DNA of 64,000 nucleotides from Candidatus Barnesiella excrementavium (GTDB lineage: Bacteria > Bacteroidota > Bacteroidia > Bacteroidales > Barnesiellaceae): the NCBI GenBank assembly GCA_019115485.1, contig DXDM01000037.1, forward strand, positions 1 through 64,000. Direction: 5' to 3'. Position numbers and translations under genes: made by a program. Within the stretch, counting starts at the first letter, position 1. The number at the start of each line of letters is the position of its first letter. The notes under the pieces were generated by a model that was not told the DNA's origin, did no database searches, and saw only the letters and a list, made by a program, of their open reading frames with translations. Below are positions 1 to 64,000 of this stretch, in pieces.

Positions 1-2500
1 GCGTAACGACATCGTCGGCGCTGGTTACGGTCGTGGGACTGGCGGTAAAGTCGGTAATCGAGGGAATGGATCCTGTGCTCTCCGGCGAGATTTGGATATA
101 ACCGCGGTAGATTACTTGGCTCCAGTCACTCTTTGTGAGGATTACATCGTAGTATCCCTCTTGATCGATAGAGGTTGTGAATGAACGTCCGTAGTCTTGA
201 CTGCTTACAGGATTGCCTCCCGCAGTAGCACTATATATTTCCCAAGTATCGGGCTCCTCCTGGTTGGGGTCAATGAGCGAGAGGGTAAACTCTTCACCGG
301 CTTTAATCACGGCTTTGTCGCATTTGATACCGTCGATAAAGGTTAACTCCGATTCCATGTAGTTGGTCCAGGTGATGTCGCTCTTGGTGACTCCATCGGG
401 AGCTACGGCGCATACGCCCACGCGGTATTTGTTTATTTCGTTGTTGGCCGATACGGGAGCACCTACAACATAGTGGGCCCACGACGAGGTGGTACCGCAG
501 AGGATAGGCTCTTCGCCTTCACCATTTGCCTGTACATATACTTCGAAATACCAGGTGTCTACATCTTCGTTATAAACGGGGATAGAGAGGTCGTTATCGT
601 TCTTGGTCGATTCGCAATCCCAGCTGAACTTGAAGTCGAGCGAGTTGTAGGTGCGTTTCTTCAAGATGTTGGTTTCGTCTGTCGTAATTTTGGGTTGTAC
701 GGGATTGAATGTCTTGGAGGTGGGGATAATGGCCATCTCACCGATGAGGATTTCGTAGGTGGCCGGCGTGTTTTCGAATTTCAGACCGACGAGGGCTACG
801 TTACCCGTCATACCGATTTCAGAGGCTTTGGCTTCGATGGTTTCCCATTCGCCGGCCTTGGTCGAGGTGATGGCTTGCTCGTGCAGGTCGTTCTCGCTGC
901 CTACATACGACCAGAAGAGTTTCATGTGGGTATCGGTTCCGCTTTTCAATTTGAAGGTCATCGATACCTTGTCGTCGGCCGATACGTTGAAGTTGGTCTT
1001 GAACAGACGTACGTTCGACACGGCTGTGGCTCCGTTCATGCGCATGGCCGAGCCTCCATACCAGGCATCGTCATAGGTGAAACCGCATTCGATGGCGTCG
1101 TCAGGCACATTCCTGTCGTTGTCGGTAATCCACCAGCGCCAAGTGGGCAGGTAGTCTTGTACACCCACGTTGAACCACTTGTGGTCGAAGGTGATGGCCC
1201 CGTGGTCGCGGAAGGCTTTACCGTTACCCAGGCAGAAGCGGGTAACGAAGGGGAGCTCTTGCAGCACGCTTCGGGCCGGCAGGAACTCGGCAATACCGTG
1301 GAACTCTTTCATGGCCGCTTCGCTCGAACTGGTCAGGCCGTCTTTGATGGCCGGACGGTCGGCCGGGTTGCGGTTACCTCCCGAGAATACCTGCTCCTGT
1401 TTTACCAGGTAGGTGCTTTGTACGGCTTCGTCGCCCGAACCGAACTCCGAAGAGTTCTGGTAAATCATGTTGGTGGTGTGGTTCCCCCAGAAGGCAATGG
1501 ACAGTTTGCTGTTTTTCAATGTGTTCCATGAGGCCCGACCCAGCCAGTTGCCTTGAATGTCGTAACCGGCATAAAGGTCATACGGATTGGCTCCAATCGA
1601 TTCGGCATACGATTGTGAAGAGCTGGCGTAATAATGCCAATCGTAGTTAATCATGTACATGTCGGTCACCAGTTTGTTGTTTTTCCACAACCAGTCTCTG
1701 TTGGTGCTGTTAAAGACATCAGATTGGGACATGATACCACTATTGTTGTTCATACCATACCAATACACGTGGAATTGCCAGCCTATCGTCTCGGCATATT
1801 CACGGCAGGCCGTGAAGAAATCTTGCAGGGCTGAAGCCTGGGGAACAGTCCCTTCGGGGTTGATACCTATACCGTCAAGACCGTAGTAACGGAGAAACTT
1901 GACGAATTTCTCGACCCATTTGAACTGGCCGTTTTCTTTTTCAACAATCATGTTGATTGTGTTGTTCGACTCGGTGTTGTCGCCACCCCACGAGTCGAAG
2001 AATACGATACCACCGCTATTGGCTACACCGTTGCGGTGAGTGACATCGCTGTATGCGCCCGGCACGCGAATCCAGGGCAGCGACCAGCCACCTTGCGAAT
2101 CGACATAGGACCACATGCTGAAATTATCGCCGTCGAATACATAGCGGGGCAGCGATTGCCAGTAGGTATCGGAGATACCCATGGGAGTCCACATACAGAA
2201 TTTGCGATCCTGGGTCATGGTCGGGTCGACCTGCGTTTGGGTATTTACGAAACGCTTTTTCAAAGGAACGCGGCCGATGTAGAAATTTTCATCTTCCGAA
2301 AGGGGAGTTCCGGGTTCCCACTCTCTAAAATAATCGGAGAAAGCGAGGTAGACCGTCTTTTTTTCAGAGTGATCACCTTCTTCAATCTCTTTGGTTGGTA
2401 AGAGTTCTACATACTTGTCGTGTGTCGGTACACTTTGGGCATAGCTACCCACCACGGCTGTACCTAACAACACGGATAAAAGTAGTTTCGGTGCTTTCAT
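1..2500 (-). CDS. GH85 endo-beta-N-acetylglucosaminidase (C-terminus cut by window edge)
   Basis: Likely cleaves the chitobiose core of N-glycans, releasing the glycan from host glycoproteins. The frame opens at the ATG ending at 2500 and runs off the left edge (at least 833 codons). Residues 1-21 look like a signal peptide ending in SYA-Q. The GH85 barrel carries the segment GLDGIGINPEG; its Asn214-Pro-Glu216 matches the Asn-X-Glu catalytic pair of the family, where Glu is the acid/base and Asn assists the substrate acetamido group. Beyond about residue 500 the sequence looks like beta-sandwich and Fn3/Ig-like modules (for example after TSKTFNPVQPKITTD). It is the last visible gene of a sigma/FecR/SusC/SusD operon and lies about 105 bp after susD. 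Family call is firm; the exact substrate (high-mannose or complex) is not readable here. Confidence 0.88.
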   Translation of the reverse strand, partial: MKAPKLLLSVLLGTAVVGSYAQSVPTHDKYVELLPTKEIEEGDHSEKKTVYLAFSDYFREWEPGTPLSEDENFYIGRVPLKKRFVNTQTQVDPTMTQDRKFCMWTPMGISDTYWQSLPRYVFDGDNFSMWSYVDSQGGWSLPWIRVPGAYSDVTHRNGVANSGGIVFFDSWGGDNTESNNTINMIVEKENGQFKWVEKFVKFLRYYGLDGIGINPEGTVPQASALQDFFTACREYAETIGWQFHVYWYGMNNNSGIMSQSDVFNSTNRDWLWKNNKLVTDMYMINYDWHYYASSSQSYAESIGANPYDLYAGYDIQGNWLGRASWNTLKNSKLSIAFWGNHTTNMIYQNSSEFGSGDEAVQSTYLVKQEQVFSGGNRNPADRPAIKDGLTSSSEAAMKEFHGIAEFLPARSVLQELPFVTRFCLGNGKAFRDHGAITFDHKWFNVGVQDYLPTWRWWITDNDRNVPDDAIECGFTYDDAWYGGSAMRMNGATAVSNVRLFKTNFNVSADDKVSMTFKLKSGTDTHMKLFWSYVGSENDLHEQAITSTKAGEWETIEAKASEIGMTGNVALVGLKFENTPATYEILIGEMAIIPTSKTFNPVQPKITTDETNILKKRTYNSLDFKFSWDCESTKNDNDLSIPVYNEDVDTWYFEVYVQANGEGEEPILCGTTSSWAHYVVGAPVSANNEINKYRVGVCAVAPDGVTKSDITWTNYMESELTFIDGIKCDKAVIKAGEEFTLSLIDPNQEEPDTWEIYSATAGGNPVSSQDYGRSFTTSIDQEGYYDVILTKSDWSQVIYRGYIQISPESTGSIPSITDFTASPTTVTSADDVVT

Positions 2501-2571
2501 GTTTTGTTTTTGTTTTTATAATTAGTAATTAGTAAAGTAATACGGTTTTGGAATTTGTTTTCAAGGTAAGT

Positions 2572-2596
2572 GTGAGAGACTACGCGAGTCTCTCAC
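2572..2596 (-). promoter_or_regulatory. Perfect hairpin between susD and GH85 gene
   Basis: GTGAGAGACT and AGTCTCTCAC form perfect 10-bp arms around a 5-nt loop just after the susD stop. No U-run follows on the minus strand, so it fits a 3' end-stabilising or attenuating hairpin better than a full terminator. It could lower GH85 expression relative to susCD. Confidence 0.5.
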
Positions 2597-2605
2597 AGAT
2601 AGGTT

Positions 2606-4312
2606 TCAATTTTCGGCAGCTGCTTCGGTTTCCCAGCGGCGGTTGTCACCCAGTCCCGAGGGGTCGGGCACGTCCCACCACAGCGTGGTACGCATGAGGT
2701 TGCTTCCACCCAATGCTTGGAGACCTGTTGTGTTGACATCTTGCGCGGCAGCGGCATCGGTCATGTTCCAGGGGATACGGCGAATCATACGGCCGTTACC
2801 CAGTGAACCGTCACCAATATCGTTGACCGGGAAGATACGGGGGAATCCCGTACGACGCAGGTCGTTCCAGGCTTCGAGACCCATGGGGAACATCGACAGC
2901 CACTTTTGGGTGATGATTTTTTCGAGTTTGGTACGATTGTCATCACTGTTGGAGATGGCAACACCTACGGTAATCAACCCTTTTTTATTGTTGCGTTCGT
3001 TATACGGGTCGACATAATCGATTGAGGTGTCGGCCGATTCCTGCTCCCGATATTCGGTCAATACGGGATCGGAGCGATCGATGTTAAAGTCCTCGAACAT
3101 GGCTATAATGCCATTGCGATAATTGGAACTGAGGGAGCCTCCGATATTCCAGCGGAGGGCGGCTTCGGCTTGAAGGAAGTAACGTTCCGAGAGTTTGAAG
3201 AGGGGCAGGGGGACACTGGCAAAGGCACTCGATACGCCCGAGAATTTGGTGTACTGGTTGTTGTCGTCGCGGGGGGTCAGTTGTACACCGGCGGGCACAC
3301 CTACAATTTTCGAATCTTTCTGCATGGTGATTTCGCCAGTTTCTTTATTGCGAATATCCCCGCTGTTCTTGTTAAAAATTGTCTCCATGAAGGGGACTTT
3401 GAGTCGCTTCATGATGTTTTCGAGCGAGGCGTTCATGCGGGTATCGTTCCACAATATCGAGATGAAAGCCAGCGGGTGGTTGATACTGTTGATTGCCATG
3501 GTGTTGTATTCGATGTTCTTTTCAATAAGTCCGTCGTCGATGGCGGCCTTGGCTTCGGTCTTGGCTCGTTCGGGATCCACGTTACTCATACGCATGGCCA
3601 TACGCAGACGAATGGAGTTGGCAAATTGCCGCCACGTGTCTACACTACCGCAGATTTTGTCGTATTGGCCCAAAATCGTCTCTATCGAATCCCGATGTGC
3701 TTTCGGAGTTTCGTCGAATTTTTTTAGAATCTCACCGGCGTCTTTGAGATTGACAAAGAGGGAGTCGTAGATTTGATCCATGGGTTCGTAGGTAACGGGC
3801 GGTTCCTGTACGTCGTTCTTATAGTCGGTCCAGGGGAAGGGGCCGTAGATGTCCGACAGTTCGAGAGCCGAGAAGCAGTACATGATGTTACACATGGCCC
3901 CCAGTTCGCGCAGATTGAGTTTACCGGCCGAGCGCATGACCGGCAGCGTGGCTTGCGCCACATTGAAGAAGCTGGCTTTGGGGCCGTCGCAAAATTCTGC
4001 ATAGTAGCGGTAGGTCGAAGGTAGTCTACCATCGAAATTCTGGGTGCTGGCCATATAGCCCGAATAGTTGTCGATGTGAATGTTGAACTGCACCTGATAC
4101 ACGTGCGCTCCATTTTTTGCACCTACATCGTGCATCTTTTCTTGGGCGGTGAGGAACAAACCGGTTGCCTGCTCATAGGTTTCGGCCATGGCGATGTCGC
4201 CCGACCCTACCTCGATATTCGAGTTGAGGTCGTCGAGCAGGGGGTCGCCGCATCCTACCATCGTAACGGCTGCGGCCAAAGCGAATACTGATGAATATAT
4301 TGTTCTTTTCAT
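2606..4312 (-). CDS. SusD/RagB-family glycan-binding outer-membrane lipoprotein
   Basis: Cell-surface lipoprotein that caps a SusC-type transporter and binds the incoming glycan. The N-terminus has a signal peptide with lipobox VGC (Cys21), followed by the acid-rich stretch typical of exported lipoproteins. The body shows helical TPR-like segments (LNLRELGAMCNIMYCFSALEL, and DTWRQFANSIRLRMAMRMSN, typical of this family). Length is 568 residues, within the normal range. It sits 15 bp after the SusC gene and before the GH85 gene, so it is almost certainly co-transcribed with both. Substrate specificity is inferred from the neighbouring endoglycosidase: N-linked glycan or glycoprotein. Confidence 0.93.
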   Translation of the reverse strand: MKRTIYSSVFALAAAVTMVGCGDPLLDDLNSNIEVGSGDIAMAETYEQATGLFLTAQEKMHDVGAKNGAHVYQVQFNIHIDNYSGYMASTQNFDGRLPSTYRYYAEFCDGPKASFFNVAQATLPVMRSAGKLNLRELGAMCNIMYCFSALELSDIYGPFPWTDYKNDVQEPPVTYEPMDQIYDSLFVNLKDAGEILKKFDETPKAHRDSIETILGQYDKICGSVDTWRQFANSIRLRMAMRMSNVDPERAKTEAKAAIDDGLIEKNIEYNTMAINSINHPLAFISILWNDTRMNASLENIMKRLKVPFMETIFNKNSGDIRNKETGEITMQKDSKIVGVPAGVQLTPRDDNNQYTKFSGVSSAFASVPLPLFKLSERYFLQAEAALRWNIGGSLSSNYRNGIIAMFEDFNIDRSDPVLTEYREQESADTSIDYVDPYNERNNKKGLITVGVAISNSDDNRTKLEKIITQKWLSMFPMGLEAWNDLRRTGFPRIFPVNDIGDGSLGNGRMIRRIPWNMTDAAAAQDVNTTGLQALGGSNLMRTTLWWDVPDPSGLGDNRRWETEAAAEN

Positions 4313-4327
4313 AATGTTACCTTTCGA

Positions 4328-7300
4328 TTAGAATGATGCTTTAAGAGAGATACCGAACGAGCGGGTGGTCGGCATGCTGAATATATCGACATTGCTCAGG
4401 GCGTTCTGTGTACTTAACGAGGTATCGGGGTCGATGGGGGCGTCGAGGTACAGGAAGAAGAGGTTGCGGGCGTTGGCCGAAACCGTGAGGTTCTTGCTCG
4501 GGCCGAAGAGGTTGCGGAAGGTATAGGCCAGCGAAATTTCACGCAGGCGGAAGTTCGTGGCATCGTATACATAGTTGCGACCTACGGGCGAACCGCCACC
4601 GATGGTCTGATAGTATTGGTCTACGGGAACTACCTGTTTGGTCCCGGGAATGTACATGCCCGGTTTGGTGTCGAGTCCGTCGTCCGAGGTCCAGTAGAGT
4701 CCGTTGTTGATGGCATAATCGCGGGCATCGCCGGTGCGTTGCGAGGTACCGAAATAGTCGAGATAGGCCTCGGTGAAGGAGATGACCTTACCGCCCACTT
4801 TGCCGTCGATGAGGAAATAGAACGAGAAATCCTTGTAGTTGAAGGTGTTGGCCCAACCCAGGGTGTGTTTGGCGTTCATGTTGCCCAGGTACTCGGTGGC
4901 CTGACCGTTGAGCTTAAAGGGTGAACCGGTTTGCGGGTCGACAACAACCTGTCCCGAGGTCTCGTCGGTCATAAATCCTACGGCATAGAGGTCGCCATAC
5001 GAGCCTCCCTCTTCAAACTTGATTTTCAAACCGCTGAGGTTACCCAAGTCAACCTCGTGAATATATTTCTGTCCGTTCTGCTTGCGGGCTACGGTAAGAA
5101 TCTTGTTGTCGTTGAAGGCGTAGTTGAAGGTGGTAATCCAGCTGAAATCGTTGTTGGGCGCAAAGATATACGAAGCGGTCAGTTCGACACCCTGGTTGCG
5201 CACCTTACCGCCGTTGATGTAAATCTCTTTACCGGCAGCACCCTGGTATTTCATGAACTGGTTTTTCATGATGGCGTTGTAGTAGGTGGCTTGCAGGGAG
5301 ATGGAGCGGTCGAGCAGGCTGATGTCGAATCCGGCCTCGAACGACTGGGTCGTCTCGGGTTTGGGGTTCTTGAAATTGACAATGGCGCTGCTGATGTAGG
5401 CTCCGGTAGCCGGGTTACGGGAGGCCGACGCCAGGAAGAGGTTGTTGGGAATCGAGTTACCTACCTCGGAGTAAGAGGCGCGGAGCTTCAATTCGTTGAT
5501 CTGGTCGGGCAAGGTGAGCAGTTTGTTCATCTGGGCCGAGGCACCTGCCGAGTAGTAGGCAAAGTGGGGATCCATGTCTTTGAACTGCGTGAAGGCGCGG
5601 TACCAGTCGTCGCGGTAGCTACCCTCGACGGTTACCTTGTCTTGCCAGGTTACCTGTGCAGTGGCGAAGATGGCACGCTCCCAGTTCTTGGTGGTGAGGC
5701 CTCCGTAGTTGTCGCTGCTGCTGATGTAGATGTCGGAGAGGACAAACTGGTTACACGAGAGGTCCTCGGTGTTGGGTGCGCCCGATTTGGCAATAGGGGT
5801 AATCATCCATTGGTCGTACGACGAGTTCATCATGCTACCGCCGGCGTTGACACCGATTGTGAAGTCTTGTATCTGCTTGTTGTAGCTCAACATGAAATCG
5901 CCATAGAAGTCTTGCGATTTGGTGTGGTCGAGAATGAGACGACCGCGGTCGATCATTTCGGCGTTACCCCAGGTAGTGGCGTATTGACGATTCTCGTCGT
6001 TACGCTCGTTGTAGTCGTATTTGATACGGGCTTGCAGGTTGAGTTCGGGGATAATCTGCCAGTTGGCGGTGATGCTGCCGAAGGTGCGGTTGATAACCTC
6101 CTCGCTGGTCATGCGGTTGAGCAACCACCAGGGGTTGTTGAGGCTGATGTTGTCGGAGAACCATACTTGCTTTCCGTAGTTGGAGTCGGAGAGCGTCGAG
6201 GTCTTGCCGCTTTCAATGACCGAGATGGGCAGACCGTTTGGACCCGTCTGCGACACGATGTAACTATACGGGTTCGAAGTCCACGTTGCACTGGTGTCGT
6301 AGTAGTTTTTGCGATACCAGTTCATGTCGAGGTTACGCGGCGAGGTGTAGAGCTGGTAGATGGGGTTGAAGAAGGTACCACCGGTGGGGCGGTTCTTGGT
6401 CCTCTGGTTAATGTAGTTGGCCGAGATGTCGAATTTGAGTTTGTCCTTGAAGAACGAGAAACTCTGACGCAAGGAGATGTTGTGACGCTCGAACTTGTTG
6501 GTCTCGACAATACCGTTGGCCGTTGTATTTCCGTAGGAGAAATAGGTTTGGACCACTTTCGTACCGCCACTCAACGAGATGGAGTTGTTGAAGTTGGTAC
6601 CCAGTTGGTAGAAATCACGGATATTGTAGGCGTTGCGAGTCAGGTGATAGGGCGAGTTGGCCGTGTCGTAGTACTCGTCGCCCAGGGTGTTCATGCGTTG
6701 CCCCCAGCTGTTGGAGTTCATCGAGAAGCCGTTATCTACCGAGCCCGACATCTGTGCGCCATATACATTCTGTAATTTGGGCAATACGAGCGGGGTCTCG
6801 AAGGTGGTGCTGCTCGATACATCGATACGCAGCTGACCCTCTTTACCTTTTTTGGTGGTAATCATCAGTACACCGTTCGAAGCGGCGCTACCGTACAGGG
6901 CGGCCGAGTTGGCACCTTTCAGCACCGTGATCGACTCGATGTCGTCGGGGTTGAGTTGCGAGAGGGCGTCGCTGGTCTCTTTGGAACCGTCGGCCATCAT
7001 CGTGGCGCCACCACCGTCCATATCCATCTGACCGTTTACGCTGTTCTGCATGGGAACACCGTCGATTACGATCAGCGGCGAGTTGTTACCCAACATGGAG
7101 GCGTTACCACGCAACAGGATTTTCGAGGCACCACCGGCACCACCCGAGTTGGGCGTGATGACCAGACCGGCGCTCTTGCCTTGCAGCGAGTTGATGAGGT
7201 TGGCCTCTTTGGCACGGGTCAATTCATCGCCACCTACCGTTTGAGTCGAGTAGGAAAGGGTCTCTTCCTTACGGGCAATACCCATGGCGGTAACGACAAC

Positions 7301-7912
7301 TTCGTCGAGCAGTTTGGTATTGTCTTTCATCACTACGTCGATTTTGTCTTTCCCGTTGATGGGGCGTTTGATGGTTTCGTAACCGATGTAGGAAAATTCC
7401 AGTTCGCTACCACCGGCCGGCACCTTGATTGAATAGTTGCCGTCGATATCGGTAGCCGTGGCTGCACTCGTGCCGGCTACTTTTACGGTAAGGCCGATGA
7501 GGGCTTCGCCCGAAGCGTCGGTCACCTTACCGGTCACGATACGCGAATTGCTGGCCTGTGCCGTAGCACTGCTGCTTGTGCCGCTTTTGGCTTGACTTGG
7601 GGCGGCCGTTCTTTTCGACAGCATGATGTTGGGATTCTGTATCGAGTAGGATACGTCGGTCCCCTTGAACATGATGTCGAGAATCTCGCTTACCGTTTTG
7701 TTTTTAACGTTCAGGTTTACTTTGCGTTGCGTGTCCACTTGTGTATTGATGACAAACAGACACTTCGCTTCTTTTTCGATTTTTTTCAGGACATCTTCTA
7801 CCGGAGTGTTGACTTCGGATAGGGATATGCGTGAATACGCATCGGCACTGGCTTCAAGTGAGGAAACCAGTGCGAAAGCCATGATTAGTGCTTTTAAACT
7901 TTTTTTGTACAT
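4328..7912 (-). CDS. SusC/RagA-family TonB-dependent transporter with STN signalling domain
   Basis: Outer-membrane channel importing oligosaccharides with energy from TonB. Order of parts: signal peptide (about 1-24), secretin/TonB short N-terminal (STN) domain at about 40-100 (VEDVLKKIEKEAKCLFVI...), carboxypeptidase-regulatory-like domain at about 125-205, TonB box/plug from about 206 (LDEVVVTAMG; later PLIVIDGVPM), then the beta-barrel ending in the aromatic residue of SLKASF. Length 1194. The STN domain is the part of such receptors that contacts a FecR anti-sigma factor, and the fecR and sigma genes lie directly upstream, so this is a signalling transporter that senses its own substrate. 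Confidence 0.95.
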   Translation of the reverse strand: MYKKSLKALIMAFALVSSLEASADAYSRISLSEVNTPVEDVLKKIEKEAKCLFVINTQVDTQRKVNLNVKNKTVSEILDIMFKGTDVSYSIQNPNIMLSKRTAAPSQAKSGTSSSATAQASNSRIVTGKVTDASGEALIGLTVKVAGTSAATATDIDGNYSIKVPAGGSELEFSYIGYETIKRPINGKDKIDVVMKDNTKLLDEVVVTAMGIARKEETLSYSTQTVGGDELTRAKEANLINSLQGKSAGLVITPNSGGAGGASKILLRGNASMLGNNSPLIVIDGVPMQNSVNGQMDMDGGGATMMADGSKETSDALSQLNPDDIESITVLKGANSAALYGSAASNGVLMITTKKGKEGQLRIDVSSSTTFETPLVLPKLQNVYGAQMSGSVDNGFSMNSNSWGQRMNTLGDEYYDTANSPYHLTRNAYNIRDFYQLGTNFNNSISLSGGTKVVQTYFSYGNTTANGIVETNKFERHNISLRQSFSFFKDKLKFDISANYINQRTKNRPTGGTFFNPIYQLYTSPRNLDMNWYRKNYYDTSATWTSNPYSYIVSQTGPNGLPISVIESGKTSTLSDSNYGKQVWFSDNISLNNPWWLLNRMTSEEVINRTFGSITANWQIIPELNLQARIKYDYNERNDENRQYATTWGNAEMIDRGRLILDHTKSQDFYGDFMLSYNKQIQDFTIGVNAGGSMMNSSYDQWMITPIAKSGAPNTEDLSCNQFVLSDIYISSSDNYGGLTTKNWERAIFATAQVTWQDKVTVEGSYRDDWYRAFTQFKDMDPHFAYYSAGASAQMNKLLTLPDQINELKLRASYSEVGNSIPNNLFLASASRNPATGAYISSAIVNFKNPKPETTQSFEAGFDISLLDRSISLQATYYNAIMKNQFMKYQGAAGKEIYINGGKVRNQGVELTASYIFAPNNDFSWITTFNYAFNDNKILTVARKQNGQKYIHEVDLGNLSGLKIKFEEGGSYGDLYAVGFMTDETSGQVVVDPQTGSPFKLNGQATEYLGNMNAKHTLGWANTFNYKDFSFYFLIDGKVGGKVISFTEAYLDYFGTSQRTGDARDYAINNGLYWTSDDGLDTKPGMYIPGTKQVVPVDQYYQTIGGGSPVGRNYVYDATNFRLREISLAYTFRNLFGPSKNLTVSANARNLFFLYLDAPIDPDTSLSTQNALSNVDIFSMPTTRSFGISLKASF

Positions 7913-8031
7913 ACGTGTGTTTATGGGTATTCAAACAGATTGTGAATGGAATAATTTTCTCTGGAATATAAATGGAATAAATAAGGTGTGCTTATTTTCT
8001 CATGGGCATAAGGTTTTTTTGATTGATTAAA

Positions 8032-8961
8032 CTATTTTTTTGAACTTATTGAAATGGTGTTGTGTTCTTTGTTCCACTTGAAATCAAAGTCGAAATCGTG
8101 TTGGAGTGCCTGCAAGGCATGTTGAATGCCGTTGTAGCGATAGAATTTGCCCGTGTAGTGCTCGGTACTTTTAATCTCTTTGTCGATGTCGATTTTTACA
8201 CCGAAACATTTTTCAAATCCCTCCATCAACTCATCGAACGATTTGTCCTTGAAATAATAGATTCCATCTTTCCACAATTCAGTCTCGAGCGAGCGGATAA
8301 CCGATTGGGTGAATTCACCGTCCTTGAACTGGGCCCGGTACCCCGGTTTGAGGGTAGCGTTTTTGTCGCCTGCCGAGATTTTTACCGACCCTTCAATCAG
8401 CGATACCATGAAATCTTTTTCTTCGTTATTCGAGGTGACATAGAATTTGGTGCCCAATACTTTTATTTTCCCGTTGGGGGTATTGACAATGAAAGGGCGC
8501 CACCGGTTGTGAGCGACTTCGAGATAGGCTTCACCGTCGATTTCTATACTGCGTTGCAGCCCCATGAACGACGAGGGATATTTTATGGTAGACTCGGCAT
8601 TAAGCCACACTTTGGTCCCATCGGGAAGAAGTAGTGTATTGCTGCTTCCGGCCGGTACGGTAAGGGTATAGAGCGGGACGATGCGGTCGCCCATCGTGAA
8701 ATAGAAACTGCCGAATGCAACTGCCAGTAAAAGAACAACAACTGCGGCGATGCGCAGCAGTTGTATGCGGTAATGGCGAAGAAAATCGAAGCGGGAGTGT
8801 TGCAGGTTGTCGGTCGATAGCAGAATGGCGTTGTATATATTGCGTTCGCGACAAAACTCTTTTAGATTATCCGATGAAGATTTTGCCCAGGAAACAACCT
8901 CTTTGCACTCCTCTTCGGTAGCGCAATTACCAAAATACCTATATAATGTCTCTTTTTTCAT
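8032..8961 (-). CDS. FecR-family anti-sigma factor
   Basis: Inner-membrane protein that holds the cognate ECF sigma factor until the SusC STN domain reports ligand. The N-terminal about 65 residues are cytoplasmic; a single membrane helix lies at about 68-91 (RIAAVVVLLLAVAFGSFYF). The periplasmic FecR domain follows (about 95-200, with TLPDGTKVWLNAES-like and GEAYLEVAH segments), then a C-terminal DUF4974-type domain (FDELMEGFEKCFGVKIDID). Length 309 is usual for Bacteroidetes. It lies between the sigma gene and the SusC gene, with 134 bp and 119 bp gaps. Confidence 0.92.
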   Translation of the reverse strand: MKKETLYRYFGNCATEEECKEVVSWAKSSSDNLKEFCRERNIYNAILLSTDNLQHSRFDFLRHYRIQLLRIAAVVVLLLAVAFGSFYFTMGDRIVPLYTLTVPAGSSNTLLLPDGTKVWLNAESTIKYPSSFMGLQRSIEIDGEAYLEVAHNRWRPFIVNTPNGKIKVLGTKFYVTSNNEEKDFMVSLIEGSVKISAGDKNATLKPGYRAQFKDGEFTQSVIRSLETELWKDGIYYFKDKSFDELMEGFEKCFGVKIDIDKEIKSTEHYTGKFYRYNGIQHALQALQHDFDFDFKWNKEHNTISISSKK

Positions 8962-9096
8962 ACATTATATAAACCTTTATGATTCCCAAATCCCTAGTTG
9001 TAAGATAAGTTTTTTTTCATATGGAATGGTTAAAAGAGTTTATAAATGTTATGAATTCGTATTTTTTGAATTTCTAGATAGAGTGGAAATATGGCT

Positions 9097-9636
9097 TTAT
9101 AAATAATCTTTTAGATTTTTTCGTAGAATGCTCAGGCTTTTGGAAATGTGAAACTCCACACCTTTGACCGTGATGCCAAAATTCTCGGCGATAGTCTTAT
9201 AGGGTTTTTGTTCGAGATATCGCTCATAAAATATTTCACGTGTGCGATTAGGCAGGGTTTCGATTGTGTTGTGTACAATCTCCTCGATTTCACTGGTAAA
9301 GAGGATCGAAGGATCGCATCCTTTCAGCGACGATATGTTGAGCTCGATTTCTCCAATCATGTGGTTGTAGAGCTCTTCGTTCTTTTGCAGTAGATGCTTC
9401 CGTTCTTCCAATACATCGATACACCGGTTTCTGATGATGGTGAAAATATATCCTTTTATATTGGTAGCCGAGAAAGTCTCCCTATCTTTATTTTCCCAAT
9501 ATTGGATATACGACTCCATCACCACATCTTCAGCGTCTTGCCTGTTCCCTAGATAGGAATAGGCAAATTGGATAAATCCATTTTTAGACGTTCTAAAAAT
9601 GTTGGTAAAATCATTATCTTCGGTAATCGAGGTCAT
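9097..9636 (-). CDS. ECF RNA polymerase sigma factor (FecI-like)
   Basis: Directs transcription of the downstream susC-susD-GH85 genes when released by FecR. Region 2 is seen at about residues 20-90 (FAYSYLGNRQDAEDVVMESY) and region 4 at about 125-175 (LPNRTREIFYERYLE, then the helix-turn-helix KTIAENFGITVKGVEFHISK). Length 179 is normal. It is the first gene of the minus-strand block. I see no clear housekeeping promoter immediately upstream. Confidence 0.93.
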   Translation of the reverse strand: MTSITEDNDFTNIFRTSKNGFIQFAYSYLGNRQDAEDVVMESYIQYWENKDRETFSATNIKGYIFTIIRNRCIDVLEERKHLLQKNEELYNHMIGEIELNISSLKGCDPSILFTSEIEEIVHNTIETLPNRTREIFYERYLEQKPYKTIAENFGITVKGVEFHISKSLSILRKNLKDYL

Positions 9637-9979
9637 TCAACTTTGAATTAAATCAAAATCTGTTTACTTGATGGAGATACTAGGAGCGTACGTATAATCT
9701 TCTGTCAGGTATCTCTTCTTTATGATAATTGGATATTTATGATATTTAACACTACATTCAAGAGATGAAATTATCGTGCTAATATAATATATTGATTGGC
9801 AAAAAAGAAACAGAAAGGTATTTTTTTTTTGAAAAAACGAGGTGCAACCCATAGCACCCTTTCTTCATGAGATGAATTCATGGGGTAGATACTGTATAAA
9901 TAATGATGCAGCTTATTTAAAATGTATTATCTTAGTTCCAGTTTTCATTACCTTTATTTCATACCTAAAAACAGTCCAG
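9637..9979. other. AT-rich divergent intergenic region
   Basis: About 340 bp separate the sigma factor (minus) and the sulfatase (plus). It is AT-rich with a T-run near 9820-9830. Short open frames across it have no recognisable protein features. I see no convincing TAnnTTTG promoter, hairpin or RNA gene. Confidence 0.4.
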
Positions 9980-11557
9980 ATGAACCGAACTCTGTTTGTA
10001 CCTTTCATGTTGGGAACCGCGGCTCTTCCCCTTTCAGCTCAAAAAGCGACACTGCCCAATATCGTACTCATCATGTGCGACGACATGGGATTTTCAGATT
10101 TAGGGTGTTACGGCAGCAAAATCCGAACTCCCCATCTGGACAGTCTGGCCGATGCCGGCGTACGATTCAGCCAGTTCAAGAACACCGGGCGCAGTTGCCC
10201 GTCGCGCGCCTCGCTGCTTACCGGTCGTTATCAACACGAGGTGGGTATGGGCTGGATGACCGCCGTAGACGAACACCGCCCGGGGTATAGGGGGCAAATA
10301 TCGAAAGTCTATCCGACCATTGCCGAAATCTTGAAGACCAACGGATACGACACCTACATGAGCGGCAAATGGCATGTCACGCTCGACGGCGCTTTCGACG
10401 GGCCCAACGGCAGCTACCCCACCCAGCGCGGATTCGACCGCTACTATGGCTGCCTGTCGGGAGGAGGCAACTACTATAAGCCTACGCCGCTCTACAACGA
10501 TTTGACGCCCGTTACCGACTTGCCCGACGACTATTATTACACCACGGCCATATCCGACTCGGCCGTTAGCTTCATACGGCAACAACCGACCGATGCCCCC
10601 ATGTTCCTCTACGTAGCCTACTATGCCCCGCACCTCCCCTTGCAGGCTCCGGCCGACCGGGTTGAAAAGTGTAAGGCTCGCTACCGGGTAGGGTACGACG
10701 TGTTACGCAAACAGCGGTTTGAGAAGCAAAAGGCACTGGGTCTGGTCCCCGCCGAGATGGAATTGCCGGTTTATAACCGGGAGTTCGGAGGCAAACGCCC
10801 CGCTTGGGAGGAGTTGACCGACTCTCAACGCGAACAGTGGATTCAAGATATGGCCACCTATGCCGCCATGATTGAAATCATGGACGACGGGGTGGGCCAG
10901 ATTGTCGAGGCTTTTCGCGAAAGAGGGACTTTGGGAAACACCGTCTTCCTCTTTCTGAGCGACAACGGAGCTACGCTGGAAGGGGGCTACCTGGGACAAC
11001 TGATGGCCGACCTCTCCAACACGCCATACCGAAGTTATAAGAAATGGGTCTATCAAGGCGGGACAAGTACCCCCTTTATCATGACCTTCGGCGATGCCGG
11101 GAAAAACGTCCTGAAAGGTCAGGTGTGCAAACAGGTGGCTCACATCATCGACCTGCTGCCTACTTGTATGGATTTAGCCTCGGCCAGTTATCCCATCGAC
11201 CGATTCGAACATGCCGACTTGCCCGGAACCAGCCTGCTCCCGGCCGTGAACGGTGGTGCCTTGCAAAATCGCACCCTGTTCTTTGAACATCAAAGTTCGT
11301 GTGCCGTCATCTCGGACAACTGGAAACTGGTGCACAACGACCTGAACAGCCCCTGGGAACTGATAAATCTCTCGACCGATCCCTTTGAAATCGACGACCT
11401 CTCCTCCCGCTACCCCGAGAAAACCCGGGAGCTGGAACAGATGTGGAACCATTGGGCCGAGATGCATCGGGTACTCCCTTTGGAGAATAAGACCTGGACC
11501 GAACGCATTAACTACTATAAGGCGTTGAATCCTGACCAGAGCGGACGGGAAGAGTAA
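9980..11557 (+). CDS. Sulfatase, formylglycine-dependent (S1 family)
   Basis: Probably removes sulfate esters from glycans in the periplasm. I chose the ATG at 9980 because it opens a clean signal peptide (MNRTLFVPFMLGTAALPLSA-Q); an in-frame extension upstream to 9842 lacks one. Metal-binding Asp34-Asp35 (CDDMG) and the maturation motif Cys73-Pro-Ser-Arg76 followed by ASLLTGR are present, so the catalytic Cys would be turned into formylglycine by an anSME-type enzyme encoded elsewhere. A second metal motif (LSDNGATLEGG) lies near residue 330. Length 525. It is divergent from the GH85 locus but next to it, so sulfated host glycan such as mucin is a reasonable substrate. Confidence 0.92.
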   Translation: MNRTLFVPFMLGTAALPLSAQKATLPNIVLIMCDDMGFSDLGCYGSKIRTPHLDSLADAGVRFSQFKNTGRSCPSRASLLTGRYQHEVGMGWMTAVDEHRPGYRGQISKVYPTIAEILKTNGYDTYMSGKWHVTLDGAFDGPNGSYPTQRGFDRYYGCLSGGGNYYKPTPLYNDLTPVTDLPDDYYYTTAISDSAVSFIRQQPTDAPMFLYVAYYAPHLPLQAPADRVEKCKARYRVGYDVLRKQRFEKQKALGLVPAEMELPVYNREFGGKRPAWEELTDSQREQWIQDMATYAAMIEIMDDGVGQIVEAFRERGTLGNTVFLFLSDNGATLEGGYLGQLMADLSNTPYRSYKKWVYQGGTSTPFIMTFGDAGKNVLKGQVCKQVAHIIDLLPTCMDLASASYPIDRFEHADLPGTSLLPAVNGGALQNRTLFFEHQSSCAVISDNWKLVHNDLNSPWELINLSTDPFEIDDLSSRYPEKTRELEQMWNHWAEMHRVLPLENKTWTERINYYKALNPDQSGREE

Positions 11558-11583
11558 AGGAATATAAAGGACGTCGCCAACAG

Positions 11584-11741
11584 GGTGGCGACTCGGTATA
11601 GCCCGAACTCGGAAACGGCGTTCCCATTTATTCCCGGGCTCATTTTTCGCTATCATTGAATAAGATAGGGGGCGGCTCGGTATAGTCAAACTTGAAAACT
11701 TTGTTTTCGTTTGTCTCTGCGCTCGCCTTTCACTATCTTTG
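11584..11741 (+). repeat. Tandem promoter-bearing repeat array, locus 1 (two units)
   Basis: Two units in the orientation reading toward rpe. The second unit (11659-11741, 83 bp) is well kept: GGCTCGGTATAG near its start, the short hairpin GAAAAC-TTT-GTTTTC at 11694-11708, and a promoter at its end. The first unit (about 11584-11658) is a diverged copy ending TATCATTG with TTTA 20 bases upstream. The same unit appears inverted at about 14.5, 16.7 and 53.7 kb. Confidence 0.85.
11710..11741 (+). promoter_or_regulatory. rpe promoter within repeat
   Basis: TTTG at 11710-11713, exactly 20 bases, then TATCTTTG at 11734-11741: a full Bacteroidetes housekeeping promoter. The start site would be near 11748, about 20 bases before the rpe ATG. 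Confidence 0.8.
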
Positions 11742-11767
11742 TACAACTAACGAAAACTATTGAAGTT

Positions 11768-12418
11768 ATGAGCGTAATAATTTCTCCATCGCTGCTTTCG
11801 GCCGATTTCGGGAACCTGAACAGCGAAATCGACCTGATTAACGAGAGCGCGGCCGACTGGCTGCACATCGATGTGATGGACGGCGTGTTTGTCCCTAATA
11901 TCTCGTTTGGCTTCCCGGTGCTCGAATTTGTAAACCGCCGGTGCGCCAAGCCGCTCGACGTGCACCTGATGATTGTGGAGCCTCAGAAATTTATCAACGA
12001 GGTCAAACAGATAGGCGGTGCCATCATGACGGTACATTACGAGGCTTGTACCCATCTGCACCGGGTGGTACAGCAGATTCATGCCGCAGGTATGAAGGCG
12101 GGTGTTTCGCTCAATCCGCACACCCCGGTCTCGCTGCTTGAAGATATTATCGAAGATGTCGACGTGGTACTGCTCATGTCGGTCAATCCCGGGTTCGGAG
12201 GACAGAAGTTTATTCCCCGCATTCTCGACAAAGTGCGCGACTTGAAGGCAATGATTGCCCGTCGGCACGCACATGCTCTCATCGAGATAGACGGTGGCGT
12301 GAACCTCGAAACGGGACGGCAACTGGTCGAGGCTGGTGCCGACGTGCTGGTAGCCGGCAGTTTTGTCTTCCACTCCGAGGCTCCGCTCGAAACCATAGCC
12401 CGTTTGAAACAGTTGTAA
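11768..12418 (+). CDS. rpe: Ribulose-phosphate 3-epimerase
   Basis: Interconverts ribulose 5-phosphate and xylulose 5-phosphate in the pentose phosphate pathway. The start at 11768 gives MSVIISPSLLSADFG, the normal N-terminus; a longer frame from 11711 is only read-through of the promoter repeat. Signatures in order: LHIDVMDGVFVPN (metal His and catalytic Asp), DVHLMI, SVNPGFGGQ (phosphate loop) and EIDGGVN (second catalytic Asp and phosphate site). Length 216, as expected. Transcribed from the repeat-borne promoter, with a strong terminator 20 bp after the stop. Confidence 0.96.
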   Translation: MSVIISPSLLSADFGNLNSEIDLINESAADWLHIDVMDGVFVPNISFGFPVLEFVNRRCAKPLDVHLMIVEPQKFINEVKQIGGAIMTVHYEACTHLHRVVQQIHAAGMKAGVSLNPHTPVSLLEDIIEDVDVVLLMSVNPGFGGQKFIPRILDKVRDLKAMIARRHAHALIEIDGGVNLETGRQLVEAGADVLVAGSFVFHSEAPLETIARLKQL

Positions 12419-12437
12419 ATCCAAATTCTTCAATCAT

Positions 12438-12480
12438 AAAAAACCTCGCTTGCGAAATAACACGCAAGCGAGGTTTTTTT
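12438..12480. terminator. Bidirectional terminator between rpe and transglutaminase-like gene
   Basis: AAACCTCGCTTGCG pairs with CGCAAGCGAGGTTT around an 8-nt loop, flanked by A-run and T-run on the two sides, so it can serve both converging genes. Confidence 0.9.
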
Positions 12481-12504
12481 ATCAAGTTAATCCGTTGGCC
12501 TCGA

Positions 12505-13701
12505 CTATTCCATATAGCCCACAACGGTCACCGGTTCGGAACCTACGGTCGATTCGATTGTGGTGCGTTCGCCCCGGGCATTCTCATAGACAAACGTGTA
12601 GGTCTGATCCTTTTTCAACAGGAATTTGAGAGCATCGTTCATATCCTGCAAGGGACCGGCCGTGCGGCCTCCACCCAGTTGTACCCCGTCGCAGAAGACG
12701 TCGACATTGGCCTCTACCCGGTCTTCCGAGTTCGAGTTGTGTTGCTTGTCCTTATACATGACAAAGGTGACAATCGTGTGGGTAGCCTGTTGCTGGATTG
12801 TTTGGGTCTGCTGGCCGTAGAGGTCGATGTAACGTTGCGACACGTCGACGGCATGCACATCGCGCGACTCCTGATTCCACACCATGGGGAACCAGTCGCC
12901 GGTGGGCCGGAACGATACGGCATAGATGGCGTGAATGCGGTCGCCCGGAATTGACTGACCGGCATCGGCCATGAACCAGGCTCCGTCGAGGGCTGGCGGC
13001 AAATAATATTCGGTCGAGTGCCAGGTGCCGTCAATCCACACCTCGGTCCAGCTGTGGTTGCCCCGGTTGTCGTGCCAGGCAGCCGTACCCGCGAAACGGG
13101 CCGGAATACCTACCGAGCGGAGGGCATCGACCAACAGAATGGAGAGACCCGTGCAGGAGGCCATACCTTGACGCATCGACTCCGACGGACTCTGGTTGGT
13201 CTTTTCGCGCAACGTGTTATACTCTACTCCTACCACCTGAGGAATAATGGCGTTGACGGTATCGAGGGCCTCGCGCAGGCTCTTGCAGCCTCGTACCCGG
13301 GGGGCAAAGCGTTCGTAAAAATCTTTTCGCCAGGCATCGCGCACCTCGTCGACCGAGGCATAGGGCAACACCTCGTTGAGGAAAATCGAGTCGGGCAAGG
13401 CCTTGGCCCAGGCGAATTCGGCCCGGGCGCGGCAGGCGTAAGTCACATTCTCGCGCAACAGCGCCAGATCCATCGTGTCGCGGTCGCCTTGGGGCATCCA
13501 GGCCAACAGGTAGGCCATAGCCTCCTTCTCGTCGCGGGGTGTCTCTTTGAGCAGCACGCGCAGACTGTCGGAACGGGGCGAATCGTCGAGGACGGTTTCG
13601 AGTTGTCGCTGACTGTCGGCCGAGATACCCGACGAGGTACAGCCTGCCACCGTGCAGGCCACTCCGGCGAACAGCAGCATAAGGGCATGAGTTCTTTTCA
13701 T
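12505..13701 (-). CDS. Transglutaminase-like lipoprotein
   Basis: Predicted cell-envelope lipoprotein (lipobox VAGC, Cys21) with a transglutaminase/protease-fold core. The core shows Cys183 in MASCTGLSILLVDALRSVGI, His216 in GNHSWTEVW, and Glu231 at the place where the family normally has Asp. It could be an amide hydrolase or cross-linking enzyme, but no substrate can be assigned. The C-terminal about 110 residues look like a beta-sandwich (TYTFVYENARGERTT). Length 398. It follows cutC by 12 bp and is likely in the same transcript. Confidence 0.8.
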   Translation of the reverse strand: MKRTHALMLLFAGVACTVAGCTSSGISADSQRQLETVLDDSPRSDSLRVLLKETPRDEKEAMAYLLAWMPQGDRDTMDLALLRENVTYACRARAEFAWAKALPDSIFLNEVLPYASVDEVRDAWRKDFYERFAPRVRGCKSLREALDTVNAIIPQVVGVEYNTLREKTNQSPSESMRQGMASCTGLSILLVDALRSVGIPARFAGTAAWHDNRGNHSWTEVWIDGTWHSTEYYLPPALDGAWFMADAGQSIPGDRIHAIYAVSFRPTGDWFPMVWNQESRDVHAVDVSQRYIDLYGQQTQTIQQQATHTIVTFVMYKDKQHNSNSEDRVEANVDVFCDGVQLGGGRTAGPLQDMNDALKFLLKKDQTYTFVYENARGERTTIESTVGSEPVTVVGYME

Positions 13702-13713
13702 ATCGGATTGGTT

Positions 13714-14454
13714 TTATGAGTTGAGTTGATTAAGTATTTCGCGAATCTTCGTTTCGTCGGCCCCCACCGAGGCATACTCGGGAATACCCGGTACACCGCC
13801 CATCGAGACGACAGGGTTGCGGTAGGTCATGCCACTCTCGACCTGGCTGCGGGCACTGAAATGCACGGCATCGACACCGGTCCCGGCCAACTGCCGCACA
13901 TTCGACGGACTCACACCGCTACCGGCCATGATGGCAATTCGTCCGGCCGATTGGGCCACCAGCGCCCGAATCGTATCGATTCCCTCCATCGCCGTGTTGC
14001 GGCCGCCCGAGGTGAGCACCCGGTAACAGCCCGCGCGTACCAGCGATTCGAGAGCCTCGGCCGTATCGCGGGTCATGTCGAAAGCCCGGTGAAAGGTAAA
14101 CTGCATCGAGCCGCAACGCTCCACCAGCCGGGCGGTACGCTCCTCGTCGACACGTCCGTCGGGGGTGAGCATACCGGCTACCACGCAATCGGCCCCGCAC
14201 TCGCGGGCAAAGTCGACCTCGTCGAGCATGAGTTCAAACTCTTCATCGGTATAGAGGAAATCGCCACCCCGGGGGCGAATCATCACACTCAGTTGCAGAT
14301 GGGGTATCTGGCGAGCCCGGCGAATCAGGGCTGCCGAAGGGGTCGTCCCCCCTTCGTAGGGCGAGGCGCACAGTTCTACCCGAGTCACCCCCGTACGCGC
14401 CGCAGCGTGACAGGCTTCGAGCGAGAAGGCGCATAATTCGGTTTCGATTTTCAT
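13714..14454 (-). CDS. cutC: CutC-family protein
   Basis: TIM-barrel protein of the CutC family, historically tied to copper tolerance although the reaction is uncertain. Seen: ELCAFSLEACHAAARTGV at the N-terminus, VELCASPYEGGTTPS, MIRPRGGDFLYTDEE, TFHRAFDM and LTSGG, all family landmarks. Length 246 is normal. Two promoter-bearing repeat units lie directly upstream, and a transglutaminase-like lipoprotein gene follows at 12 bp. Confidence 0.92.
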   Translation of the reverse strand: MKIETELCAFSLEACHAAARTGVTRVELCASPYEGGTTPSAALIRRARQIPHLQLSVMIRPRGGDFLYTDEEFELMLDEVDFARECGADCVVAGMLTPDGRVDEERTARLVERCGSMQFTFHRAFDMTRDTAEALESLVRAGCYRVLTSGGRNTAMEGIDTIRALVAQSAGRIAIMAGSGVSPSNVRQLAGTGVDAVHFSARSQVESGMTYRNPVVSMGGVPGIPEYASVGADETKIREILNQLNS

Positions 14455-14499
14455 AATCGTTTCTGGATATCGTATTTCATCGGTTTACAAAATCTTTTG

Positions 14500-14531
14500 T
14501 AAAGATAGTGAAAGGCGAGAGTAGAGGCAAA
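14500..14531 (-). promoter_or_regulatory. cutC proximal promoter within repeat
   Basis: On the minus strand TTTG (14528-14531), 20 bases, then TATCTTTA (14500-14507). One mismatch from TAnnTTTG; about 45 bp before the cutC start. Confidence 0.65.
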
Positions 14532-14583
14532 CGAAAAACACAATTTTCAAATTGGTCTGTACCGAGCCGCCTCCTGTCTTATT

Positions 14584-14615
14584 CAAAAATAGTGAAAGGC
14601 GAGGGTAGAGACAAA
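14584..14615 (-). promoter_or_regulatory. cutC distal promoter within second repeat unit
   Basis: On the minus strand TTTG (14612-14615), 20 bases, then TATTTTTG (14584-14591), in the same phase as the proximal promoter one repeat length away. Confidence 0.65.
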
Positions 14616-14642
14616 TGGGAAGCAATTTTCAAGAGTTGTGCG

Positions 14643-15299
14643 TCATTCGCCCTCCTCCTGATGCAGCCGATAGAAGAATTTGTGATGCTCGAAACAGATA
14701 TCGAGCAGCCCGAAGCGGACGAACCGGGCAATATAATCTACGGCCGAACGGTATGACAGGCGAGCCAACCGGCTGTATTTGCTCACCGTAATCGCTCCAT
14801 GTTCGGCCAGGTAGTCGAGCAGGAGCTGTTCGCGCTCGGTATATTCCACGAGCGAACCTTTGGGACTGTTCTTCTGCCGCCAAACCGCCAGATGCACGGC
14901 CGTAGCCAGTATGTTCTCATCGGCTATGCGCACGTAGGCCATGTACTTGCCGGGAGCCACCTGAGCCTGCACCGGCTTTTCGACAGCCTTTGGAATCTCA
15001 GCAATGAGCACGGTCTTGCCCTCGACGGTATAGGTGTGCATCTCGATTGCAACCTGAGGCAGGCAGTAGAGCTGCGCGGCAGCCTCAATCATGTAGACCT
15101 CCTCTTCGGAGCGCACCCCGGCGATGCGGCCGTTATCTTTCACCCCGATGAGCAGACGGCCGCCGTCGGTATTGGCAAAGGCCGACAGCGAGCGGGCTAT
15201 CTTGCGGGCATCGGAAATCTCGAATTTGAAATCCTGCTGCTGGTGCTCGCCCTCCTCGATGAGTTGCTGCAAATAGAGCTTGTCGGACATCGGCTTCAT
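14643..15299 (-). CDS. Schlafen AlbA_2-domain protein
   Basis: Putative nucleic-acid-binding regulator. The N-terminal domain shows the AlbA_2 pattern: E-QQDFKFEISDARKIARSL followed by AFANTDGGRLLIGVKDNG. The C-terminal 70 residues look like a winged helix (EYTEREQLLLDYLAEHGAI, then SYRSAVDYIARF). Length 218. Its ATG overlaps the stop of the upstream MATE exporter gene (ATGA), so translation is probably coupled. The start could be Met1 or Met4. Function is inferred only from domain family and coupling. Confidence 0.8.
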   Translation of the reverse strand: MKPMSDKLYLQQLIEEGEHQQQDFKFEISDARKIARSLSAFANTDGGRLLIGVKDNGRIAGVRSEEEVYMIEAAAQLYCLPQVAIEMHTYTVEGKTVLIAEIPKAVEKPVQAQVAPGKYMAYVRIADENILATAVHLAVWRQKNSPKGSLVEYTEREQLLLDYLAEHGAITVSKYSRLARLSYRSAVDYIARFVRFGLLDICFEHHKFFYRLHQEEGE

Positions 15300-16660
15300 G
15301 CGTTGCCCTCCTTCTCGATGAGCTTATGGAGGCGATAGCGAAATCGCAGCCAGAACAGCAGGCCGGCCGAGAAGAGTCCCGCCGGGAAGGCAACCCATAC
15401 CCCCACGACACCACCTCCGAAGGTGAAACCGCACAGGTACCCTACGGGAAGAGCTATCACGAAATAGGCGAAGAAGGCAATCCACATCATGGGCTTCACG
15501 TCGGCCGTACCCCGCAGGGCGTTGGCAAAGGTTATCTGCAAAGCGTCGCCAAACTGGTAAACGATAAGCGAGTAGATGAGTACGGCAACGACGGCCATCA
15601 CCTCGGGGTCCTCGGTAAAACTGTATACGATGGGGAGACGGGCCAGATAGAAAAAGAGACTGGCTGCCACGGCCAGTACCATGATGATGCCCAACCCGGC
15701 ATGGACGGCCCGTTGCAGATTGGGAAAATCGCGCTGCCCCATGAAATGGCTTACCCGCACGGCCAGGGCAGCCCCCATGCCGTAGTAAATCATAAACCCG
15801 AGGGTGCTGACCGAAATCATGATCTGATGGGCCGCCAGCGGCACACTGCCCAGCCAACCCACCATGATGGCACTCAACGAGAAGGCGGCCGTCTCCATAC
15901 CCATCTGCAAGGCGATGGGCCACCCCAAGGCATTGAGTTGCACAAAGTCGTTGCGATTGAATCGCGAGTGGCACATGGCCTCCCGATAGGCCCGATATCT
16001 GGGGGCTCCGGCCACGATGGCGACGAAGACCAGCAGCATGACCACCCGCGAGACCAGGGTGCTGACTCCTGCTCCGAAGAGACCCCATTCGGGCAACCCG
16101 AAACTGCCGTAGATGAGCAGATAGTTCCCCACAATATTCAGGGCATTTCCCCCCAGTAGAATCCACATGGGGGTGCGGGTATCGGTAAGCCCCTCGGCAA
16201 ACTGCCGGTAGCTGTTGAAGAGCATGACAAATATCAGGGAGACCAGTTGCAAGATGAAGTAGGGGCGTATGTGGGGCAGCAACTCGACCGGTTGCCCCAT
16301 CTGGTCGACAAAGCAATAGACCACATACATGATGGCCGTGAGCAACAGCGCCAGAGCGGTGTGAGCCACAAGGGCGTTGCGGAAAACGCGCCCTATCCCC
16401 TGCGTGTTGCCACTTCCCTGCAACATGCCTATCAACGGTGTGAGCCCGTAGGAGAAGCCGGTGGCAAAGATGATGGCCAGATTGAACACGTTGTTGACAA
16501 AGGCGGCGGCCGCCAGTTCGTCGGTACTGTGATGCCCGATCATGACCGTATCGGCCAGACCCAGTATAATCATACCCAACTGCCCCACGACAATGGGCAG
16601 ACCCAGTTTGAGCAGCGAGACAATATGTTGTTTATATGGCAATAACTGAACGGTATTCAT
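15296..16660 (-). CDS. MATE-family multidrug/toxin efflux transporter
   Basis: Inner-membrane exporter of cationic compounds, Na+ or H+ driven. Twelve hydrophobic segments in two MatE halves are visible, beginning LLKLGLPIVVGQLGMIILGLADTVMIGH. I place the start at 16660 (MNTVQLLPYK), since the 28 residues readable upstream come from the promoter repeat. Length 454, normal. It is the first gene of a pair with the AlbA_2 gene. Closest to the NorM-type branch; substrate unknown. Confidence 0.92.
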   Translation of the reverse strand: MNTVQLLPYKQHIVSLLKLGLPIVVGQLGMIILGLADTVMIGHHSTDELAAAAFVNNVFNLAIIFATGFSYGLTPLIGMLQGSGNTQGIGRVFRNALVAHTALALLLTAIMYVVYCFVDQMGQPVELLPHIRPYFILQLVSLIFVMLFNSYRQFAEGLTDTRTPMWILLGGNALNIVGNYLLIYGSFGLPEWGLFGAGVSTLVSRVVMLLVFVAIVAGAPRYRAYREAMCHSRFNRNDFVQLNALGWPIALQMGMETAAFSLSAIMVGWLGSVPLAAHQIMISVSTLGFMIYYGMGAALAVRVSHFMGQRDFPNLQRAVHAGLGIIMVLAVAASLFFYLARLPIVYSFTEDPEVMAVVAVLIYSLIVYQFGDALQITFANALRGTADVKPMMWIAFFAYFVIALPVGYLCGFTFGGGVVGVWVAFPAGLFSAGLLFWLRFRYRLHKLIEKEGNA

Positions 16661-16694
16661 GAACGATCGATTGACCTGTTGGCAAAACAGTGTG

Positions 16695-16726
16695 CAAAGA
16701 TAGTGAAAGGCGAGGGTAGAGACAAA
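16695..16726 (-). promoter_or_regulatory. MATE gene promoter within repeat
   Basis: On the minus strand TTTG (16723-16726), 20 bases, TATCTTTG (16695-16702). Start site near 16688, about 28 bases before the ATG. Unit 2 repeats the -7 element at 16777-16784. Confidence 0.8.
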
Positions 16727-16887
16727 CGAAAACGCAGTTTTCAAGTTTGCTATACCGAGCCGACTCCTATCTTATTCAAAGATAGTGAAAGGCGAGGGTA
16801 AAGATAAACGGAATCGCAGTTTTCAAGTTTGCTATACCGAGTCGACTCCTATCTTATCCAAAGATACGAAAACCGGGGTGAACAAAC
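16695..16887 (-). repeat. Tandem promoter-bearing repeat array, locus 3 (two full units plus distal end)
   Basis: The clearest array: unit 1 at 16695-16776 and unit 2 at 16777-16858, each exactly 82 bp and differing at only a few positions, then a partial third piece (CAAAGATACGAAAACCGGGG). Each unit begins CAAAGATAG and ends CCTATCTTAT, so AAGATAG and CTATCTT are short inverted ends. In unit 1 a hairpin GAAAAC-GCA-GTTTTC lies at 16728-16742. Confidence 0.92.
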
Positions 16888-16987
16888 TATTTTTATATTC
16901 CCGGTAAGAGCGAGCAGGTTACCCGCAGCTACCGGCCGAAGGGGTGGAAAACTGTCCCCGGCGGGAGTAGGGTATCGATTGCTTTAT

Positions 16988-17036
16988 TAAAAAATAAGGA
17001 GAGAGGCATGCCCCCAAGCGGGACAACCTCTCTCCT
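16988..17036 (-). terminator. Terminator of nucleotidyltransferase gene
   Basis: AGGAGAGAGG (16997-17006) pairs with CCTCTCTCCT (17027-17036); a U-run (from 16988-16994) follows on the minus strand. Confidence 0.85.
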
Positions 17037-17065
17037 GTAATCGTATCTTCTCTGGGATAGAGCTA

Positions 17066-17965
17066 TCAGAACAGTTTGGCGGGATATTCGCCGGCGTCGA
17101 CCAGAGCCTGAATTTTGTCGACAACCGATTGGCGGTCGGCGGCATAGGTCACACCGAACCACTTCGACGGAGTGTCGAGCACGGTAACCGTTGCTTTACC
17201 CGACTGAATGAGGTCGTTGACCAGGAGCGGAATGAAGAATTCGGCCTTGATGTTGCCGGCATTCTCTTTCAGGAAGTTCACAAAATAGTCCTCGGAATAT
17301 TTGAAATAGTCGGGAGTGAAGCCCCACATGTTCATCGACACGGGTGTGTTGTCGGGGATAGCCGTCCAGGTTTCACCCTCCTTGAACATCACCTCGCCGT
17401 CGCGACGCTCGATTTGCGTGCGCTCTACTACCGAAGTCAGGTGTTTCGAGGCATTCATCTCGCACACGCCACGGGCTACGGTACCACTCTCCGAGAGGGT
17501 ATTGCCTACCCGATAGCCTACCATGCAATAGTCGTTTTGCTTGCCTTCGAGGTTCTTCAAGTAGTCGGCCAGGATAGCAAAGCTCTCACGACCGTAGAAG
17601 TCGTCGGCATTGATTACGGCAAACGGCTCTTTAATCACATCTTTACCCATCAACAGGGCGTGGTTGGTACCCCACGGTTTGGTACGGCCTTCGGGACAAG
17701 TGAACCCTTCGGGCAGGTCGTTGATTGACTGGAATACCAGCTCGCACGGGATATGACCTTCGTATTTGGAAAGGATTTTCTCTCTGAAATCCTGTTCAAA
17801 ATCTTTGCGGATAACGAATACGACTTTACCGAATCCACCCCGTAAGGCATCGAAAATCGAGTAATCCATAATCGTTTCACCGTTGGGGCCGAGACCGTCG
17901 AGTTGTTTCAAGCCTCCATATCGGCTACCCATACCGGCAGCCAGGACAAAAAGAGTAGGTTTCAT
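17066..17965 (-). CDS. Sugar-phosphate nucleotidyltransferase
   Basis: Likely makes an NDP-sugar from NTP and a sugar 1-phosphate. The N-terminus has the nucleotide-binding signature LAAGMGSRYGGLKQLDGLGP, and VINADDFYG supplies the metal-binding Asp of NTP transferases. Length 299. It resembles UTP-glucose-1-phosphate uridylyltransferase-type enzymes common in Bacteroidetes, but sugar and nucleotide cannot be fixed. Single-gene unit with its own terminator. Confidence 0.82.
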   Translation of the reverse strand: MKPTLFVLAAGMGSRYGGLKQLDGLGPNGETIMDYSIFDALRGGFGKVVFVIRKDFEQDFREKILSKYEGHIPCELVFQSINDLPEGFTCPEGRTKPWGTNHALLMGKDVIKEPFAVINADDFYGRESFAILADYLKNLEGKQNDYCMVGYRVGNTLSESGTVARGVCEMNASKHLTSVVERTQIERRDGEVMFKEGETWTAIPDNTPVSMNMWGFTPDYFKYSEDYFVNFLKENAGNIKAEFFIPLLVNDLIQSGKATVTVLDTPSKWFGVTYAADRQSVVDKIQALVDAGEYPAKLF

Positions 17966-18305
17966 AGCTGTTTCTTGTTTTTTTTTAGTTTTTCATGAGT
18001 TGCAAATGTACATATTTTTTATGATAAAACGGTCATATCGACCCGCTTTTAAATCTACCTCTGTCATATCGGCCCAAGACCCCGCATCAACCCGTCCCCA
18101 GGCTTTCGACACAATGTCAACAAAAGAATTTTGTTCACGGCGATAGTGTTAAAAACGGAACGATAGGATAAAAAAATTCTATTTTTACTTTCCAATTTCA
18201 AAAAAAACATCTTTATTTGCATCGAATAATAATTATTGAATCACTCTAAAATAAGATTGCCTATCGACAAAACATTACGCTTGACTAAAACAAAGGAAGA
18301 TAGTA
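17966..18305. other. Divergent intergenic region, AT-rich
   Basis: About 340 bp between the nucleotidyltransferase (minus) and an ECF sigma factor (plus). Apart from the -7 element at 18003-18010 and a purine-rich ribosome site (AAAGGAAG) just before 18306, I see no gene or structured RNA. Confidence 0.4.
18003..18010 (-). promoter_or_regulatory. -7 element of nucleotidyltransferase promoter
   Basis: TACATTTG on the minus strand, about 38 bp upstream of the ATG. No clear -33 match. Confidence 0.45.
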
Positions 18306-18896
18306 ATGAACGATTTATTCGACCGCACCGACGAAGAGTTGGTCGCATTGTATGCCGAAGGTAATAATGAAGCTTTTGATGTACTGCTTAAACGTCATCA
18401 AGCTCGTACTTTCAACTATATTTTTTATATCGTCAAAGACAAAGAGTTGGCCAACGACATCTTTCAGGAGACCTTTGTCAAGGCCATCATGACCATCAAG
18501 CAGGGGCGCTATACCGAGAACGGCAAGTTCCCGGCGTGGATTTCGCGCATTGCCCACAACTTGATTATCGACTTTTTCAGACAGGAGAAAGCCGACAACT
18601 ACATCATTTCGGACAACGATAACCTGGATATTTTCAACCGAAAGGAACTGAGCGAAGGAACTGTTGAAGACGAACTGGTGCACAATCAGATAGAGGCTGA
18701 TATCCGCAAACTCATCAAAGCACTGCCTCACTCCCAACGCGAGGTTCTCGTCATGCGTTATTACAAAAACATGAGCTTCAAAGAGATTGCCGACCGCACC
18801 CAGGTGAGCATCAACACCGCTTTGGGGCGCATGCGCTATGCCATTCTCAACTTGCGGAAGATGGCCGAAGAGAACAATATCGCACTGACATTCTAA
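18306..18896 (+). CDS. ECF RNA polymerase sigma factor, no adjacent anti-sigma
   Basis: Sigma-70 family factor of the extracytoplasmic type. Region 2 spans about 25-95 (ANDIFQETFVKAIMTIKQGRY, FPAWISRIAHNLIIDFFR) and region 4 about 135-190 (LPHSQREVLVMRYYKNMSF then EIADRTQVSINTALGRMRYA). Length 196. No anti-sigma factor or transporter lies next to it; a 52-residue ORF follows 72 bp downstream and the unit ends in a strong palindromic terminator. Sequence quality suggests a broadly conserved housekeeping-like ECF factor rather than a PUL regulator. Confidence 0.93.
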   Translation: MNDLFDRTDEELVALYAEGNNEAFDVLLKRHQARTFNYIFYIVKDKELANDIFQETFVKAIMTIKQGRYTENGKFPAWISRIAHNLIIDFFRQEKADNYIISDNDNLDIFNRKELSEGTVEDELVHNQIEADIRKLIKALPHSQREVLVMRYYKNMSFKEIADRTQVSINTALGRMRYAILNLRKMAEENNIALTF

Positions 18897-18968
18897 AAAA
18901 AGAGGTGTAGAGCATAATAAACACAGGGCTCTTGACGTTTATCTTATACAAACATCAAGATCAGGCCT

Positions 18969-19127
18969 ATGAAGAAAACCTCTACTTCCAAAGAAACCAT
19001 GACCGTACGAAACACAAAGGCTATGCAACCCTCTGCCTCGACACTCAACTTTATCAGGCAATTTGCCAGAGCCTATTCGTTCGAATCGCAATTACCGGCT
19101 GCCTTAGGCAGTTTTGTAAATAACTGA
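18969..19127 (+). CDS. Small ORF of 52 residues after the sigma factor
   Basis: ATG at 18969 to TGA at 19127. The product is basic at the N-terminus (MKKTSTSKETMTVRNTKA) and has a more structured end (NFIRQFARAYSFE, PAALGSFVNN). No signal peptide or membrane helix. It lies between the sigma gene and its terminator, so it shares the transcript. There is no strong Shine-Dalgarno, which is usual in this phylum. The function is unknown; a small partner or modulator of the sigma factor is possible but unproven. Confidence 0.55.
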   Translation: MKKTSTSKETMTVRNTKAMQPSASTLNFIRQFARAYSFESQLPAALGSFVNN

Positions 19128-19173
19128 TACAATGAGAGGGGCAGCGGAATTCCGCTGCCCCTCTCATTGTATC
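19126..19173. terminator. Loopless 48-bp perfect palindrome, probable terminator
   Basis: Two 24-base arms are exact reverse complements with no spacer (centre GGAATTCC). It starts at the stop codon of the 52-residue ORF. The RNA would fold into a long GC-rich hairpin; the T-run after it is weak. Confidence 0.8.
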
Positions 19174-19285
19174 TTCAATTATCTTATATACAACTTTTCT
19201 ATCTCTCTTTCGACCGCATCAAACCGAAAAATCTTGAAGCCCTTTTGAGCCGTGGCCGACAGGGGACGATGTGATAAAAGTCTTT

Positions 19286-19915
19286 TTACTTGCTCTTCTT
19301 CATACCTTTGTAAATGAGGAACCCCACGATGAACACGCAGATGGCGATGAGTATGTAGAGGATTTCGTGGCTGTATGTCTGAACCTTCAAGATGAGTTCG
19401 TCCTCGGGAATGACGGCATGGAATCCATAGCCGATGGCTGCCAATACGATGTTCCAGCACATGGCTCCCAGGGTGGTGAAGAGGATAAATTTCGAGAATT
19501 TCATGCGGGCCAGACCGGCCGGAATGGAGATGAGCTGACGCACGGCCGGAATCAACCGACCGATGAGGGTCGATATGCTGCCGTGCTTGTCGAAGTAGCG
19601 TTCGGCCGTTTCCACCTTGCCCTGGTCGAGCAGGCACATGTGTCCCACGCGGCTGTTGGCAAACTTGTAGACGAGCGGGCGACCTATCCAGCGGGCCAGG
19701 TAGTAGTTGAAGATGGCACCTATGTCGGCCCCGAGGGTACCGAAGAGAACGACCAGATACATATTCAGTTCACCATAGGCGGCTTTGTAGGCGGCCGGTA
19801 TGATAACGATTTCGGAGGGGAAGGGGATAAACGAGCTCTCGATCATCATGAGGAACGTAATGGTCCAGTAATTGAGATTATCGAGGCACCATTGTATAAA
19901 TGCTAATGATTCCAT
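19286..19915 (-). CDS. DedA-family membrane protein
   Basis: Inner-membrane protein of the DedA/SNARE-associated family, linked in other bacteria to undecaprenyl-phosphate or lipid recycling and proton homeostasis. Seen: FIPFPSEIVIIPAAYKAA near the N-terminus, a middle hydrophobic pair, and the signature GRLIPAVRQLISIPAGLARM at about residues 120-139, with three further hydrophobic helices. Length 209 is typical. Single gene. Confidence 0.92.
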   Translation of the reverse strand: MESLAFIQWCLDNLNYWTITFLMMIESSFIPFPSEIVIIPAAYKAAYGELNMYLVVLFGTLGADIGAIFNYYLARWIGRPLVYKFANSRVGHMCLLDQGKVETAERYFDKHGSISTLIGRLIPAVRQLISIPAGLARMKFSKFILFTTLGAMCWNIVLAAIGYGFHAVIPEDELILKVQTYSHEILYILIAICVFIVGFLIYKGMKKSK

Positions 19916-19944
19916 AAAAGAGATTAATGATTTTTTTGAGATTG

Positions 19945-19952
19945 CAAAAGTA
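19945..19952 (-). promoter_or_regulatory. -7 element of DedA gene promoter
   Basis: TACTTTTG on the minus strand about 30 bp upstream of the ATG; no good -33 element. Confidence 0.45.
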
Positions 19953-20000
19953 ATATATTCGGCTTAGAAATGAGAACGTTTGCAAAAATGTAACAAAAAT

Positions 20001-20609
20001 TTAATACGTCTGTATCTCCAAATCTTGGAAAATAGTGTGATAGACGGCTGCCTTCTCGGCAAGCGGTTTGGGGTAGGCCCGTGAGGTCGAGGGCATGCGG
20101 TAGAGCCGCAAGGAGCGTCCGTGGTAGGTGAGCGTGGCATATTGTCCTATCGGAGGAGGTGTGGCTCCGGTGATGGCGCACAGTGTGTCGGTAGCCTTCT
20201 GCCCGGTGGTTACGAGGGTGTGGCAGCGGGGCAGCAGGTCGAGCATGCGGGCGAGGTCGAGTGGCTCGACCACTTCGAGCGTCAGGTCCGAGGCGTTGCC
20301 GTTCAGTCGTCGGGCTACGGCCACGGTATCGCTCACGGCAATACCCCGCTCTTGAAGAAAAGCCTCGATGGCATCGCGGCAGAACCGCTTGTGCTCCACG
20401 TCGACAAAGTGGTCCTTGTCGTTGAAGAAGAGAAGCCCGAAGATGCGCCACATGTCGTTGGTGTAGTTAGGATAGAAAAACTCCATCGACCAGCGTTTGC
20501 GGGGCGGAGGGAAACTGCCCAGCAGCAAGATGCGGGCCTGTGTCGGGAGAAATGGGGGCAGGGGGTGCGTCTCGACGGGCGAAGTCGCAGCACTTGTATC
20601 GTCAGTCAT
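20001..20609 (-). CDS. Uracil-DNA glycosylase superfamily protein (hypoxanthine-DNA glycosylase-like)
   Basis: Probable base-excision repair glycosylase. The N-terminal motif LLLGSFPPPRKRWSMEFFYP followed by NDMWRIFG and the C-terminal motif MPSTSRAYPK match the GSFP/PSTS pattern of the family-6 (HDG) branch. Length 202 from the start at 20609; ATG at 20621 is an alternative, 14 bp after the upstream stop. It lies in tandem behind a small acidic-protein gene and probably shares its promoter. Damage specificity (hypoxanthine or uracil) is inference. Confidence 0.75.
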   Translation of the reverse strand: MTDDTSAATSPVETHPLPPFLPTQARILLLGSFPPPRKRWSMEFFYPNYTNDMWRIFGLLFFNDKDHFVDVEHKRFCRDAIEAFLQERGIAVSDTVAVARRLNGNASDLTLEVVEPLDLARMLDLLPRCHTLVTTGQKATDTLCAITGATPPPIGQYATLTYHGRSLRLYRMPSTSRAYPKPLAEKAAVYHTIFQDLEIQTY

Positions 20610-20634
20610 GTTGTGTTGCATTGCATTGAGAGGG

Positions 20635-20985
20635 TTAGAGCAGAGAATCGTCCGAGTCCATGTCGACTTTCCAGAACACGTTCTCGGCAGCATCGTACCG
20701 GTAGTTGCCGCCCGGCAGAGCATCGACGATAAAGTCGCCTTTGTCGGGCAGGTCGGCTTCGCTTTCGAGCAGGTAGAATTCATCGTCGGGGTCATCGCTT
20801 TGTATGGTAGCCGAGTAGCCTTCGGGCACCTCGAAGATTTCGTCGTCGGCCACCTCGATCAGTTGTCGGTCATATCCTTGTTGAAACAAGATGTCATAGG
20901 CATCGAAGTCCTCGTATTCGTCGTAACCCATTTCATCTCTCAGCATCTCGAACTCGGGCGTGAGAGCTAACAAGATTGTATCCAT
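20635..20985 (-). CDS. Conserved acidic protein of unknown function
   Basis: 116 residues, strongly acidic (DEYEDFDAYDILFQ, DDPDDEFYLLESEADLPDKGD), no signal peptide and no membrane segment. I do not recognise the family. A good promoter precedes it and the DNA glycosylase gene follows closely, so the two are likely an operon. Confidence 0.7.
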   Translation of the reverse strand: MDTILLALTPEFEMLRDEMGYDEYEDFDAYDILFQQGYDRQLIEVADDEIFEVPEGYSATIQSDDPDDEFYLLESEADLPDKGDFIVDALPGGNYRYDAAENVFWKVDMDSDDSLL

Positions 20986-21010
20986 CGTGTAGTTCGGTTT
21001 TTGTCGGGGG

Positions 21011-21040
21011 CAAAGTTACTTATTTTTACGATTGCTTCAA
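21011..21040 (-). promoter_or_regulatory. Promoter of acidic protein/glycosylase operon
   Basis: On the minus strand TTG (21038-21040), 19 bases, TAACTTTG (21011-21018), 26 bp before the ATG. Confidence 0.65.
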
Positions 21041-21097
21041 CAATTTGCGACTGTTGTTGTTTTTACTGAAAATAAAACTTATAAAACCTGAGTGAAT

Positions 21098-22420
21098 ATG
21101 AAAAAAATGATTCTTTTCTGTGCCTGTGTTTGTGGGCTTCTTCTGTGTCCGGGCCATGCAGATGCCACCGATACCCAATCGGCCGAACCGGCACAGCAGA
21201 GTAGCCGACAAGCCCCGTCTGACACTTCGGATCGCATCGTTTTTCTGTGGGGAGGGAATGCCGCCAACAGTGAGTTGATAGGTATGTTCTACGATACCCG
21301 GCAACTCCACTTCCAGGACCCTCGTGCACCCCGATTCCTGCTGGTCGACCGTAAGGGGCGGGTAGCGTTCGGTATAGGAGGTTATGTGAAAGTGACGGCT
21401 TCGTACGATTTTGACGGTGCCGTGCCCAATCGCGATTTCCTTACCTACGATATTCCCGTGCCCGGTAATCCTTCTCAGCGCAACCAGTTTCAGATGGACG
21501 CTTCGACCTCGCATCTCTTCTTTAAATTGGTGGGCGACAATGCCGTGCTGGGTAAGTTCTCGGTCTTTGTCGACGGTGATTTCCGGGCCGGACAGAACTA
21601 TGGATTCCGGCTCGACCAGGCTTATGTACAGGCGCGCGGATTCCTGATTGGTCAGACGTGGAGTACCTTTGTCGATGCGGCGGCCGCACCTCCAACCATC
21701 GACTACGAAGGTCCTACCGGCATGACCAGTGTGCGCAATGTGATGGCGCGCTATACACTCAATCTGGGGAGCCATTGGCAAATGGCTCTGGCAGCCGAAG
21801 CTCCTTCGGTCACCTGCACACTCGACGAAGGTTATAATGCGGCCATTAGTCAGCGTATGCCCGACATTCCTTTTTACGTTCAATACGGTTGGAACGGTGG
21901 TCACGACCACATACGAGCCTCGGGCCTGTTGCGAGGGCTCTCTTATCGTGACCTGGTGGCCGAGCGCAACCGGTCGGTACTGGGCTGGGCCGTGCAACTC
22001 TCGGGAATCACCCACATTACCCGAAAATTATCACTCTACTACCAAGGGGTGTATGGATATGGCTACGGTGAATATCTGAATGGGTTGAACGATGAGGGGT
22101 TTGACCTCATACCCGATCCCGAGACCAAAGGCAAACTCTATGCGCCTGAGACGCTGGGCTATGTGGCCGGTCTGCAATATGCCTTCTCACCCAAATTTTT
22201 TATCTCGGCCTCATACAGCCAGAGTCGGGTATATGGCAAGCAGGGTGCACTTTCGCCCGAATCCTACCGCTATGCGCAATATATTGTGGGGAATGCCTTC
22301 TATAATCTCACGAGCGATTGCAGCATAGGTATTGAATATCTCTATGGCCGTCGTTCCAATCTCAATCGTCAAGACGGGCAGGCCAATCGTATCAATACGA
22401 TGATACGGTATAATTTTTGA
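21098..22420 (+). CDS. Outer-membrane porin, DcaP-like
   Basis: Predicted beta-barrel porin. A signal peptide occupies about 1-23 (MKKMILFCACVCGLLLCPGHADA). A linker follows, then alternating strands such as AFGIGGYVKVTASYDFDG and HLFFKLVGDN, RLDQAYVQARGFLIGQTWSTF (typical of the DcaP/OprP type), ending in an aromatic residue (MIRYNF). Length 440. The GTG at 21092 is a possible alternative start. Single gene followed by a hairpin terminator. Substrate unknown. Confidence 0.8.
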   Translation: MKKMILFCACVCGLLLCPGHADATDTQSAEPAQQSSRQAPSDTSDRIVFLWGGNAANSELIGMFYDTRQLHFQDPRAPRFLLVDRKGRVAFGIGGYVKVTASYDFDGAVPNRDFLTYDIPVPGNPSQRNQFQMDASTSHLFFKLVGDNAVLGKFSVFVDGDFRAGQNYGFRLDQAYVQARGFLIGQTWSTFVDAAAAPPTIDYEGPTGMTSVRNVMARYTLNLGSHWQMALAAEAPSVTCTLDEGYNAAISQRMPDIPFYVQYGWNGGHDHIRASGLLRGLSYRDLVAERNRSVLGWAVQLSGITHITRKLSLYYQGVYGYGYGEYLNGLNDEGFDLIPDPETKGKLYAPETLGYVAGLQYAFSPKFFISASYSQSRVYGKQGALSPESYRYAQYIVGNAFYNLTSDCSIGIEYLYGRRSNLNRQDGQANRINTMIRYNF

Positions 22421-22440
22421 GGACCGAACTTGTTGAGAGC

Positions 22441-22500
22441 GAGGCCCGTTCTCTCGTTTTTTTGCGATAGTAACGAGAGGGCGGGTCTCATCTGTTTTTT
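22441..22500 (+). terminator. Terminator of porin gene
   Basis: GAGGCCCG..CTCTCGTT pairs with AACGAGAGG-CGGGTCTC across a 13-14 nt loop, followed by a T-run to 22500. Confidence 0.75.
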
Positions 22501-22543
22501 CTTGTCTAAGAAATAAAGGAAGTGCTTTTTCTGAAAAAAATGA

Positions 22544-22573
22544 TTGTGAGACGTATAAAAAGTGCTATTTTTG
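22544..22573 (+). promoter_or_regulatory. Promoter of wza-wzc operon
   Basis: TTG (22544-22546), 19 bases, TATTTTTG (22566-22573); 45 bp before the ATG, which also has an AGGAGAG ribosome site. Confidence 0.75.
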
Positions 22574-22618
22574 CAACTCGAACGTAATTCATTAGTATTT
22601 ATAAAAAAAGAGGAGAGA

Positions 22619-23425
22619 ATGAGATTTTTATATGGAGTGCTTGTCGCACTTGCGTTAGTAGGAATCACATCGTGTTCATCATCAAAGAATGTTCCTTATA
22701 TGATCGATGCCGAAAGTATTCCAACCGAAGTTCTGAATGCCGCAACACCTCAACAATCGCCTGTCTTGGCTCCGGGCGATATTCTTGATATATCGGTGAT
22801 GGCTAAAAATCATGAAGTAGTAATTCCTTTTAACAAACGTTTGGTACAGGGAGATTCTTATATACGAGCCAATGGCACCAAAGCTGTCGAATTTTATCTG
22901 GTCGATCAAGAGGGGAATATTGAATTCCCGGTATTGGGCCGTATTCATGTGGCCGGAAAAACAAAGAGCGAAGTGGAATTGATGATACAAGAGGCCCTTT
23001 ATCCCAAATATTTGAGTGAATTGCCCCAAGTATCGGTGTGGATCCAGAATTTTACCATTTCGGTGTTGGGCGATGTGAATAAACCGGGTATGTTCACGAT
23101 TGAGAACGAACGGGTGAGTATTCTCGATGCTATCGCTTTGGCTGGCGATTTGGCCATTACCGGGCGCCGGGACAACATTCTCTTGGTAAGGGTTAATGCC
23201 GATGGTACAAAAAATATTGCGAGAATCAACCTGAATGATAAGAATCTGATTGCATCGCCCTACTTCTATTTGCAGCAGAACGATGTGCTTTATGTTCAGC
23301 CCAACAAATCAAAAGCCAATTCGGCAGTTGTAGTACCGCCCACCACCTCATTGGTATTTAGCGCAACTTCGATTCTGTTGACCGTTGCCAACCTTATAAT
23401 TACAGCGTTGAGTATTTCAAAATAA
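22619..23425 (+). CDS. Polysaccharide export outer-membrane lipoprotein (Wza-like)
   Basis: Forms the outer-membrane exit pore for an exopolysaccharide. Start at 22619 is set by AGGAGAG and gives a lipoprotein signal with Cys19 (GITSC-SSS). Poly_export domain at about 45-140 (LAPGDILDISVMAKN), an SLBB-like stretch at about 145-235 (VSVWIQNFTISVLGDVNKPGMF), and a C-terminal hydrophobic helix (about 243-266), as in other Bacteroidetes homologues. Length 268. Eight bases separate it from the Wzc gene. Confidence 0.92.
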   Translation: MRFLYGVLVALALVGITSCSSSKNVPYMIDAESIPTEVLNAATPQQSPVLAPGDILDISVMAKNHEVVIPFNKRLVQGDSYIRANGTKAVEFYLVDQEGNIEFPVLGRIHVAGKTKSEVELMIQEALYPKYLSELPQVSVWIQNFTISVLGDVNKPGMFTIENERVSILDAIALAGDLAITGRRDNILLVRVNADGTKNIARINLNDKNLIASPYFYLQQNDVLYVQPNKSKANSAVVVPPTTSLVFSATSILLTVANLIITALSISK

Positions 23426-23433
23426 CAGCAACT

Positions 23434-25842
23434 ATGAAAGAAGATATAGATAAAAAAGCCGGACAAACTTCTGCGGACGAATCGTTTGACGTCACGGGAT
23501 TCTTATTGGAGTGTCTTTCAAAATGGAAGTGGTTTGTAGCCTCTGTTGTTGTGTTGGTGGCCTTGATGTTGTTCTATTGTATTAGACAAACACCTGTGTA
23601 TGAGGTATCTTCTGCGGTATATATCAAAGACGATAAAAGCAGTGGAGGCAATATCCTGATGGAGAGTTTGGGCTTGTCGGGAGCCAAAAGCAATATCGAT
23701 AACGAAATAGAGGTATTCCGCTCGAAGAATCAGATAACCTCGGTGATAGAATCCCTTGGCCTATACAAGTCGTATGCCTGGAAGTCGTTTATGCATACGA
23801 CTCCCTTATACGGGAACTCGCCCGTTGAGTTGATTGTCGACTCGATAAATCTGCGAGAGATACAGTCTCCTCTTCATATCGAATTATCTCCGAAAAGCCA
23901 GGATAAACTCCGCATTAAGGCTGAGACTTATAATCGGCAAGGTGATAAGGTGCCGATTTGCGATGAGGTAGTTGATAATTTACCTTACACATTACCCTTT
24001 GAAACGGGCTCTGTGCAGTTGAAGTATACGGGGGATACGATTCCAGTCCTTGAAGAGACTCTCAATATTACACTCTCCAATCCTCGGAGTATGAGTAAAT
24101 CCTTGTCTGCCAATCTTACGGTAGCTTTTGCGTCGAAAGATGCAACGGTATTAAGCGTAATTTTCCGTACACCGGTTATCAAGATGGGTAAAGATTTTAT
24201 TAGTGCTTTGGTCGACTTTTACAATGAAGATGCCGCAAATCTGGAAAAACAGGGAAATGAGATGTCCATGCACTTTATTGATGGCCGTCTCTCTTCCATA
24301 TCCGAAGAGTTGTCGGCTGTCGAAGCACAAGTAGAATCGTATCGGAGTAGTAACAATTTGATTGATATTTCGTCGGAAGCTAAATTGTATTTGGAACAGA
24401 CTGGAGATGCCGATAAGGAGATGGCCAGACTGGAATTGCAAAAGAGTCTTGTTGATTATGTGGAAGAGTTCTTGTCTGTCCCGGCGAATCAATACATGCC
24501 CATACCGGTTTTGGGAATTGAAGACGAAGATTTCTCCAAGCTTATCAATGAATATAACAAGAGCCTGCAAGAGCGTGAGCGATTGTTAATCTCTTCTTCC
24601 GAATCGAACCCCGTTATTGTCGAACTTACACACAGTATCAATACGCAACGGACTTTGTTGCATAAAGGTGTATCCAGTATCCGAAAGGGTATTGAAATCC
24701 AGAAACGCGATATTTCTAAACAAGGGAGAACAATAGAAGACAAAATCAAGAACGTACCTCTGTATGAAAGGGAATTGTCCGATATTCTACGTCAAAAACG
24801 CATTAAAGAGAATCTTTATGTATTCTTGCTTGAGAAACGTGAGGAAAATGACCTGGCCAGGAATATGATTGTCCCGATAGCTCGTATTATTGACGACCCT
24901 GATTCTTCGGGCGAGCCGGTTTCCCCTAAAAAAGTTCTTTTGCTAGCCGTTTCCGTTTTATTGGGAGTATTGATACCGGGATTGGTTATTTATTTAAAGA
25001 TGAATTTCTTCCCCATATTGAAGGACAAAAAGATGCTTGAGCGTCTTACCTCCATACCTATCTTGGGCGAAATCTCGAAGAAGCCCGAAGGGAAGGTCTT
25101 TGTGGTGGAAAAGAACAGTGTGGAACCTATTGCCGAGTTGTTCCGGTTGGTTCGTAACAACTTGCAGTTTGTACTTACCAGTTCCGATAAGAAGGTATTG
25201 GCGGTAACCTCGTCGGTCATGCATGAAGGAAAGACCTTTATTGCATCGAACATGGCTTTGAGTTTTGCACTTACCGGGAAACGGGTGTTGCTCATTGGTG
25301 TGGATATTCGTCGTCCTCGGCTTTCGGAAAATTTCCATATTCCCAATCGAGAAGGTGTGACCTCCTATCTTTCGGGGGTGAATACCGATTTGGCCTCGCT
25401 TATTCAACCGTCGGGTGTTGACTCCAATCTCGAAATCCTCATGGCAGGTCCTATTCCGCCCAACCCCAATGAACTGCTCATGAGCAATCGCTTTGACCAG
25501 ATTATCGACTATGCCCGGGCTCATTACGATTATGTGATACTCGATACGGCTCCGCTGGGTATGGTGTCCGATACCTTCCTGTTGGCTCGAACCGTTGATG
25601 TAATGGTGTATGTAGCTCGTGCCAATTATACCAATAAGGCCGCTATTGAGACGTTGAACGGTTGGATTAGCGGCAAGCGGATTACCGTTCCCGTCTATTT
25701 GATTTTGAACGATGTAAATATGAAGTCAAAGGCTTATACCTATCGTCAATATGGAGGTGGTCGCTATGGTTATGGCTATGGTTATGCCTCGACCGAGGAA
25801 TTGCCTTGGTATAAGCGACTGTTCCGAAAGAAAGAACATTGA
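23434..25842 (+). CDS. Polysaccharide co-polymerase with BY-kinase domain (Wzc-like)
   Basis: Controls chain length and export by autophosphorylating tyrosine kinase activity. Two membrane helices (about 32-52 and 500-523) flank a large periplasmic Wzz/GNVR region with coiled-coil (about 270-460). The kinase has Walker A around MHEGKT (Lys600), the second motif VLLIGVDIRRPR and Walker B YVILDTAPLG. The C-terminus carries a tyrosine cluster (YTYRQYGGGRYGYGYGY), the usual phosphorylation tail. Length 802. Partner of the Wza-like gene; no glycosyltransferase genes follow. Confidence 0.94.
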   Translation: MKEDIDKKAGQTSADESFDVTGFLLECLSKWKWFVASVVVLVALMLFYCIRQTPVYEVSSAVYIKDDKSSGGNILMESLGLSGAKSNIDNEIEVFRSKNQITSVIESLGLYKSYAWKSFMHTTPLYGNSPVELIVDSINLREIQSPLHIELSPKSQDKLRIKAETYNRQGDKVPICDEVVDNLPYTLPFETGSVQLKYTGDTIPVLEETLNITLSNPRSMSKSLSANLTVAFASKDATVLSVIFRTPVIKMGKDFISALVDFYNEDAANLEKQGNEMSMHFIDGRLSSISEELSAVEAQVESYRSSNNLIDISSEAKLYLEQTGDADKEMARLELQKSLVDYVEEFLSVPANQYMPIPVLGIEDEDFSKLINEYNKSLQERERLLISSSESNPVIVELTHSINTQRTLLHKGVSSIRKGIEIQKRDISKQGRTIEDKIKNVPLYERELSDILRQKRIKENLYVFLLEKREENDLARNMIVPIARIIDDPDSSGEPVSPKKVLLLAVSVLLGVLIPGLVIYLKMNFFPILKDKKMLERLTSIPILGEISKKPEGKVFVVEKNSVEPIAELFRLVRNNLQFVLTSSDKKVLAVTSSVMHEGKTFIASNMALSFALTGKRVLLIGVDIRRPRLSENFHIPNREGVTSYLSGVNTDLASLIQPSGVDSNLEILMAGPIPPNPNELLMSNRFDQIIDYARAHYDYVILDTAPLGMVSDTFLLARTVDVMVYVARANYTNKAAIETLNGWISGKRITVPVYLILNDVNMKSKAYTYRQYGGGRYGYGYGYASTEELPWYKRLFRKKEH

Positions 25843-25851
25843 TTCAGGTTC

Positions 25852-25899
25852 TATATAAAAGAGAGGGGTGCAAATATTTGCACCCCTCTCTTTTATATA
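25852..25899. terminator. Loopless 48-bp perfect palindrome, terminator
   Basis: Two exact 24-base arms with no spacer, centre AAATATTT, stem AGAGAGGGGTGC and flanking A and T runs. It lies between wzc (plus) and the flavoprotein gene (minus) and would end transcription from both sides. Confidence 0.85.
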
Positions 25900-25921
25900 A
25901 TTAGACTGTTATATGCCGTCC

Positions 25922-27112
25922 TTATTCGGCTTTCATGCGGGCGGCCATTTCACAACCGAGAGCCCGGCACTGCTCTTTGATGCTGGGGGTAAGACCCTGT
26001 TTCATCTCTACGCAGCAGGGCAGTGTCTCCCACTTCATCGATTCACCGAAGGCTGCCAGGTGTTTCACTGCGGCACCGGCCCACGAGAATGAACCGAAAT
26101 AACCGAATACCCGGTTCTTGACGTCGCGGGTAGCAATCATCTGGGTGAGCATTTCGACCGCCGGATAGAGCCGGTTGGAGTAGGTGGGGCTGCCGATGAT
26201 AAGCCCCCGATAGCGGAAGATATCTTGGAGAATATACGACGGGTCGTCGTGCGACACATGGTGCATGACAACGTTTTTAATTCCGTTTGCTGCCAGTTCG
26301 CGGGCTATCTCCTCGGCCATCTGTTCGGTGTGGCCATACATGCTGCCATAGGCGATAACTACACCCGGTTCGGCTTCGTACCGGCTCAGTCGGTCGTAGA
26401 TGTCGATAACTCGATTTACCTCCTTTTCCCATACGGGACCGTGAGTCGAGCAGATAGTCTTAATCTCGATGCAGGCCAGCTTCTTCAAGGCAGTTTGTAC
26501 GGCCGATCCGTATTTGCCCACGATGTTGGAGTAGTAGCGATACATCTCGTCCCAATATTTCGAGGTATTCAGCTGCGTGTCCTTGATACCGCCGTCGAGG
26601 GCACCGAAGCAGCCGAAAGCGTCGCCCGAGAAGAGCGTTCCCGTTTCGTTGCAATAGGTCATCATCGTCTCGGGCCAATGCACCATGGGGGTGAGGTAAA
26701 AGGTGAGCGAGCGTTTCCCTATGGTTAGCGTGTCGCCGTTCTTGACACAGAGGATGTTGTCGTCAATGCCATAATAGCCCTTCACCATTTCGAGGGTTTT
26801 GGCATTACCCACGATGGTCATGTGGGGATACTTCTGACGGATAAACTGAATCGACGCCGAGTGGTCGGGCTCCATGTGGTTGATGACCAGGTAGTCGATT
26901 GTGCCATCGCCGATAATCTCGGTTATATGGTCCAACAGCCGGTCGGTATAAGCGGCATCGGCCGTATCGACCAATACATTCTTTTCGTCGGTAATCAGAT
27001 AGGCGTTGTAGGATACGCCGTACGGGAGCGGCCAAAGGTTCTCAAACTTGTGCTTACTGCGGTCGTTGACCCCTACATAGTGTATTCCTTCTGCGATTTC
27101 TGTTATCTTCAT
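25922..27112 (-). CDS. A-type flavoprotein (FprA/flavodiiron protein)
   Basis: Reduces O2 to water or NO to N2O, protecting an anaerobe. The N-terminal metallo-beta-lactamase domain holds the di-iron ligands in NHMEPDHSASI, around HWPETMMTY and GDAFGCFG, and in CSTHGPVW. The C-terminal flavodoxin domain starts near residue 255 (YGSMYGHTEQMAEEIA). Length 396, so there is no rubredoxin extension. Single gene. Electron donor would be a separate rubredoxin. Confidence 0.94.
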   Translation of the reverse strand: MKITEIAEGIHYVGVNDRSKHKFENLWPLPYGVSYNAYLITDEKNVLVDTADAAYTDRLLDHITEIIGDGTIDYLVINHMEPDHSASIQFIRQKYPHMTIVGNAKTLEMVKGYYGIDDNILCVKNGDTLTIGKRSLTFYLTPMVHWPETMMTYCNETGTLFSGDAFGCFGALDGGIKDTQLNTSKYWDEMYRYYSNIVGKYGSAVQTALKKLACIEIKTICSTHGPVWEKEVNRVIDIYDRLSRYEAEPGVVIAYGSMYGHTEQMAEEIARELAANGIKNVVMHHVSHDDPSYILQDIFRYRGLIIGSPTYSNRLYPAVEMLTQMIATRDVKNRVFGYFGSFSWAGAAVKHLAAFGESMKWETLPCCVEMKQGLTPSIKEQCRALGCEMAARMKAE

Positions 27113-27184
27113 AATCCAATTAAATTAACCCGATATGATAATAATATTCAAACACAAAGATCTCCGTTTTGTTTAAAAAGGCCT

Positions 27185-27192
27185 CAAAAGTA
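27185..27192 (-). promoter_or_regulatory. -7 element of flavoprotein promoter
   Basis: TACTTTTG on the minus strand, about 73 bp upstream of the ATG; -33 not clear. Confidence 0.45.
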
Positions 27193-27311
27193 AGAAAAAA
27201 AACGGGAATGTATATGTACAATTAGAATTTATTTTTTTTTTCTTTGTATAGAGAATCTTAATCAAACATAACTAATTACTAACCTGGGTACGTGTATCGT
27301 GCCGGAAAAAC

Positions 27312-27995
27312 ATGAAAATTATGAAAAAGTATTTAGCAGAAATGTTGGGTACCATGGTCCTCGTTTTGATGGGTTGTGGTAGTGCCGTCTTTGCCGGTAA
27401 CATGGCCGGTATTTGCGGTGAGGGGGTAGGAACATTGGGCGTAGCCATGGCTTTTGGTCTTTCGGTAGTGGCCATGGCCTATACCATCGGAGGCATCTCG
27501 GGGTGTCACATCAATCCGGCCATCACGCTGGGAGTGTGGCTGTCGAAGCGCATGAGCGGGAAAGATGCCGCCATGTATATGATATTTCAGGTTATCGGGG
27601 CGATTATCGGCTCGGCCGTCATCTATGTATTGGTTTCGACCGGCGGTTCGTCGGGTGCCACGATGACCGGTGCCAACAGTTTTGGCGAAGGTGAGGCATT
27701 GCAGGCATTTATTGCCGAGGCGGTCTTTACCTTCATCTTTGTATTGGTCGTGTTGGGTACGACCGACGAAAAGCGGGGTGCCGGAAACTTTGCCGGTCTG
27801 GCCATCGGTTTGTCACTGGTGCTGATTCACATCGTGTGTATCCCCATCACGGGAACATCGGTAAACCCGGCTCGTAGTATCGCTCCGGCTCTCTTCGAGG
27901 GAGGAGTGGCACTTTCTCAACTGTGGCTCTTCATCGTGGCTCCGTTCCTCGGGGCTGCCTTCTCGGCTTTTGCCTGGCGAGCCTTGACCAAATAA
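27312..27995 (+). CDS. Aquaporin (MIP family)
   Basis: Six-helix membrane channel for water, possibly small solutes. Both NPA loops are present: GCHINPAITLG at about residue 63 and GTSVNPARSIAPA at about 182; the Arg after the second NPA is the selectivity Arg. The first loop has Cys where AqpZ has Gly (GGHFNPA). Length 227, typical of AqpZ. ATG at 27321 is an alternative start. It has its own terminator. Confidence 0.94.
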   Translation: MKIMKKYLAEMLGTMVLVLMGCGSAVFAGNMAGICGEGVGTLGVAMAFGLSVVAMAYTIGGISGCHINPAITLGVWLSKRMSGKDAAMYMIFQVIGAIIGSAVIYVLVSTGGSSGATMTGANSFGEGEALQAFIAEAVFTFIFVLVVLGTTDEKRGAGNFAGLAIGLSLVLIHIVCIPITGTSVNPARSIAPALFEGGVALSQLWLFIVAPFLGAAFSAFAWRALTK

Positions 27996-28014
27996 AAAGA
28001 TTGATATATCCATT

Positions 28015-28051
28015 AAAGGGCGATGTCTCCATTGGGGGCATCGCCCTTTTT
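28015..28051 (+). terminator. Terminator of aquaporin gene
   Basis: AAAGGGCGATG pairs with CATCGCCCTTT and is followed by T residues. Confidence 0.85.
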
Positions 28052-28120
28052 GGTGATGGGAGTAGGGGGTGACTTCTCGATTTTCTCTTGGACAGGGTAT
28101 TGAGTATGGAGAAATAGAAA

Positions 28121-28156
28121 GCGCGCCCCTCTTGCCGGGCGGCAGGAGGGGCGTGC
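28121..28156 (-). terminator. Terminator of serC-serA operon
   Basis: GCGCGCCCCTC..GCC pairs with GGC..GAGGGGCGTGC; a U-rich stretch follows on the minus strand. Confidence 0.75.
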
Positions 28157-28183
28157 TTTATTCAATTTTTTCGGATTCGGTGA

Positions 28184-29104
28184 TTATTTGTTGACTCTGA
28201 ATTTGTCAATACCCTCTTTCAGGAATCCTACCGACTGACGGGCGGCGGCGATACCGGCGTTGATATTGGCCTCGGCCGTTTGGGCACCCATCTTCTTCGG
28301 GGTGAAGAACACGCGGTCGCCGAATTTCTCGGTCAAGGCTGCGGCGTTGGCGGGAGCCACGTCGGCTACGTAGCGGAAGTCGGCACGCTCTTCGAGCACG
28401 CGGGCCAGATCCTCTTCGTGAATCACCTCCTTACGGGCCGTGTTGATGAGTACGGCTCCTTTGGGCATCAGCGACATCAAGGCGTAGTTAATCGACTGTT
28501 TCGTCTCGGTTGTGGCCGGGATATGCAGCGATACGAACTGGCAGGTGCGGTAGAGTTCTTCAACCGATGCTACGGGTTTCACGCCGTCTTTCTCCATCAC
28601 CTCGTTGGGGCAGTAGGGGTCGAAGGCGTAGAGTTCCATGCCGAATCCCTTGGCGATGCGGGCTACGTTGCGCCCTACCTGTCCATAGGCGTGGATACCC
28701 AGTTTCTTGCCTTTGAGTTCGGTCCCCGATGTGCCGTTGAAGTGGTTGCGAATCATGAGGATAGTCATGCCGAATACCAGTTCGGCTACGGCGTTGGAGT
28801 TCTGCCCCGGCGTATTCATGACGCATACCCCTTTGGCCGTGGCGGCATTCAGGTTGATATTGTCATATCCGGCACCGGCGCGAACAACGATTTTCAGTCT
28901 CTTGGCGGCATCGAGTACCTCGGCATCTACGATGTCGCTGCGCACAATCAGTCCGTCGGCGTCCTCGACCGCTTTCAACAAGTCGGCCTTGGCGGTGTAT
29001 TTCTCCAAGAGAGCCATTTCGATACCGGCGGCATCGAGTACCTCTTTAATTCCGTTCACGGCTACTGCGGCAAACGGTTTTTCTGTGGCTACCAATACTT
29101 TCAT
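28184..29104 (-). CDS. serA: D-3-phosphoglycerate dehydrogenase, short lysine-type
   Basis: First step of serine synthesis: 3-phosphoglycerate to 3-phosphohydroxypyruvate with NAD. Length 306, with no ACT domain. Substrate loop GAGYDNINLN, NAD-fold at about 135-165 (AYGQVGRNVARIAKGFGMEL; the first Gly of the usual GxGxxG is Ala) and NTARKEVIHEEDL (Arg) are present. At the usual catalytic His the sequence reads TPKKMGAQT (Lys270/Lys271), the lysine variant known from Bacteroidales and Entamoeba. It follows serC by 18 bp in one operon. Confidence 0.93.
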   Translation of the reverse strand: MKVLVATEKPFAAVAVNGIKEVLDAAGIEMALLEKYTAKADLLKAVEDADGLIVRSDIVDAEVLDAAKRLKIVVRAGAGYDNINLNAATAKGVCVMNTPGQNSNAVAELVFGMTILMIRNHFNGTSGTELKGKKLGIHAYGQVGRNVARIAKGFGMELYAFDPYCPNEVMEKDGVKPVASVEELYRTCQFVSLHIPATTETKQSINYALMSLMPKGAVLINTARKEVIHEEDLARVLEERADFRYVADVAPANAAALTEKFGDRVFFTPKKMGAQTAEANINAGIAAARQSVGFLKEGIDKFRVNK

Positions 29105-29122
29105 GTCGATACACTCCTTTGA

Positions 29123-30190
29123 TTAATGGTTCTTTTCAAATTCTTTCATGGCCTCGATGAGTACTTCGACGCTCGATTTGGGCATGGCGTTGTAGATGGA
29201 GGCTCTGAATCCGCCTACCGAGCGGTGTCCTTTGATGCCTACGATACCCTTCGTGCCGGCAAATTCGATGAATGCGCCTTCGAGGTCCTTGTATTCCTCT
29301 TTCATTACGAAGCAGACGTTCATGATCGAACGGTCTTCATGAGCGGCGGTGCCCACGAACATCTTGCTCGAATCGATGGCGTCGTAGAGGATAGCGGCTT
29401 TTTCGAGGTCGCGGCGTTCCATCTCCTTGATACCTCCCAGTTCCTTGTAATATTTGAGGGTTTGCAGGGCGGCATAGATGGGCAGACAGGGCGGTGTGTT
29501 GAACATCGAGCCTTTCTTCACGTGAGTGCGATAGTCGAGCATGGTGGGGATAGCGCGCTCTACATGGCCGAGGGCCGACTCCTTGACGATGACGATGGTC
29601 ACACCGGCAGGAGCCAGGTTCTTTTGTGCACCGGCATAGATGACGTCGTATTTCGATACGTCGACGGGGCGCGAGAAGATATCGGACGACATGTCGGCTA
29701 CCAGGGGCACCTTCACATCGGGATCGAAGCGCATTTCGGTACCGTAGATGGTGTTGTTCGAGGTGAAGTGGAAATAGTCTGCGTCGTCGGGCACGGTATA
29801 GCCTTTGGGAATGTATGAGAAGTTGGCCTCTTTTGAAGAAGCTACCACGTCGACTTCGCCAAAGAGACGGGCTTCTTTGATGGCGTTGACAGCCCATGTA
29901 CCCGTTTCGAGGTAGGCCGCTTTTTTATTCAGCAGGTTGTAGGGGACCATGCAGAATTGCAGGCTGGCACCGCCGCCCAGGAACAGTACCGAATATCCGT
30001 CGGGAACTTCGAGCAACTCTTTGACCAGCGCCTGAGCCTCTTCGATAACGGCTGTAAACTCTTTGCTGCGGTGCGAAATTTCCATCAGGGATAGACCCGT
30101 ACCGGCAAAGTTGATAACGGCGTCGGCCGTGTTTTTGATGGTGTACTCGCTCAGGATAGAGGGTCCTGCATAGAAATTGTGCTTCTTCAT
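29123..30190 (-). CDS. serC: Phosphoserine aminotransferase
   Basis: PLP enzyme turning 3-phosphohydroxypyruvate and glutamate into phosphoserine; also acts in pyridoxal phosphate synthesis in some bacteria. Seen: [12 protein letters not shown] at the start, [10 protein letters not shown] (phosphate cup), [12 protein letters not shown] and the PLP lysine in [18 protein letters not shown], and [11 protein letters not shown] near the end. Length 355, as expected. First gene of the serC-serA operon. Confidence 0.96.
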
Positions 30191-30237
30191 AATGATATTT
30201 GTTTAGTGTTTGGTATAAATTTGGTTCTGATAGATTG

Positions 30238-30245
30238 CAAAAGTA
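30238..30245 (-). promoter_or_regulatory. -7 element of serC promoter
   Basis: TACTTTTG on the minus strand about 48 bp before the serC ATG; no clear -33. Confidence 0.5.
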
Positions 30246-30343
30246 ACTCTTTTTTCTTTGTATTTTGTTTTATTTGCCTCTTTTTTGTTGCCGAAAAATG
30301 TGAAATGGTGTCTATTTGATACCTCGGCTTTGCATTCTGCCGT

Positions 30344-31615
30344 TTATTTGTATCGCTCTTTCCACAATCCGTTGAGATGCTCTTTCAACTTGTTCTCGGC
30401 GGGATTGTTCTGCGGCTTCCACCACCCCGAGTTTTTCAAGGCGTCGGGCAGGTATTGCTGGTTGACAAAGTGGCCGGGATAGTCGTGGGCATATTTGTAG
30501 TCCTTGCCGTAGTCGAGCTCCTTCATCAGTTGCGTGGGGGCGTTGCGCAGGTGCAGGGGCACCGGCAGGTTGCCCGTCTCGCGCACGGTATTCAAAGCCT
30601 CGTTGATGGCCATGTAGGCCGAGTTGCTCTTGGGTGAACTGGCCAGGTAGATGGTGGTCTCGGCCATGATGATGCGGCTCTCGGGCCACCCGATGTTTTG
30701 CACGGCATCGAAGCAGGCGTTGGCCAGCAGCAGGGCGTTGGGGTTGGCCAGCCCGATATCTTCCGAGGCCGATATGACCAGCCGGCGGGCAATGAAGGCA
30801 GGGTCTTCGCCCCCCTCGACCATGCGGGCCAGCCAGTAGATGGCGGCGTCGGGGTCGCTGCCCCGTATCGATTTGATGAAGGCCGAGATGATGTCGTAGT
30901 GCATCTCGCCGTTCTTGTCGTAGGCGGCGGGATTCTGTTGCAGCCGTTCGGTGACGATGGCGTCGTCGATGACAATCTTCTCGTCTTCGCCCACGGCTTG
31001 CGAGATGAGGTCGATGATGTTGAGCAGTTTGCGGGCATCGCCTCCCGAATAGCGGAAGAGGGCGTCGGTCTCGCGCACCTCGATATCGCGATTTTTCAGA
31101 TAGGTATCTTGATGGATAGCCCGGTCGAGCAGCTGTTGCAGGTGCTTGACTTCGAGCGATTTGAGTACATATACCTGGCAGCGCGAAAGCAGCGGACGTA
31201 TGACCTCGAACGAGGGATTCTCGGTTGTGGCCCCGATGAGCGTGACCGTGCCATATTCGACGGCTCCCAGAAGGGAGTCTTGCTGCGATTTGCTGAACCG
31301 GTGGATTTCGTCGATGAAGAGAATCGGGCGCACCTTGGAGAAGATGTTGGCCTTGCAGCGGTCGAGTACCTCGCGTACCTCCTTGACCCCCGACTGTACG
31401 GCGCTGAGGGTGAAGAACGGCGCTTGCAACTGTTGCGATATGATGTGGGCCAGCGTGGTTTTGCCCACCCCCGGCGGCCCCCAAAGAATGAAGGACGAGA
31501 TTCGGCCCGAGTCAATCATGCGGCGCAATACGGCTCCCGGTCCCACCAGGTGTTCCTGCCCGATGTATTCGTCCAAGGTCTTGGGCCTGAGTCTTTCTGC
31601 CAAAGGTTGTAACAT
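30344..31615 (-). CDS. rarA: Replication-associated recombination protein A (AAA+ ATPase)
   Basis: Clamp-loader-like AAA+ ATPase acting at stalled replication forks. Seen: PLAERLRPKTLDEYIGQEHL, Walker A GPPGVGKTTL (about residues 45-54), Walker B FIDEIHRFSKSQQD, sensor GATTENPSFEV, and the C-terminal MgsA tetramerisation part (ANPNALLLANACFDAV, DYKYAHDYPGHFV). Length 423. Single gene with its own promoter. Confidence 0.95.
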   Translation of the reverse strand: MLQPLAERLRPKTLDEYIGQEHLVGPGAVLRRMIDSGRISSFILWGPPGVGKTTLAHIISQQLQAPFFTLSAVQSGVKEVREVLDRCKANIFSKVRPILFIDEIHRFSKSQQDSLLGAVEYGTVTLIGATTENPSFEVIRPLLSRCQVYVLKSLEVKHLQQLLDRAIHQDTYLKNRDIEVRETDALFRYSGGDARKLLNIIDLISQAVGEDEKIVIDDAIVTERLQQNPAAYDKNGEMHYDIISAFIKSIRGSDPDAAIYWLARMVEGGEDPAFIARRLVISASEDIGLANPNALLLANACFDAVQNIGWPESRIIMAETTIYLASSPKSNSAYMAINEALNTVRETGNLPVPLHLRNAPTQLMKELDYGKDYKYAHDYPGHFVNQQYLPDALKNSGWWKPQNNPAENKLKEHLNGLWKERYK

Positions 31616-31636
31616 ATTCGCTTCGTTCTGTTACGA

Positions 31637-31667
31637 CAAATATACTTCTTTCGGGTCGTTTTTCCAA
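31637..31667 (-). promoter_or_regulatory. rarA promoter
   Basis: On the minus strand TTG (31665-31667), 20 bases, TATATTTG (31637-31644), 22 bp before the ATG. Confidence 0.65.
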
Positions 31668-31744
31668 GGAAAGCCGACGAAAGATACGCCCCTGCGGGTG
31701 CTTTTGTCCGGGCTTTTACAGGCATGATGAAAAATGAATGCTTC

Positions 31745-31776
31745 TTGGTCAGATAAGTAAAAAACTGTTATCTTTA
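31745..31776 (+). promoter_or_regulatory. Possible sialidase promoter
   Basis: TTG (31745-31747), 21 bases, TATCTTTA (31769-31776); one mismatch in the -7 element. Confidence 0.5.
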
Positions 31777-31801
31777 TTCCGAAAATTTAATGAAATGTAT
31801 C

Positions 31802-33433
31802 ATGCGAAGATTTTTCCTTTTTTTCTCCCTGGTGGGATTGGCCGCGATAGCGGTGGCCGCCGATACGGTTTTTGTCAAGGAGCCCCGGGTGCCGGTGTTG
31901 CTCGAGCGGCAGGACAATGTGTTGTTCTATCTGCGTATTCCCGCCCGTGAGAGCCGGGTGCTCGACGGGGTGACCCTCGATTTGTCGCACGGCGATGCCC
32001 GGCGCGATATCGCTGCCGTGAAACTCTATTACGGGGGTGTGGAGGCCCGGCAGGACGAGGGGAAGAATCGTTTTGCCCCGGTCGCTTATGTATCGAGCCA
32101 GCATGCCGGTAAGACGTTGGCGGCCGACCCTTCCTATTCGATTGAATGCGCCCGTGTGGACAATCCGGGCAAGCGGGTTGAGTTGCGGGCTGATTATACG
32201 CTCTATCCGGGTGTCAACTTCTTTTGGGTGAGTGTGCAGATGAAGCCGGGCACCTCGCTCGCCACGAAACTGCGGGCCGGGGTGGAGTCTGTCTCGCTCG
32301 ACGGGGCGGCAGCTCCCTGCCGGCGGGTATCGCCCGAGGGTATCGAGCACCGCATGGCTATCGGGGTGCGCCATGCCGGCGACGACGGGGTGGCGGCTTT
32401 CCGCATTCCCGGGCTGGTGACGACCGACCGGGGTACGTTGCTGGGGGTGTATGACGTGCGCTATAACAGTAGTGTCGACTTGCAGGAGCACATCGACGTG
32501 GGGCTGAGTCGCAGCACCGATGGCGGTAAGAGTTGGGAACCCATGCGTCTGCCCCTCTCGTTTGGCGAATATGGCGGTCTGCCTGCCGCTCAGAATGGCG
32601 TGGGCGACCCTTCGATACTCTTCGACCCGCACACCCGCACCGTGTGGATTGCCGCGGCCTGGACTCACGGCATGGGCAATCAGCGGGCCTGGTGGAGTTC
32701 GCAACCGGGCATGGATAGGGACCGCACGGCTCAGCTTGTGCTCACCAAGAGTACCGACGACGGCCAAACCTGGTCGGCCCCCATCAACATCACCTCGCAG
32801 GTGAAGGAGCCCTCGTGGCGGTTCCTGTTGCAGGGCCCGGGGCGGGGTATCGCCATGCACGACGGTACGCTGGTCTTTCCCATTCAGTTTATCGACTCGG
32901 TGGGGGTGCCCAGTGCCGGAGTGATGTATAGTCGCGACGGAGGCGAGAAGTGGCACATTCACAATCCGGCCCGAAGCAACACCACCGAGGCTCAGGTGGT
33001 CGAGCTGGCCGACGGGAAGCTCATGCTCAACATGCGCGACAACCGGGGCGGAAGCCGGGCGGTGGCCGTCACCGCCGATCTGGGCCGTACCTGGACAGAA
33101 CACGAGTCGTCGCGCCAGGCTCTGCCCGAGCCGGTGTGCATGGCCAGCCTCATTCGGGTCGAGGCCGACGACAATGTGCTGGGGCGTGACCTGCTGCTCT
33201 TCTCCAACCCCAACACCACCAAGGGGCGCCATCACATTACGGTCAAGGCCAGTCTCGACGGTGGGCTCACCTGGCTCCCCGAGAATCAGCTGTTGCTCGA
33301 CGAGGAGGAGGGGTGGGGATACTCCTGCCTCACGATGGTCGACCGCGAAACGGTGGGCATTCTCTATGAGAGCAGTGTGGCTCAGATGACTTTTCAAACG
33401 TTTAAACTTACTGAACTCGTTCGTGAAAAATAA
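31802..33433 (+). CDS. Exo-alpha-sialidase (GH33)
   Basis: Releases terminal sialic acid from host glycans, outside the cytoplasm. Signal peptide about 1-20 (MRRFFLFFSLVGLAAIAVAA); the ATG at 31790 would add four residues. An N-terminal sandwich domain (about 25-170) precedes the six-bladed propeller. Propeller signs: FRIP at 200-203, and Asp boxes SRSTDGGKSW (236-245), TKSTDDGQTW, SRDGGEKW and SLDGGLTW, with a diverged one (TADLGRTW). Length 543. It stands alone; no sialic-acid catabolism genes are adjacent. Confidence 0.95.
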   Translation: MRRFFLFFSLVGLAAIAVAADTVFVKEPRVPVLLERQDNVLFYLRIPARESRVLDGVTLDLSHGDARRDIAAVKLYYGGVEARQDEGKNRFAPVAYVSSQHAGKTLAADPSYSIECARVDNPGKRVELRADYTLYPGVNFFWVSVQMKPGTSLATKLRAGVESVSLDGAAAPCRRVSPEGIEHRMAIGVRHAGDDGVAAFRIPGLVTTDRGTLLGVYDVRYNSSVDLQEHIDVGLSRSTDGGKSWEPMRLPLSFGEYGGLPAAQNGVGDPSILFDPHTRTVWIAAAWTHGMGNQRAWWSSQPGMDRDRTAQLVLTKSTDDGQTWSAPINITSQVKEPSWRFLLQGPGRGIAMHDGTLVFPIQFIDSVGVPSAGVMYSRDGGEKWHIHNPARSNTTEAQVVELADGKLMLNMRDNRGGSRAVAVTADLGRTWTEHESSRQALPEPVCMASLIRVEADDNVLGRDLLLFSNPNTTKGRHHITVKASLDGGLTWLPENQLLLDEEEGWGYSCLTMVDRETVGILYESSVAQMTFQTFKLTELVREK

Positions 33434-33460
33434 CATAAACGATTGATTGTGAATAGAAAA

Positions 33461-33500
33461 GGCGGACCTTTTGCTCGTTTGAAAGGTCTGTCTTTTTTTG
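33461..33500 (+). terminator. Terminator of sialidase gene
   Basis: GGCGGACCTTT pairs (with G-U pairs) with AAAGGTCTGTC, followed by a run of seven T. Confidence 0.8.
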
Positions 33501-33641
33501 TTAAAAGTGCTAAATTTAAGAAATAAGCAGGCCAGGCGATTAAACTTTCGGGTCGTAATCGAGTCATATAAACAGAAATGTGAATCGAGTTTGCAAACAG
33601 ATTGATGAATAACTAACCATTTAATGAAAGGAAATTGGATT

Positions 33642-34157
33642 ATGAAAAGAACAATTGTATCGGTAGCCTTGGTATTAGCTTTGACCATGAGTGCCTTTGC
33701 CGGAAATCAAGATAAGAAACAGCGTCGCGAAAAGTGTGAATTCCCCTGCGAACAGATGGTGAAAGAGTTGAACCTGAGCGACAAGCAAGTGTCGCAGTTG
33801 AAAGAGGCCAACGAACAGTTCGCTGCCGAAATGAAGAGCCTGCGCGAGAAGAAGCTGGAAATTCAGAAGAGTAACCAAGAGGCGATGAAGGCCGCCCGCG
33901 AGCGTCGCGACTCTACGATGAAATCGGTCTTGACCAAAGACCAGTACATACAGTACTTGGAGCAGAAGGTACAGCGCCTCGAACGTCGGCCCGAAGGTCG
34001 TTTCGACCGAAATGTCCGCCCGATGAAGATGAACAAGCGCCTCGATGGCAAGAAGGGACGCATGCACATGAGAACGGTTTGCCCGGAAAATATCGAGGCT
34101 CCGACTCCGGCCGATGCTCCTGCCATCAATTCTCCGGCTCCCGCCGAGAGCAAGTAA
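33642..34157 (+). CDS. Small secreted coiled-coil protein (DUF4890/Spy-like)
   Basis: Start at 33642 gives a signal peptide (MKRTIVSVALVLALTMSAFA-G). The mature part is helical and charged (LNLSDKQVSQLKEANEQFAA, KKLEIQKSNQEAMKAARERR), recalling Spy/CpxP-type periplasmic chaperones and DUF4890 proteins. The C-terminus is Pro/Ala rich (APTPADAPAINSPAPAESK). Length 171. A periplasmic stress role is inferred from the resemblance only. Confidence 0.65.
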   Translation: MKRTIVSVALVLALTMSAFAGNQDKKQRREKCEFPCEQMVKELNLSDKQVSQLKEANEQFAAEMKSLREKKLEIQKSNQEAMKAARERRDSTMKSVLTKDQYIQYLEQKVQRLERRPEGRFDRNVRPMKMNKRLDGKKGRMHMRTVCPENIEAPTPADAPAINSPAPAESK

Positions 34158-34202
34158 CATTTTCCATACGTGTTTTATAGGTTTTATAGGTAGTTAAAAA
34201 AG

Positions 34203-34244
34203 GAAACAGGCTACGTTCCCCGGCGGGGAGACGTAGCCTGTTTC
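34203..34244 (+). terminator. Hairpin after small secreted protein gene
   Basis: GAAACAGGCTACGT and ACGTAGCCTGTTTC are exact 14-base arms around a GC-rich 14-nt loop. Confidence 0.75.
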
Positions 34245-34253
34245 ATATAGGCA

Positions 34254-34292
34254 CAAAAAAAGGGAGCGACCCCACTGTGGGGTTGCTCCCTT
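34254..34292 (-). terminator. clpB terminator
   Basis: AAGGGAGCGACCCCA and TGGGGTTGCTCCCTT flank a CTG loop, with a U-run on the minus-strand side. Confidence 0.85.
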
Positions 34293-34309
34293 GATTATTT
34301 ACACCCGCA

Positions 34310-36898
34310 TCAGTTGCGGAATACGATTTGATCGTTCTCGGCATCGACCACGATGGGTTTCGAGCGGTCGACTTTCTGAGCCAGCAGGTCTTTCGACAAC
34401 TGGTTGAGGATAAGCCGGTGGATAACCCGTTTGACGGGACGGGCACCAAACTCGGGGTCGTAACCCTCGGTGGCGATGAGGCTCAGAGCCTTGGGCGTGA
34501 TTTCGAGCGTGACGCCGTTCTTTTCGAGCATCTTCTTGATGTTGTCGATTTGCAGCGAAACAATCTCTTCGATCTCTTTCTTCGTAAGCGGCGTGAACAT
34601 GATGGTCTCGTCGATACGGTTGAGGAATTCGGGACGTATGGTCTGTTTCAACATCTCCAAAACCTGCTCCTTGGTCTTTTCGATTACCTCGGTGCGGTTG
34701 GCGTCGGTCATCTTCTCGAAGTTCTCCCGTATCAGCGACGACCCCATGTTGGAGGTCATGATGATAATGGTGTTCTTGAAGTTGACCAACCGGCCCTTGT
34801 TATCGGTCAGACGGCCATCGTCGAGTACCTGCAACAAGATGTTGAAGATGTCGGGGTGAGCCTTCTCGATTTCATCGAACAGAACTACCGAATAGGGTTT
34901 CCGTCTGATGGCCTCGGTCAGCTGGCCGCCCTCGTCGTAGCCCACGTATCCGGGAGGCGAACCGATGAGTCGCGTGGCGCTGAATTTCTCCTGATATTCA
35001 CTCATATCGATACGCGTCATCATGTTCTCGTCGTCGAACAGGTATTCGGCCAACGCCTTGGCCAGCTCGGTTTTACCAACACCGGTCGTACCCAGGAAGA
35101 TGAACGACCCGATGGGTTTGCGGGGATCGTTCAAGCCGGCCCGGCTCCGACGCACGGCGTCGGCAATGGCGGTGATGGCTTCGTCCTGACCTACCACCCG
35201 TTTGTGCAACTCCTCTTCGAGGTGCAGCAGTTTGTCTTTCTCGCTCTGCATCATCTTGTTCACGGGGATACCCGTCCACCGCGATACCACGTCGGCGATA
35301 TCCTCGGCATCGACCTCCTCCTTGATCATGGCCTTGTCGCCCTGCAACTCGTGCAAGCGTTGTTGCGTGGCGTGTATGTCGTCCTCTTTCTCCTTGATTT
35401 TGGCATACCGTATCTCGGCCACTTTGCCGTAGTCGCCTTCGCGTTCGGCCTTATCGGCTTCGAAGCGCAGGTTCTCGATGTCGATTTTGTTCTGCTGTAT
35501 GCGGTTGACCAACTCTTTTTCCGATTGCCATTTGGCGCGGAATTTGGTCTCCTCCTCCTTCAAGTCGGCAATCTCCTTGCCCAGCTGTTGCAGCTTCTCG
35601 GTATCGTTCTCCCGCTTGATGGCCTCGCGTTCGATTTCGAGCTGTTTGATACGCCGCGTGATTTCGTCGAGGGCCTCGGGCACCGAGTCGACCTCGATAC
35701 GCAATTTGGCGGCGGCCTCGTCCATCAGGTCGATAGCCTTATCGGGCAGGAACCGGTCGGTAATGTACCGTTCCGACAACTGTACGGCAGCGATGATGGC
35801 ATCATCTTTAATCCGCACTTTGTGGTGGTTTTCATACCGCTCTTTCAAGCCACGCAGAATCGAAATGCTGCTCATCTCGTCGGGCTCGTCGACCATCACA
35901 ATCTGGAACCGACGTTCAAGAGCCTTATCCTTTTCGAAATACTTCTGGTACTCGTCGAGGGTAGTGGCACCGATGGCCCTCAGTTCGCCACGGGCCAGGG
36001 CAGGTTTCAAGATGTTGGCAGCGTCCATGGCACCGTCGCTCTTGCCGGCACCCACCAAGGTGTGAATCTCATCGATGAAGAGGATAATCTCGCCTTCGCT
36101 TTGAATCACCTCGTTGACTACCGATTTGAGTCGTTCTTCAAACTCACCCTTGTATTTGGCACCGGCGATAAGGGCACCCATGTCGAGCGAGAAGATCTGT
36201 TTGCTCTTCAAGTTCTCGGGCACATCGCCACGCACGATACGGTGAGCCAACCCCTCGGCGATAGCCGTCTTACCGGTACCCGGTTCACCTATCAGGATAG
36301 GGTTGTTTTTGGTACGCCGGCTCAAAATCTGCAATACCCGACGAATCTCGTCGTCACGGCCAATAACCGGGTCGAGTTTGCCGCTACGGGCACGCTCGGT
36401 CAAGTTGATGGCATATTTGCTCAACGCATTATAGGTATCCTCGGCCGAAGCCTCGGTAGCTTTTTTCCCTTTCCGCAACTCGTCGATGGCTGCTCCCAGC
36501 TCCTTTTCGGTCACGCCGGCATCCTTCAAGAAGGACGAAGCCGGACTTTTCGTCAAGAACAGACCCATCAGCATGGCTTCGAGGGCTACAAACTGGTCGC
36601 CCAGTTTCTTAGAGTAGTCGATGGCTTTTTGAAGAGCGTCGTTGGCCTCGCGGCTCAAGTAGGGTTCGCCCCCGCTTACCTTGGGCAACGATTCTATTTC
36701 CCGATCGACCTGACTGTTCAACAAACCGGCGTTGACATCAAGCTTTTGGAACAGATACGAAGTGAGGCTTTCGCCCACTTGCAGAATCCCTTTCAGCAGA
36801 TGCACCGGCTCGATCGACTGCTCGTTGTGGTTACGGGCAATCTCCACGGCCTTTTGCACGGCCTCCTGCGATTTGATTGTAAAATTGTCAAAGTTCAT
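34310..36898 (-). CDS. clpB: ATP-dependent disaggregase ClpB
   Basis: Hexameric AAA+ chaperone that pulls proteins out of aggregates with DnaK. Clp N domain 1-145 ([20 protein letters not shown]), first AAA domain with Walker A GEPGTGKT at about 203, the M-domain coiled coil at about 400-530, second AAA domain with GTTGVGKT at about 605 and the C-terminal D2-small domain. Length 862 matches the family. I found no obvious heat-shock operator upstream. Confidence 0.97.
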
Positions 36899-37207
36899 AT
36901 CGTGTACTCCTTTCTATTTTCATGTTTTGATTTATACCCTGGTATAGTCAAAAGCAGTGCCAGTCGTAAATGAGTGAAATATTGTCTGAAAATCAGCTGT
37001 TTAACATGACAAAATGTCTACTCCGGCCGACCGGTTTTCGGGGCCGACTGGTAAGGCGGTCATTTGTAGTCGGTTCGGTGGCTGACAAAATGTCGCGGCT
37101 TTACTTCCTACAACAACCGGGGTGGAACGAAGGTTCGCAAGGCTTGGGCAGGCAAGGAGAGGTAAGGGCAGGTAAGGGAGGTAAGGAGAGGAGAGGGTGC
37201 GATGAGG
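36899..37207. other. Intergenic region with polypurine tract
   Basis: Region between clpB and a secreted-protein gene. The notable part is 37141-37201, almost pure G and A on the plus strand with several GGTAAGG copies. Open frames here have no protein-like composition. No promoter for clpB could be fixed. Confidence 0.4.
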
Positions 37208-38077
37208 TTACTCCCGGCGTCGGGAGGCGATGGAGTCGGGGCGGGCAGCTGCCGCAGGGGAGGGGCGCACGGTCGAGTCGCCCGGCAGGGCAAGCGTGTC
37301 GAGGGGAATCTCGGGGCGTTTCGTGCCCCACAGCGGAGCCCTGAACTTGGGTTTCGAGGGAGCCACTATCGTGTCGTTTTCCAGCAAGGTAGAGATAAGC
37401 ACCGGGTTGGCGATTCGGCTCACCGGGGCATTCCGTTTCTTCTCAATGCTCAGTTTGATAGAGTCGGTCTCCTGCTTGGTGAGCAGGCGGTTGTCGTCGC
37501 CGAAGAGCGTCATCAGCACCATCTTGGTGCGCAGTGCCCGCTTCTTGCGTTTCCATTCGCGATAAAGCTCCACGGGGTCGATAATTCCCACATAGGCTAT
37601 CCCAGCACCGAATGGCATGGTGTTGGGAGCCCCCATCATAAAGTTGTTGACCGGGTCGGGGCGGTCGTCCGAGAGGGGGCGCAGCAGATTGCGCATCAGG
37701 AACATCTCGCCCATGCGGGCAATCGTCTCGTCTTGCAGGCTGGCGATACTGTCCTTCACGGCATGCAGCAAGATGACGTTCATCATGAACTCCGACGGGT
37801 TCTCGGGGAAGAGCGTCGAGGGTTTCATCACTTGCAGCGAAGCCTTCTCCAAATGGTCGTCGAGCCGATGTTGTATGAATTGGTCTTTGGGGGTAGAGGT
37901 AGGCATCTGTTCGGTGCGGGGCCACGACAGTTCACCCCCCTTGATTTCCAGTTCCGACCCGTTGCCCGGACGCATGGGAGGCGGCGTAGGCGACTCGGCC
38001 CACACCGCGACGGCGCAGGTCATGAAAAGTCCGCAAACCCATGGGCGCAGCAACTGTGTTGTTCGTGGATTCCGCAT
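37208..38077 (-). CDS. Secreted protein of unknown function
   Basis: 289 residues with a signal peptide at about 1-28 (LLRPWVCGLFMTCAVAVWA-E). No domain recognised. A helical middle (EFMMNVILLHAVKDSIASLQ, MGEMFLMRNLLRPL) and an Ala/Pro/Arg-rich end. Such proteins are common single genes in Bacteroidales; location is envelope or outside. Confidence 0.65.
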   Translation of the reverse strand: MRNPRTTQLLRPWVCGLFMTCAVAVWAESPTPPPMRPGNGSELEIKGGELSWPRTEQMPTSTPKDQFIQHRLDDHLEKASLQVMKPSTLFPENPSEFMMNVILLHAVKDSIASLQDETIARMGEMFLMRNLLRPLSDDRPDPVNNFMMGAPNTMPFGAGIAYVGIIDPVELYREWKRKKRALRTKMVLMTLFGDDNRLLTKQETDSIKLSIEKKRNAPVSRIANPVLISTLLENDTIVAPSKPKFRAPLWGTKRPEIPLDTLALPGDSTVRPSPAAAARPDSIASRRRE

Positions 38078-38336
38078 AACGGTTACAAAGATACCCGCAA
38101 TTTGGAAACCTCTCGGCGATTCTCCCGAAAATTAACCGTTAATAATATTATAAAAACATTTATAAAATCGTATTAGGGAAGCCCTTCTTTTTTTATTGGA
38201 AGCCTCTGCTTATTTTTGTGAAAGAGAAGAATCGGCACGACTTTGTCAAATTGGAGCGTGTTTTTTTGTTTGTTGAATGGGACGAACCTTTTTGCTTCTC
38301 TGAAAAAATAACAGATACCAGTGAAAAACATTTTTT

Positions 38337-40730
38337 ATGAAGAAACAGTATTGGCTATCTCTCCTTTTTGTTATCGCATGCAGTTGGCTTTACGGGCAGT
38401 ATCGAGTGAGCGGTTGGGTTGTCGATTCGATAGGGACTCCTGTCGATGCGGCCGTCTATTCGTTCATTCAGGGTGATACGGGGCTCATGTTGCAGCAAGG
38501 ACTTACCACCGGGCAAGGCGAATTTGCGGCAATGGTCGAGGGGCAAGTCATGCTGTATGTGAGTTGTTTGGGCTATGAACCGTATATAGGAGAGCCTTTT
38601 GAGGTGTGTGCCGACACGGTGCTGGCTCCCGTCTGCCTGAGGTCGAAAAATTTCAATCTTGAAGATATTGTAGTGGTGGGCGAAAAACGTATACCTGCTG
38701 TCCGGGTGGAAAATGGGAAGGTGATATTCTCGCCCGGGCAAAGCAGCCTGGCTGCGGGCAGTTCGGCTCTCGAACTTTTGAAAAGGACGCCGGGTGTTTT
38801 TGTCGACGGCGATAACCGCATCAGCATCGGTGGAAAAGGATATGTATCGGTCGTGTTGAACGGGAAGCCTACCCGCATGCAGCAGGAGGAGTTGGCTGCG
38901 TTGTTGAAGACGATTCCTTCGTCGTCGGTCTCTGCGATTGAGGTTATTGCCGAGCCGTCGGCCAGGTACGATGCCGAAGGCTCGGGCGGCATTATCAATA
39001 TTCGCACCGATCAAGAGCGGCTCGACGGCTTTTTCTTTTCGGTTAACAATGGCCTGTCGTATTGGAAAAACTGGCGGCAGAATACCGAATTGTCATTCAG
39101 TTATACGCACGGCAAATTGAGCCTGTCGGGAAACTATAATCACGCCTTGGGGCATTACAGCATGGAGTATGGCATGCATCGCATTCAGCAAGGTAAGGAT
39201 TATTATAGTCCCACGGCCGATGTCGATAAACGTAAGACGATAGCCGGTAACCTGAGTGTGGAGTATCGATTCGACGAGATTCATCGGGTGGGCGCTCGTG
39301 CCGATGTAAACACCCTTTTCGGGCCGGGGCTGACCCGCACGATGACTCAGATTCGCGATGCCGGGAGCCTGCAACTCGAACAGACACTCTATGCCCAAAA
39401 CGATTATTACAGGCAGCGGGGTAACCGCTACGGGGGCAATCTCTATTATCAGGCAACTCCCGGCGAGGGTACGAGTTATGCGGTTGATCTTAATTATGCC
39501 TGGTTTGACGGCGGGTCGGGCAACCGACAGCCCAACAGTTATCGGTTACCCGATGGGACGCTTGTGCAGGATAATCTCTACCACTCGATAAATGCCCGCA
39601 ATATACATCTTTACTCCCTGGCCTATGACCAGCAGCACCCGCTGTGGCAGGGTGAACTGCGGTCGGGGGTGAAATATTCGGGAGTTCATGCCGATAACGA
39701 TTACCGCTTTTATCAGGTCGGAAGCGACGGTTCCCGTCTCGATGACCGCCGTTCCAACGATTTTGCCTATCGGGAACAGATATGGGCGGCCTATCTGCTC
39801 TATAACCACCGCTGGGACAAATTGGGTTTCGAGGTGGGATTGAGAGGCGAGTACACCAGTTCCGACGGAACCTTACGTTCTGTGGCGACAGGTGCTGACG
39901 AGAAGAATACAAAGTGCTATTTCAACCTGTTCCCCTCTCTGCGTATTGACTATCGATTCGGCACGGACCATTTGCTTTCGTTGGCTTACGGTAGCCGCAT
40001 CGACCGTCCGGCCTATCAAGACCTCAATCCTTTTGAATATCTGCTCGACGAGCTCTCTTATTGGAAGGGAAATCCCTTTCTTGTTCCGCAAAAGGCTCAT
40101 AGCCTGTCGCTGACCTATGCCCATAAAAAGACTTCACTGATGGCTTCGTATGCCTATATGCAGGATTACCGGGCACAGATTACCGATACCCTTTCGGTCG
40201 ACAAGGTGATTATGACCCCCCGGAATATCGGCCGTCAACAACGGGTGTCGCTCACGCTATACCAAGGGATAAATATCTTCTCCTGGTGGGAGATGAATCT
40301 GAATGCGACGGGGTATTATGTCAGCAACGATATCGCTTTCGACGCCTATCGTCAGTTCAATCTCGATGGCTTTGCCGGAATCTTTTCCCTGCAAAACCTT
40401 TTGCGGTTGCCCGGACAGTTGCGACTGGAACTGAATGGTGCGTATTACACCAGGCATCTGGGGGCCTCGAACGAACGTGTCGAGCCTTCGGGGTATGTCG
40501 ATATAGGGCTTTCGAGGAGCTTTTTCGATAAGAGCCTTACCGTAAACCTGTCCATGACCGATATCTTTTGGACGAGCCGCTGGGATAATTACAGTTCGTT
40601 CGACGGTTTCCAACTCTGGAATTGGGGAAAAGGGGAGTCGCGACAGGTGAAACTGAATGTAACCTATCGTTTCGGCCGTCAACGGGAGAGCGGGCATCAA
40701 AGCCGTTTTGACGAACTCGACCGGTTATAG
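38337..40730 (+). CDS. TonB-dependent receptor-like outer-membrane barrel protein
   Basis: Outer-membrane protein with signal peptide (about 1-20), carboxypeptidase-regulatory-like domain at about 22-105, a plug region (LEDIVVVGEKRIPAVRVENG; LELLKRTPGVFVDGDNRISIGG; AIEVIAEPSARYDAEGSGGI) and a barrel of the OMP_b-brl_3 type. Length 797. The plug pattern matches the Bacteroidetes barrels fused to a regulatory-like domain, not SusC: no SusD partner follows. A TATTTTTG element lies at 38211-38218. Ligand unknown. Confidence 0.88.
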   Translation: MKKQYWLSLLFVIACSWLYGQYRVSGWVVDSIGTPVDAAVYSFIQGDTGLMLQQGLTTGQGEFAAMVEGQVMLYVSCLGYEPYIGEPFEVCADTVLAPVCLRSKNFNLEDIVVVGEKRIPAVRVENGKVIFSPGQSSLAAGSSALELLKRTPGVFVDGDNRISIGGKGYVSVVLNGKPTRMQQEELAALLKTIPSSSVSAIEVIAEPSARYDAEGSGGIINIRTDQERLDGFFFSVNNGLSYWKNWRQNTELSFSYTHGKLSLSGNYNHALGHYSMEYGMHRIQQGKDYYSPTADVDKRKTIAGNLSVEYRFDEIHRVGARADVNTLFGPGLTRTMTQIRDAGSLQLEQTLYAQNDYYRQRGNRYGGNLYYQATPGEGTSYAVDLNYAWFDGGSGNRQPNSYRLPDGTLVQDNLYHSINARNIHLYSLAYDQQHPLWQGELRSGVKYSGVHADNDYRFYQVGSDGSRLDDRRSNDFAYREQIWAAYLLYNHRWDKLGFEVGLRGEYTSSDGTLRSVATGADEKNTKCYFNLFPSLRIDYRFGTDHLLSLAYGSRIDRPAYQDLNPFEYLLDELSYWKGNPFLVPQKAHSLSLTYAHKKTSLMASYAYMQDYRAQITDTLSVDKVIMTPRNIGRQQRVSLTLYQGINIFSWWEMNLNATGYYVSNDIAFDAYRQFNLDGFAGIFSLQNLLRLPGQLRLELNGAYYTRHLGASNERVEPSGYVDIGLSRSFFDKSLTVNLSMTDIFWTSRWDNYSSFDGFQLWNWGKGESRQVKLNVTYRFGRQRESGHQSRFDELDRL

Positions 40731-40810
40731 CGATACCCCGGTTTCTCTCCTCCTTTCTCTCCCCGGCTGGTGGGGGTGGCCGAAATTCGGCCGGGCAAAA
40801 CCGAAATAAA

Positions 40811-40842
40811 TTTGATTTTGCCCTTTGCTTGCACTATCTTTG
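40811..40842 (+). promoter_or_regulatory. tgt promoter
   Basis: TTTG (40811-40814), 20 bases, TATCTTTG (40835-40842), about 100 bp before the ATG. GCACTATCTTTG resembles the last bases of the dispersed repeat. Confidence 0.8.
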
Positions 40843-40941
40843 TAGCCTGAAAAATTGCGACCTGTCTCGCTCGAAGGCGATGCAGGTGGGGGCGGCCGCT
40901 TGCGGCGGCGCTCCCGAATACTCGAATTGGAACGACAGACG

Positions 40942-42072
40942 ATGGATTTTGAGCTGATACATACCGATGAGCGTAGCCATGCCCGGGCCGGCGTAATCAC
41001 GACCGACCACGGCACGATACTGACGCCTATCTTCATGCCCGTGGGGACGGTGGCGTCGGTCAAGGCTGTGCATCAGCGCGAGCTGCGCGACGACATCAAG
41101 GCCCAGATAATCCTGGGCAACACCTATCACCTGTACCTGCGCCCGGGTCTCGACATCTTGCACAAGGCCGGCGGGTTGCACAAGTTCAACGGGTGGGAGC
41201 GTCCCATTCTCACCGATAGCGGCGGCTTCCAGGTCTTCTCGCTGTCGGACCGTCGCAAGCTCACCGAAGAGGGGGCGCATTTCCGCTCGCACATTGACGG
41301 CTCGAAACACCTCTTCACGCCCGAGAATGTAGTGGATACGCAGCGCATCATCGGGTCGGACATCATGATGGCGCTCGACGAGTGTACCCCGGGCGATGCC
41401 GACTATGACTATGCCAAAAAGTCGCTGGCGCTGACTCGCCGCTGGCTCGACCGGGGGTGGAAGCATTTTTGCGAGACCGAGGGGCTGTATGGCTACCGGC
41501 AGACTTTTTTCCCCATTGTGCAGGGGTGTGTCTATCGCGACCTGCGCACCGAGGCGGCCAAGCATGTGGCCGACCTGGGGGCCGACGGCAATGCCATCGG
41601 CGGACTGGCCGTGGGTGAGCCTACCGAAAAGATGTACGAGATGATCGAAGTGGTCAACGACATTCTGCCGCAGGACAAGCCCCGCTACCTCATGGGGGTG
41701 GGTACCCCCGCCAATATCTTGGAGGGTATCGAGCGGGGTGTCGACATGTTTGACTGCGTGATGCCTACCCGCAATGGCCGCAACGGCATGCTCTTCACCC
41801 GCAACGGTATCATGAACATGCGCAACAAGAAATGGGCCGACGATTTCTCGCCCATCGACCCCGAGGGTACGTCGTATGTCGATACCTGTTACAGCAAGGC
41901 CTATCTGCGCCACCTCTTCATCAGCGAAGAGATTCTGGCCATGCAGATAGCCTCGATACACAACTTGGCATTTTATGTATGGCTCACACAGGAGGCCCGT
42001 CGTCAGATTCTGGCCGGCACGTTCAAGCCCTGGAAGGACGAGATGGTGCGCCGCGTGACCACACGGTTGTAA
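40942..42072 (+). CDS. tgt: tRNA-guanine transglycosylase (queuine/preQ1), zinc cysteines absent
   Basis: Exchanges guanine for preQ1 at the wobble base of GUN-anticodon tRNAs. Start at 40942 gives MDFELIHTD; the longer frame from 40855 is leader. Active-site parts: DSGGFQVFSL (proton-relay Asp), GGLAVGEP (substrate pocket) and FDCVMPTRNGRNG (nucleophile Asp). The zinc site, normally CxCxxC then His, reads TSYVDTCYSKAYLRHL, so the three Cys are missing while the IHNL His remains. Length 376. The LptF/LptG-type gene follows 11 bp later. Confidence 0.95.
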   Translation: MDFELIHTDERSHARAGVITTDHGTILTPIFMPVGTVASVKAVHQRELRDDIKAQIILGNTYHLYLRPGLDILHKAGGLHKFNGWERPILTDSGGFQVFSLSDRRKLTEEGAHFRSHIDGSKHLFTPENVVDTQRIIGSDIMMALDECTPGDADYDYAKKSLALTRRWLDRGWKHFCETEGLYGYRQTFFPIVQGCVYRDLRTEAAKHVADLGADGNAIGGLAVGEPTEKMYEMIEVVNDILPQDKPRYLMGVGTPANILEGIERGVDMFDCVMPTRNGRNGMLFTRNGIMNMRNKKWADDFSPIDPEGTSYVDTCYSKAYLRHLFISEEILAMQIASIHNLAFYVWLTQEARRQILAGTFKPWKDEMVRRVTTRL

Positions 42073-42083
42073 AGCATCGCACG

Positions 42084-43160
42084 ATGAAGGTACTGAAAAA
42101 GATAGACATCTATATCATCAAGAAGTTTTTGGGAACATACTTCTTTGCCATAGCCCTTATCCTGGCTATCACGGTCATGTTCGACATCAACGAGAAACTC
42201 GATTCGTTCCTCAAAGCTCCGCTGTCGGCCACGATATTCGACTATTTTTTCAATTTCCTGCCCTATTTTGCCAACCTGTTCAGCCCGCTGTTCACCTTCA
42301 TCGCCGTCATCTTCTTCACCTCCAAGCTGGCCGACAACTCCGAGATTATCGCCATGCTGTCGAGCGGCATCAGCTTCAAGCGGCTATTTGTGCCCTACAT
42401 GATTTCGGCCGCCATTATCGCGGCCTTGAACCTTTACCTGAGCTGCTATGTCATTCCGCCCGCCAACGTGACCCGCATCGAGTACACCAATACCTACGTG
42501 AAGAACAAGCGGGTCGACTATGCCAGCAACATACAGTTGCAAGTCGAGCCGGGTGTTATCGCCTATATTGCCCGTTATGACAACAGCAACAAGACCGGCT
42601 ACCGCTTCTCGCTCGAAAAGTTTGACAAGAAGGTGTTGAAGTCGCGCCTCACCGCCCAGACCATCAACTACGACTCGGCCTACCACTGGCGGGTCAACAA
42701 CTACATGATACGCAACTTCAACGGCATGCGCGAGGAGCTGGTGCGGGGCATGTCGCTCGATACCATCGTCCCCATCGAGCCCTCCGATTTCCTCATCTCG
42801 CAGAACGACAGCGAAATGATGACCACCCCCGAGTTGCGTCGCTACATCGCCCGGCAGAAGGAGCGGGGTGTGGCCAATATCAAGAATTTCGAGATTGAGT
42901 ATGAACGGCGTTTCGCCATGGCCGCCGCCTCGTTTATCCTGACGGCTATCGGCATGTCGCTCTCTTCGCGCAAGGTGAAGGGTGGCATGGGTATCAACAT
43001 CGGTATCGGACTGTTGTTGAGCTTCTCCTACATTCTGTTCTCGACCGTCACCTCGACCTTTGCCGTGTCGGGAGCCACCTCGCCCATGCTGGCCATGTGG
43101 ATTCCCAACATCATTTATACGGTGATAGCCGTCGTGCTGTATAAGAAAGCTCCGAAATAG
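42084..43160 (+). CDS. LptF/LptG-family permease (YjgP/YjgQ)
   Basis: Membrane subunit of the LPS-transport ABC complex that lifts LPS from the inner membrane. Start at 42084 (MKVLKKIDIYIIKKFLGTYF). Three N-terminal helices (about 12-35, 48-75, 95-118), a periplasmic beta-jellyroll of about 160 residues, then three C-terminal helices from about 268. Length 358. It follows tgt with an 11-bp gap, so they are co-transcribed, an arrangement seen in other Bacteroidetes to my recollection. Confidence 0.93.
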   Translation: MKVLKKIDIYIIKKFLGTYFFAIALILAITVMFDINEKLDSFLKAPLSATIFDYFFNFLPYFANLFSPLFTFIAVIFFTSKLADNSEIIAMLSSGISFKRLFVPYMISAAIIAALNLYLSCYVIPPANVTRIEYTNTYVKNKRVDYASNIQLQVEPGVIAYIARYDNSNKTGYRFSLEKFDKKVLKSRLTAQTINYDSAYHWRVNNYMIRNFNGMREELVRGMSLDTIVPIEPSDFLISQNDSEMMTTPELRRYIARQKERGVANIKNFEIEYERRFAMAAASFILTAIGMSLSSRKVKGGMGINIGIGLLLSFSYILFSTVTSTFAVSGATSPMLAMWIPNIIYTVIAVVLYKKAPK

Positions 43161-43230
43161 GATTTGATTCAATTCTGCCTCGAATAAATAAAAATCGATA
43201 TTTATACACCTCCAATCGGAAATAATATAT

Positions 43231-43238
43231 TACCTTTG
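43231..43238 (+). promoter_or_regulatory. -7 element upstream of ECF sigma gene
   Basis: TACCTTTG about 34 bp before the ATG; no -33 at proper spacing. Confidence 0.5.
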
Positions 43239-43271
43239 CGACTCTATTTGGTTAATGACTAAACACATACA

Positions 43272-43763
43272 ATGAGTCAAGAAGATTTCGAGCAGCGCGT
43301 AGTAAAACTACAAGGTGCTCTGTTGGGCTTTGCCAGGAGTCTTACCCGCAATGACGACGATGCCAAAGACCTGTTGCAGGAGACATCGCTTAGGGCTTTG
43401 GTGAGTAAGGAGATGTACCGGGAGTCCGGAAATATCAAGAACTGGCTGTGTACCATCATGTTCAATCTCTTTGTGAACTGCCATCGCTGTACCACCCGCC
43501 AGCAAACCTTCTCTATCGATTGTCAAATTCCCGAGGACGAAACTTTTTGCGAAATCGATTCCGAGTGTTCTTTCTCGGCTACCGATATAGAGCGCATCAT
43601 GAATTTGTTGCCACCCGATAGCCGCACCCTGTTCGAGCTCTATCTGCAAGGCTATCACTACGACGAGATTGCCCGCAGTCAGGGCTTGCCGCTGGGAACG
43701 GTCAAGACCCGGATATTCCGCATCAAGCAAGAGTTGAGAAGTTACAAGAAAAAGATTGTCTGA
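43272..43763 (+). CDS. ECF RNA polymerase sigma factor
   Basis: Compact ECF factor (163 residues). Region 2: GFARSLTRNDDDAKDLLQET with NIKNWLCTIMFNLFVNCHRC. Region 4: LPPDSRTLFELYLQGYHYDE followed by ARSQGLPLGTVKTRIFRIKQ. No anti-sigma gene is adjacent; the next gene is a convergent receptor. Targets unknown. Confidence 0.92.
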   Translation: MSQEDFEQRVVKLQGALLGFARSLTRNDDDAKDLLQETSLRALVSKEMYRESGNIKNWLCTIMFNLFVNCHRCTTRQQTFSIDCQIPEDETFCEIDSECSFSATDIERIMNLLPPDSRTLFELYLQGYHYDEIARSQGLPLGTVKTRIFRIKQELRSYKKKIV

Positions 43764-43885
43764 TTGCCCGGCCGGGGGGGGGAAGGTGCAGTTGGCCTTT
43801 GTCGTGCGACCCTTCGCGGGGAATCACTCCCGCCCGTTCATGTCATCGTGCCATGCCATATACTGGCCCTCGATAGGGGGGCGAT

Positions 43886-43930
43886 AAAAAGAGCAAGCCC
43901 GCATCTCTTCGCAGAGATACGGGCCTTTTC
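43886..43930 (-). terminator. Terminator of the ABC/GntR/receptor operon
   Basis: GCCCGCATCTCT pairs with AGAGATACGGGC; on the minus strand the U-run from 43886-43890 follows after a short spacer. Confidence 0.75.
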
Positions 43931-43965
43931 GTTTATTTAAATCAAGGAGTTTGAGTAAATCGTGT

Positions 43966-46488
43966 TTACATGCCGCCCGAACCCGAGCCGCCGCTCATGC
44001 CGCCGGCTGCGCCGCTACCGACACCGCTGCTTCCGCTTTTGAGGTCGTCGTTGTTGATACTGCGGCGAGCCTTCTTCACCGAGTTTTTCATCTGTCCGAA
44101 CGAGTAGGTTATACCCAGCCGCACATACTGGCAGGGGTTGTAGTTGTAGCTGTCGATGCGGTAGTCGTCGTTCTTGATGTGCATGACAAACTTGCGCTCT
44201 TTCGAGAAGGGGTCGCTGGCCGAGAGGGTCACCTGCAACCGCTTGTTGAAGAACGACTGGCTCACGCTGAACCCGCAGAAGGCAAAGGGAGCCGTGGTTC
44301 CCACCAGCATGCGGAATCCCGAATAGTAACCCAGGTTGGCACTGATGGCACCGTCTTTCCAGGCGTTCCAGCGGGCCCCCAGGAAACCGTTGTAGTCCCA
44401 CCCCTTGTTGGAGTAACCGGCCCGGGTCGAGCTGTAATCGCCGTATCCGCCCGAGAGGTTGGTATAGAGGTTGAGCGTGGGCAGCACGTTGCCCGAGAAG
44501 AATACGTTCAGTTTGCACTCGCGGGCCCGGCCTATGTTGTCGTAGGTAATGTTGGCGATACCGTTCTCGTCCATGAAGATGGTCTGTTCGATACCGTTGT
44601 TTTGCACGCGGCCGTTCAGTTCGGCGGCCAGGCTCATGCCCGTGGCGGTGAAGAGGGTATATCCCAGCGAGAAGGTGTGCGAAATTTCGGAGTCGAGGTT
44701 GGGGTTACCATAGGTCACCTGCATGGGGGTGGAGGTATCTTTGAAGGGGTTGAGTTGCCAGATGCCCGGGCGGCTGAGTCGCTGCGTGTAGGAGAGCTTG
44801 ACGGTCTGCATCTCGCGCGGTTGCCACGAGAGGGTCACATAGGGCACCACGTTGAAGAAGTCGTTGTCAAATCGGGTCTGTTGTGTTCCTCCCTCGGTGT
44901 TGTGGTTGGTGGTGCGGCCGTCGTTCCAGGTCGATTCGAGTCGGGCACCCACCTTGCCGCTCCATTTCTTGATTTTCAGTACATAGCCGGCATAGAGTCC
45001 CAGAATGTGCTGCGTGTAGTCGAGGTCGTTGACAGGCAGCAGCACGTCGTTCCAGGTGTCGGTAGGCTCGTCCCACAGGCTTTGGGTGCGGTCGCCGTTG
45101 CTCACGTTGCAGCGCATGATGTATTTGGCACCGGCCTCAATCTGATGCATCTCGGTGAGGGGGTCGAAGTAGTCGATTTGTACGGTCTGTTCGGTACCGT
45201 AGGCCTTATTCTTGCTGCGCTCGATGTAGCTGTTCCAGTTGATGAGGCCGTTGCTCTCGGTGGTGTAGTCCGAGTTGTTGGGGTTGTATTCAAACTGATA
45301 CGAAGCCGTGAGCGTGCGGTCTTTCTTGGCAAACGAGCGCTGGTAGTCGAGCGTACCCGACACCGAGCCGTAGTCGCTGCTCGAGCGGGTGAGCGACTGG
45401 TACTGGCTGCTGATGTCGTTGCCCCGGGTGTAGGAGGTGTAGTCGAGATTGGAGTTGGACTTGTTGTTGCCCAGCCAGCCGAAGGCCGAGAAGCTGATGA
45501 GGTTGAGGGTGTCGATTTCGTAGCTGGCCTCGATCGAGAGGTTGTGGCCGAGACCCTCGAAGCGCGATTTGCCGTAAACGTTCGAGTGGTTGAACTCGTC
45601 GCTCCCGTAGGTCTCGGAGAAGGTCTTCGAGCGGCCTCCGTGGCCGTTGGTGTAGCGGTTGCCCGAGTAGCGGCCCGAGAAGGCAAACTTGCCAATCTGC
45701 GAGGAGAGGTAGACGTTGCCGCCGAATCCGCCGCGGTTGTCGGCGTTGGCACCCACGCTGCCCACTATGCCGTTGGAGTCGCGGCGCGACACGGTGACGA
45801 TGTTGATGATACCGCCCACGCCCTCGGCCTCGTATTTCGACGAGGGGTTGGTGATGACTTCGATATTCTTGATCGAGCTGGCCGGCATGCTTTTGAGCAC
45901 CTCTTTGAGGTTGTCGCCCGACATGATGGCCGAGCTCTTGCCGTTGAGCAGCACCTTGTAGTTGCTCTGCCCGTTGAGGCGAATGTTCTCCTCGGCATCG
46001 ACGGTAATCATGGGCACCTTGCGCAGCATGTCGAGGGCGTTGTTGCTCGTGGCCTCGGGGTCGGCCTCCATATCGTAGGTAATTTTATCAATATCGCTCT
46101 TGATGAGCGGGCGTTGGGCTACGACGGTCACCTCCGAAAGTTCGGTCCCCTCGGTAAGGGTGAGGTCGCCCAGATTCTTGGTGCGTTCGCCCGGTTCGAT
46201 GGCTATCTCGATGCGTCGGGTTGTATAGCCTACCGACGAGATGACCAGCGTATAGCGGTTGCCCGCTGCGGCTGTGACAGTGAAGTGTCCGTTCACGTCC
46301 GAGGCCACCCGGGACAGCACTTTGCCGTCGTTGTTTTCCACCCCCACGGTGACGAAGGGGATAGCCTCTTGGCGTATCGAATCGGTCACGGTACCGCTTA
46401 TTTTGCAATCGACCGAAGCGGCTTCGGCCTTGAAAAACACTGAGAGTAAGACTCCCAGCAAAATACCCAGTTTGAAAACTCTTTCCAT
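43966..46488 (-). CDS. TonB-dependent receptor-like outer-membrane barrel protein with Gly/Ser tail
   Basis: Signal peptide 1-24 (LGILLGVLLSVFFKAEA), regulatory-like domain about 28-105 (ISGTVTDSIRQEAIPFVTVG), plug about 115-235 (ALDMLRKVPMITVDAEENIR, ASSIKNIEVITNPSSKYEAE), then the barrel. The C-terminus does not end on an aromatic strand but runs on into about 25 residues of Gly, Ser and Ala (GSSGVGSGAAGGMSGGSGSG). Length 840. Last gene of the operon headed by an ABC ATPase, 58 bp after the preceding gene. Confidence 0.87.
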   Translation of the reverse strand: MERVFKLGILLGVLLSVFFKAEAASVDCKISGTVTDSIRQEAIPFVTVGVENNDGKVLSRVASDVNGHFTVTAAAGNRYTLVISSVGYTTRRIEIAIEPGERTKNLGDLTLTEGTELSEVTVVAQRPLIKSDIDKITYDMEADPEATSNNALDMLRKVPMITVDAEENIRLNGQSNYKVLLNGKSSAIMSGDNLKEVLKSMPASSIKNIEVITNPSSKYEAEGVGGIINIVTVSRRDSNGIVGSVGANADNRGGFGGNVYLSSQIGKFAFSGRYSGNRYTNGHGGRSKTFSETYGSDEFNHSNVYGKSRFEGLGHNLSIEASYEIDTLNLISFSAFGWLGNNKSNSNLDYTSYTRGNDISSQYQSLTRSSSDYGSVSGTLDYQRSFAKKDRTLTASYQFEYNPNNSDYTTESNGLINWNSYIERSKNKAYGTEQTVQIDYFDPLTEMHQIEAGAKYIMRCNVSNGDRTQSLWDEPTDTWNDVLLPVNDLDYTQHILGLYAGYVLKIKKWSGKVGARLESTWNDGRTTNHNTEGGTQQTRFDNDFFNVVPYVTLSWQPREMQTVKLSYTQRLSRPGIWQLNPFKDTSTPMQVTYGNPNLDSEISHTFSLGYTLFTATGMSLAAELNGRVQNNGIEQTIFMDENGIANITYDNIGRARECKLNVFFSGNVLPTLNLYTNLSGGYGDYSSTRAGYSNKGWDYNGFLGARWNAWKDGAISANLGYYSGFRMLVGTTAPFAFCGFSVSQSFFNKRLQVTLSASDPFSKERKFVMHIKNDDYRIDSYNYNPCQYVRLGITYSFGQMKNSVKKARRSINNDDLKSGSSGVGSGAAGGMSGGSGSGGM

Positions 46489-46546
46489 CTGTTTCTTGAT
46501 TGATTAGATGTGTGATGAATTGGTTTATCTATCTTTTTTATCTATT

Positions 46547-47323
46547 CTATTCCTTATCTTCTTCTTTATCGTCGTCGGTATATTTCACGCCGATGCCGAA
46601 TTTTACGGAGCCCACACTATCGTTGCCGATGTTTTTCGACAGGTTGAACTCTATGAGATCGGTAGAACCCGTGACCCCGATGTTGTTGCCTTCGAGCAAC
46701 AGGGTGTCGAGTGCCTTGGGAAGGAAGGCGGAGCCTATGTTGTTGCTTGAAAGACTCAGCGAACACTTATCGTTGAGGTATGCAAATAGTGTGCCGATAT
46801 TGCTCAATTCACAACTGATTCCACTCTGGCCGATACTGTCTTGCACGACCAGTATACCCACGTTCGATTTCTTTACTACTACGTCGCCCTGCGACTGGAT
46901 AATCAGTCTGTCGAAATTGCCCTCCGGGAAAAAGAGCGTAACGTTGGGGTTGTGGTTCTCGATGATGAGTCGGGTGTCGTGTTCGTAGTCGAGGGTCTGG
47001 TTATGGAGTCCCGACTGGTCGGTGATGTGCAGGGTGTCGCCCGTGTAGTTCTCGCCGTTGGCGAAGACGACGCCCTGCCGGGAATCTTTCTTGTCGCGGG
47101 TCGAGATGTAGATGTAGATGCCGGCTTTTACCGAGTCGTTGTCGGTATCGTCGATTACGAGGTAACGCATGGGAGCGTCGGAATTTTCATTATGGTCCAG
47201 CAACTCTTTCAGACTTTTCAATTTTGTTTCGGGCGAGAGGTTGCTGATGATTTTGATGGCGATGATGGGGGCGAATATCATCACGGCCAGCACGATTAAC
47301 AGAGCTATGGTTGAGCGTTTCAT
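46547..47323 (-). CDS. Single-pass membrane protein with NIG solenoid-like repeats
   Basis: 258 residues. One N-terminal membrane helix (about 5-28), then an extracytoplasmic part. From about residue 150 five copies of N-(V/I)-G recur at 17-21 residue steps (NVGILVV, NIGTLFA, NIGSAFL, NIGVTG, NIGND), suggesting a beta-solenoid similar in style to auto-transporter head (DUF2807-like) proteins. Acidic end (YTDDDKEEDKE). Its start overlaps the GntR stop by 4 bp, so it is translationally coupled. Not recognised as a known family. Confidence 0.7.
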   Translation of the reverse strand: MKRSTIALLIVLAVMIFAPIIAIKIISNLSPETKLKSLKELLDHNENSDAPMRYLVIDDTDNDSVKAGIYIYISTRDKKDSRQGVVFANGENYTGDTLHITDQSGLHNQTLDYEHDTRLIIENHNPNVTLFFPEGNFDRLIIQSQGDVVVKKSNVGILVVQDSIGQSGISCELSNIGTLFAYLNDKCSLSLSSNNIGSAFLPKALDTLLLEGNNIGVTGSTDLIEFNLSKNIGNDSVGSVKFGIGVKYTDDDKEEDKE

Positions 47324-47712
47324 GAGGCTTGGTTTGAGGGGTTTGACGTGAGGTTTTCGATAAATTCCCGGTACATGGAGTCGATTTCGTCCATAGGGAT
47401 ATGCAGGGTGTAGAGCTGCATGAAGAAACGGGGCAGTTCGTTTTTGAGGAACTCGTTGCGCCGGTATTCCCGAATCTTTATCTTGGCGTCGGGCGAGACG
47501 AAGAATCCGATACCCCGCTTGTTGAAGATAATGCCTTGGGTCTGCAAGAATTCATAGGAACGCATCACCGTGTTGGCGTTTACCTCCACGAGGGCCGCGT
47601 ATTCACGCACCGAGGGTATGCGGGCCCCAATGGCGTAGTGGCCCAGCAGTATCTCGTCGCTGATGCGTTCGGCGATTTGCAGGTAGATGGTTTGGTTCTC
47701 TTTGAATTGCAT
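47320..47712 (-). CDS. GntR-family repressor, YtrA type
   Basis: 130 residues: N-terminal winged helix (YLQIAERISDEILLGHYAIG, RIPSVREYAALVEVNANTVMRSYEFLQ, GIIFNKRGIGFFVS) and only a short helical tail, as in the YtrA subfamily, which usually controls its own ABC-transporter operon. It lies inside the operon with ABC ATPase and membrane genes, and a GTGTA/TACAC inverted repeat lies over the operon start site. It probably represses the operon until an envelope signal arrives. Confidence 0.9.
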   Translation of the reverse strand: MQFKENQTIYLQIAERISDEILLGHYAIGARIPSVREYAALVEVNANTVMRSYEFLQTQGIIFNKRGIGFFVSPDAKIKIREYRRNEFLKNELPRFFMQLYTLHIPMDEIDSMYREFIENLTSNPSNQAS

Positions 47713-47714
47713 AC

Positions 47715-48587
47715 TTATCGTTTGGTTTCGTTGATTTCAAGTTCTTTCATGCGCATGTAGCCGATGTATGCGAATATCAGGTATTCCACGGCGCTGACAC
47801 CGTTGAGCAGCCACATGAAGGAGGTCTCGTCGAAGTTGTCGAAGTAGTTGCCTACGACCAGATAGGTGAACATCGACTCCAACTCCTCTTTGCCCAGCAG
47901 GGTAGTGTAGAAGAAGATGACGATGATGCCCAGCAGGAAGAGGGCGGCGATGGTTTTGAGAAAACTGTTTTTCTGCCACAGCGTGGCTCCCAGCGTGAAG
48001 ACAACGATGGTGTTGAGGGTATAGTTCACCAGGAAAGAGACATTGTACAGGTTCCCGCTCCAGAACGTGAGCATGCCTTGCAGCGGAGCTCCCGGGTTGA
48101 AGGGCTCGTTGCGTATGGCCGACGAGAAAACCTCCGAGACGTATTGCGCTACGAGAATAGCCGCGAAGAAGAGAATGGGGTAGAGCACCACGGTCCACAG
48201 CAGGTGGGCGATGTATTTCTCGGCCGTCGAGGCGGGCACCGCCAGGTAGAGCACCCGTTTGGAACGCACCCCTATCTGGTCGGCCAGGTTCGAAGCGCTC
48301 TTGGCGATGTAGACGAAGAATCCCAGCCAGATGATTATCTGTGTCCCGGTTGAGGCAATCGAGGGGGTCAATCCCTCTTCGTCGGTGCTGTGGAAGAGAA
48401 ACATCAGCAGGGTGTATATCCCTGCCAAAGCGAGGAATTGGAGGGTGAGGCCCCGTTTCCACTCGTGTATCTGCTTGGAGCAGTAGAGGCCGAAACGTCT
48501 CGGGTTGAAGAGGTTGGAGGCCGTTTTGTGCGGCACCGCCGCTACGGCGGCTTGTTGGGTATTGTTGTTTATCTCATATTCGTTCAT
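47715..48587 (-). CDS. ABC-2-type membrane protein (putative permease)
   Basis: 290 residues with about six hydrophobic segments (LALAGIYTLLMFLF; IIIWLGFFVYIAK; LLWTVVLYPILFFAAILVAQ; FLVNYTLNTIVVFTLGA; TIAALFLLGIIVIFFYTTLL; SAVEYLIFAYIGYMRM). No clear family signature. It follows the ABC ATPase gene by 7 bp and precedes the GntR gene by 2 bp, so it is the likely transmembrane partner of that ATPase. Confidence 0.75.
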   Translation of the reverse strand: MNEYEINNNTQQAAVAAVPHKTASNLFNPRRFGLYCSKQIHEWKRGLTLQFLALAGIYTLLMFLFHSTDEEGLTPSIASTGTQIIIWLGFFVYIAKSASNLADQIGVRSKRVLYLAVPASTAEKYIAHLLWTVVLYPILFFAAILVAQYVSEVFSSAIRNEPFNPGAPLQGMLTFWSGNLYNVSFLVNYTLNTIVVFTLGATLWQKNSFLKTIAALFLLGIIVIFFYTTLLGKEELESMFTYLVVGNYFDNFDETSFMWLLNGVSAVEYLIFAYIGYMRMKELEINETKR

Positions 48588-48594
48588 GGTCGTG

Positions 48595-49443
48595 TCATTT
48601 TACAGGGTTGGCAAATATACGTTCGATTTCCGCCGGTTTTTCGATGGCATAGTTGAAGAGCATCTCGATGTCGAGCGGCGACTCCTCGCCTGTGGGGTTG
48701 GGCAGTATGGCGCTGTACCCCGCGATGGTCGAGACGGAGTAGAGAGCCCCCTCGATGTCGGCCTCGCCGGCCCCTTTGACAAAGCGCAGATGCGAGGTGA
48801 TGGTGGCCGTGTCGCTGTCGAGCAGCAGGCGCCCCCCTTCGAGAATGTCGATGCGGTCAATCATGTTTTCGAGGTCGCGCACCTGGTGGGTCGAGATGAC
48901 GATGCTCTTCTGCTCGGTCATGCCCGAAGCGATGACCTTGCGGAACTGGCTCTTCGAGGGAATGTCCATGCCGTTGGTGGGCTCGTCCATGAGCAGCAGC
49001 GGGGTGTTGGTGGCCAGGGCAAAGCTCACCAGGTATTTCTTTTTCTGTCCCATCGAGGTCTTGGCCAGATTCTTGACCGGCTCCAACTCGAAGTCGGCCA
49101 GATACCGGTCGAACTGCTCGCGGTCGAAGCGGGGATAGAACACACTGTTGCGACGCACATAGGCATCGACCGAGATGGAGGGCAGGTCGAACTCCTCGGG
49201 CACGAGGAAAATCTTTTCGAGCGTCTCGGGGCGACGGTGCCGCACCTCCACGCCGTCGAGCGTGATGTGCCCCTTGTGGGGAAACATCAGGCCGCACATC
49301 ATATAGAGCAGGGTCGACTTGCCTATTCCGTTCTTGCCCAGCAGGCCGTAGACCGACCCCGGTTGTATCGTCAGGTTGATGCCATCGAAGATGGGAGCCT
49401 TCTTCTTGTGATAGCTAAATTCAAGATTCTCAATCTGTAACAT
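48595..49443 (-). CDS. ABC transporter ATP-binding protein
   Basis: Start at 49443 (MLQIENLEFSYHKKK). Walker A GLLGKNGIGKSTLL at about residues 37-50, the signature place reads SMGQKKKYLVSFALA (in place of LSGGQ), Walker B PLLLMDEPTNGMD, switch His in VISTHQVRDL. The C-terminal about 75 residues are extra, as in ABC-2 type ATPases. Length 282. First gene of the GntR-controlled operon. Confidence 0.92.
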   Translation of the reverse strand: MLQIENLEFSYHKKKAPIFDGINLTIQPGSVYGLLGKNGIGKSTLLYMMCGLMFPHKGHITLDGVEVRHRRPETLEKIFLVPEEFDLPSISVDAYVRRNSVFYPRFDREQFDRYLADFELEPVKNLAKTSMGQKKKYLVSFALATNTPLLLMDEPTNGMDIPSKSQFRKVIASGMTEQKSIVISTHQVRDLENMIDRIDILEGGRLLLDSDTATITSHLRFVKGAGEADIEGALYSVSTIAGYSAILPNPTGEESPLDIEMLFNYAIEKPAEIERIFANPVK

Positions 49444-49476
49444 ACTATTTCGGGTTAAAATTGTTTTACTGTTTTG

Positions 49477-49498
49477 GTGTATTAGTTTAATAGTACAC
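49477..49498 (-). promoter_or_regulatory. Candidate GntR (YtrA-type) operator
   Basis: Inverted repeat GTGTA (49477-49481), 12 bases, TACAC (49494-49498), with TTA and TAG extending the symmetry. It lies just after the -7 element and covers the expected start site. YtrA-type repressors are known to use GTGTA/TACAC-like sites. Confidence 0.6.
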
Positions 49499-49500
49499 TG

Positions 49501-49530
49501 CAAATGTAGATAATCTTTTGAAAACCGCAA
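49501..49530 (-). promoter_or_regulatory. Promoter of ABC/GntR operon
   Basis: On the minus strand TTG (49528-49530), 19 bases, TACATTTG (49501-49508). Start site near 49494; leader about 50 bases. Confidence 0.75.
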
Positions 49531-49557
49531 CAAAAAAACTTATTTTTTTTCGGTCTA

Positions 49558-49589
49558 TTTGCAAAAGCCAGTTAGGATTTGTACTTTTA
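49558..49589 (+). promoter_or_regulatory. Promoter of acidic protein/OmpA-like operon
   Basis: TTTG (49558-49561), 20 bases, TACTTTTA (49582-49589), about 33 bp before the ATG at 49622. Confidence 0.6.
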
Positions 49590-49621
49590 CCCAATCAATA
49601 AACCCGATAAAAATAGAAAAG

Positions 49622-49939
49622 ATGAGCCAGAACGACGATTTGTTCACCTACGACGAAGACGACGCCGTAAAATATATACAGAACGTGTTGCCTCAGGAGT
49701 TGAAAGAGAAGTACAGCCACGACGACATCGTCTACATTACCGATGTGGTGTATGACTACTACGAGCAGAAGGGACTCTTCGACGAGCGCGACGAAGAGGA
49801 GGTCGAACTCGACGAGGACGACATCATCGCCTATGCCCGCAAGTGCGCCCGCAAGGACGGGGTAAAAATCGACGATGAGGACATGCCGTTCCTGGTACGC
49901 GGCGAGTTGGATTACGAAGAGTCGTTGGGCGTATTCTGA
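49622..49939 (+). CDS. Small acidic protein of unknown function
   Basis: 105 residues, very acidic (DDLFTYDEDDAVKYIQNV, DERDEEEVELDEDDIIAYA), no signal peptide. Start at 49622 places it just behind a promoter. The OmpA-like gene begins 11 bp after its stop, suggesting one transcript. Family not recognised. Confidence 0.75.
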   Translation: MSQNDDLFTYDEDDAVKYIQNVLPQELKEKYSHDDIVYITDVVYDYYEQKGLFDERDEEEVELDEDDIIAYARKCARKDGVKIDDEDMPFLVRGELDYEESLGVF

Positions 49940-49950
49940 GGAGGGGTGTG

Positions 49951-50649
49951 ATGAACAGGAAAGCAGGAATGGTTTTATTGCTGGGGGTCGCATCGGTTTT
50001 TCCCGCCGAGGTGGCTGCGCAGAATATTTTTCAGAAGGCGGCCAACACGATTTCGTCGTGGTTCTCGACCGACGAGAAGAAGACCGATGTACCGGCCCAA
50101 CATATCGACATTACCCAATTGACTCTCGACGAGAATATCTCGATACCCGAGCTTGACGGTAAAGAGGCTCGCAAGATACGAGCCGCCCAGTCGCGCGAGA
50201 TGAAGCGATTGCGCAAGGCCCGTCTCACCCATTTGGAACTGATACGCAACTACGAGGTGATTAAGGCAACCTTGGCCGCCTCGAACCTCTTCTTGCCCAA
50301 CGATACCGTGTTGAGCGACAAGGCCGACCTCTTCTTGCGTCCCTTTTTGAGCGACCTGCGTATCCCCGACTACTATCACGTGATGCTGGTCATGCACAGC
50401 GACGACACCGGTTCCGAGGCGTATTGTCTCGACCTCACGCGAGCCCGGGCACAGGCCGTGCGCAACTGGTTTGCCGGCCATGGCGGCAATACCGACTGCA
50501 TGGTGCTCTACGAAGCCGGTCCCTTTGCCCCCGTTGCCTCGAACGCCACGATGGAGGGCCGGGCCCAAAACCGTCGCCTCGACATCTACCTCATACCGGG
50601 GGAGAAGATGATCGACATGGCCCGTCGCGGACAACTCGACAAGCGGTAG
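49951..50649 (+). CDS. OmpA-like domain secreted protein
   Basis: 232 residues. ATG at 49951 is preceded by GAGGGG; a GTG three bases earlier is possible. Signal peptide about 1-23 (MVLLLGVASVFPAEVAA-Q). The C-terminal half resembles an OmpA/MotB peptidoglycan-binding fold: YYHVMLVMHSDDTGSEAYC, LTRARAQAVRNWFAGHG, MEGRAQNRRLDIYLIPGE. The NRR-D place matches the family peptidoglycan-binding Arg/Asp. Likely a periplasmic envelope anchor. Confidence 0.75.
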   Translation: MNRKAGMVLLLGVASVFPAEVAAQNIFQKAANTISSWFSTDEKKTDVPAQHIDITQLTLDENISIPELDGKEARKIRAAQSREMKRLRKARLTHLELIRNYEVIKATLAASNLFLPNDTVLSDKADLFLRPFLSDLRIPDYYHVMLVMHSDDTGSEAYCLDLTRARAQAVRNWFAGHGGNTDCMVLYEAGPFAPVASNATMEGRAQNRRLDIYLIPGEKMIDMARRGQLDKR

Positions 50650-50772
50650 CCGTTGTACCCGGGGGTACCTCGGGGCTGTTGCACGATTCCCGACCCGGGC
50701 GGTTTTTCTCCCTGTTTGGAAGCGGCTACGGGCGGTCTGTCAAAAAAACTCAAACAAGTTTAGCCTTTTTGT

Positions 50773-50793
50773 GCTCACCTTTCACTATCTTTG
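50773..50793 (+). promoter_or_regulatory. proS promoter: lone core of the dispersed repeat
   Basis: GCTCACCTTTCACTATCTTTG matches the promoter end of the dispersed repeat at nearly every base, with TATCTTTG at 50786-50793. No clear TTTG 20 bases upstream and no full unit. It implies a leader of about 135 bases before proS. Confidence 0.65.
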
Positions 50794-50934
50794 CATGCCG
50801 CAAAATAGAGGGCGAAAGGTGCAGGCAGCCTTGACGTTGTGCGTCGGCCTCTCCCTGTTTGGGCAGCCCCTTTGCAGAAGGACAAGGGGGAGAACGAGTT
50901 TTTATTTAGGTAAATAATAAAACCGATATAACGA

Positions 50935-52416
50935 ATGGCAAAAGAGTTGAAAGAATTGACCAAGCGTGCCGATAACTATTCGCAATGGTACAACGACTTG
51001 GTGGTAAAGGCCGATTTGGCAGAACAGTCGGCCGTGCGGGGCTGTATGGTAATCAAGCCCTATGGATATGCAATTTGGGAAAAGATGCAGCGTCAGCTCG
51101 ACGACATGTTCAAGGCCACGGGCCACGTGAACGCCTACTTCCCGCTGTTGATTCCGAAATCGTTTCTGAGCCGCGAGGCCGAGCACGTCGAAGGCTTTGC
51201 CAAGGAGTGCGCCGTAGTGACTCACTACCGTCTGAAAACCAACCCCGACGGCACGGGCGTGGTGGTAGACCCCGCTGCCAAACTCGAAGAGGAACTCATC
51301 ATTCGTCCTACCTCCGAGACCATTATCTGGAACACCTATAAAAACTGGATACACTCTTACCGCGACCTGCCTATCCTCTGCAACCAGTGGGCCAACGTGT
51401 TCCGCTGGGAGATGCGCACCCGTCTCTTCCTGCGCACGGCCGAGTTCCTGTGGCAAGAGGGACACACCGCCCACGCCACCCGCGAGGAGGCCGAGGCCGA
51501 GGCTCGTCGCATGCTCGAAGTCTATGCCGACTTTGCCGAGAACTTCATGGCCGTGCCGGTCATCAAGGGGGTGAAATCGGCCAACGAGCGTTTCGCCGGT
51601 GCCCTCGACACCTATACCATCGAGGCCATGATGCAGGACGGCAAGGCCTTGCAGTCGGGTACGTCGCACTTCCTCGGGCAGAACTTTGCCAAGGCATTCG
51701 ACGTGCAGTTTATCAACAAGAACAACGAACTCGAATATGTGTGGGCTACCTCGTGGGGTGTTTCTACCCGTCTGATGGGTGCCCTCATCATGACCCACAG
51801 CGACGACAACGGTCTGGTGTTACCGCCCAAGTTGGCTCCCATTCAGGTGGTGATTATCCCCATCTACAAGAATGCCGAGCAGTTGCACGCCATCGACGTG
51901 AAGGCCGACGAGATTGCCGGCAAGCTGCGTGCCATGGGCATCTCGGTCAAGTACGACAACGCCGACAACAAGCGACCCGGCTTCAAGTTTGCCGACTACG
52001 AGTTGAAGGGTGTACCCGTGCGTCTGGTGATGGGTGCCCGCGACCTCGAAAACGGAACCGTCGAAGTGATGCGCCGCGATACCTTGGAGAAGGAGACAAT
52101 CCCCGTCGACAACATCGAGCAGGTGGTGAAAGGTCTGCTCGACGAGATTCAGGCCAACATCTTCCAGAAGGCTCTCAAATTCCGTCAGGAGCACACGATT
52201 ACGGTCGACAGCTACGACGAGTTCAAGGAGAAAATCGAGGAAGGCGGTTTCATTCTGGCTCACTGGGATGGCACGACCGAGACCGAAGAGCGCATCAAGG
52301 AGGAGACCAAGGCCACGATTCGTTGTATCCCGTTCGACGGCGATACCACACCGGGCGTCTGCATGGTGACCGGCAAGCCCTCGGCTCGCCGCGTGCTCTT
52401 TGCCCGCTCGTATTGA
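50935..52416 (+). CDS. proS: Prolyl-tRNA synthetase (short, archaeal/eukaryotic-like type)
   Basis: Charges tRNA-Pro. Class II motifs: motif 1 around [17 protein letters not shown], motif 2 [20 protein letters not shown], motif 3 [20 protein letters not shown]. No editing insertion; the C-terminal anticodon and zinc-like domain ends in ARSY as in the short type. Length 493. Strong terminator follows. Confidence 0.96.
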
Positions 52417-52451
52417 TGGAACAGACAATCTCGATTGACGATAACCAACCG

Positions 52452-52481
52452 GAGGGTGCAGCAACTGCACCCTCTTTTTTT
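52452..52481 (+). terminator. proS terminator
   Basis: GAGGGTGCAG and CTGCACCCTC with a CAA loop, followed by seven T. Confidence 0.9.
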
Positions 52482-52512
52482 GTTGATGGGGGAGTGTGTG
52501 ACGGGGTGGAAA

Positions 52513-53676
52513 TTATAGCGGAAGCGGGGAGGTAGATGCCGACGTGATGCGGTAGGAGTCGCGCCTTTCGGTGTTGTTCTCCCCGTCAGGATTTACGGCC
52601 CGGTTCCATTCGAGAATCACCCCTTCGAGGCTGAAATGAATCGTGAGCACCCCGTTGTCGCCGATGATGGCCTTGACCCCTTCGCGCATCGGCCGGTGCT
52701 CGGCATCGTACCAGGTGACGTTGAAGAGGTTGGAGAGCCCCGTCGGTTCCAGTACCGCCTTCACCATACCCGTCTGCCACTGGTCGCCAAACCGTTGGGC
52801 ACCTTCGATATAGACCAGCAGAAAGTGGGAGCCGCTGGAAACCAGAGCCAGTCGGTAGTTGCCTCCCAGGCGGGTATAGCTGTTGGTTGCCGTGGCTTGC
52901 AGAAACTCATAGAAACCCTCGGCCGGGTGACGGCTGTGGCGCAGCAGGTCGTTCAGCTCTTCGGCACTCCAAATGACATGCCGCTCGGGATATTTGCGCG
53001 GAGTGACCGTCCAGTTTTTCAACCTCACGCAAGCCCCGCTCCCCACGCAGATGCCTGCCCGGTCGCCGAAGAGGCGGTCGTCGCGGCAGAACCCGAGGCG
53101 AAATTCCCGCTCCGGGCCCAGCAGAATTTCATATCCGCCGCTCACCGGCACGATGTGCAGCCGGTTGTAGTCGCTCCCGGGGTGTATCGAGTTTGAAGCC
53201 ACCCGCTTCCACCGGGTATGGAATATCGTGTCGCCCCGGACTACGGTATAAATCGTGCAGAGCCATTCGGGAGGTTGGTACCCGTAGAAATCGTCGGCTC
53301 CGGCCCGCAGCAGCAAGCCGTGATGATTCTGAGGGTCGCGATAGCCCCACACCACTCCCCATACCGGCTTCTCCACCTTTTGGCGCAGAGTCTGTCCGGT
53401 AGAGTCGGTAGTGAATACCTCATACCTCCTGCCGGTGCGGTTGTGCAGGTTGGCAATGTCGAGGGTGATGGCTGGTCGAGCCCCTTTGCCCGGATTGATT
53501 CCCGTGGCGATTGTGTTTGTTACGCAACTGTCGGCCCGAGAGTTGCAGTCGGTCAATACGCCGTCCCGGAGGGTCGCCCGGCGTAACGGCGTCTCACCCG
53601 TGTACCACGACGGGGCGGCACCGGCCCCGATGCAGAGTATCGTGAGGAGTAGGGAGAGGAGGCGAGGAGCTTTCAT
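52513..53676 (-). CDS. Secreted protein of unknown function
   Basis: 387 residues with signal peptide (about 1-20, LLSLLLTILCIGAGA-A). The sequence is beta-rich with a possible concanavalin-like fold (DGVLTDCNSRADSC, GVVWGYRDPQNHHGLLLRAG, CVGSGACVRLKNWTV), resembling glycan-binding or laminarinase-fold domains, but I cannot name a family. It lies behind a promoter-bearing repeat array. Confidence 0.65.
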   Translation of the reverse strand: MKAPRLLSLLLTILCIGAGAAPSWYTGETPLRRATLRDGVLTDCNSRADSCVTNTIATGINPGKGARPAITLDIANLHNRTGRRYEVFTTDSTGQTLRQKVEKPVWGVVWGYRDPQNHHGLLLRAGADDFYGYQPPEWLCTIYTVVRGDTIFHTRWKRVASNSIHPGSDYNRLHIVPVSGGYEILLGPEREFRLGFCRDDRLFGDRAGICVGSGACVRLKNWTVTPRKYPERHVIWSAEELNDLLRHSRHPAEGFYEFLQATATNSYTRLGGNYRLALVSSGSHFLLVYIEGAQRFGDQWQTGMVKAVLEPTGLSNLFNVTWYDAEHRPMREGVKAIIGDNGVLTIHFSLEGVILEWNRAVNPDGENNTERRDSYRITSASTSPLPL

Positions 53677-53678
53677 CA

Positions 53679-53834
53679 GTTTTCAAGTTGAGGGGGCCAG
53701 TATTTACCGACCCTTATCCAAAGGTAGTGAAAGGCGAGAGCAGAGCCCCAGGGAAATACGGTTTTCAACCGTGGGCTATGCCGAGCCGAATCCTATCTTA
53801 TCCAAAGGTAGTGAAAACCGGGGGAAGAACCAAA
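53679..53834 (-). repeat. Tandem promoter-bearing repeat array, locus 4
   Basis: A partial unit (53679-53718), a full 84-bp unit (53719-53802) and a distal piece starting at 53803, oriented toward the secreted-protein gene. The full unit keeps TAGTGAAAGGCGAG, GGTTTTCAA, TATGCCGAGCCG and CCTATCTTATC. Its -7 is TACCTTTG but the -33 has decayed to TGGG. Confidence 0.85.
53803..53834 (-). promoter_or_regulatory. Distal promoter of repeat locus 4
   Basis: On the minus strand TTTG (53831-53834), 20 bases, TACCTTTG (53803-53810): intact, unlike that of the full unit next to it. Confidence 0.6.
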
Positions 53835-53952
53835 GCGAGCGGTCGGTTTTTACGAAAACCAGCTATCGAGGATAGAGACCGGTACGGCCTGAGGGCCCCA
53901 TGCCGGGTCGGTTTTCTGATGCTTCGGGGGGCGATGAGGGGATAGATAGACA

Positions 53953-53981
53953 GAGAGCCGGCCACGACGTGGCCGGCTCTC
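53953..53981. terminator. gadC terminator hairpin
   Basis: GAGAGCCGGCCACG and CGTGGCCGGCTCTC around a single base, about 40 bp after the gadC stop. No strong U-run. Confidence 0.7.
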
Positions 53982-54021
53982 CCGGGAAGATGAGAATTTA
54001 TTGTGGGTTGAGGGTAGTCCC

Positions 54022-55650
54022 TTATCCCTTCGTACCCGTCGGTGTGCCGGGTTGACTGCCCGGAGTCGGTTTCGGGGTCGAGGTTTGGGTCGTAGTCGTC
54101 GTGTTGCCGGCAGATGCTGCGGCTTTGGGCGCAGTAGTCTGAGCCGCCGGGTTCCCGGCCGGAGTGCTTGTGGCGGTCGGGGCAGCAGGAGTCGTCGCAC
54201 CCTCCTCCCAGTGGAAGGGCTCGAACTGGCTCTCCTTGTTGGTCCAGCTCGGTTTGCGTGAGGCGTAGATGATGAAGGGGGCGATGACCACGACGAGGGT
54301 GCCGATGATGAGCACCGAGAACCACACTGCGTTGCTGCCCACCGATATTTGGCTGGGGGGTATGAAACTCAGCACGAAGGCCAGCAGCGAACCCAGGAAT
54401 CCCAGTCCGCCGATGAACCACATCATGCCGTTACCCTTGCCGCCGATGCGGAAGGGGCGGTTGCTCTTCTTCATGTTATACCGCAGGTAGATGGCGGCCG
54501 AGAACATGAGCATGTACATGATGAGGTAGAGCACCACCGTGAGTTGCGACATGATTTGGTAGAAGCTCTGCACCGAGGGCATCACCACGAAAAGCAGGCT
54601 CAGCAGCGTGACGGCGGCACCTTGCAGGTAGAGGATATTCTTCTGCACCCCAATCTTGTTGGTCTTTTGGAAGAAGGGAGGCAGATACCCGGCCCGACCC
54701 ACGGCAAAGATACCTTTCGAGGGACCGGCTACCCAGGTGAGTACACCGGCCAGTACCCCAAAGGCCAGCGCGACGGCGATGATTGGCGAGAGCCACGAAG
54801 CCTTGATAAAGTTGAAATAGTTGTCAAATCCCACCAGCAGACTCTGTGTGAGGTTGATATCCTTCTGCGGAATGATGATACCCAGCGCAAAGGTCCCCAG
54901 CACGAAGATGAGCACTGTGATGGCCGACCCGATAAAGACCGCCTTCGGGTAGTTCTTGGAGGGGTTGTTGATATCCTTCACATGGATACCGCCCATCTCC
55001 ATACCGGCATAGAAGAGGAAGATACTGGCCGCCAGTACCAGGTTGTCGAAGTTGGAGAAGTCGGGGAGGAAACTGCCCGAAAAGTCCATTTGCGATTTAC
55101 CGCCCATGGCCAGATAGACGATGGCCAGGACAACCAGCAGACCGGCCGGAATGATGGTGCCCACCAGACCGCCAATCTTGGCTACCTTGCCCACCCAGTC
55201 GAGCCCCTTCAACGAGATGAAGGTGGCCAGCCAGTAGATAAACAGGACTACCGCCAGAGTGTAGAAGCGGTTCGAGGCCAGCAGCATGTCGCCCGTGTGG
55301 TCCATGCCGATGAAGGCGATGGCCACGGCGCCGAAGGTCAGTACCGTGGGGTACCAGATGGTACTCTCGATCCATTGCAGCCAGATGGCCAGGAAGCCGG
55401 CCTTCTTGCCGAAGGCTTCGCCCACCCAGCGGAACACGCCGCCCTGCTTGTCTTGAAACATGGCGGCCAGCTCGGCGGCGACCAGTGCCGTGGGAATCAG
55501 GAATACCAGCGCGGCGAACAGATAGTAGAAGGCCGAGCTTACCCCATATTCGGCCTCGGCCGGCAGTCCCCGCAGGGAGACCACGGCCGTTACATTCATG
55601 ATGGCGAGCGTGAATACGCCCAGTTTGACAGATTTAGCGATGTTTGCCAT
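54022..55650 (-). CDS. gadC: Glutamate/GABA antiporter
   Basis: APC-family exchanger importing glutamate and exporting GABA in acid resistance. Twelve hydrophobic helices, start LGVFTLAIMNVTAVVSLRGLP, and WVGEAFGKKAGFLAIWLQWI are typical of GadC. Length 542. After helix 12 comes SQFEPFHWEEG, then about 58 residues made mostly of Ala, Thr, Pro and Gly (to TPTGTKG), at the place of the pH-sensing C-plug. Neighbours are the K+ channel, glsA and gadB. Confidence 0.93.
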   Translation of the reverse strand: MANIAKSVKLGVFTLAIMNVTAVVSLRGLPAEAEYGVSSAFYYLFAALVFLIPTALVAAELAAMFQDKQGGVFRWVGEAFGKKAGFLAIWLQWIESTIWYPTVLTFGAVAIAFIGMDHTGDMLLASNRFYTLAVVLFIYWLATFISLKGLDWVGKVAKIGGLVGTIIPAGLLVVLAIVYLAMGGKSQMDFSGSFLPDFSNFDNLVLAASIFLFYAGMEMGGIHVKDINNPSKNYPKAVFIGSAITVLIFVLGTFALGIIIPQKDINLTQSLLVGFDNYFNFIKASWLSPIIAVALAFGVLAGVLTWVAGPSKGIFAVGRAGYLPPFFQKTNKIGVQKNILYLQGAAVTLLSLLFVVMPSVQSFYQIMSQLTVVLYLIMYMLMFSAAIYLRYNMKKSNRPFRIGGKGNGMMWFIGGLGFLGSLLAFVLSFIPPSQISVGSNAVWFSVLIIGTLVVVIAPFIIYASRKPSWTNKESQFEPFHWEEGATTPAAPTATSTPAGNPAAQTTAPKAAASAGNTTTTTQTSTPKPTPGSQPGTPTGTKG

Positions 55651-55756
55651 ATGCGTTTTAATTAAGTGTTGTAGGGTGGAGCAGCCACATTCATGCAGAT
55701 AAACAAATATCGGCCGCTTGTTGTTTTACCGGCGTGAAATTATAAAGGAAGAAAAA

Positions 55757-56458
55757 ATGGAAAATTCTATCTCGCAAGGCTGGCGGCGGTACGAGTCGAA
55801 AGTCTACGGCGCGCTGCACATCGCCATTCTGCTGTTGTCGGTATTTCTCGTGGTTACCATTTCGGTCGATACTTTCCGCAACCTGTCGTTCCTCAATCAG
55901 GGCAACTACATGACCATACAGTTGTGGGTGTGCACGCTCTTCATGTTCGATTTTCTGCTGGAGCTGGTACTCTCGCCCCACAAGTGGCACTATCTGAAAA
56001 CCCACTTTGTCTTCTTTCTCGTGTCGATACCCTACCTGAACATCATCACCTACCTGCACATCGACTTTTCACCCCAGGCGGCCTACTTCCTGCGCTTCAT
56101 TCCGCTGGTGCGCAGCGGGTATGCCCTGGCCATCGTGGTGGGGTGGTTCACCCGCAACCGGGCGTCGAGCCTGTTGGTTTCGTATCTCACCATGCTGTTG
56201 GCTACCGTCTACTTTTCGAGCCTGCTCTTTTTTGTGATGGAGCACGACTCCAATCCGCTGGTGGCTCACTATACCGATGCCCTGTGGTGGGCTTTCATGG
56301 ACGTGACCACCGTGGGGTCGAACATCTATGCCGTCACGGCTACCGGCAAGATTCTGTCGGTCGTGCTGGCGGCCCTGGGTATGATGATGTTTCCCATCTT
56401 CACCGTTTATGTCACCAATCTGGTGCAGCGGACCACTCAGCAGAAGGAGGGGGCCTGA
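55757..56458 (+). CDS. Potassium-channel-family protein with altered filter
   Basis: 233 residues, six hydrophobic helices, start at 55757 after AAGGAAG. Pore region WWAFMDVTTVGSNIYAVTAT: the selectivity filter is T184-T-V-G-S-N189 instead of TVGYGD, one residue shorter. The fourth helix (LRFIPLVRSGYALAIVVGW) holds few basic residues. It is placed inside the gad cluster, divergent from gadC; a similar gene lies in the gad cluster of Bacteroides thetaiotaomicron as I recall. May balance charge during acid stress; ion selectivity is uncertain. Confidence 0.85.
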   Translation: MENSISQGWRRYESKVYGALHIAILLLSVFLVVTISVDTFRNLSFLNQGNYMTIQLWVCTLFMFDFLLELVLSPHKWHYLKTHFVFFLVSIPYLNIITYLHIDFSPQAAYFLRFIPLVRSGYALAIVVGWFTRNRASSLLVSYLTMLLATVYFSSLLFFVMEHDSNPLVAHYTDALWWAFMDVTTVGSNIYAVTATGKILSVVLAALGMMMFPIFTVYVTNLVQRTTQQKEGA

Positions 56459-56536
56459 CCCCTTGGTTCATCGTCGGGAAGCGGGGCTCGGGCTGTTCGG
56501 CCTTTCCCCCGTTCCGCTCGGCGGATCCGGTAAAAA

Positions 56537-56570
56537 CAACGAGAGCCGGGAGATTCCCCGGCTCTCGTTG
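56537..56570. terminator. Bidirectional terminator between K+ channel and glsA
   Basis: CAACGAGAGCCGGG and CCCGGCTCTCGTTG form exact 14-base arms around a 6-nt loop. Confidence 0.8.
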
Positions 56571-56590
56571 TGTGAGGAGAGGTGAGCAGC

Positions 56591-57556
56591 TCAGGCGGTT
56601 ATCGTTACCGAGTCGCCGCTGAATACCGACAGCCCCAGTTTGTTCATGATGTAGCGCACGGCCAGTTGGGCCTTGACCGAGTTGCCCGCCTCGTCGATGG
56701 GCGGAGCAAAGGCCGAGATGCCCATCACGCCCGGCAGTACGCCCAGAATGCCGCCGCCTACGCCCGACTTGGCCGGTATGCCCGATGTGTAGAGCCAGTC
56801 GCCTGTGCGTTCGTAGAAGCCTACGGTCGAGATGAGCGAGGTAATCTTGGGCGCCAGCGAGGCGTCGAACACCTGTTGTCCCGTCTTGGGATTGACTCCC
56901 TTGTTGGCGATGGTCGCTCCGCACACCGACAACTGCTCGGCCGTGATACCCAGCGAACACTGGCGGGTATAGAGGTCGAGCGACAGGTCGGGGTCGTCGT
57001 AGATGCGGTTGTAGTTCTTCAACAGCCAGGCGATGGAGCGGTTGTTGAAGTTGGTCTCCGACTCCGACTTGTACAGCTCGTTGATCAGTTCGGGAGCGCT
57101 GCCCGACAGCAGGGTGATGTTGTCGACGATGGCTTTCCACTTGACCACGGCATTGCCCGTGGGCTGCACCATGCTGCACGCCGCGATGGCTCCGGCGTTG
57201 ACCAGAGGCGTGGAGGGGTGGTCGTTTTCCAGCAAGATGGCCACAATTGAGTTGAAGGGCAGACCCGTGGCATCGGCTCCAATCATCGAGAGCAGCTTGT
57301 CGGCCCCGTATTGGCGCAGCACCAGTATGGCGGTGTGTACCTTGGAAACCGATTCGATGCCAAACCGGTATTGGGTGTCGCCCACCTCGATGATATGACC
57401 GTCGGTGAGGCATACGCTGATACCGAACAGTTGGCTGTCGACGCCGGCGAGGTAGGGAATGTAGTCGGCATTCTTGCCGTCGTGGTTATCGCGGTAGAGG
57501 TCGTGCGCTTCGTGTACGGCCTGCTCGATTTGAGCGATTGAAATCTCCTTTTTCAT
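56591..57556 (-). CDS. glsA: Glutaminase A
   Basis: Hydrolyses glutamine to glutamate and ammonia; the ammonia takes up protons, and glutamate feeds GadB. Start at 57556 (MKKEISIAQIEQAVHEAHDL); upstream readable residues are gadB tail. Beta-lactamase-like fold: catalytic Ser-X-X-Lys in GIESVSKVHT at about residue 70, INAG-type segment VNAGAIAACSM, and GVGGGILGVLPG near 260. Length 321. It follows gadB by 7 bp. Confidence 0.95.
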   Translation of the reverse strand: MKKEISIAQIEQAVHEAHDLYRDNHDGKNADYIPYLAGVDSQLFGISVCLTDGHIIEVGDTQYRFGIESVSKVHTAILVLRQYGADKLLSMIGADATGLPFNSIVAILLENDHPSTPLVNAGAIAACSMVQPTGNAVVKWKAIVDNITLLSGSAPELINELYKSESETNFNNRSIAWLLKNYNRIYDDPDLSLDLYTRQCSLGITAEQLSVCGATIANKGVNPKTGQQVFDASLAPKITSLISTVGFYERTGDWLYTSGIPAKSGVGGGILGVLPGVMGISAFAPPIDEAGNSVKAQLAVRYIMNKLGLSVFSGDSVTITA

Positions 57557-57563
57557 ACCCGTT

Positions 57564-59006
57564 TCACTTTTTACATTTGCAGCGATACCCCGTGTGGGTA
57601 AACATGGTGCTCTCAACGGCGATATTCTTCTCCTGAGCGATGCGGGTAGTCGTGGGGTATTCGAGTTTTTCGAGGTCGGCCACGGCGTCGTTGATGTCTT
57701 TCAGCAACATGTCGGCCATGTCGCGGCTGAACCCCTGGCGCACCACGATGCGCATAACCACGCAGCTCTCGACACTCTTGGGCAGCGAATAGGCGGGGAC
57801 CATCCAGCCGCTTTGGCGCAGGCGGTCTTGCAGGTCATACAGGGTCCACTTGGCACTCTTGGCATAGTCGGGGTGCATGTACCAGATGAAGAGCGGGTTC
57901 TCCACCCGGTCGCTGTAATTGACAAAGGGTTTCATCTTGCCTATCTCGTCGTGCAGATATTGGGTAATCTGCATGCTGTTGTACTGGATTGCCTTGTAGC
58001 CTTGGAATCCCAACCGAATGAACTGGTAGTACTGACCCAGAATCTGAGCGGCCGGACGCGAGAAGTTGAGACCCACTTGCGTGATGTCGGCGCCCAGGTA
58101 GTTGACACTGAACGACATTTCGTCGGGCAGGTATTTCTTGTCGCGCCATACGACCCAACCCAAACCGGGATAGACCAGACCGAACTTGTGGCCCGAGGTG
58201 CTGATGGAGAGAACCCATTTCAGCCGGAAGTCCCACTTCTTGTGCGGGTCGAGGAAGGGGAGGATAAATCCGCCCGAAGCGGCGTCGACGTGAATGGGAA
58301 TGTCGTAGCCCGTTTTCTTGTTGTACTCGTCGAGCAGGTGGTCGAGCCGCTCCACGTCGTCATTCAGTCCTGTCCAGGTGACCCCTTCGATGGGGACGAT
58401 GCAGATGGTATTCTCGTCGCACATTTTAAGCGCAGCCTCGGGATCGAGAGTCGGTTTGTCGAGGGTGAGGGGTACCTCGCGCATCTCGATTTGCCACAGT
58501 TGGGCAAACTTCTCCCACACAATCTGGTAGGCCGACGAGATGACAAAGTTGGGTTTGTCGGTCGGTTTTCCCTGAGCCTGACGTTTCTTGCGCCAGCGCA
58601 ACCAGGCGGCGACACCGCCCAGCATACAGGCCTCGGACGAACCTATCGCCACGGCACCGCTCTTCCACTTGGCCTCCTCGGGCGAGTTCCACAGGTTGGC
58701 CATGATGTTGATACACTTGGCATTCATGACGGCGATGCGGGGGTACTCCGTCTCGTCGATATAGTTGATGTTGATGGCCTCGTTCATCAGTTTGGTCGCA
58801 TACTTGTCCATGTAGGTGGTGACAAAGGTGGCCAGGTTGAGGCGGGGTTGCGTCTGGGCAAAGGTCTCGTCCTTGACCATCTGGTAGGCGATTTCGGGGG
58901 TGGTGGGCGCATCGGGGATACGCTCTACGGGCGAAGGTTTCAACATCTCGTCAGACCCGAAGATGCTCGTTTTGGCATCTCCTTCTCGTAAACTAAAATC
59001 TTTCAT
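57564..59006 (-). CDS. gadB: Glutamate decarboxylase
   Basis: PLP enzyme converting glutamate to GABA and CO2 with use of a cytoplasmic proton. Seen: IPIHVDAASGGFILPFLDP and the PLP lysine in STSGHKFGLVYPGLGW; N-terminal EIAYQMVKDETFAQTQPRLNLA. Near the C-terminus MFTHT aligns with the SFKHT of E. coli GadB, whose His blocks the site at neutral pH, then eight extra residues (GYRCKCKK). Length 480. Leads the gadB-glsA operon. Confidence 0.96.
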   Translation of the reverse strand: MKDFSLREGDAKTSIFGSDEMLKPSPVERIPDAPTTPEIAYQMVKDETFAQTQPRLNLATFVTTYMDKYATKLMNEAININYIDETEYPRIAVMNAKCINIMANLWNSPEEAKWKSGAVAIGSSEACMLGGVAAWLRWRKKRQAQGKPTDKPNFVISSAYQIVWEKFAQLWQIEMREVPLTLDKPTLDPEAALKMCDENTICIVPIEGVTWTGLNDDVERLDHLLDEYNKKTGYDIPIHVDAASGGFILPFLDPHKKWDFRLKWVLSISTSGHKFGLVYPGLGWVVWRDKKYLPDEMSFSVNYLGADITQVGLNFSRPAAQILGQYYQFIRLGFQGYKAIQYNSMQITQYLHDEIGKMKPFVNYSDRVENPLFIWYMHPDYAKSAKWTLYDLQDRLRQSGWMVPAYSLPKSVESCVVMRIVVRQGFSRDMADMLLKDINDAVADLEKLEYPTTTRIAQEKNIAVESTMFTHTGYRCKCKK

Positions 59007-59193
59007 CGTATAAAGTATTTATGAATTAGACCAATGAACCCACTCTCCCCGCGGGGGGAGGGCGGCTTCTTGGTGAAACAACAGCCCCGGCGGGGCGAAT
59101 GTTTACACCGTTGGGTTATTCCTGCACAATTTGGCACTTGTTAAAAAAAACGCTAAACATTCGGGAGCATCGATTGTTTTCCCCCTGTAACCC

Positions 59194-59213
59194 GGCCGGC
59201 AGGGATGCCGGCC
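59194..59213 (+). promoter_or_regulatory. Leader hairpin with GNRA tetraloop before MFS gene
   Basis: GGCCGGCA and TGCCGGCC flank the tetraloop GGGA, ending 17 bases before the ATG at 59231. Close enough to affect ribosome access. Confidence 0.4.
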
Positions 59214-59230
59214 TAAAAATTGCACAGACT

Positions 59231-60430
59231 ATGAAAATAGAGACCGGGCGGGGTACAATCCCGCTGATTACACTCGTGGGCATTTGGTCCATCTCGGCGC
59301 TGAGTGCCCTGCCGGGGCTGGCGGTATCGCCTATTCTCGGACAGTTGTCCACTATCTTTCCCCATGCTTCGGAGTTTGACATACAGTTGCTCACCTCGTT
59401 GCCTTCGCTGTTGACAATCCCCTTTATCCTGCTCTCGGGCAAACTCACCGAGCGGGTGAACAACGTGAGGCTGTTGCAGGTGGGGCTGGTGGTTTTTGCC
59501 CTGAGCGGGGTACTCTACCTCTTCTCGGGGCAGATGTGGCAGTTGATTGCCGTAAGTGCCCTGCTGGGTATCGGGGCGGGCATCATCGTGCCGCTTTCGA
59601 CGGGTCTTATTTCGCGCCATTTCGTAGGGCGTTACCGCACCCGGCAATTCGGATTGAGCTCGGCCATCACCAACGTCACGCTGGTTCTGGCCACGATGCT
59701 CACCGGCTATCTGGCCGAGGTGAACTGGCATCTGCCTTTCGTGGTCTACCTGGCACCCGTGCTTTCGTTGCTGCTCTCCTTCTCGTTGAAGCGCGACTCG
59801 ACCTCGGCCCGACCGGTGGCCCAAACCTCGACCGGACGTCTCGACAAGGGTCGTCTGGCGGGGCTTATGGCCTTCTACGGACTCATTACCTACCTGGTAA
59901 TCATTGTCAGCTTCAACCTGCCTTTCCTTATGAAAGAGTATCATTTCGACACGGGGGCATCGGGGTTCATCATCTCGCTTTTTTTTCTGGCCATCATGCT
60001 GCCCGGCTTCTTCCTCAACCCGGTGCTGTCGTTTCTGGGGTCGCTCACCAAGTTCACGAGCCTGTCGTTCATCGCCATCGGGCTGTTGCTCATACTGCTG
60101 TCGATGAGCGAGTGGGTGTTGGCGCTCGGGGCCATCTTCATCGGGCTGGGCTATGGGGTGATGCAACCCGTGATTTACGACCAGACCACCCGGGAGGCCG
60201 ATGCCTCGCGGGCCACGTTTGCCCTGGCGCTGGTCATGGCCATGAACTACCTGGCCATTTTGCTCTGCCCGGTGATTATCGACGCCCTGCAATCGCTCTT
60301 CCATATTCACACCCAGCGGTTTGCCTTTGAACTCAACCTGGGCATTACGCTGCTCACCGTGGTCTGGGCCTATTGGAAACGGCACACCTTTTTGTTCAAC
60401 GATGCTCCCGCCAATCCCGTTCAGCCATGA
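59231..60430 (+). CDS. MFS transporter
   Basis: Major-facilitator exporter, 399 residues and 12 hydrophobic helices. Start at 59231 (MKIETGRGTIPLITLVGIWS). LSGKLTERVNNVRLLQVGLV covers the loop 2-3 motif, and GIGAGIIVPLSTGLISRHF lies in helix 4-5. It has the look of a drug or sugar efflux type; substrate unknown. Its stop overlaps the next start (ATGA), so the pair is coupled. Confidence 0.88.
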   Translation: MKIETGRGTIPLITLVGIWSISALSALPGLAVSPILGQLSTIFPHASEFDIQLLTSLPSLLTIPFILLSGKLTERVNNVRLLQVGLVVFALSGVLYLFSGQMWQLIAVSALLGIGAGIIVPLSTGLISRHFVGRYRTRQFGLSSAITNVTLVLATMLTGYLAEVNWHLPFVVYLAPVLSLLLSFSLKRDSTSARPVAQTSTGRLDKGRLAGLMAFYGLITYLVIIVSFNLPFLMKEYHFDTGASGFIISLFFLAIMLPGFFLNPVLSFLGSLTKFTSLSFIAIGLLLILLSMSEWVLALGAIFIGLGYGVMQPVIYDQTTREADASRATFALALVMAMNYLAILLCPVIIDALQSLFHIHTQRFAFELNLGITLLTVVWAYWKRHTFLFNDAPANPVQP

Positions 60431-61374
60431 AAGCGATGCAAAACAAAGTGGTTATGGCCAACTGGGCCATGGTGGTGTCGAAGGTCTTCGGCGGCTTGAA
60501 TGTGAATGCCCTGCACTACCTGCTCCCCCTGTGGCTCGCCCCGCTCACGGGAGCCACGTTCCGGTGCGTGTTTGCCGCCGTGGCCTTTTGGATTCTCGGT
60601 CGGTTTGCCTGGCCCGAAAAGGCCTCGACTCGCGACAAGTGGATTCTCTTCGTGATGGGGGCCGTGGGCATCTACGGCTATATGTTTTCCTACCTGATGG
60701 GGTTGAGCAAGACTACCCCGGTCTCGGCGGCCATCTTCACCTCGATGCAGCCGATATGGGTCTTTGTCATATCGGTGCTCTTCATGCACGAGCGGATTTC
60801 CCTGTTGAAGGTGGTGGGTATTCTGGTGGGATTGGGGGGCGCGCTGCTCTGTATCCTCACCCAGAAGAGCGACGACCTCGCCTCCGATGCGCTGGCCGGG
60901 AACCTCTTCTGTCTGATGAGTTCGATTATCTATGCCATCTACCTGGTGTTGAGTAATCAGTTCTTGAAACGTACCGGCACCTATACCCTTATGCGCTACA
61001 CCTTTTCGGGGGCTGCCGTTTCGAGTCTGGTTGTCATGGCCTTTACCGGCTACGATGCTCCGTTGTTTGAATCGCCGCTTCATCTGTGGCCGCTGGCGCT
61101 GCTGCTCTTTGTACTCATCTTCCCCACGGTGCTGAGTTACCTGCTGATACCCATCGGGCTGCGTTATTTGAAAACGACGGTGGTGGCCATATACGGTTAC
61201 CTTATTCTCATGGTGGCCTCGCTCACCTCGTTCCTTACGGGGCAGGACCGTTTCAGCTGGACGCAGATTCTGGCCATGGTGCTTATCTGTGTCGGGGTTT
61301 ATGCGGTAGAGATTGCCGAGAGCCGCGGCAACCGTGCCCCCACGTCGCACCTACATTCGTCGCCTCATGCGTGA
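60427..61374 (+). CDS. EamA/DMT-family transporter
   Basis: 315 residues, ten hydrophobic helices in two EamA halves (KVFGGLNVNALHYLLPLWLA; SYLMGLSKTTPVSAAIFTSM; second half from NLFCLMSSIIYAIYLVLSN). Starts inside the stop codon of the MFS gene. Ends 10 bp into the tail of a convergent EamA gene. Exported metabolite unknown. Confidence 0.88.
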   Translation: MKAMQNKVVMANWAMVVSKVFGGLNVNALHYLLPLWLAPLTGATFRCVFAAVAFWILGRFAWPEKASTRDKWILFVMGAVGIYGYMFSYLMGLSKTTPVSAAIFTSMQPIWVFVISVLFMHERISLLKVVGILVGLGGALLCILTQKSDDLASDALAGNLFCLMSSIIYAIYLVLSNQFLKRTGTYTLMRYTFSGAAVSSLVVMAFTGYDAPLFESPLHLWPLALLLFVLIFPTVLSYLLIPIGLRYLKTTVVAIYGYLILMVASLTSFLTGQDRFSWTQILAMVLICVGVYAVEIAESRGNRAPTSHLHSSPHA

Positions 61375-62297
61375 CGGCCTTTGCGGTGGTACCGTTGCCA
61401 CATCTTTTTCAGTTCTCCGGGGTTGCGGGTCACAATCACCGTGGTGACGGCCACGAGTATGACGCCTATGCCCATGGCCTGTATCGCACTGCAACGTTCG
61501 TCCAGAAAGATGATGCCCATCACCACGGCGGTGAGCGGCTCCATGCAGCCCAGTACGGCAGTGGTGGTCGAGCCTATGTGTTTGACGGCCAGAATGAGGG
61601 TGAGGTTGGAGACAAGGGTAGGAATCAGAGCCAGCAGGAAGAGGTCGATACCCGTCTTCCACGAGGGTACGGGGGCCAGCGCCTCGCCTTGCACCAGCAG
61701 ATTGAGCAGGAAGAAGAGGCTGCCGGTCGAGAGTATGTAGAAGGTGAGTTTCAGACTGTCGATGCGGTTGACTTTTGACTGGTTCAGCCCCACGATATAG
61801 GAGGCGTAGGTGAGTACCGTAGTGAGAGCCAGAGCTACTCCCGTGGGGTTGACTTCGTCGCCGTGGCTCCCGCTCAGCAGGTAGATGCCGCTCACGGCCA
61901 GCAGGGTAGCGATTACAATCGGTACCGACAGCCGCTCTTTGAAAAAGACTACCATCAGTATCGTGACCAGTACCGGGTAGAGGAAATGCAGGGTGGTAGC
62001 CAGTCCGCTGGGAATGTAGAGGTAGGACTGGGTGAGCAGGAACGAGGTGGCGGCGTAGAGAAGGGCGAAACCGGCGATAACCGGGAGCTGCCGCCCGGCG
62101 ATGTGGAAACGCTCCCGTCGCACCAGCAACACGATGGCCATCAAAACGGCCGATATGGCAAACCGATAGAATACGACCGAGTTGACCGATACCCCGGCTT
62201 TCAGGGCGGGTATGGCAAAGAGGGGTACGAGGCCGAATGTCGACGACGACACCACGGCATAGAACAGTCCTTTGATCGAGTGCATCTTTCTTTTCAT
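61365..62297 (-). CDS. EamA/DMT-family transporter
   Basis: 310 residues from the ATG at 62297 (62285 also possible). Two EamA repeats: GLFYAVVSSSTFGLVPLFAI at the start and VALALTTVLTYASYIVGLNQ in the second half; TTTAVLGCMEPLTAVVMGII is a typical helix 9 segment. Converges on and overlaps the other EamA gene by 10 bp; the two are only distantly alike. Preceded by a TACCTTTG element. Confidence 0.88.
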   Translation of the reverse strand: MKRKMHSIKGLFYAVVSSSTFGLVPLFAIPALKAGVSVNSVVFYRFAISAVLMAIVLLVRRERFHIAGRQLPVIAGFALLYAATSFLLTQSYLYIPSGLATTLHFLYPVLVTILMVVFFKERLSVPIVIATLLAVSGIYLLSGSHGDEVNPTGVALALTTVLTYASYIVGLNQSKVNRIDSLKLTFYILSTGSLFFLLNLLVQGEALAPVPSWKTGIDLFLLALIPTLVSNLTLILAVKHIGSTTTAVLGCMEPLTAVVMGIIFLDERCSAIQAMGIGVILVAVTTVIVTRNPGELKKMWQRYHRKGRHA

Positions 62298-62360
62298 GAA
62301 TAGGGTCTCCCTTGGGACGAGTGGAAGGGCAGTCTTTCTTCCCGGTGGGGTTGTGTGTTG

Positions 62361-62368
62361 CAAAGGTA
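62361..62368 (-). promoter_or_regulatory. -7 element of EamA gene promoter
   Basis: TACCTTTG on the minus strand about 64 bp before the ATG; no proper -33. Confidence 0.45.
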
Positions 62369-62477
62369 GGTAAAAGCGACTGCCGTCGGGCGTTGATAAC
62401 CGTTTTTTTAAGATGTTTTTTATTCCTGCGGTTTGAGGGAACTTTGGTCTGACAGGAGCCGGGCGATATCCCGGGAA

Positions 62478-62514
62478 ACAGAGAGGGCCGGCAGAAACGG
62501 CCGGCCCTCTCTGT
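62478..62514 (-). terminator. Terminator of muramidase gene
   Basis: ACAGAGAGGGCCGGC and GCCGGCCCTCTCTGT are exact 15-base arms with a 7-nt loop, 12 bp after the stop. Confidence 0.8.
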
Positions 62515-62525
62515 GGCATCGTCTC

Positions 62526-63323
62526 TTATCGAGCATATTTCGAGTAAGCCTTTGCCAGCTTCACGTCATAATGATTTTGGGCATATTGGGGGCCGTTGTA
62601 GTACCGGGCAAAAGTGGCCCACTCTTTCCTTTGCAGGGCGGGGAGCAGCTTCCCTCGGTAAATAAAGCGGACGAAGAGTTTCAGCTGGCTGCGGGCGCTT
62701 TGTTGCATGGCGGCCACAAAACTCTCTACACTCTTTTCGCCACAAGCGGCAAAGTTGAACCCCATCACTTGGAACATGCCCCAACTGGCCGACGCATCGG
62801 CTGCCTCGCGGTCGATGGCTCGGGCCCTCTCCAACCGGTCGTACTCTTTGATTCCGCCGCGGTAGTGGCCTTTGTTCCATGTGGGATAGAGGATATCGCT
62901 GTTTTGAGCCGCATGTTCCGCAGGGTCTATCCCGCGTTTCTTCAACTGAGCCCAAAAGATGTGGCCTTCGAACAATATGGTAGGCTTGCCGGGTGCGACA
63001 AATCCCTGACAGCTTCCGCTTTCGACCTCTTGCACGGCCCTTAAAGCCGCCGTTTCACAGTCGAGCAGCATGGCACCCCGGCGGAAATCCTCGTCGACCA
63101 GTTCGGTCGCCTCGCTCTCTCCGCCCAACAGCAGGGCCTCCCAGGTGTCGTATCCTACGATGCCGTCGGGCTCCAATCCCTGTTGCTGTTGAAAGGAGAT
63201 GACGGTCTCCCGCAGTTCCGGAGTGAATGTCAGGTCGTCTTTTACAGTGTACCCGGCTTGTGTCAGAGCGTTGTTCAGTATGGCTATCTCTTCTCCCGAG
63301 TCGCCTTGTTTTACAGTTTTCAT
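62526..63323 (-). CDS. N-acetylmuramidase with peptidoglycan-binding domain (endolysin-like)
   Basis: 265 residues. Residues 1-65 form a PG_binding_1 domain (GDSGEEIAILNNALTQAGY, FQQQQGLEPDGIVGYDTWEA). Residues 85-265 match the N-acetylmuramidase (DUF3380) type: AVQEVESGSCQGF (likely catalytic Glu), ILFEGHIFWAQL, ASASWGMFQVMGFNF and FARYYNGPQYAQNHYD. No signal peptide, as in phage endolysins, yet no other phage gene is near. It should cut the glycan strand of peptidoglycan. Confidence 0.87.
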   Translation of the reverse strand: MKTVKQGDSGEEIAILNNALTQAGYTVKDDLTFTPELRETVISFQQQQGLEPDGIVGYDTWEALLLGGESEATELVDEDFRRGAMLLDCETAALRAVQEVESGSCQGFVAPGKPTILFEGHIFWAQLKKRGIDPAEHAAQNSDILYPTWNKGHYRGGIKEYDRLERARAIDREAADASASWGMFQVMGFNFAACGEKSVESFVAAMQQSARSQLKLFVRFIYRGKLLPALQRKEWATFARYYNGPQYAQNHYDVKLAKAYSKYAR

Positions 63324-63421
63324 AGTTTTCTGCGTTTTTTGTTTATATAAGATTTATAGTGTGCAAGAAATGAAGAAAAATGGAGATGATGATGGCATGA
63401 ATTGATTTTATGAACCTCGCC

Positions 63422-64000
63422 TTACGGTTGGGAGGGTATCGCCTCCAAGTACATCTCTTTGAGGTTCAGAATGACTCGGGGGAAGCGTTCCAGCAGGTCG
63501 AGCCCGAGGGTACCGTCCTCCTCGCCGCTCAGGTAGGCGGGGGCTGTCGGTTGGCCGTCGGTCAGACCGATACCGGTATCTACCGAAACCGAGTCGAGCA
63601 CGGCCGTGCCGCTACCGATGCGGAATGGGTGGTCCCGCAACGTATAGCTGCGGGTAATGGCTATGCCGCCGACCCCGGCGATGCGCAGGGTATCGGGGGT
63701 GCCCGTGGCCTCAACCTCGGCCCGATGCATTTGATACCAGCGGGGCAGCAGGGTGGTGTAGTAGCCTCCCGTGTCGAGGTGGAAATAGAGTGGCTTGCCC
63801 TTTTCGTCGGTAGTTGCCAGACGCAGTCCCTCGGAATCGGTTTGCATCAGATTGCTCTCGTCGAGTGGATTGGGGGTAGGTGTGGCGGGAATGATGAACT
63901 CTCGGTGGGCAAAGTCCATCTGTATTTCCTGCATGCATTGCATGACGGGCCGGCCGATGACCGGTGGCAACATTCTCCCGATGCTGTCGGCCCGGGCATG
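63422..64000 (-). CDS. Retropepsin-like aspartic protease domain protein (N-terminus cut)
   Basis: The frame runs off the right edge; residues upstream of the Met at 63973 continue openly (ADSIGR-MLPPVIGR), so the true start lies outside. Active-site motif YFHLDTGGYYTTLLP, a middle GVGGIAITRSYTLRD, and the closing motif GTLGLDLLERFPRVILNLK fit a single-domain pepsin-like fold that would act as a dimer or in a longer protein. Role unknown. Confidence 0.7.
   Translation of the reverse strand, partial: HARADSIGRMLPPVIGRPVMQCMQEIQMDFAHREFIIPATPTPNPLDESNLMQTDSEGLRLATTDEKGKPLYFHLDTGGYYTTLLPRWYQMHRAEVEATGTPDTLRIAGVGGIAITRSYTLRDHPFRIGSGTAVLDSVSVDTGIGLTDGQPTAPAYLSGEEDGTLGLDLLERFPRVILNLKEMYLEAIPSQP

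Follow-up and report, generated by a model that had tools for sequence, protein, structure and literature searches.

Matus-Garcia, Nijveen and van Passel are said to have put forward, in 2012, the idea of putative mobile promoters and promoter propagation. Correia/NEMIS, RUP and BOX elements are short palindromic intergenic repeats, some of which bear promoters, and we know of no promoter-box targeting or orientation lock in these elements. In Bacteroidales, BrickBuilt, a MITE of Porphyromonas gingivalis, is an intergenic, multi-copy element with tandem repeats and promoter activity (PMC4596501). The consensus of the Bacteroidetes primary sigma factor, sigma-ABfr, is TAnnTTTG at -7 and TTTG at about -33 (PMC7366714). 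The repeat units described here, from the genome of Candidatus Barnesiella excrementavium, match this consensus and probably start transcription in these bacteria. It is quite likely that they represent a small non-coding palindromic promoter element which multiplies by copying into the -7 boxes of existing promoters.

A sequence-only reading of the window, i.e., the whole 64,000-nucleotide stretch of DNA analyzed, had claimed two head-to-tail units of about 82 bp at 16695-16887, and this is borne out by TRF, which reports a tandem array at 16695-16866 (period 82, 93% matches, score 302), and by nhmmer, which detects minus-strand units at 16696-16773 and 16778-16855. The unit proximal to the MATE transporter gene spans 16695-16775 (minus strand; nhmmer, TRF, and blast); its -7 box TATCTTTG (16695-16702, minus strand), its -33 TTTG (16723-16726) and its central palindrome of GAAAAC (16728-16733) and GTTTTC (16737-16742) can be read directly from the sequence. 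The distal unit occupies 16777-16858 (minus strand), and its -7 box (16777-16784) pairs with the start of the proximal unit in a strandless junction palindrome, CTATCTT-ATTCA-AAGATAG (16767-16785). Another -7 box, TATCTTTG, is left over upstream, outside the array (16859-16866, minus strand), and is the flank expected if insertion hit an older promoter. The MATE gene downstream (15296-16660, minus strand; Pfam) encodes a protein with 97% identity in the closest congener, G001, where a single unit of different sequence precedes the gene.

Similar arrays had been placed at 11584-11741, 14500-14640 and 53679-53834. These stretches are right to within a few bases, but the last does not hold two units, consisting instead of one full unit and a 13-bp fragment. 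Before the ribulose-phosphate 3-epimerase gene (rpe; 11768-12418, plus strand; PF00834), a decayed distal unit (11584-11657, plus strand; nhmmer) is followed by an intact unit (11662-11741, plus strand; nhmmer match 11662-11740) with TTTG at 11710-11713 and TATCTTTG at 11734-11741. Before the gene for a CutC family protein (13714-14454, minus strand; PF03932), the proximal unit (14500-14580, minus strand; nhmmer match 14501-14580) has the -7 box TATCTTTA (14500-14507), and a decayed distal unit (14585-14655, minus strand; nhmmer) overlaps the 3' end of the upstream ORF on the same strand (14643-15299). The fourth locus has a single unit (53720-53799, minus strand; nhmmer) with the -7 box TACCTTTG. 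E-values of the clear units in the window range from 6e-10 to 5e-24. As claimed, the promoters aim at rpe, cutC, and the MATE gene, all confirmed by Pfam; the fourth gene (52513-53676, minus strand) encodes a 387-aa protein with a signal-peptide-like start and no Pfam match, for which an orthologue was looked for in G001 and not found. Two units had not been listed before: a weak, degenerate single unit (50718-50792, plus strand; E 5e-4) before the prolyl-tRNA synthetase gene (ATG at about 50935), and a marginal partial profile match (40786-40841, plus strand; E 0.006) that may be due to chance. A known RNA family was rejected, as nothing in the window reaches an Rfam gathering score.

In the promoter direction, a full unit consists of AAGATAGGA-KKCGGCTCGG, a central palindrome, CTCGCCTTTCAC and TATCTTTG; of the constant stretches, AAGAYAGGAKKCGGCTCGG is the left one and CTCGCCTTTCAC-TATCTTTG the right one, and the CTCGCCTTTCAC and GGCTCGG stretches are common to units of different families. 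The window unit reads ATAAGATAGGAGTCGGCTCGGTATAGCAAACTTGAAAACTGCGTTTTCGTTTGTCTCTACCCTCGCCTTTCACTATCTTTG, its right end being TTTG-N20-TATCTTTG. The promoter that had been noted at unit ends was recovered, with TTTG, 20 nt and TATCTTTG in the units at 16696 and 11662 and variant boxes in the cutC (TATCTTTA) and 53720 (TACCTTTG) units, as were the central GAAAAC-N3-GTTTTC and the 7-nt inverted ends AAGATAG/CTATCTT, the right arm of which lies mostly inside the duplicated target box. Gene-proximal units keep TAnnTTT in 40/40 and 47/47 cases, and have the -33 TTTG 19-21 nt away in 34/40 and 32/47.

The right arm of the central palindrome extends into the -33 TTTG. The slot is filled by CAAACTTGAAAAC/GTTTTCGTTTG, AAAATATCGAAAC/GTTTCGATATTTT, GCAGAAAAATCAAG/CTTGTTTTTCTGC, GCAAAT-ATGC-AA-GCAT-TTTGC, and lineage-specific palindromes; the sequence varies among classes and lineages, and palindromicity is retained. 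On average, these palindromes fold better than chimeras made from halves of different units (mean -6.3 vs. -4.4 kcal/mol), and whole-unit folds of the window unit and one Barnesiella-type unit have z-scores of -3.5 to -4.4 as RNA or DNA. A second palindrome bridges neighboring units, in which the -7 box pairs with the start of the next unit. The two sides covary: 9 of 19 non-canonical -7 boxes have an exactly complementary arm, where 1.2 would be expected and the maximum in 5000 shuffles was 5.

Several variants of this organization were seen. In Caccoplasma and one uncultured Bacteroidales (L037, L040, L067, L093), the -7 box of most distal units is shortened to CTACTTTG or CTTCTTTG, and the gene-proximal unit retains TATCTTTG. 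A second unit type (AAGATATACTGCACTCG...CGCTCGTTTGTGAGTATCTTTG) alternates with the first at L092 335-577 and L040 1545-1868, forming long perfect junction hairpins. Barnesiella sp. An22 (L061 1641-1693 and 6335-6561) has a near-palindromic stretch with -7 boxes in both directions. Another small hairpin element (CTGGATACCGCATC..GGTGCGGTATG...CCCCGCG..CGCGGGGTCCAGC) is nested in or adjoins promoter units at G001 2197392-2197694, 2301340-2301658 and 2308462-2308940, and in the C48 and C56_31500 arrays of the genome under study.

The repeat is not confined to the window. In the 2.68-Mb draft genome, 59 blast matches were obtained, which an iterated profile resolves into 41 arrays with about 75 units, one to three units each. 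Nor is its orientation to genes random, as 41/41 arrays aim at the next gene (binomial p 9e-13). In the closest congener, G001, whose proteins are 97% identical and of which 2.68 of 3.08 Mb were covered, there are 88 units in 54 arrays, 52 of which aim at the next gene (p 2e-13); the orientation of the genes upstream of these arrays is 28:26, i.e., random. A CRISPR array accounts for one of the two exceptions. One array (L246 18321-18441; G001 1058321) faces away from an MgtC-like gene and has at best a small ORF as target, and units precede the orthologue of that gene (C48) in the genome under study. The number and orientation of the arrays rule out a chance origin of the units. The median distance from array to ATG is 30-34 nt, compared with 38 for ordinary TAnnTTTG boxes before genes. 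The downstream genes are ordinary and unrelated, encoding Rpe, CutC, MATE, IspD, ArgS, AroA, a YjeF-family protein, and SUI1.

The manner of insertion is revealed by type II-C CRISPR repeats, where the ancestral sequence is exactly known. The type II locus of G001 (Cas9, type II Cas1, and Cas2) contains an array (L222, i.e., G001 560001-580000, at 13330-18200) of 61 perfect repeats, GTTGTGATTCGCTCTCAAATTTG-TATCTTTG-ACTTATTAAATACAGC, which serve as the empty-site reference, and unit-bearing terminal repeats. The terminal repeat reads GTTGTGATCCGCTTTCAAATTTGTATCTTT / CAAGAAGATAGG...CTCTCGCCTTTCAC / TATCTTTGACTTATTAAATACAGC, i.e., the left half, the unit, a repeated TATCTTT, and the right half, with the break exactly at the repeat's own TATCTTT. 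In G006, two neighboring repeats are split, their spacing being 161 instead of 77, and in G003 a solitary repeat is split; the G003 insert is 74 bp long, and the G001 insert and both G006 inserts measure 83 or 84 bp. The genome under study retains a CRISPR repeat relic, the left half and left junction of which match the split repeats. These cases are partly non-independent, as a flanking spacer is common to this genome and G001 and the two units of G006 are almost the same in sequence; the sites in this genome and G001, with the spacer and left junction shared, contain different central palindromes. TATCTTT on both sides of the unit in split repeats constitutes a 7-bp target-site duplication, indicating that the unit was added at an existing -7 box. 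As Bacteroidetes type II-C CRISPR repeats have been reported to contain a promoter of their own (PMC10309648), the target in CRISPR is again the -7 box of a promoter. In the same G001 array, a second, older and decayed insertion seems to lie in a repeat further left (TTTCACCCTCTTTGACTTATTAAATGCAGC). Two assignments near this site were rejected: the copy at 573353 is not an rRNA promoter, because the site is the CRISPR array and none of the three rRNA operons covered has a unit, and the gene at 569346 is not cas9, because its protein reads by eye as a UvrD-like helicase.

Gene promoters exhibit the same arrangement. At cutC, G002 has the native promoter (ATAGCTATCTTTG/TAAAATCC), and G007 has two units situated between the same two boxes. 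The right end of the C36 unit bears a native variant, TATTTTTG. A TAnnTTT box lies just upstream of 11/18 and 11/26 leftmost full units, vs. 2% of random places. Right junctions vary: at L333 (CACCTTT/TTGTATCTTTG) and C52 (CGCCTTT/TATTATCTTTG), native bases to the left of the -7 box are retained, and units seem to be present at C52 in other congeners as well. Outside CRISPR, gain of a unit and its exact loss between two -7 boxes would produce the same empty site, and a comparison of two species does not distinguish them.

The units turn over between sister species. At many of 35 orthologous promoters compared between this genome and G001, the unit number differs. At 19 loci, a full gene-proximal unit is present in both species, and its best match is the orthologue at only 8 of these; at the other 11 the unit has been replaced, often with another palindrome present. 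Before the gene at C56_58500 and its G001 counterpart (2170023), an old distal unit is shared and different gene-proximal units have been gained separately. Two unrelated G001 genes about 0.9 Mb apart have 100% identical 79-bp units, and the seven full members of the CCTTGTC subfamily each occupy different loci. Across nine species, the MATE promoter has from 0 to at least 5 profile matches, and in one case (L169) a two-unit block is duplicated. In G007, the MATE promoter (L172 2893-2953) has no unit, and a 23-nt inverted repeat (96%) lies over the native promoter, which is perhaps a palindrome in the making. Both suggestions of the sequence-only reading gain support: identical units at unrelated loci and insertions in CRISPR repeats and gene promoters favor a small mobile or amplifying element that brings promoters, and the varying unit number and duplicated blocks favor a promoter prone to tandem copying. 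The -7-box target rule, the CRISPR-repeat insertions, and a palindrome conserved in shape and not in sequence go beyond that reading.

The proposed mechanism builds on dispersal, orientation, insertion at -7 boxes (in CRISPR repeats), turnover between sister species and maintained palindromicity, all of which are observed here. Each unit would be a complete primary-sigma promoter, with a -33 TTTG, about 20 nt, and a -7 TAnnTTTG. Insertion would preserve the original -7 box to the left of the unit and create another one to its right, immediately ahead of the original downstream sequence, so that the new promoter is invariably directed at the same gene from an unchanged distance. The right-hand box would be a fresh target, resulting in head-to-tail arrays. 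Insertion at a -7 box that is duplicated in the process would account for orientation, gene distance and tandem growth without further assumptions. The gene-proximal unit would take over as the promoter of the gene, and the displaced unit behind it may decay.

A fixed regulon, in which the units are operator-promoters of one regulator spread by selection on ordinary mutation and recombination, would be consistent with the perfect orientation, the intact proximal -7 boxes, and the conserved spacer. This is very unlikely, however, as genes such as ispD, argS, aroA, SUI1, cutC, MATE and rpe have no common theme, the same gene differs between sister species, several unrelated palindromes occupy the same slot, and units lie inside CRISPR repeats. 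Alternatively, the orientation bias might result from purifying selection on an element inserting randomly with no target preference, since wrongly oriented copies could be lost in dense genomes. Given that CRISPR repeats are hit exactly at the -7 box and that roughly half of the leftmost full units have an old -7 box immediately upstream, there is hardly any room for this explanation.

As to how units are copied into -7 boxes, replication template switching between the boxes, aided by the hairpins, is the most likely single route, if only a tentative choice. It would need only the 7-9 bp boxes flanking each inserted unit, would yield whole-unit insertions, and would tolerate scattered right junctions such as those at L333 and C52; the variable right junctions and the missing RAYT and integron integrases count for it. 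In its fullest form, which is conceivable but falls short of probable, the unit is a self-replicating promoter without a dedicated enzyme: hairpin-prone units would template-switch from promoter to promoter at the -7 boxes of 7-9 bp that nearly all promoters of these bacteria have in common. A hairpin-recognizing enzyme is nearly as likely a route as template switching. A MITE-like element may be moved in trans by an enzyme with specificity for its hairpin and constant stretches, which would insert it beside TATCTTT, a reading that is plausible without being favored; with similar reserve, the left arm AAGATAG may pair with the target box as does the guide in IS200/IS605 elements. Palindromicity kept without sequence, target-arm covariation, the constancy of CTCGCCTTTCAC and GGCTCGG across families, patchy presence even inside one genus, and the clean 7-bp duplication in CRISPR repeats all fit such an enzyme. 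Protein recognition also explains the conserved -33/-7 spacer and the patchy family presence more easily, whereas template switching alone needs no such recognition. Against an enzyme, right junctions are variable, which weakens a fixed transposase cut, and no candidate enzyme was found. Among the inspected neighbors of the units, an autonomous element did not stand out. RAYT/IS200-type mobilization was rejected, as RAYT/Y1 (PF01797) is absent from 10/11 bearing genomes (G000-G006, G008, G029, and G036) vs. present in 38/49 others, with most bearing genomes belonging to one genus and most other sampled Bacteroidales families having PF01797. An integron attC cassette was likewise rejected, as no integron integrase (TIGR02249) was found in the bearing genomes. 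Carriage by plasmids or phages was rejected, too: no unit match was found in plasmids, the exact 20-mer described below was not found in IMG/VR, and matches in faecal phages are limited to six weaker ones in unannotated records.

The constant 20-mer CTCRCCTTTCRCTATCTTTG is found in 17/393 Bacteroidales genomes, the own genus included, representing 7/206 genera; it is absent from the remaining sampled genomes of the phylum outside Bacteroidales, and a control pattern reading it backwards has 0 matches. All eight congeners bear many copies, and within one genus label, sister species range from many copies to none. Among the named carriers are Paraprevotella, Mediterranea, Leyella, and several candidate genera from the chicken gut. 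The 91 arrays in other carrier species have the same frame, tandem layout, and orientation, with 70 of 83 scorable arrays facing the next gene by a crude longest-ORF rule. In the open-access literature, no described family was found, and the papers listed for the string ACTATCTTTG were unrelated; a description in a subscription journal could exist.

Mobile promoters have so far been proposed from sequence similarity, and a visible insertion rule with known empty sites is rare. As the target is the -7 box, each insertion would put a housekeeping gene under new control and leave the gene itself intact, and even CRISPR repeats, with their own promoter, are hit. Such an element would explain one promoter sequence before unrelated housekeeping genes in Barnesiella and in a small number of other gut Bacteroidales, a pattern that might be misread as a regulon. 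If copying is enzyme-free, the recognition sequence of the primary sigma factor would itself be the vehicle of spread, and promoters would evolve in concert genome-wide. Close gut relatives differing at most loci, together with CRISPR repeats that mark insertions, provide a tractable system for measuring promoter turnover.

Like the putative mobile promoters, the units are near-identical promoters before non-homologous genes in one genome; unlike those, they target the promoter's own -7 box, stack in tandem, and form a structured palindromic unit conserved across Bacteroidales families. With BrickBuilt they share a multi-copy, intergenic, tandem-repeat organization in Bacteroidales and, here by prediction, a promoter. 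BrickBuilt differs in having a leader and a tail that enclose 23-nt repeats, ends resembling the IS elements of that species, bidirectional promoters, and a distribution restricted to one species (PMC4596501), and we know of no fixed orientation or -7 target in it. REP, BIME and REPIN sequences are likewise small intergenic palindromes, clustered and many per genome, but REPs are not promoters, and their mobilization is due to RAYT (Y1) transposases, an enzyme type that 10/11 unit-bearing genomes lack. Correia/NEMIS, RUP, and BOX elements differ from the unit in hosts and sequences. As in IS200/IS605, the left end can pair with the bases flanking the insertion point, and the two partners covary; unlike in IS200/IS605, 10/11 bearing genomes have no Y1 transposase, and a duplicate of the target box is present on the right side. 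The novelty is how the unit sits: it is added at an existing -7 box, and the box is duplicated.
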